DNA from: Chloroflexota bacterium
Lineage (GTDB): Bacteria > Chloroflexota > UBA6077
Reading direction: 5' to 3'
Assembly (NCBI GenBank): GCA_021806765.1
Contig: JAJZQR010000127.1
Location: forward strand, 1 to 14,026
Length of the DNA: 14,026 nucleotides
The notes under the pieces were generated by a model. The model was given only the letters and a program-made list of their open reading frames with translations. It did no database searches and was not told where the DNA came from. Numbering within the stretch: the first letter of the stretch is position 1; the number at the start of each line of letters is the position of its first letter. The position numbers and the translations under genes were made by a program. This document shows positions 1-14,026 of the stretch, in pieces.

Positions 1-853
1 AAGCCATAATCCCCGCAACGTTTCCGGCCGTGAAGGTGCGACGACGAAAGAGCGACAGGTCCACCAGCGGCTGCTCCAGCCTCGCCTCGACGACGAAGAA
101 GGCGGCCGTGAGAAGAACGAAGGCGGACCCCAACAGCAGCACCAGTGGGGAGATCCAGCCGACCTCGGGGCCCAGTGTCAGGGCCATCAGCAGGGCCAGG
201 AGGGCCAGGACGGAAAGGACGGCACCCGCAAAGTCGAACCGCTGCGGCGCTTGCCGCCGACCACCCGACAGGACACGCTCGTTCAGGATCACCCAGGCGG
301 CCGTCGTGCCGACGATCCCGATGGGCACGTTGACGTAGAAGATCCAGGGCCAGCCCAACGAGTCGATCAGCAGGCCGCCAACCGTCGGGCCAAGGGCGAA
401 CCCCGCTGCGACCACCGTACCGAGGCTCCCCAGGGCCGTGCCCCGCTGCCAGGGCGGGAAAACCGCGGTGACGATGGCGAAGCCGTTGGCCAGTATCATG
501 GCGGCGCCGACCGCTTGCAGTATCCGGAAGGCGATCAGCTCCTCCGCCGTGCGGGAGAAGCCGGAGAGACCCGACCCGAGAACGAAGATCAGGAAGCCCG
601 CGCTGTACACCCTCTTCCGGCCCACGATGTCCGACAGCCGTCCGAAGGGAAGCAGGAGGACCGTGATGGCCAGCAGGTATGCCTCCAGCACCCACTGGAC
701 GAACAACAGACTGGTGTTCAGGTCCTCCAGGATGGTGGGCAGGGCGATGTTGACGATGCTGGCGTCCAGGGTCGCCATCAGGACCCCGACGCCGACCGTG
801 GCCAGAACCCACCACTTGTGGTTCTCCCCCCCGAAGAGCCGCTCTTCCTGCAC
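1..853 (-). CDS. DHA2-family MFS multidrug exporter, N-terminal part (runs off left edge)
   Basis: Reading the minus strand from a GTG at 853 gives an open frame of 284 codons with no stop before the window edge. The product looks like a proton-driven drug exporter of the EmrB/QacA (DHA2, normally 14 membrane helices) group in the cytoplasmic membrane. Visible motifs are the helix-1 signature LDASIVNIALP (residues 29-39), motif A GRLSDIVGRKR (71-81), a motif-B-like stretch RILQAVGAA (110-118) and antiporter motif C GFALGPTVGG (151-160), followed by more hydrophobic helices separated by a charged loop ending FRRRTF. The start is preceded by AAGGAGG (865-871) with about 11 nt spacing; an alternative GTG lies at 895. 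It is transcribed divergently from the GH130 gene. The substrate cannot be read from sequence. The C-terminal ~40% is outside the window. Confidence 0.92.
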   Translation of the reverse strand, partial: MQEERLFGGENHKWWVLATVGVGVLMATLDASIVNIALPTILEDLNTSLLFVQWVLEAYLLAITVLLLPFGRLSDIVGRKRVYSAGFLIFVLGSGLSGFSRTAEELIAFRILQAVGAAMILANGFAIVTAVFPPWQRGTALGSLGTVVAAGFALGPTVGGLLIDSLGWPWIFYVNVPIGIVGTTAAWVILNERVLSGGRRQAPQRFDFAGAVLSVLALLALLMALTLGPEVGWISPLVLLLGSAFVLLTAAFFVVEARLEQPLVDLSLFRRRTFTAGNVAGIMA

Positions 854-981
854 CCTCTGCCGATCCTCCTTGCCCAACCACCACCGCCCTTCCACGCAAG
901 CCCTATTCCCGCTCTACCCCGACCTCTTGCCTCGCCTCTACCTTCAGTTCGATAGCCCGTACGGCGGGAACGGAGCAGCGA

Positions 982-1005
982 AGCGGTCGTTCAGGCGAGA
1001 CCGCT
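982..1005. repeat. Inverted repeat, 7-bp arms, candidate operator
   Basis: AGCGGTC (982-988) and GACCGCT (999-1005) are perfect reverse complements separated by 10 nt, giving a 17-bp centre-to-centre distance, close to two helical turns as expected for a dimeric regulator. It lies in the divergent promoter region of the MFS exporter. No regulator gene is inside the window. It could also be a chance palindrome in GC-rich DNA. Confidence 0.35.
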
Positions 1006-1053
1006 AACTAGCCGTTTTCTTCGACAGCAATCGTGCAACCCCATTGGCTGGCA

Positions 1054-1070
1054 CAGGTGGCTGTCACCTG
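1054..1070. repeat. Inverted repeat, 6-bp arms, candidate operator
   Basis: CAGGTG (1054-1059) and CACCTG (1065-1070) are perfect reverse complements around a 5-nt centre. It sits 65 bp upstream of the GH130 start. Short arms make this weak on its own. Confidence 0.25.
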
Positions 1071-1134
1071 AGGCTGATGGCACGTCGACTGCATCAATGT
1101 CGTTCAAGAAAGCCGACGGAAGGTGCGACGACGA

Positions 1135-2094
1135 ATGAGACAGGAGTTCTTCACACGCTACGGACCGAGGCCTATCCTCACACCCGGTGACCTGCCCTTC
1201 AAAGCCAACGCCGTCCTGAACCCGGGCGTTGCCCTGGTGGACGGAGAGGTGGCGCTGCTGCTGCGGATCGAGGACAGGCGGGGGATCTCCCACGTTCACG
1301 TGGCCAGGAGCGCCAACGGGGTGGACGGCTGGCGCATCGCGGAAAGGCCGCTGTTGCAGGCTGATTCGCCGGGCCACCCCTTCGAGGAGTGGGGGTGTGA
1401 GGATCCGCGAGTGACGCAGATCTCACCGAAGAAGTGGATCATCGCCTACACAGCCTATTCTCGATACGGGCCCGCCGTCGCCCTCGCGACGACCACCGAT
1501 TTCGAGACTGTGACCCGTATCGGGACCGTTCTCTCGCCCACCAATAAGGACGCTGCGCTCTTCCCCCGGCAGTTCCACGGCCAGTGGATCATGCTGCACC
1601 GCCCGGTCACCGGCGGGCAGGAGCACATCTGGCACGTCAGTTCTCCCGACTTGAAGGACTGGACTCGACCGGGAGTCCTGCTACCGCAGCGCAGCGGTCC
1701 ATGGTGGGACGGCCTGCGAGTCGGCGTCGGGGCACCACCGATCCAGACCGACCAGGGATGGCTGCTAATCTATCACGGTGTGAAGGAGATGGGCGTTCGG
1801 CCCGTCTATCGGCTGGGGCTGGCGCTGTTGGACCTGGATAACCCCCGTAAGATGCTGGCTCGCGCCTCCGAGTGGGTCCTTGCGCCCGAGACCGATTACG
1901 AGCAGCGGGGCCTGGTCCCCAATGTGGTTTACAGCTGCGGGGCCATCGGCCGGGGGGACGAGCTGTGGATGTACTACGGGGCTTCAGACACGGTGATCGG
2001 CCTGGCGACCGCCAGGACGGCGGATCTCCTCGACTTTGTGCGGGAGAACGACTACCTCCACAGGGTGGGGCGCCAGAAGGGAATGGTCCCGTAA
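1135..2094 (+). CDS. GH130-family beta-mannoside phosphorylase/hydrolase-like protein
   Basis: A 319-residue protein of the GH130 five-bladed beta-propeller family, whose known members phosphorolyse or hydrolyse beta-1,2- or beta-1,4-linked mannosides. Family features seen: N-terminal PILTPGDLPFKANAVLNPG (13-31), GCEDPRV (87-93) holding the conserved acidic Asp90, NKDAALFPR (137-145), LHRP (154-157), GAPP (199-202) and YHG (213-215). Basic residues at the usual phosphate-binding places (Lys138, Arg156, His214) favour a phosphorylase, but this is from memory of the family. There is no signal peptide, so it acts in the cytoplasm. I chose ATG 1135, with GGAAGG at 1118-1123, over an in-frame GTG at 1123 that would abut the Shine-Dalgarno. 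The stop codon overlaps the ATPase start (TAATG), implying coupled translation. Length is typical of the family; the exact glycan is unknown. Confidence 0.88.
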   Translation: MRQEFFTRYGPRPILTPGDLPFKANAVLNPGVALVDGEVALLLRIEDRRGISHVHVARSANGVDGWRIAERPLLQADSPGHPFEEWGCEDPRVTQISPKKWIIAYTAYSRYGPAVALATTTDFETVTRIGTVLSPTNKDAALFPRQFHGQWIMLHRPVTGGQEHIWHVSSPDLKDWTRPGVLLPQRSGPWWDGLRVGVGAPPIQTDQGWLLIYHGVKEMGVRPVYRLGLALLDLDNPRKMLARASEWVLAPETDYEQRGLVPNVVYSCGAIGRGDELWMYYGASDTVIGLATARTADLLDFVRENDYLHRVGRQKGMVP

Positions 2095-4424
2095 TGGGAG
2101 GACAAGCTAAGCGGGTGCAAGGGTTGACGGCGGCTGAGGCCTCCGAGCTGCTGAAGCGCTACGGCCCGAACGAAGTCAGGGAAGAGCGAGAGAGCCCCTG
2201 GCGGGCCCTGGCCCGCAAGTTCTGGGGACCCGTGCCCTGGATGCTCGAGGCGGCCATCGTCCTAACGGTAGTCCTGGCTAGACTGGCTGACGCCGTTATC
2301 ATCTTCTTCCTCCTGGTCTTCAATGCCGCAGTGGGCTATGCCCAGGAGAATCGGGCAGGGAACGCCCTGGCACTGTTGCGAAAGCGGCTGGCGATCAACT
2401 CGCGGGTGCTCCGCGACGGACGATGGCAGCTGATCCCCGCACGGGAACTGGTGCCGGGTGATGCGGTGCACGTGCGTGTCGGCGACATCGTTCCGGCGGA
2501 CCTGCACTTGCTCGAGGGTGATCTGCAACTGGATCAGTCGGCCCTGACCGGAGAGTCTCTCCCGCGCGAGGCGTCCCCGCCAGATACCATCTACTCGGGG
2601 TCGATCGTCCAGCGGGGCGAGGCCACCGGCGAGGTGGTCTCCACCGGCGCCGCGACCTACTTCGGCAAGACGGCTCAACTGGTGCAAGCAGCACGCACGG
2701 CGACCCATCTGGAGACCACCATCTTCAGCATAGTCAGGTACTTGATGGTCATCGACGTGCTGCTGGTGGCCGCGGTGCTGGCCTTCGCCCTGCTGGTGGG
2801 GATCCCGCTGTTGGAGGTGCTCCCCTTCGCGCTGATCCTGCTCATCGCATCGGTGCCGGCTGCCCTACCCGCCACCTTCACCGTCGCTCAAGCTCTGGGG
2901 GCAGTGGAGATGGCCAGGCGCGGGGTACTGGTCACCCGTCTCTCGGCTATCGAAGAGGCAGCCATGATGGACGTGCTGTGTACCGACAAGACCGGTACCA
3001 TCACCACGAACCAGCTCACGCTGGGTGCCATCCGCGCCTACCCGCCCTTTACCGCGAGGCAACTGCTCGAACTGGGGGCCTTGGCCTCCGACTCGGCCAC
3101 GCAGGACCCCATCGACCTGGCGATCCTCCAGGCTCGATCGGACCAAGCCGGCGGCGGCGACTACGAGCGAGTATCCTTCACCCCCTTCGATCCGGCCACC
3201 AAACGGACCGAAGCCACAGCTCGACGGGAAGGCGAGGAGGTAAGGATCGTCAAAGGAATGCCCGAGATCGTTGCCTCCCTGTCCAGGGAACCGGCCGGGG
3301 ATCTGCCCCGGGATGTGGATGCCCTTGCAGCCAAGGGATACCGGGTTCTGGCCGTGGCCGCGGGACCGGAGGGCAACCTGCGCCTGGCCGGGCTGCTCGG
3401 CTTGATGGACCCGCCCCGTCCGGACTCGGCGAAGCTGATAGCCGAGTTGGCCAGGCTGGGCATTCGGGTGAAAATGGTTACCGGGGACACCGCTCCGACA
3501 GCGTTGGCCATTGCCAGGCAGGTGGGCATCGGCCAGCAGGTGTGCAGCCCTCCAGGACCGCAGGACGGAGCGCGGGTGGACTCCACTCGTTGCGACATCT
3601 TCGCCGGAGTCTATCCCCAGGATAAGTACAACCTGGTGCGTTCGCTGCAGCAGGCCGGGCACGTGGTCGGCATGACTGGGGATGGGGTGAACGACGCCCC
3701 GGCGCTGAAACAGGCCGAGGTGGGAACGGCCGTGGCCAGCGCCACCGATGTGGCCAAGGCAGCGGCCAGCATGGTGCTCACCACTCCAGGCCTGGTCGAC
3801 ATCGTCGGCGCGGTGGAGTCCAGCCGCAGGATCTACCAGCGAATGCTGACCTACACTCTGAACAAGATCATCAAGACCTTTCAGGTGGCTCTCTTCCTCA
3901 GCCTCGCCTTCTTCCTGACGCGTAGTTTCGTGATCACACCCTTTCTCATAGTCCTCCTGCTCTTCGCCAACGACTTCGTCACGATGTCGATCGCGACGGA
4001 CAACGTTGGCTATTCCTCGAAGCCAGACCGATGGCACGTCGGCTCCCTGATGGCCTCTTCCGGGTTGCTCTCCCTGGGGGTACTGGCCGAGTCCTTCCTT
4101 GTGCTCTACCTGGCCACCGACGTCTTCCGCCTGACCATTCCTCAGGTCCAGACCCTGGTGTTCACCATGCTGGTCTTCAGCGGCCAGGCAACGGTCTACC
4201 TGGTGAGGGTGCGTGGACACTTCTGGACGGCTCGCCCCAGCTGGCCGCTGATGATCGCCTCGGCCGCGGACATCGTCGTCGTCACCTTCCTGGCGAGCGT
4301 GGGAATACTGATGGCTGCGGTCGCGCTGCCGCTCGTACTGGCGGTCCTGGGGATCGCGGTGCTGTTCATGCTCTTGATGGATCCTGTCAAGCTAGCCGTC
4401 TTTCGCCTATTCGGGCTGGCCTAG
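2094..4424 (+). CDS. P-type ATPase, P3A (plasma-membrane H+-ATPase-like) cation pump
   Basis: A 776-residue membrane ATP-driven cation pump. Domains in order: cation-ATPase N-terminal region GLTAAEASELLKRYGPNEV (10-28); helices 1-2 (about 49-85) with Asn77 at the position of the plant H+-pump gatekeeper Asn; actuator loop TGES (152-155); helix-4 kink PAALP (255-259); phosphorylation site CTDKTGT with catalytic Asp298; hinge TGDGVND (528-534); and C-terminal helices from about 584, with an Asn-Asp pair (626-627) in helix 6. The helix-4 and DKTGT contexts match the P3A group rather than Ca2+, K+ or heavy-metal pumps. There are no N-terminal metal-binding domains and no long C-terminal autoinhibitory tail. 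An acid equivalent to the plant proton-carrying Asp of helix 5/6 is not evident, so the ion is not certain. The start is the ATG sharing bases with the upstream stop; an open reading frame extends further upstream but is inside the GH130 gene. Confidence 0.93.
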   Translation: MGGQAKRVQGLTAAEASELLKRYGPNEVREERESPWRALARKFWGPVPWMLEAAIVLTVVLARLADAVIIFFLLVFNAAVGYAQENRAGNALALLRKRLAINSRVLRDGRWQLIPARELVPGDAVHVRVGDIVPADLHLLEGDLQLDQSALTGESLPREASPPDTIYSGSIVQRGEATGEVVSTGAATYFGKTAQLVQAARTATHLETTIFSIVRYLMVIDVLLVAAVLAFALLVGIPLLEVLPFALILLIASVPAALPATFTVAQALGAVEMARRGVLVTRLSAIEEAAMMDVLCTDKTGTITTNQLTLGAIRAYPPFTARQLLELGALASDSATQDPIDLAILQARSDQAGGGDYERVSFTPFDPATKRTEATARREGEEVRIVKGMPEIVASLSREPAGDLPRDVDALAAKGYRVLAVAAGPEGNLRLAGLLGLMDPPRPDSAKLIAELARLGIRVKMVTGDTAPTALAIARQVGIGQQVCSPPGPQDGARVDSTRCDIFAGVYPQDKYNLVRSLQQAGHVVGMTGDGVNDAPALKQAEVGTAVASATDVAKAAASMVLTTPGLVDIVGAVESSRRIYQRMLTYTLNKIIKTFQVALFLSLAFFLTRSFVITPFLIVLLLFANDFVTMSIATDNVGYSSKPDRWHVGSLMASSGLLSLGVLAESFLVLYLATDVFRLTIPQVQTLVFTMLVFSGQATVYLVRVRGHFWTARPSWPLMIASAADIVVVTFLASVGILMAAVALPLVLAVLGIAVLFMLLMDPVKLAVFRLFGLA

Positions 4425-4469
4425 AACCATTATGGTGAAGCGCCTTCTTGCCCCACGAGGTTACGTACG

Positions 4470-4499
4470 GGCGTGAAGCCTGCGGCTACAGAGCACGCC
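4470..4499. terminator. Possible bidirectional terminator hairpin between convergent genes
   Basis: The 77-bp gap between two convergent genes contains GGCGTG (4470-4475) pairing with CACGCC (4494-4499), enclosing an inner AGCC-TGC-GGCT hairpin (4477-4487). Its location fits a shared terminator, but neither strand shows a clear T-run, so it is not a classical intrinsic terminator. Confidence 0.35.
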
Positions 4500-4501
4500 A
4501 T

Positions 4502-7351
4502 CTACCAGGTATAGATCGCCGTGTTGCCCCGGAAGATGACCCGGGCGAAAGCGTGATAGGGGGTCCCGTCCGCGGCCTTCTGCTGGGCGAAGAAGGTCAG
4601 GTGGATGATCCTCCCCAGCTCCTTCTTACCGTTCCGGAGGTTCTCAATGTCGTAGATCGGTACCCGCTCGCGGATGGCCGCCGGATCGAACCGATACACG
4701 AATCGGCCCCCTTCCACCGGCAGTTCCCCCTGATCCACCACGCAGCCAGGGGTGACGGCGGCGAAGTAGACCCGCTCGGCATTGCTGAACCCCTCGATGG
4801 CCAGCCCCTCCTCCGCCTTGAAGCTCTGCTGGTTCTTCAACGCCAGCTTCAGCCCGGTGGTCCCCTCGCGCTGGGGCTTGTCGATTACGTAGATGTAGCC
4901 GCCCTCCTCCGGGAGGCCCGGCACGTGGCCCGGGTACCCCTCCCAGTCCGACTGCACGGTACACACCCACAGGCCTGGCCGGTCCAGGGTGTACCGGTCG
5001 GGGCCCGCGTATGAGCCGTAGCCATCGCCGGTGCCGTCCCACTCCTTCACCACGTTGCCGTCGGGATCCTTCAGGGCGCAGTGGATGTGCACCGGCAGCA
5101 TGGGATCGATCTGGAAGGCCGGGGTGAAGGCGGTCCCCTGCTCGTACACCATGCCGGGGCGCATGGAAACAACCAGGAAGACCCGGAAGCTCTGCCCGTC
5201 GGCCCCCAGCAGATCCTCAGAACCGGGAGGGATGACCCGGTTGTTGTTGCTCCCCTTGGGCAGGATGAAGGCGGTGGCCATGTACCCGGCGTAGGAAGGG
5301 GTCTGGTCCTTGGGGCGGAGCACCACTCCGCCCAGGAGGCGGTAGGCGGTGCCCGGCATGTCACCGTTGTTGGTGGCCCCAAACTGGCCGCCGAAGTTGG
5401 TGGCGCTGGTGGGCCAGTAGGGAGCCCTCACCCCATCCTCGCCCACCAGGAAGCGGGACATGAAGCCCGGCCGCGGCCCCGCTCCGTAATAGTAGGCCAG
5501 GTCGGTGATGTACTCGGGATAGAGGTGGGGCGACAGGCCGTTGGAGGTAGCGATCCGAACGTTGGTATTGCCGATGGGCTGCCACCTGGGGTCGTACTTC
5601 TGGCCGCTGTTCTTGACCTCGTAGGTCAGGACCGGCTCGATCTTGTTGGCCCCCTCGCCCTCACTGGCGATCAGCAGGACGTCGCCGGCGTGGTAGGGGA
5701 AGTTGATGTGGTCCAGGTTGCGGAAGCCGTCGTTAGGCTCCACGAAGCCTTCGTAGTGGCTCTCTCCTCGCTCCACCAACTCCTTGCCCACCTTCACCAT
5801 CTTGCCGTGGGCGATCAGATTGCCGTCCGGCGGGTAGACCACCCCGGCGTGGCGCATGCTGCAGACCCACAGGTGGTTGTCGGCATCGGTGTAGGTGGCC
5901 AGAACCCGGGCGTGGTACTCGCCCGGCGCCTCCAGGACGAAGGAATTCATCCCCTGGGCGGCCCCGAAGATGCCCCCCGGTGTCGCCTTCCCACCGTAGC
6001 TGAGGGTCTTCACGGCCCCGGAATCGGAGTTGGGGTACAGGTCAACCTGTACCGTCACGTCGGCCGGCACCGCAGGGGAGAAGGCGATGTCCCGCCCGTA
6101 CCTGGCGCCCACCGGATAGGCCTGTCCCTGGAAGGTGGCGGTGGCCATGGTCAGCCGCTTGGCGATCCAGAAGTGGTAGCTACCGCCGCCCTGGTAGTGG
6201 TTGCCCCACCTGTCGGCGATCCATCCCTTCGCCACCACCGTGTAGCGGCCGTATCCGCCCGGCTTCCAGGAGGTGAACTTGGGATTACGGGTGGTGGGGT
6301 TCCGCCCCTTCCTATCGATGAAAGACGCCGTACCCAGGTCGGTGGTCTTGCCTGAGGGATCGATGACCTGGACCGATAGCTCGCCCGAGGCGAAGTTCCA
6401 GGGGATGTTGCGCAGTTCGTCGATGGCATCGACCCGGAAGTCCGGCTCCAAGCTGTAGCCGATCCTGTTCCCCCCACCGTCGTAGAGGGGAAGGATTACC
6501 TCGTCCGGGATGATGTTGCGGTCGGAGAGGGCAAAGTGACCCTTATCCTCGTCGGCCACCACTCCGGTGTAGCCGTTGGAGTTGTACTGCCCCAGCAGCA
6601 CCCAGTAGAGGTGCCTGGATATCTGGGTGGCATCCACCGATCGTCCTGCCATGTCGGTCCCGTTGCAAGGGATGGTGGGCGAATAGATCATCGACTTCCC
6701 ATCGGGGTAGCGCGGCCGGTTGGCGAACGCCTCAGCGTTCAGGCTGTAGGAGCGCTTGCTGGCGACGAGCCCGAAGTCGAAGCGGAGCCGGTAGATCCCA
6801 GGGGGGATGTCCCCGGGCAACGGGATATCCAGGACGAAGTGGGCATACTGGGAGGAATCGCTCGCCTGCAGATCCCGAACGGGCAGCCGGCGGAGCTGAT
6901 CGACAGGATTCCTGTGCCGGGCCCCGGTGCTCTTGCTGATGGCTCCGGTGTTGCCCCCCTCGATGGCAAGACCGGCCGGGGTCAGCAACGTCGACATCCT
7001 CTCATCTCCGGGGAGCCGCAACAACCCCTGGGGATCGAAGCAGCGCTCCGAGGTCACCAGCATCTGCACCGTGTCGACCGCGAACCCGGCGGACCCCATC
7101 GCGCCGATATAGCCCGGGGAGAGGTGCAGGAACAGGTCTACGTGCACCGTGCTCCCCGGCTGCCATACGGCCGGAGAAAACTTCACGTCGGCCCGCCAGT
7201 CCCCGAAGTCGGTGTGGCCTCCGTCGCTGAACTGCAGATCGCCGTCGGCCGCTTGAGCCGGCCTCTCTGTCCATACGATGGGGATAGATCCGGCCAGACC
7301 AGCCAGGGGTATGGCAGCAAGGGACTTAAGAAATCGCCTTCGCGTCCACAT
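4502..7351 (-). CDS. Large Tat-exported protein of unknown function
   Basis: A 949-residue protein I do not recognise. It opens with a twin-arginine signal: TRRRFLKSL (3-11), a hydrophobic stretch to about residue 27 and a likely cleavage site after AQA (residues 32-34), so it should be folded in the cytoplasm and exported, often a sign of a bound cofactor or metal. The rest is soluble and looks beta-rich, with many Gly, Pro, Asp and aromatic residues and no membrane anchor at the C-terminus, which ends in AIYTW. Two stretches resemble each other: FSPAVWQPGSTVHVDL (about 58-73) and FSPAVPADVTVQVDL (about 423-437), hinting at repeated Ig-like or other beta-sandwich domains. The start is ATG 7351 with GGAGG five nt upstream; an in-frame extension to 7450 lacks such a site. 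The gene stands alone, divergent from the peptidase, with its own promoter and probable operator. Confidence 0.85.
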   Translation of the reverse strand: MWTRRRFLKSLAAIPLAGLAGSIPIVWTERPAQAADGDLQFSDGGHTDFGDWRADVKFSPAVWQPGSTVHVDLFLHLSPGYIGAMGSAGFAVDTVQMLVTSERCFDPQGLLRLPGDERMSTLLTPAGLAIEGGNTGAISKSTGARHRNPVDQLRRLPVRDLQASDSSQYAHFVLDIPLPGDIPPGIYRLRFDFGLVASKRSYSLNAEAFANRPRYPDGKSMIYSPTIPCNGTDMAGRSVDATQISRHLYWVLLGQYNSNGYTGVVADEDKGHFALSDRNIIPDEVILPLYDGGGNRIGYSLEPDFRVDAIDELRNIPWNFASGELSVQVIDPSGKTTDLGTASFIDRKGRNPTTRNPKFTSWKPGGYGRYTVVAKGWIADRWGNHYQGGGSYHFWIAKRLTMATATFQGQAYPVGARYGRDIAFSPAVPADVTVQVDLYPNSDSGAVKTLSYGGKATPGGIFGAAQGMNSFVLEAPGEYHARVLATYTDADNHLWVCSMRHAGVVYPPDGNLIAHGKMVKVGKELVERGESHYEGFVEPNDGFRNLDHINFPYHAGDVLLIASEGEGANKIEPVLTYEVKNSGQKYDPRWQPIGNTNVRIATSNGLSPHLYPEYITDLAYYYGAGPRPGFMSRFLVGEDGVRAPYWPTSATNFGGQFGATNNGDMPGTAYRLLGGVVLRPKDQTPSYAGYMATAFILPKGSNNNRVIPPGSEDLLGADGQSFRVFLVVSMRPGMVYEQGTAFTPAFQIDPMLPVHIHCALKDPDGNVVKEWDGTGDGYGSYAGPDRYTLDRPGLWVCTVQSDWEGYPGHVPGLPEEGGYIYVIDKPQREGTTGLKLALKNQQSFKAEEGLAIEGFSNAERVYFAAVTPGCVVDQGELPVEGGRFVYRFDPAAIRERVPIYDIENLRNGKKELGRIIHLTFFAQQKAADGTPYHAFARVIFRGNTAIYTW

Positions 7352-7480
7352 GGTGTCCTCCAAGAGCCGTCCGGAGCGGCGAGATAGCCGTCCAGGACAG
7401 AAACGAAATCGTCGAGGGATCCGCCAGGGAGGAGCACTTCTCCTGTTCAACTACTATTCGGCAGCGAGGGCATTCAGCTT

Positions 7481-7497
7481 GATACCATACTGGTATC
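7481..7497. promoter_or_regulatory. Probable repressor operator (perfect 7-bp inverted repeat)
   Basis: GATACCA (7481-7487), TAC, TGGTATC (7491-7497) form a perfect palindrome with a 3-nt centre. On the minus strand it falls at roughly +3 to +19 relative to the start predicted from the promoter at 7506-7534, the classic place for a repressor of the Tat-exported protein gene. The ATACCA/TGGTAT half-sites resemble those bound by some GntR-type repressors, but the regulator is not in the window. Confidence 0.55.
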
Positions 7498-7505
7498 GGG
7501 AGCAG

Positions 7506-7534
7506 ATTATGGCGATGGTTGCCTCACATTACAA
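7506..7534 (-). promoter_or_regulatory. Sigma-70-type promoter for the Tat-exported protein
   Basis: On the minus strand, -35 TTGTAA (7534-7529, 4 of 6 consensus) is followed after exactly 17 nt by -10 CATAAT (7511-7506, 5 of 6). Transcription would begin near 7499, giving a leader of about 148 nt before the ATG at 7351. The region is locally AT-richer than its surroundings. Confidence 0.5.
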
Positions 7535-7612
7535 GGCTGTTCCCCTCTTTCGAGAGGATAGTCGCTGGCAACACATGGAATGTACGGTCTGAGAGGGGAG
7601 CCGATCGCGAGA

Positions 7613-7644
7613 GTAGGGGACAGCCCGCAGGATCTGGCCCCTAC
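7613..7644. repeat. Inverted repeat, 7-bp arms, upstream of peptidase
   Basis: GTAGGGG (7613-7619) and CCCCTAC (7638-7644) are perfect reverse complements with an 18-nt spacer. They lie just upstream of the candidate peptidase promoter. They could be a two-turn-spaced regulator site or a hairpin in a longer transcript; no function can be read from it. Confidence 0.3.
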
Positions 7645-7660
7645 AGCTTCTTTCCACCCC

Positions 7661-7690
7661 TTGCCCTGACCCGGGGGTTGCGTGTAGGAT
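7661..7690 (+). promoter_or_regulatory. Weak candidate promoter for the M20 peptidase
   Basis: TTGCCC (7661-7666, 4 of 6) and TAGGAT (7685-7690, 4 of 6) are 18 nt apart, giving a start near 7697 and a leader of about 70 nt. A TTGACA at 7733-7738 further down has no -10 box before the gene. The match is modest and could be chance. Confidence 0.3.
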
Positions 7691-7764
7691 TCCGCCCACT
7701 TCCGGTCGCCCAAGGACCGACCCTCGACCGTTGACAGCCGTCAGCACAAGCAAGGAGGTTTGCC

Positions 7765-9108
7765 GTGCAGGACGTCTTCCAGTACGTGGATGCCCACCGC
7801 GACCAGTCGCTCCAGGAGCTGTTCACCCTGCTGCGCCAGCCCAGCATCAGCACCCAGAACGTGGGGGTGGTGGAGACCGCCCAGATGCTGGCCGGCATGA
7901 TGCGGGAGGCCGGCATCGAGACCACCGTCTACGAGACCAACGGCTTTCCGGTGGTGTACGGCGAGCTTCGAGCCACCGGCCCGGCACCGACCCTCCTGAT
8001 CTACGGCCACTACGACGTGCAGCCGCCTGAGCCGCTGGAGCTGTGGAACACCCCTCCCTTCGAGCCCACCATCGTGAACGGCCGCATCTACGGCCGTGGC
8101 GCCGGCGACAACAAGGGACAGCTGTTTACCCACATCAAGGCGGCGCAGTCCTTCCTCCAGGCCCGAGGTGGGGTGCCCATCAACCTGAAGTTCCTCTTCG
8201 AGGGCGAGGAGGAGATCAGCAGCCCCAGCCTGCTCCCCTTCATCGAGTCCCACCGCGAGTTGCTGAAGGCCGACGCCGCCCTCACGGCCGATGCCCCGGG
8301 GCACCAATCGGGCAGGCAGCAGATCAACTGCGGTCTGAAGGGGATGTGCTACGTGGAGATCCGGGCCAGGGGGGCCAATAAAGACCTCCACTCCATGCGG
8401 GCGCCCATGGTCCCCAACGCGGCCTGGAAGCTGGTCTACGCCCTGGCCTCCCTGAGGACCCCGGACGGCCGGGTGCTCATCCCGGGCTTCTACGACAACG
8501 TTCGCCGGCCCAATGCCGCCGAACTGGCGGCCGTGAAGGAGATCCCAAACGACGCGGCAGAGCAGCGAGCCCTGCTGGAGGTGGAGGAGTTCATCGGCGG
8601 GGACGAGGGCTACTACCACAACTTCGTCTTCGGCAACAGCTGCAACATCGCCGGCCTCACCTCGGGCTACCAGGGAAAGGGGAAGAAGACAGTCCTTCCC
8701 TGCCGGGCTTCGGCCAAGATCGACTTCCGGCTGGTCCCCGATCAGACCCCGGAGGAGATCCTGGAGAAGTTGAAGGCTCACTTGAAGAACAGCGGCTTCG
8801 GCGACCTGGAGGTGGAGTTCCTGGGCGGGCTCAATCCATCCCGAACCCCCGTGGATCATCCCTACGTCCAGACGGTGGCCCGGGCCGTCCGCTTTGCCAC
8901 AGGGAAAGAGCCGATCCTGAGCCCCAGCATGGGGGGCAGCGGGCCCGACCACCTCTTCACCGGCGTCCTGGGGCTGCCCAGCGTCTGGCTACCCCTCAGC
9001 CCCCACGACTCCAACAACCACGCCCCCAACGAGAGCATCCTGCTGGAGGGCTTCTTCGAGGGGATCAAGATCAGCGCGGCCGTCATGGAGGAGATGAGCA
9101 AGAGGTAG
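7765..9108 (+). CDS. M20-family dipeptidase (ArgE/DapE/ACY1/CPG2-type metallopeptidase)
   Basis: A 447-residue cytoplasmic zinc peptidase of the carnosinase-like branch of family M20, expected to split dipeptides or short peptides. Metal ligands and catalytic residues are all visible: His82 and Asp84 in YGHYDVQPP, Asp115 in [10 protein letters not shown], the general base Glu149 and metal ligand Glu150 in EGEEEISS, Asp176 in ADAPG, and His419 in SNNHAPNE. The lid/dimerisation region spans roughly 190-310 with the conserved LHSM. The GTG start is set by AAGGAGG (7752-7758) six nt upstream. There is no signal peptide. It precedes a carbinolamine dehydratase by 50 bp and a peptide ABC importer, so it probably hydrolyses imported peptides. 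It could instead act on an N-acylated amino acid; family membership itself is secure. Confidence 0.95.
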
Positions 9109-9158
9109 CGCCTCTTCGGGTCCGGGTCGTGCGATGTCTCCGACAGGAGGCAAACAGC

Positions 9159-9509
9159 ATGGACAATCTGAACGAGATGAAGTGCGAGGTGTGCCAGGTG
9201 GGGGTGCCCACCGCAACCGAAGAGGAGATCGACCAGTACCGGCAGCAAACCCCCGACTGGCAGGTCGTCGAGAGGGAAGGTGTGAAGCAGCTGGAGAGGG
9301 TCTTCCAGTTCGTCGATTTCCAGCAGGCTATGGTCTTCACGAATCAGGTGGGGGAACTGGCGGAGGCGGAGGGCCACCACCCGAAGCTCTGCACCGAGTG
9401 GGGAAAGGTCACCGTCACCTGGTGGACCCACAAGATCAAGGGGCTGCACCGCAACGACTTCATCATGGCGGCAAAGACCGATCAATTGTACTTCTATTTG
9501 CCCGGATAA
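9159..9509 (+). CDS. phhB: Pterin-4a-carbinolamine dehydratase
   Basis: A 116-residue protein of the PCD/DCoH family, which dehydrates 4a-hydroxytetrahydrobiopterin so that the pterin cofactor of aromatic amino acid hydroxylases can be recycled; some bacterial members have been linked to molybdopterin metabolism. The family signature is complete: His73-His74-Pro75 (EGHHPKL), Trp81, Thr90-His91 (WTHKIKGL) and Asp100 (RNDF). An N-terminal Cys pair (Cys9, Cys12) precedes the first helix, as in many bacterial members. ATG 9159 is chosen because AGGAGG lies 8 nt upstream; an in-frame GTG at 9129 has no such site. It follows the dipeptidase by 50 bp and is probably co-transcribed with it. No phenylalanine hydroxylase is in the window. 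Confidence 0.94.
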
Positions 9510-9538
9510 TATAAGCTCGTAATCTCCTGCTTACCATC

Positions 9539-9567
9539 TTGACAGTTTCTCGAACCACACCTACAAT
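9539..9567 (+). promoter_or_regulatory. Near-consensus sigma-70 promoter of the ABC importer operon
   Basis: TTGACA (9539-9544, 6 of 6 consensus) and TACAAT (9562-9567, 5 of 6) are separated by exactly 17 nt. Transcription would start near 9574. This is the best promoter match in the window and separates the importer operon from the upstream peptidase-phhB pair. Confidence 0.7.
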
Positions 9568-9774
9568 GTGCCGCACGGTGTGACGAGAGACCTTTCCGCG
9601 GCGGCTTCTGCTCAGAGAACCTGCCGCGTCCGGCCAGCACTTTTCCCATTTCCCGCAAGACCGGTTCTTCCACTCTTTTCTTCAGCCTGGCTTAGTCTAC
9701 TCGTTCTCGCCACGTTCACCCGTAGTCGAAGGATCCCTGCAACCAGCGGCGGCAGTCACCCACAACCGCAGTCT

Positions 9775-9799
9775 ATCTGTTACCGAAACAGTCACAGAT
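9775..9799 (+). promoter_or_regulatory. Competing hairpins / inverted repeat just before the SBP ribosome binding site
   Basis: The CTGT at 9777-9780 can pair in two exclusive ways: CTGTT (9777-9781) with AACAG (9787-9791), or ATCTGT (9775-9780) with ACAGAT (9794-9799). Both are perfect and end 5-13 nt before the Shine-Dalgarno GGGAGG (9805-9810). It may control translation, or serve as a protein site; stems are short, so this is tentative. Confidence 0.25.
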
Positions 9800-9816
9800 C
9801 GCTTGGGAGGAGAAGC

Positions 9817-11604
9817 ATGACCAGGGATTCCGGCACACCTCAGAACCACGAAGAACCGAACGATGGGACCACCGCCCGGCCTTTGAGCCGGCGGGATTTC
9901 CTCAAGCTCGGCGCCGCCCTCGGCGCCGCCAGCTCTTTCGGCGGCCTCCTGGCAGGCTGCGCCACCAGCCCCAGCAGTTCCAGCAGCAATACCCCTCAAG
10001 CAGCGTCGGGCCAGGCGCCCGCCCCGGCGAAGAACCTGCCCGAGGAGCGGAAGATCCGGGAGCTGGAGCTGGTCATCACCACCGCCGACTACGACCCGGT
10101 CCGCTACGAGTTCGGGCTGATGATCGCCGAGAACTGGAAGAAGTTGGGCTTCGGCGTGAAGGTCACCCCCATGGAGTGGTCGCGCATCGTGCAAACCTGC
10201 CTCACGGAGCACGAGTACGACGCCTTCACCCTCAACTGGGCGGGGCAAGCGGAGCGGATCGATCCCGACTTCTTCGCCTACATGGTGCTTCACTCCTCCC
10301 AGGTCGGCAAGGGGCAGCAGAACCACAACGGCTATCAGAGCAAGGAGTACGACCAGTACGCCGAAGCGCAGCGCACCACCATGGACACGGAGGAGCGCAA
10401 GAAGGCGGTCTTCAAGTGCCAGGAGATCTTCGCCAAGGACCAGCCCCACACCCCCATCGCCACCCGTAACCAGCTTATGCCCTACAACGATCGGGACTGG
10501 GAGGGCTGGTCCCCGATGATGGGCGAAGGGCTCAACTCCCTCTGGAACTTCGTCAGCATCAAGCCCAAGACCGCTCGCAAGACCCTAAAGTGGGGCTATC
10601 CAAGCGACGTCACGACCCTCAACCTCATAGCCGCCCTGGCCAACCACGACTTCCAGACCCTGCGGCTGATCTACGACCGGCTGATGCAGATCGACTCCAA
10701 GGGCGTGCCTCAGAAGTGGGCGGCCGAGGACATCAAGGCTATCGACAACACCCACATCGAGGTGACCATTCGCTCGGGGATGAAATTCCACGATGGCAAG
10801 CCGGTCACGGCGGACGACGTCAAGTTCTCCTTCGAGTACCCGGCCAAGGTGAAGTCCGGCTACTTCATGGGGGTCGTCGAGCCGATCCAGGAGGTTGCCG
10901 TCGTCAACGATCGCACCGTGCGCTTCACCCTGAAACGCCCCTATGCCCCCTTCTTCGCCAACTGCCTCGGCCGGGTCTTTATCCTCCCCAAGCATATCTG
11001 GGAGGGGATCCCCGAGAAGGCTGGCCTCACCAAGGCCCAGGACTTCCCCAACACCCAGCCCGTCGGCAGCGGGATGTTCAAGATGGACTACTGGCGGCGC
11101 AACGAGGAGATGAAGCTGGTTCGCAACGACGATCACTTCATGAAGCCCGCCATCGACGGCATCATCAAGATCCCCTACGCCAACGTCCAGGGGATGGTGG
11201 CCGGCGTCCAGACCGGCGAGGCTGACTTCGGAGGATGGTGGATCCAGCCGCTGCAGATCCGCGAGCTGCAGCAATCCGCGCCGCACGTCAAGGTGGCGGA
11301 GGTGAGGGATCACGGCTACTACCACATCAACTACAACATGCGGCGTAAGCCCTTCGACGACCTGGCAATCCGGAAGGCGATGGCACATGCCATTCCCAAG
11401 CAGCTGATCATCGACCGATTGCTGGAAGGCCACGGCGAGATCAACCACAGCTTCATCGCCCCCGCCAACGAGACCTGGCACAACCCGAACGTGGAGAAGG
11501 TCGAGTTCAACATGGACACGGCACGGAAGATCCTGGCCGACGCCGGGTACGAGTGGGGCGCCGACGGCAGGGTGTACTTCCCCACCGGTAAGACCAACAG
11601 CTAA
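9817..11604 (+). CDS. Family-5 (Dpp/Opp-type) ABC substrate-binding Tat lipoprotein, apparently circularly permuted
   Basis: A 595-residue extracytoplasmic peptide-type binding protein. It starts with a Tat signal SRRDFLK (24-30) and lipobox LLAGC with Cys48, then a Ser/Pro/Ala linker. Segment order is unusual. Residues ~80-250 (LELVITTADYDP, KLGFGVKVTPMEW, EYDAFTLNWAG, NGYQSKEYDQY, EERKKAVFKCQEIFAKDQP, LWNF) match what is normally the C-terminal third of this family. Residues ~255-595 then match the normal N-terminal two thirds: LKWGYPSDVTTLNL (seam near 259), KFHDGKPVTADDVKFSFEY (from 323), ILPKHIWE, PVGSGMF, LVRNDDHF, PFDDLAIRKAMAHAI (from 512), and AGYEWGADGR near the end, exactly where the C-terminal third usually follows. 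ATG 9817 has GGGAGG six nt upstream. It is the first gene of the importer operon. All segments are present once, so it is likely functional. Confidence 0.9.
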   Translation: MTRDSGTPQNHEEPNDGTTARPLSRRDFLKLGAALGAASSFGGLLAGCATSPSSSSSNTPQAASGQAPAPAKNLPEERKIRELELVITTADYDPVRYEFGLMIAENWKKLGFGVKVTPMEWSRIVQTCLTEHEYDAFTLNWAGQAERIDPDFFAYMVLHSSQVGKGQQNHNGYQSKEYDQYAEAQRTTMDTEERKKAVFKCQEIFAKDQPHTPIATRNQLMPYNDRDWEGWSPMMGEGLNSLWNFVSIKPKTARKTLKWGYPSDVTTLNLIAALANHDFQTLRLIYDRLMQIDSKGVPQKWAAEDIKAIDNTHIEVTIRSGMKFHDGKPVTADDVKFSFEYPAKVKSGYFMGVVEPIQEVAVVNDRTVRFTLKRPYAPFFANCLGRVFILPKHIWEGIPEKAGLTKAQDFPNTQPVGSGMFKMDYWRRNEEMKLVRNDDHFMKPAIDGIIKIPYANVQGMVAGVQTGEADFGGWWIQPLQIRELQQSAPHVKVAEVRDHGYYHINYNMRRKPFDDLAIRKAMAHAIPKQLIIDRLLEGHGEINHSFIAPANETWHNPNVEKVEFNMDTARKILADAGYEWGADGRVYFPTGKTNS

Positions 11605-11642
11605 GTTTAGAGTGCGGTGGCTTGCCGCCGCTTTCCTTGAAC

Positions 11643-11667
11643 GTAGGGCAGGGCGCTCTGCCCTGCC
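11643..11667 (+). terminator. GC-rich hairpin after the SBP gene (attenuator or processing stem)
   Basis: GGCAGGGC (11647-11654) and GCCCTGCC (11660-11667) form a perfect 8-bp stem with a 5-nt loop; an alternative register pairs 11643-11651 with 11658-11666. No T-run follows, so complete termination is unlikely. In binding-protein importer operons such stems commonly protect the binding-protein message and lower permease expression. The 152-bp gap holds no gene. Confidence 0.45.
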
Positions 11668-11756
11668 GCCCTGCCTGACATTGCCCGGCGGGCGGCGGGG
11701 CACAGGGCCCCATCCTACATTTCGCAGACCCATCACGGCGACCCCGGAGTGAGACC

Positions 11757-12746
11757 ATGAAAAGCTCCCAAGGGCTTCGAGCCTTCATCCTCCGCCGCCT
11801 GGTCCAGATGGTGATCACCCTCTGGGTCCTCACCACCATTCTGTTCCTGATGTTCAGGCTGCTGCCGGGCGATCCCGCCTCCATGTACGTCGACGCTGCC
11901 CTGTCGGTGGAGGCGCAGCAGGCGGTTCGCGAGCAGTTCGGCCTGGACAAACCGATCTACCAGCAGTACTTGATCTACGTGGGCAACGTCGCCCACGGGG
12001 AGTTCGGCCGTTCCTTCTACTACCGCGTGCCGGTGGGGGACGTCATCGTCGACAAGCTGCTGGCGACGGTGATGCTGATGGGCACCTCCGTGATAGTGGC
12101 TTTCCTGCTGGGCACGCTGGGCGGCGCCGTCCTCGCCTGGAAACGGGGCTCCAAATTCGAGATCACGGGGCTGATAACGGCCCTATTCTTCCGCTCGGCA
12201 CCCGAATTCTGGACCGGCCTCATGGGCCTGATGATCTTCGCCTACTGGCTCCACTGGGTCCCAATCGGGGGCATGAACACCGTCGGGCAAGACCTGACCT
12301 CCTTTACCCAGAAGTACCTATCTCTGGACTTCCTGCGGCACCTGGTGCTGCCGGTGCTGGTGGCCGCCGGGTACTACCTGGCCACCCCCCTCCTGATCAT
12401 GCGCAACTCCATGCTGGAGGTGGTGGGTGAGGACTTCGTGGAGATGGCCAGGGCCAAGGGGCTCTCGGAGCAAGCGGTCATGTTCAGGCACGCCATGCGA
12501 AACGCCCTGCTGCCGGTGGTGACGGTGCTCACCCTGATGGTCGGCTTCGCCGTCGGCGGAGAGGTTCTGGTGGAGATCATCTTCCGGTGGCCCGGCATGG
12601 GCCGGGAGATGGTGCTGTCGGTGCAGCGCCACGACTACCCGGTGGCCCAGGCGAGCTTCTTAATCTTGGGCGTCATCGTCATCAGCATGAACTTCATCAC
12701 CGATCTGGTCTACGGGTGGTTGGACCCGCGGATCAGCTATTCCTAG
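11757..12746 (+). CDS. dppB: ABC importer permease, DppB/OppB family
   Basis: A 329-residue inner-membrane subunit of a peptide/nickel-type ABC importer. Helix 1 lies at about 13-33 and is followed by the family hallmark LPGDP; about five further helices follow. The cytoplasmic EAA loop that docks the ATPase is at about 224-253 (GEDFVEMARAKG then RHAMRNALLP). The C-terminal GWLDPRI is typical of this family. It starts at ATG 11757 with a modest GGAG upstream, 152 bp after the binding protein. The symbol denotes the family; dipeptide specificity is not shown by sequence. The stop codon lies inside an 8-bp hairpin. Confidence 0.93.
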   Translation: MKSSQGLRAFILRRLVQMVITLWVLTTILFLMFRLLPGDPASMYVDAALSVEAQQAVREQFGLDKPIYQQYLIYVGNVAHGEFGRSFYYRVPVGDVIVDKLLATVMLMGTSVIVAFLLGTLGGAVLAWKRGSKFEITGLITALFFRSAPEFWTGLMGLMIFAYWLHWVPIGGMNTVGQDLTSFTQKYLSLDFLRHLVLPVLVAAGYYLATPLLIMRNSMLEVVGEDFVEMARAKGLSEQAVMFRHAMRNALLPVVTVLTLMVGFAVGGEVLVEIIFRWPGMGREMVLSVQRHDYPVAQASFLILGVIVISMNFITDLVYGWLDPRISYS

Positions 12747-12751
12747 CTGAT
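12732..12751 (+). repeat. Perfect 8-bp hairpin spanning the dppB stop codon
   Basis: ATCAGCTA (12732-12739), loop TTCC, TAGCTGAT (12744-12751) form a perfect stem; the second arm begins with the TAG stop of the permease gene. It could stall ribosomes or protect the upstream message from degradation. Confidence 0.45.
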
Positions 12752-12767
12752 ACCGGGCAATGGCAGA

Positions 12768-12809
12768 GGTTTTGGGGACACCCCAAACCCCGCCATGGGG
12801 CTTCGCCCC
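12768..12809 (+). repeat. REP-like double hairpin in the dppB-dppC gap
   Basis: Two hairpins stand in tandem: GGTTT-T-GGGG (12768-12777) with CCCCAAACC (12781-12789), and GGGGC-TTC-GCCCC (12797-12809), followed by a CTGGACCCCCT stretch. The combination resembles dispersed GC-rich palindromic repeats found between genes in many high-GC bacteria. Whether this one is repeated elsewhere in the genome cannot be seen here. Confidence 0.4.
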
Positions 12810-12842
12810 CTGGACCCCCTGCAATCAAACGAGGATACTGGC

Positions 12843-13781
12843 ATGGCCCAAATCGCAACTGAAGTCGTAGCCAGACGGCCCCTGCCCCGCCGCAGCCGGT
12901 GGAAGGGGGTCCAGCGAGCCCTCAAGGGCATCACGGGCCAGATCGTGGTCCTGAGCAAGGACCGCCTCGGTCTGGCCGGCATGGCCATCATGGGCTTCTT
13001 CCTGCTGATGGCGATCTTCGCCCCCTGGCTGGCGCCCCACGACCCTATGGAGACCCTGATGCGGCCCGATGGAACCATGGCCAGGATGGACCCGCCCTCC
13101 ACCATCTTCCCCTTCGGCACCGATCTGATGGGCAGGGACATCCTCAGCCAGGTGATCATCGGCAGCCGGGTGGCATTGCTGGTGGGGATACTCTCGGCCG
13201 CCATGGTGGTCTTTATCGGCACCAACGTGGGGCTGCTGGCCGGCTACTACGGCGGCAAGATCGACGACCTGCTGATGAGGCTCACCGACATCGTCTACGG
13301 GGTACCCTTCCTCCCCTTCGCCGTCATCCTGGTGGCGCTGCTGGGGCCGGGTCTCCCCAACATCATCCTGGCCATCGTCCTTATCACCTGGCGCACCACC
13401 GCTCGGGTGGTTCGTTCCCAGGTGCTCACCCTGAAGCAGCGGGCCTTCATCGACGCCGCCCGCATCTCGGGGGCAGGGAACCTCCGGATCCTCTACCTGC
13501 ACATCGCCCCCAACGTCCTGCCCCTCTCCTTCGTCTACGGCGCCCTCTCCATGGGTTGGGCCATCCTGACGGAGGCCAGCATCAGCTTCCTGGGCTACGG
13601 TGACCCCCTGCTGATGAGCTGGGGCAAGATCCTGTTCAACGCCTACGTGGCTCAGGCAGTCACGACTGCCTGGTGGTGGGTTATGGCCCCTGGGCTGGCC
13701 ATCGTCCTGCTGGTGCTGTCGGGCTTCTTCATCAGCCGGGCCTACGAGGAGATCATCAATCCGCGACTACGGGAACGGTAG
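12843..13781 (+). CDS. dppC: ABC importer permease, DppC/OppC family
   Basis: A 312-residue second membrane subunit of the importer. A basic cytoplasmic N-terminus leads to helix 1 (about 40-62), then the family's extracytoplasmic loop with APHDPMETL and [15 protein letters not shown], which normally precede helix 2. The EAA loop is at about 200-224 ([11 protein letters not shown] then [10 protein letters not shown]). The C-terminal helix ends in INPRLRER, typical of the family. I chose ATG 12843, with GAGG 9-13 nt upstream, over an in-frame ATG at 12795 that lies inside the palindromic element. It pairs with the DppB-like subunit to form the channel. Confidence 0.93.
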
Positions 13782-13785
13782 CCCT

Positions 13786-14026
13786 ATGCTAGAAGTTCGC
13801 AACCTGAAGACCTACTTCAAGACCAAGGCGGGCTACGCCCACGCGGTCGACGACGTATCCTTCACCCTCCAGCCCGGCGAGAACTTTGGACTGGTAGGCG
13901 AGTCCGGCTGTGGCAAGACCACGGCCGCCAAGTCCATCATCAAGCTGCTGCCCCCCAACGGCCAGATCATGGGCGGGCAGATCCTGTTCAACGGCCGGGA
14001 CCTGGTATCCCTGACCCAGGAAGAGA
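13786..14026 (+). CDS. dppD: ABC importer ATPase, DppD/OppD family, N-terminal part (runs off right edge)
   Basis: Eighty codons are visible from ATG 13786, four nt after the DppC-like stop. The translation begins [20 protein letters not shown], the usual start of a peptide-importer ATPase, and has the Walker A motif GESGCGKT at 38-45, followed by [12 protein letters not shown] and the pre-Q-loop stretch FNGRDLVSL. It would energise transport at the inner face of the membrane. There is no clear Shine-Dalgarno, so it is probably translated by coupling to dppC. Signature, Walker B and the usual C-terminal oligopeptide-importer extension lie outside the window. Confidence 0.93.

Follow-up and report, generated by a model that had tools for sequence, protein, structure and literature searches.

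Locus 9817-11604 raises the question of whether a binding protein of an oligopeptide-type importer can carry its segments in circularly permuted order as a working gene product, or whether such an order marks a broken or misassembled gene. The locus lies in a 14,026-nt stretch of DNA from a Chloroflexota bacterium, referred to here as the window. An earlier note, made from the DNA letters alone, had read the gene as a naturally circularly permuted family-5 solute-binding protein. Its coordinates, frame and start were correct when the ORF was re-read: the gene of the window protein (P0001) starts with ATG at 9817, shortly after GGGAGGAG, and runs uninterrupted through 595 aa to a stop codon at 11602-11604. 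The features needed below are the following.

7765..9108, + strand: M20 metallopeptidase (PF01546), upstream of the binding-protein gene (Pfam)
9817..11604, + strand: circularly permuted family-5 (cluster C) solute-binding lipoprotein, 595 aa (ORF reading, Pfam, models)
9817..9960, + strand: predicted Tat lipoprotein signal with RR at residues 25-26 and lipobox LAGC with Cys48 (PF10518; lipobox by sequence reading)
10042..10569, + strand: residues 76-251, the canonical C-terminal third, now first (Pfam profile 260-366; 1xoc and 1dpp alignments)
10558..10581, + strand: seam, residues 248-255, where the old C-terminus is joined to the old N-terminus (model; spacing of segment models)
10570..11601, + strand: residues 252-595, the canonical N-terminal two thirds, now last
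11542..11601, + strand: new C-terminus AGYEWGADGRVYFPTGKTNS, formed by the opened loop; Pro589 in its tail is conserved
11757..12746, + strand: OppB-type permease (PF00528 and PF19300; Pfam)
12795..13781, + strand: OppC-type permease (PF00528 and PF12911; Pfam)
13786..14025, + strand: OppD-type ATPase, start only, running past the window end (match; Walker motif by translation reading)

Segment order in sequence and predicted structure

The whole window protein matches SBP_bac_5 (PF00496) with an E-value of 7.4e-73 and 246.2 bits, far above the cut-off of 32.4, and is thus a member of this family. The earlier note had proposed to align the two parts to PF00496 separately. When this was done, the front piece fell on the end of the profile and the remainder on its start: residues 1-251 align to profile positions 260-366 of 368 with an E-value of 1.5e-10, and residues 252-595 to positions 3-286 with one of 1.9e-61. 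The same split was obtained with NCBIfam models and with solved chains, including 8efz, of which positions 9-328 correspond to query residues 252-584 and positions 335-471 to residues 81-226. Canonical relatives from other genomes, used as controls (L022 and L026), give one single Pfam stretch (profile 2-352 and 2-355). Because the front piece matches the profile end, the rest its start and the controls one stretch, the segment order of the window protein is altered relative to its family, and the canonical N-to-C order of SBP_bac_5 is absent. Pairwise scoring agrees with this. Against 24 canonical ORFs (22 distinct), the parts of the window protein score higher when placed in canonical order in 21 cases, tie in three and never lose, whereas against 151 permuted proteins and ORFs, a set in which some loci are counted twice, the native order wins every time. 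Each segment is present once, as the earlier note had said, and a second match to either segment model was found in none of the scored proteins. The window protein is an SBP_bac_5 (cluster C) protein whose last third now comes at the front, and the permutation is real.

The AlphaFold models show the same segment order as the profiles, in line with the structural comparison to DppA that the note had suggested. Residues 76-251 correspond to the C-terminal residues 339-507 of DppA (1dpp) and residues 255-588 to 1dpp residues 1-345; a model of residues 76-251 alone aligns to 1xoc 355-519 and again to 1dpp 339-507. The two stretches of 1dpp are complementary parts of one canonical chain that overlap by about seven residues. 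A sequential alignment of the model on 1dpp and 1xoc yields TM scores of 0.44-0.45 (query-normalised). The predicted fold has three domains in two lobes, both parts aligning to solved cluster C chains, and the pLDDT of the monomer model is high across both segments and the seam. A single best stretch spanning both segments, as expected of a permuted solved structure, was found in none of the best 60 of 94 and the best 60 of 104 chains. We likewise found none in the family for which a ligand has been measured or a structure solved.

The seam appears in the model as residues 248-255, between the helix at 242-247 and the strand at 256-261. The join of about a dozen residues between the old termini, as given in the note, proved too long: the two segment models are spaced by 4-8 residues in 121 of 121 proteins. 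Canonical termini lie close together in domain I in the structures of OppA and DppA, and a join of this length is consistent with that adjacency. The new termini lie in domain III, where the loop that links AGYxxxxDG to LEL has been opened.

An export signal and anchor, as carried by SBP_bac_5 proteins, are predicted from the TAT_signal match (PF10518, E 4.8e-06) and the lipobox. A Pfam search of the whole protein at E 10 returned SBP_bac_5, the TAT signal and a sub-threshold Gag_p24 match only. A promoter-like site with 11 of 12 positions matching was observed at 9539-9567. A terminator-like hairpin occupies 11614-11631 (+), just 3' of the binding-protein gene and before OppB; two such hairpins were observed against 1.6 expected from shuffles, which is not clearly above chance.

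Spread and origin of the permuted family

Homologues with the same order, which the earlier note had asked for, exist: among the best 120 of 835 matches all 120 are permuted like the window protein (121/121 with the query). Profiles, predicted structures and homologues thus all bear out the reading as a circularly permuted family-5 binding protein. The window protein is not a singleton but belongs to a widespread family. When a profile of distant permuted members was used, the best 120 of 172 matches consisted of 22 permuted proteins at the top followed by 98 canonical ones, with no intermediate between them. Where the sources name the homologues, they are called substrate-binding protein, and in several cases 'peptide/nickel transport system substrate-binding protein'.

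Carriers named by the sources include Metabacillus, Cytobacillus, Oceanobacillus and Caldalkalibacillus. Ten permuted genes were found in plasmid records of haloarchaea and Alphaproteobacteria, namely Halalkalicoccus, Natrialba, Natrononativus, Halorussus, Haladaptatus, Haloarcula, Nitratireductor, Maritalea, Ketogulonicigenium and Roseomonas. Permuted genes also occur in genome bins of Delta-, Gamma- and Alphaproteobacteria and in one bin each of Tissierellia and Bathyarchaeota, although such bins may contain foreign contigs. Canonical family-5 ORFs occur alongside the permuted gene in the same genome in G003, G004, G005 and G007. The frequency in the phyla of four centre genomes is patchy, with counts of 6/299, 1/200, 1/299 and 5/198 genomes; leaving out G002, G003, G001 and G007, which had been chosen as known carriers, and the non-carrying centre G008, the counts are 6/298, 0/199, 0/298 and 3/196. 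All of these are lower bounds, as at most four or seven candidates were scored per genome with a strict cut-off.

The Deltaproteobacteria bin G001 (locus L015 and others) matches the permuted profile five times with E-values no higher than 1e-80, and one place in it (C193) is broken into pieces with stops. One homologue of 632 aa (P0015) carries an additional PF06808 domain label, possibly owing to a fused gene call.

Whether the permutation arose once or several times was approached with trees in which the segments were placed in canonical order. In a tree of 65 rows (43 permuted and 22 canonical; every second A1 row, leaving out truncated loci and those fetched twice), one branch separates the two groups with an SH-aLRT of 99. 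Trees of the separate segments also place the permuted proteins together, with a support of 97 for the large and 90 for the small segment. A wider tree of 94 rows took in 11 of the 22 new permuted rows (every second) and 33 of the 98 new canonical rows (every third) and kept 11 of the earlier P rows, leaving out the long-branch rows L054, L035, L037, L038 and L044. Here, P0240, a canonical protein on a long branch, is placed among the permuted rows. When P0240 was left out as well (93 rows), the permuted rows form one clade with a support of 48 under this wider canonical sampling. Overall, the permuted rows are one clade in four of the five trees. When they are constrained to one group in the 94-row set, the log-likelihood is 8.34 above that of the free search and p-AU is 0.734, so one clade is not rejected, although such a gain does not by itself prove a clade.

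Repeated permutation at one hinge loop is the alternative that survives best, and we consider it unlikely. The intruding canonical row and the support of 48 speak for it, and the loop that precedes LEL may be a spot where the chain opens easily. Against it stand the branch at 99, the constraint that outscores the free search and the break point, which is equal in distant members: the Pfam match ends at profile position 284 in L048, L053 and L054 and at 286 in the window protein. A single old permutation event that later spread into many lineages is therefore favoured by the trees, though not proven by them; it is also the simplest reading, and the common break point adds to its appeal. Tandem duplication is a plausible origin of this event. 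Duplicated remnants or intermediates (A-B-A or B-A-B) were absent from the scored proteins; nine canonical proteins in the distant-profile listing show a second match to segment A at chance level (5.5-8.2 bits).

Transporter operon, ligand and competing readings

The binding-protein gene is followed by genes for OppB- and OppC-type permeases and by the start of an OppD-type ATPase, as is typical of family-5 importers; a second ATPase would lie beyond the window. From these neighbouring permease and ATPase genes we infer that the window protein is the binding protein of an Opp/Dpp-type importer. The arrangement recurs elsewhere. In the eleven loci L001-L011 an OppB relative lies downstream in all cases and an OppC relative in ten, L006 ending first; L009 shows the later segment alone, as the contig end cuts it. 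In nine of the ten annotated plasmid loci, two permease genes and one or two ATPase genes adjoin the permuted gene. The predicted complete fold, the conserved family and the adjoining transporter genes support the note's view of a working permutation rather than a broken gene. We are confident that the window protein is a working solute-binding lipoprotein of an Opp/Dpp-type importer and that its cluster C (family 5) fold is naturally circularly permuted.

Further genes were observed around the operon. The M20 peptidase gene is separated from the transporter operon by a gene for pterin-4a-carbinolamine dehydratase (9129-9509, +). At 1123-4424 (+), a gene of the glycoside hydrolase 130 type comes immediately before one for a P-type cation ATPase, and 4502-7450 (-) encodes a protein of approximately 980 aa with a Tat-like start, MWTRRRFLKSLAAIPLAG, by sequence reading and with no Pfam match at E 0.001.

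Four other accounts of the protein were weighed. A domain-swapped dimer, in which the front segment of one chain completes the body of another, would be compatible with a monomer prediction and has a precedent in SP0092, described as a domain-swapped binding protein in the available text of PMC5287374. This account is improbable in view of the confidently predicted monomer, whose pLDDT stays high across the two segments and the seam, and of the characterised permuted binding protein TpMglB-2, which is monomeric according to the available text of PMC4990184. We give even less weight to a fusion between the C-terminal fragment of one binding protein and the N-terminal fragment of an unrelated one. 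Order alone does not separate fusion from permutation, but both segment trees group the permuted proteins (97 and 90), and the parts match complementary stretches of one chain (1dpp 1-345 and 339-507). Just as doubtful is a sensor or scavenger uncoupled from transport. One permuted gene on a Haloarcula plasmid (L054, 6848-8644), which forms a very long branch in the tree, lacks adjacent permease genes, but such genes adjoin in the window and at nearly every other locus examined. Lastly, an assembly or gene-calling artefact, with two binding-protein copies collapsed or misjoined near 10570, can practically be dismissed, because the order is shared by 120 of the 120 best homologues, including those of Metabacillus, Cytobacillus and Oceanobacillus, and recurs on complete plasmids of Halalkalicoccus, Natrialba, Nitratireductor and Ketogulonicigenium. 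These independent homologues rule out misassembly as a general cause of the permuted order and remove this worry without recourse to raw reads.

The importer component, so read, would bind its ligand differently from DppA. E. coli DppA uses Arg383 and Asp436 (precursor numbering) to bind the two ends of the dipeptide, and both residues also make contact with the scoop loop of DppB (PMC12136057). At the matching positions of the window protein, Arg is found in 0 of 120 homologues at position 90, which was extrapolated one residue beyond the aligned block, and Asp in 0 of 120 at position 144, where 81 have Arg. The two residues of the DppA-type dipeptide grip are thus absent from these 120 proteins, and it is unlikely, judged from the alignments, that the ligand is bound in the manner of a dipeptide in DppA. 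By alignment reading, Asp is missing at the Asp436 position in canonical AppA as well, so this particular absence does not distinguish the permuted family.

A small peptide or an amide-like compound is probably the ligand, as the gene neighbourhoods hint. By our own reading of the annotations, peptidase- or amidase-type genes lie near the permuted gene in eight of the ten annotated plasmid loci, a count that covers permuted loci only; they encode M20, M28, M81, creatininase, hydantoinase/oxoprolinase, D-aminoacylase, gamma-glutamyl enzymes and amidohydrolase. Ten hand-picked neighbouring ORFs from five other loci were varied (aminotransferase, sulfatase, aconitase, two-component regulators and others), and relatives of the M20 peptidase of the window were found in three of the five genomes searched, at places other than the permuted genes. 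Given these varying neighbourhoods and a count limited to permuted loci, the hydrolases serve as a hint only. A functional link between the M20 metallopeptidase and the binding protein is possible.

Relation to known binding proteins and lobe tethering

DppA, OppA, AppA and NikZ (SBP_bac_5, PF00496) are homologous to both segments, and the predicted fold matches theirs in two pieces. Compared with the family-5 canon, the last third precedes the first two thirds and the termini lie in a different lobe. E. coli DppABCDF is of the same transporter type and offers a reference for a cluster C protein on DppB/DppC (available text of PMC12136057), although the order of DppA is canonical, unlike that of the window protein.

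Permuted binding proteins are known in cluster B. Tp0684/TpMglB-2 of Treponema pallidum is a naturally permuted binding lipoprotein with a cluster B (type I) sugar-binding fold, in which the first three strands of the N-lobe sheet have moved to the chain end and for which the authors propose the Type Ic/Cluster Bc class; like the window protein it has relatives of the same topology, and adaptation to tethering is suggested as a possible reason (available text of PMC4990184). The window protein shares the circular permutation of Cluster Bc but not its cluster B fold, as its structure matches are cluster C chains. Among the open-licence papers listed by our searches, we recognised no permuted cluster C binding protein and TpMglB-2 was the only permuted one found, so the permuted cluster C family appears undescribed there. 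The main text of CIRPIN (PMC12667903) contains none of the words transporter, periplasmic, solute and substrate-binding.

Pfam and NCBIfam report the window protein only through ordinary family-5 models, which makes the rearrangement invisible in these annotations. To our knowledge, natural circular permutation of large multi-domain proteins with conserved partners is uncommon. As far as is known, canonical lipoprotein members all carry their anchor at the domain I end. The window protein would be exported by the Tat pathway and then lipidated at Cys48, with the old termini in domain I bridged by a short stretch and the new ones in domain III, in the loop that leads into the LEL strand, so that the tether would leave from the lobe opposite to that of a canonical lipoprotein. 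The permuted protein is still predicted to close around its ligand and pass it on to OppBCDF. Where members have a lipobox, the lipid anchor would thereby have shifted from domain I to domain III. By analogy with TpMglB-2, the permutation may have been kept as an adaptation to tethering. A simple lipobox is present in 67 of the 121 proteins and an RR motif in 52, so the anchor argument cannot account for the whole family.

Tentatively, one ancient permutation may have founded an undescribed cross-domain clade, 'cluster Cc', in which the N-terminus, and in lipoproteins the anchor, moved from domain I to domain III, with the tethered lobe reversed over OppBC and the docking geometry under selection; we put this forward as a possibility that is more doubtful than the permutation itself. 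With more than 100 relatives, canonical controls in the same genomes (G003, G004, G005 and G007) and an adjoining transporter, the family offers a test system for asking which of the two lobes a binding protein needs tethered and how the protein docks.
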